A DNA stretch of 5,275 nucleotides from a bacterium (GTDB taxonomy: Bacteria; Thermosulfidibacterota; Thermosulfidibacteria; Thermosulfidibacterales; Thermosulfidibacteraceae): the NCBI GenBank assembly GCA_027022065.1, contig JALVZS010000176.1, positions 1 through 5,275 of the forward strand, in the 5' to 3' direction. The translations under genes were made by a program, and so were the position numbers. Positions 1-5,275 of the stretch are shown piece by piece. Within the stretch, counting starts at the first letter, position 1. Each line of letters opens with the position of its first letter. The notes under the pieces were generated by a model. The model ran no database searches and was not told the origin of the DNA. It saw only the letters and a program-made list of their open reading frames with translations.

Positions 1-168
1 GTTTAGTATCTTTACGTAAACTATGCGTTCTTTTTTCTTGTGCTTCTTTAAAAGCTGCCAGAAGGGTTTTTCTAGATTGGGGATCTTGTTTGAGAAAAGA
101 AACAAAAACAGGTGCAGGACGAAAGACAAAAGGAGGAAAAGAGCTTTTCTTCTAACATTGCTTTCCAT
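1..168 (-). CDS. TonB-family energy transducer, N-terminal part (cut by window edge)
   Basis: The frame is open from an ATG at 168-166 to the window edge, giving 56 residues without a stop. The protein starts with a short basic segment (MESNVRRK), then one hydrophobic helix at about residues 9-25, then a Lys-rich stretch (about 38-48) and the start of what would be the periplasmic part. The helix contains S15-F-V-L-H19. This matches the SxxxH spacing of the TonB membrane anchor (Ser16/His20 in E. coli TonB), through which the protein couples to ExbB/ExbD and the proton-motive force. The ATG lies one base after the TAA of the upstream transporter gene, so translation is probably coupled; its own ribosome site is weak. 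With only the anchor visible, a TolA-like protein or another single-pass membrane protein remains possible. The C-terminal TonB domain lies outside the window. Confidence 0.6.
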   Translation of the reverse strand, partial: MESNVRRKALFLLLSFVLHLFLFLFSNKIPNLEKPFWQLLKKHKKKERIVYVKILN

Positions 169-169
169 T

Positions 170-1102
170 TTATACTCTGCAGTGTGTGTATAAAAGGCCT
201 ATGTAGATAATATAGAGACCCAGAAGGATAAGTCCAGCTAGGCGGGACACTCTGCCTTTGAAGGTCAAGAGGGCTACAAATGCACTTAGCAGAAGCATAA
301 ACGGTATGTCCAGCTTAACTATTTCTGCCCTGGTTTTTAAGGGCTTTATGGTGCAGATAGTTCCTAAGATAAATATCAGATTTATTATGTTGCTTCCTAT
401 CACATTTCCTATGGCTATGTCGCTTTTGCCCTTTAGGGTGGCTGCCACTGTAGATGCAAGCTCTGGTAAGGATGTGCCTAGGGCCACAAGTGTTAGTCCT
501 ATTACTAGCTGGCTTACTCCGAGGATCCTGGCTATCTCTATGGCAGATTCGGTGAAGATGTTGGAGCCGAGTATCAGAGCTGTGAGTCCTCCTGCTGTCA
601 TTAAAAGGCTTATGGGCAGAGAGGTTTTTGGTGCCTCTGCTTCAACATATCTTTTTTCCATTGTGTATCGGGCTGTGAATACCACAAGTAGGGCAAGGTA
701 GATAAGTCCTTCCAAAGTGCCAATCCTCATGTTTAGGCAGAACAGATAGAGCAGAGCAGCCGATACAAGGAACATGGGAAGCTCAAATTGCTTTAGGCTT
801 TTAGGGATGCTAACAGGCTTCAGTATGGCTGCGGTTCCCAAGATTAAGCCTATGTTGCATATGTTGCTTCCCACAACATTTCCTATGGAGATGTCGCAGC
901 TTCCCTTAAGCAGTGCCACCAAACTTACAAAGAACTCTGGAAGGGATGTGCCCAAAGCAACGAGGGTAACACCTATTGATAGCTGGCTTACTCCCAGCCT
1001 TGCTGCAATTAGGGATGCTCCCTCAATGAAGTAGTTTGCTCCTGCGGACAAAAGTATAGACCCTAAGGCGAGAAGGAGAAGCTCCTTTACTATATGCGGC
1101 AA
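170..1102 (-). CDS. CaCA-family calcium/sodium antiporter (NCX/YrbG type)
   Basis: This 310-residue inner-membrane protein is predicted to exchange Na+ (or H+) for Ca2+. It has about ten hydrophobic segments and the internal duplication typical of the CaCA superfamily. The first alpha repeat has GTSLPE at 51-56 and GNVVGSN at 74-80; the second has GTSLPE at 209-214 and GNVIGSN at 232-238. By spacing, Glu56/Asn83 and Glu214/Asn241 correspond to the ion-binding Glu/Asn and Glu/Asp pairs of the archaeal exchanger NCX_Mj. A charged loop at about 147-160 separates the two halves. Length is normal for prokaryotic members. The start codon is TTG (1102-1100), 7 nt after the ferritin-like gene's stop. 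It is preceded by AGGAGG (1119-1114), and no ATG in frame would keep the first helix. The family is clear; the transported ion pair is inferred from the family. Confidence 0.9.
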   Translation of the reverse strand: MPHIVKELLLLALGSILLSAGANYFIEGASLIAARLGVSQLSIGVTLVALGTSLPEFFVSLVALLKGSCDISIGNVVGSNICNIGLILGTAAILKPVSIPKSLKQFELPMFLVSAALLYLFCLNMRIGTLEGLIYLALLVVFTARYTMEKRYVEAEAPKTSLPISLLMTAGGLTALILGSNIFTESAIEIARILGVSQLVIGLTLVALGTSLPELASTVAATLKGKSDIAIGNVIGSNIINLIFILGTICTIKPLKTRAEIVKLDIPFMLLLSAFVALLTFKGRVSRLAGLILLGLYIIYIGLLYTHCRV

Positions 1103-1109
1103 ATTGGGG

Positions 1110-1541
1110 CTAGCCTCCTATTTTTATAATCTCCTTAAGCAGATTGAAGAGCTTTTTGTGCCTTATCTCGTCCTCCAGAATTGTTTCGTAAATGGCCTTG
1201 GTCTTTTCGTCCTTCTCCTCCTCGCAGATCTTTATGTGCTCCTGATACATGGCTATGGCCTCGTCTTCCACTTCTATGTCTGCGTTGAGCATAGACTCAA
1301 AATCCTTCTCCCATCTAACGTTTCCAGAGGTTACGGTTTCCTGCCCGCCCAGCTCCACTATCCTTTTGGCGAACTTTTCAATGTGCTTCATCTCCTCAAC
1401 GGCTATTCTTTCAAGTAGCTCTCTTGCTATGGGGTGAGTGTCCTTGGGGAACCTGTAGTGCTGTCCCATGTACTGGAAAACTGCTCCTATTTCCCTTTCA
1501 ATGGCCTTGTTCAAGATTTCAATGATGCGCTCTTTGTTCAT
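1110..1541 (-). CDS. Bacterioferritin-like diiron protein (ferritin-like four-helix bundle)
   Basis: This 143-residue cytoplasmic protein has the full set of ferroxidase-type diiron ligands: Glu17, Glu50-M-K-His53, Glu92, and Glu125-I-R-His128. They match bacterioferritin Glu18, Glu51/His54, Glu94 and Glu127/His130 in order and spacing. Met51 falls at the position of the haem-ligating Met52 of E. coli bacterioferritin. The likely role is Fe(II) oxidation and storage or peroxide detoxification. It is shorter than typical bacterioferritin (about 158 residues) and ends just after the fourth helix, so the short fifth helix is missing. A Dps-like or generic ferritin-like protein is an alternative. 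I chose the ATG at 1541-1539, not the in-frame ATG at 1562, because GGGAGGT (1553-1547) lies 5 nt before it and it forms an ATGA overlap with the stop of the upstream phosphatase gene. Confidence 0.85.
   Translation of the reverse strand: MNKERIIEILNKAIEREIGAVFQYMGQHYRFPKDTHPIARELLERIAVEEMKHIEKFAKRIVELGGQETVTSGNVRWEKDFESMLNADIEVEDEAIAMYQEHIKICEEEKDEKTKAIYETILEDEIRHKKLFNLLKEIIKIGG
1114..1119 (-). promoter_or_regulatory. Ribosome binding site for the antiporter, inside the ferritin-like gene
   Basis: AGGAGG reads on the minus strand within the last two Gly codons of the upstream ferritin-like gene. It stands 11 nt before the TTG start of the transporter, slightly longer than ideal. Because it lies ahead of the upstream stop codon (1112-1110), terminating ribosomes could feed straight into the transporter start. 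It supports TTG at 1102 as the initiation codon. Confidence 0.6.
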
Positions 1542-1546
1542 CCTAT

Positions 1547-1553
1547 ACCTCCC
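1547..1553 (-). promoter_or_regulatory. Strong ribosome binding site for the ferritin-like gene
   Basis: GGGAGGT on the minus strand lies 5 nt before the ATG at 1541-1539. It sits within the last codons of the inositol-monophosphatase gene. It decides the start of the ferritin-like protein: the alternative ATG at 1562-1560 would come before this site. Confidence 0.75.
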
Positions 1554-2086
1554 TTTAAGCATGGATTTAATATGTCCTTGAGGGTCTCGTGAATAACACC
1601 GTTTGTGGCAAACAGCCAGCCCTCAATGGGCCTTTTTCCCATTACGCCTTCCACCTTTCCTCCCGCTTCTTCCACAAAAAGTATGCCGCTTGCCACATCC
1701 CAGGGGGATAGGTAAAAATATATAATCCCGTCGTATCTTCCGCACGCCACATATGCCAAATCCAATGCAGCAGAACCGGTGTGTCTTGTGGCGCAGCCGT
1801 TTAGGAATAGGGTTTTGTATATGCGGGTCTGCTCCTCTATAAGCTCCTTTCCCCTGTAGGGGAGTCCTATGCCCACTATGCCTTTTGAAAGCTCCCTATT
1901 TTGAGAAACTTTTATTCTCTCTCCGTTGAGAAACGCTCCTTTTCCCTTTTCAGCGAAGAACATCTCCTTTTTCACAGGGTCGTATGTGACACCGCAGAGG
2001 ACCTTTCCTTTTTTGAAGTAGGCGATGTTTATGGCGAAGTGGGGATTTCCTCTCATGAAGTTTCTTGTTCCGTCTATGGGGTCAAC

Positions 2087-2089
2087 TCA
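2087..2089 (-). other. In-frame TGA replacing the conserved Trp codon of the phosphatase
   Basis: On the minus strand the reading is GGC TTC TGA GTT GAC CCC, that is G-F-stop-V-D-P. Both sides stay in one frame, so no insertion or deletion is involved. Trp elsewhere in the same gene (PWD motif) and in merR is TGG, and TGA also ends this gene. TGA is therefore used as a stop here, not as a general Trp codon. Confidence 0.9.
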
Positions 2090-2313
2090 GAAGCCTTGTT
2101 CACGTCGGGAGCCTTTTGCGGTTTCCTCGCCGACAACAGGAATGCGGGCAGGCTCAAGGAGCTCTTTTATGTAGTTTTCAATCTCCACATCCACCTTTGT
2201 AACAAAGTCGCTTTTTGCCTTTTCCCTTATGCCCACATCCTTTCCCTCAAGGAGCTCCAGATACCTTATAAGCAGCCTCTTCCCCGCTTTTCTTACCGTA
2301 TCTTTTATGAAGT

Positions 2314-3816
2314 CTAGCATAGCAGAGCCCTCACCTTAAATTGCTCCTGATGGTAGTTGGGTACCTCCTGCACCCTTATCTTTATGTTCAGCCTTCTTTC
2401 AAGTTCCTCTATGCACTCGTGCTCTTCCTCTATCATGTGCTTTGCCACCTTAGGGTTTACCTCAACAAGGAACAGGTTTTTGGAGGGGTTAAACGCCTTA
2501 ACCTTTCGTATTTCTCTGAATATATCGTAGCAGACTGTTCTGGGAGGCTTGACCAGGCCTCTTCCCTGGCAGTAGGGGCAGGTATCGCATATGGTTTTGA
2601 TGAGGCTTTCTTTTACCCTCTTTCGCGTCATTATCACCAGTCCCAGCTCAGTAAAGCCCTGTATGTTTGATGGAAATCTGTCCTTTTTCAGGGATTCTTT
2701 CAGGACCCTTAGAACCTCCTCTTTGTGCTCTTCGTCCTCCATATCAATGAAGTCTATGATGATTATTCCACCGATGTTTCTCAGCCTTATCTGGTGGGCT
2801 ATTTCCCTTGCGGCTTCTAGATTGGTCTGGAATATGGTTTCCTCAAGGTTGCTCCTTCCCACGAACTTGCCCGTGTTCACATCAATGGCTGTAAGAGCCT
2901 CGGTTTCCTCTATGACAATGTATCCGCCCGATTTGAGCCACACCTTTTTGTCTAGGGCCTTTTTTATCTCCTCCTCCACGTTGAACCTGCTGAATAGAGG
3001 TATGGGATCCTTGTAAAGCTTAAGCCTGTTTAAGGCCTTCGGTACATAGTCTTCGGCAAAGGCCCTGCACCTCTGGTATGCTTCCTCGTCGTCTATTATT
3101 ACCTCTTCGGTGTCCGAGGTGAAGAAGTCCCTGAGGGCCCTTTCCGGAAGCTCAAGGTCTGCGTAGAGCAGCTTAGGTGCAGATGCTTTTTCCGCTTTTT
3201 TCTTTATGCTTTCCCAGAGGTTTATAAGATACTCCATGTCAGAGGCAAGCTCCTCTTCACTTTTTCCCTCGCTCACCGTCCTAACAATGAAGCCAAACTG
3301 CTGTGGCCTAATTTTGTTTACTATCTCCTTTAGCCTCTTTCTCTCATCGGGATCTGTGATCCTGTGGGACACTCCTATGTGAGTCATGGTGGGCATTATG
3401 ATGAGGTATCTTCCGGGAAGCGTTATGTGGGAGGTGAGCCTTGGTCCCTTTGTCCCCAGGGGTTCTTTAGCCACTTGAACGATAATCTCCTGCCCTTCCT
3501 GCAGAAGGTCTCCTATGGGCACGCCTTTGGGCACTTTTCTTGGGATGTTGCCGTTTTCAACTAGATCCGAGAACTCCTCAAACAGCTCCACCGGTGAAAC
3601 CTCGCTCACGTAGAGGAAACCCGCCCTTCCTATGCCTATGTCCACGAAGGCAGCGTTCATGCCCGGCAGGACCTTTACCACACGCCCTTTGTATATATTT
3701 CCCGCAATAGTCTTTTCCGTCTTTCTCTCTATGTATATCTCGGCTAAGCCGTATTCTTCCGTTATGGCCACACGGGTTTCCTTGAGATCTACGTTGATGA
3801 GTATTCTGCTTCCCAT
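2314..3816 (-). CDS. rng: Ribonuclease G (RNase E/G family endoribonuclease)
   Basis: This 500-residue cytoplasmic endonuclease cleaves single-stranded AU-rich RNA; family roles are 16S rRNA 5' maturation and mRNA decay. An S1-type RNA-binding domain occupies about residues 37-128 (NIYKGRVVKVLPGMNAAFVDIG). The catalytic core shows AIDVNTG with Asp312 and IIDFIDM with Asp355. Their 43-residue spacing equals that of the Mg2+ ligands Asp303/Asp346 in E. coli RNase E. The Zn-link CPYC at 413-416 lies 58 residues further, as in RNase E (Cys404/Cys407). The length matches RNase G (about 490 residues), and there is no C-terminal degradosome scaffold. The ATG at 3816 gives the family's usual N-terminus (ILINVDLKETRVA). 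Unlike the other genes here, it has no evident ribosome binding site. It is the first gene of the minus-strand cluster, and its TAG lies inside the next gene's first codons. Confidence 0.95.
   Translation of the reverse strand: MGSRILINVDLKETRVAITEEYGLAEIYIERKTEKTIAGNIYKGRVVKVLPGMNAAFVDIGIGRAGFLYVSEVSPVELFEEFSDLVENGNIPRKVPKGVPIGDLLQEGQEIIVQVAKEPLGTKGPRLTSHITLPGRYLIIMPTMTHIGVSHRITDPDERKRLKEIVNKIRPQQFGFIVRTVSEGKSEEELASDMEYLINLWESIKKKAEKASAPKLLYADLELPERALRDFFTSDTEEVIIDDEEAYQRCRAFAEDYVPKALNRLKLYKDPIPLFSRFNVEEEIKKALDKKVWLKSGGYIVIEETEALTAIDVNTGKFVGRSNLEETIFQTNLEAAREIAHQIRLRNIGGIIIIDFIDMEDEEHKEEVLRVLKESLKKDRFPSNIQGFTELGLVIMTRKRVKESLIKTICDTCPYCQGRGLVKPPRTVCYDIFREIRKVKAFNPSKNLFLVEVNPKVAKHMIEEEHECIEELERRLNIKIRVQEVPNYHQEQFKVRALLC
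2328..2337 (-). promoter_or_regulatory. Ribosome binding site for the phosphatase gene inside rng
   Basis: The minus-strand stretch AAGGTGAGGG lies 7 nt before the ATG at 2320-2318, within the last codons of rng. It supports that start and suggests coupling of the phosphatase's translation to that of RNase G. Confidence 0.6.
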
Positions 3817-3828
3817 GACTTGAAAATT

Positions 3829-3855
3829 CTTATATTATAAAGCGGCACCAGTCAA
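3829..3855 (-). promoter_or_regulatory. Candidate promoter of the rng operon
   Basis: On the minus strand, TTGACT (3855-3850) is a possible -35. TATAAG (3834-3829) follows 15 bp later, and a perfect TATAAT (3839-3834) lies only 10 bp from it. Either -10 would place the RNA start within roughly 5-11 nt of the rng ATG, so the leader would be very short. This is the only gap where a promoter for the minus-strand genes could sit inside the window. The box assignments are tentative. Confidence 0.45.
3836..3841 (+). promoter_or_regulatory. Candidate -10 element for merR-lolD-serS
   Basis: TATAAA lies about 28 bp before the merR ATG, in the AT-rich core of the divergent gap. It overlaps the minus-strand TATAAT by four bases. 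No good -35 lies at 17-19 bp upstream (that DNA is rng codons); TTGAAA at 3820-3825 is only 10 bp away. Transcription would start near 3848. Confidence 0.4.
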
Positions 3856-3860
3856 ACTGG
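3848..3860. repeat. 13-bp inverted repeat, possible operator
   Basis: CCAGT-CAA-ACTGG is a perfect 5-bp-arm inverted repeat. It covers the likely merR transcription start, the possible rng -35 (3850-3855) and the first bases of the merR ribosome site (GGAGGAG, 3859-3865). It could be a binding site for the adjacent MerR-type protein, or a small RNA hairpin partly covering the ribosome site. Short repeats of this size also arise by chance. Confidence 0.35.
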
Positions 3861-4158
3861 AGGAGTCTATGGATAAAGACTACATGCGCATAGGGGAGGT
3901 GGCCAAGCTCACGGGTGTTCCCAGAAGGGTGCTGAGGCAGTGGGAGAAGGAGTTTCCCATGTTGAGGCCTATAAAGAGGAAGGGCTACAGGCTCTACTCC
4001 AAAAGGGATGTGGAAATAATACTGAAGATAAAGGAGCTTTTGGAAAAGGGTATGACGCCTGAAGGAGTTAAGCGGAGGTTTGAGGAAGGGCTTTCTGACG
4101 AGGAGAGGGGATTTCTTAAAATACTTAGGGGTATAAAGGGTGAGATAAAGTCCATACT

Positions 4159-4162
4159 GGAG
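4159..4162 (+). promoter_or_regulatory. Ribosome binding site for lolD inside merR
   Basis: GGAG lies 7 nt before the ATG at 4170-4172, within merR coding sequence. The lolD frame has a stop at 4164-4166, so no earlier start is possible. Together these fix the lolD start and confirm the overlap. Confidence 0.6.
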
Positions 4163-4169
4163 ATGATGG

Positions 4170-5275
<1,106 letters not shown>

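Follow-up and report, generated by a model that had tools for sequence, protein, structure and literature searches.

A local frame lesion probably underlies the in-frame TGA of a SuhB/inositol-monophosphatase-family gene in a draft bacterial genome

The SuhB/inositol-monophosphatase-family gene (hereafter suhB) on the minus strand of the window, at positions 1538-2320, comprises 260 codons plus a stop and is interrupted at codon 78 by an in-frame TGA (2087-2089). The window is the whole stretch of DNA analysed (5,275 nt), that is, contig C176 of a draft genome of 1.57 Mb in 251 contigs that is 88.3% complete. The interrupting TGA, described in an earlier sequence-based prediction (the original prediction), is indeed present in the assembly, and no stop other than this one was found in the suhB frame. 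Taken together, the analysis suggests that this is probably an ordinary member of its family, the reading frame of which has been locally damaged in this assembly by a misframed patch lying directly before the stop. The phenomenon is an ordinary one, and the stop matters little outside annotation.

The identity of the gene is supported by both of its parts. When the TGA is read through, suhB matches the PF00459 profile with 176.8-180.9 bits, covering 248 profile positions (11-254 of 271 at 180.9 bits; cut-off 27), which places the interrupted gene above the gathering score over most of the model. The frame was confirmed to match on both sides of the stop, in the order G-F-stop-V-D-P-I-D-G-T, with PF00459 similarity before and after it. 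The metal-binding motifs are in frame (VVGEET, codons 62-67; DPIDGT, codons 80-85), and both the sequence and the alignment place the VDPIDG motif (2069-2086, minus strand) directly after the stop. Overall, suhB is 59% identical to the orthologue in the nearest genome compared (G001). The 5′ part (codons 1-67; 2120-2320, minus strand) is 56% identical and the 3′ part (codons 79-260; 1541-2086, minus strand) 64% identical to this orthologue, and codon usage is normal in both. As for the subfamily, no NCBIfam equivalog cut-off was reached. A profile search of the genome returned suhB as its only PF00459 match, and no second copy or strain variant was found in the assembly when the region and the genome were searched.

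The original prediction had placed the stop exactly at an invariant tryptophan of the family and had derived it from one C-to-T change at position 2087. Neither point was confirmed. The Trp of the DP(I/L)DGT motif is well known and lies three residues before the Asp (D-3), whereas the TGA lies two residues before it (D-2). Trp occupies D-3 in 32 of 36 distinct relatives, where it aligns with the Phe of codon 77 or with a gap; the D-2 column is filled by Ile, Val, Leu, Tyr, Ala or Cys, and by Trp in none of the 36. Moreover, 'invariant' is too strong a word for the Trp column itself, as G001, the closest relative, has Ile there (its orthologue reads YILVDPIDGT). Since the stop is one residue off the family Trp, an account by single substitution that is built on a Trp codon loses support. 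The alignment with relatives' orthologues, which had been proposed as a check, revealed no stop at this site in any orthologue of the order. A wider scan of genome contigs for a close orthologue returned only a distant Nitrospirae MAG.

A second result concerns the ten codons that adjoin the stop. Codons 68-77 (2090-2119, minus strand) read GCA AAA GGC TCC CGA CGT GAA CAA GGC TTC, a series that is unusual for this genome, where CGA and CGT make up about 1% and about 4% of Arg codons, respectively. That is, the patch consists of rare codons in frame 0 but has normal usage when read one base later, and is therefore apparently out of frame. Reading codons 69-76 in frame +1 instead of frame 0 raises the log-likelihood by 9.76, a value reached in none of 25,978 windows drawn from 90 genes with a frame confirmed by alignment to G001, and no window of 8, 10 or 11 codons among about 26,000 showed a gain this large at the one-base-later reading. 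The synonymous-only score of codons 68-77 (-12.36) was matched by one of 25,888 windows from the 90 verified genes, a frequency to be read with the patch having been noticed after looking, so that its probability is not fully a priori. The claim that no other decay is visible in the gene is thus contradicted by this outlier, while the kept ATGA overlap with the ferritin-like gene (1538-1541) was confirmed. The flanks score -0.39 and -0.37, close to the genome mean of -0.35, and this normal codon usage on both sides suggests that the lesion is either recent or artefactual. The accumulated substitutions in the 3′ part that would mark an old pseudogene were not seen, and this candidate was rejected on the normal codon usage of, and identity to G001 on, both flanks. 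At the protein level, the frame +1 reading of the patch gives ..DVN.., near the DLD / EDVP of relatives. Profile scores over the patch were 334.3 for frame 0, 336.8 for frame +1 (one residue longer) and 330.8 when all residues were set to X; the loop is too poorly conserved for protein similarity to tell the frames apart. A search for repeats overlapping the patch, as expected of a template switch or phase variation, found none, and both candidates were rejected. The suggestion of a phase variant is likewise left unsupported, there being neither such a repeat nor another copy in the genome.

We propose that a patch of the variable loop preceding DPIDGT, about 30 nt long (about 2087-2119), has been shifted by one base, after which the frame is restored. 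Two compensating indels would bound the patch, the first one beside a run of four A (2114-2117) that adjoins its start, and the TGA would arise from reading this shifted patch out of frame. The cause may be a consensus/assembly error in the draft genome or a genuine, very recent inactivating change, and we consider an error and a fresh null allele about equally probable. Artefactual stops introduced during assembly are a well-described problem in bacterial genomes (Cooley and Wright 2024, PMC11017572). If the lesion is genuine, ribosomes would stop at codon 78 and no product with the DPIDGT metal site would be made, because the next in-frame ATG (codon 89; 2054-2056) lies beyond the motif; the gene would then presumably be null for the phosphatase. 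As assembled, the TGA and the position of this ATG leave no translatable full-length product. The earlier reading of a base error or fresh lesion therefore still stands as the best one, although as a short misframed patch and not as one substitution at a Trp codon.

The stop appears to be an isolated event. In a sample of about 527 kb, about a third of the draft, 47 stops had coding-like sequence on both sides (19 TAA, 17 TAG and 11 TGA), and nearly all of the others looked by eye like ordinary junctions between genes, a start codon following soon after the stop. A comparison of G001 with the sampled third of the genome (110 gene matches, 31,396 residues) identified a mid-gene stop in an evident true gene for suhB only; on inspection, the remaining rows with a mid-stop looked like antisense frames or frame edges. 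One apparent frameshift was seen, and it lies within a tRNA-Ala/tRNA-Val cluster. As suhB is the sole evident true gene interrupted in the sampled third, the lesion is local; an altered genetic code or an assembly of generally poor quality does not account for the stop. The lack of any other frameshift in the sample indicates an assembly that is not generally error-prone, a point against assembly error. A genetic code with TGA as Trp (table 4 or 25 type) was rejected, given a tRNA-Trp with anticodon CCA, the presence of RF2, and TGA as an ordinary terminator (11 of the 47 stops). The case shows that an isolated in-frame stop in a draft assembly may be mistaken for a clean nonsense or recoding site while codon usage reveals a local frame lesion.

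A frame that is correct throughout, in which one substitution made the TGA (as a fresh nonsense mutation or a base-call error) and the rare codons arose by chance in a variable loop, is an unlikely explanation. Frame 0 is open across the patch with family match on both sides, and the loop differs in length and sequence among relatives, as this account would have it. However, the codon-usage outlier directly adjoins the stop, and the family column does not fit the proposed origin from Trp.

It is highly unlikely that ordinary or programmed read-through, or a double frameshift bypassing the stop, yields small amounts of full-length enzyme. The 3′ part shows no decay, and a ribosome that moved to frame +1 and back would miss the stop, but an intact 3′ part is equally expected from a recent lesion. 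Furthermore, the absence of a stop here from all orthologues of the order, the lack of a stem-loop, and the RF2 and tRNA-Trp (CCA) noted above all argue against read-through, and we know of no precedent for two programmed shifts within 30 nt. The read-through or recoding site envisaged in the original prediction is further disfavoured by the D-2 column devoid of Trp, the ordinary use of TGA as a stop, and the SECIS results below.

The genome encodes selenocysteine machinery, with profile matches to selA (618 bits), selB (405 bits) and selD (352 bits). This makes TGA potentially a sense codon, and recoding of the suhB TGA therefore had to be tested. A complete selA-selB pair lies side by side at G000:C124:15901-19115. 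The selD gene (G000:C27:4114-5034) probably encodes a selenoprotein itself and carries its own in-frame TGA, behind which lies a textbook bSECIS hairpin. No tRNA-Sec was detected in the 88.3%-complete draft. A bSECIS is expected to have a loop of 3-9 nt with G in its first two positions, a stem of 4-16 bp, a spacing of 16-37 nt from the UGA, and a minimum free energy (MFE) of at most -7.5 kcal/mol (PMC13188914). The selD TGA, used as a positive control, passes on every count (loop GGA, 8 bp stem, 20 nt after the UGA), the hairpin reaching -14.8 kcal/mol and a 45-nt stretch -19.9 (-14.8 to -20.2 overall). By contrast, no bSECIS was found after the suhB TGA: the sole hairpin in range has 4 bp, -1.0 kcal/mol and the loop AUGA, with no G in its first two positions, and the MFE of -1.8 to -4.0 kcal/mol is weaker than that of shuffled sequence. 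Nor does a conserved Cys align with the TGA, as relatives of the order carry Ile, Val or Leu in this column, and Cys occurs in one of the 36, a distant relative. In the selenoprotein literature searched for inositol-monophosphatase selenoproteins, no inositol phosphatase is mentioned. Thus, that the TGA is a selenocysteine codon, which would make SuhB a new selenoprotein, is extremely improbable despite the machinery and the selD TGA. There is similarly a very slim chance that the UGA is truly decoded in vivo, whether an unrecognised SECIS directs selenocysteine insertion or the misframed patch is skipped in a programmed way, in which case the level of SuhB enzyme would depend on recoding. In a broader sense, a genome with selenocysteine machinery offers its own positive control (selD) for judging in-frame stops.

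On the minus strand, suhB lies between a ribonuclease G gene (rng; 2314-3816), its upstream neighbour, and a ferritin-like gene (1110-1541) whose start overlaps the suhB stop. In a comparison of six relatives of the order (L043-L048), the rng-suhB adjacency is kept in all six, together with the divergent merR-lolD genes (window 2314-3816 and 3869-4841; about 43-75% identity), whereas the ferritin-like gene was not found beside suhB in any of them. The ferritin-like protein (143-150 aa) scores above the Pfam Ferritin cut-off and below every NCBIfam cut-off. It had been suggested that the stop could reduce translation of this gene. The overlap on which the suggestion relied is real, but the polarity argument is weak, as the gene has its own AAAGGGAGG ribosome site before its ATG (1539-1541) and is not a conserved neighbour; an effect of the suhB stop on it is possible but doubtful. 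Two of eight other genomes of the order (G002 and G008) gave no PF00459 match, and suhB may have been lost, or not assembled, in the lineage.

Compared with the SuhB/inositol-1-monophosphatase family (PF00459), suhB matches over its full length, has the EE, DPIDGT and WDVA(S/A)G motifs, and adjoins rng as in the six relatives; it differs in the in-frame TGA at codon 78 with its atypical ten-codon loop, and in having Phe or a gap in the family Trp column (Ile in G001). Like bacterial selenoprotein genes such as selD of the same genome, it carries an in-frame TGA where selA, selB and selD are also encoded, but it has neither a bSECIS nor a Cys/Sec column. As with the pseudogenes with internal stops that are made by assembly (PMC11017572), one gene of a draft is interrupted while its flanks are otherwise intact, although for suhB an error is one of the two proposed causes and not a proven one.
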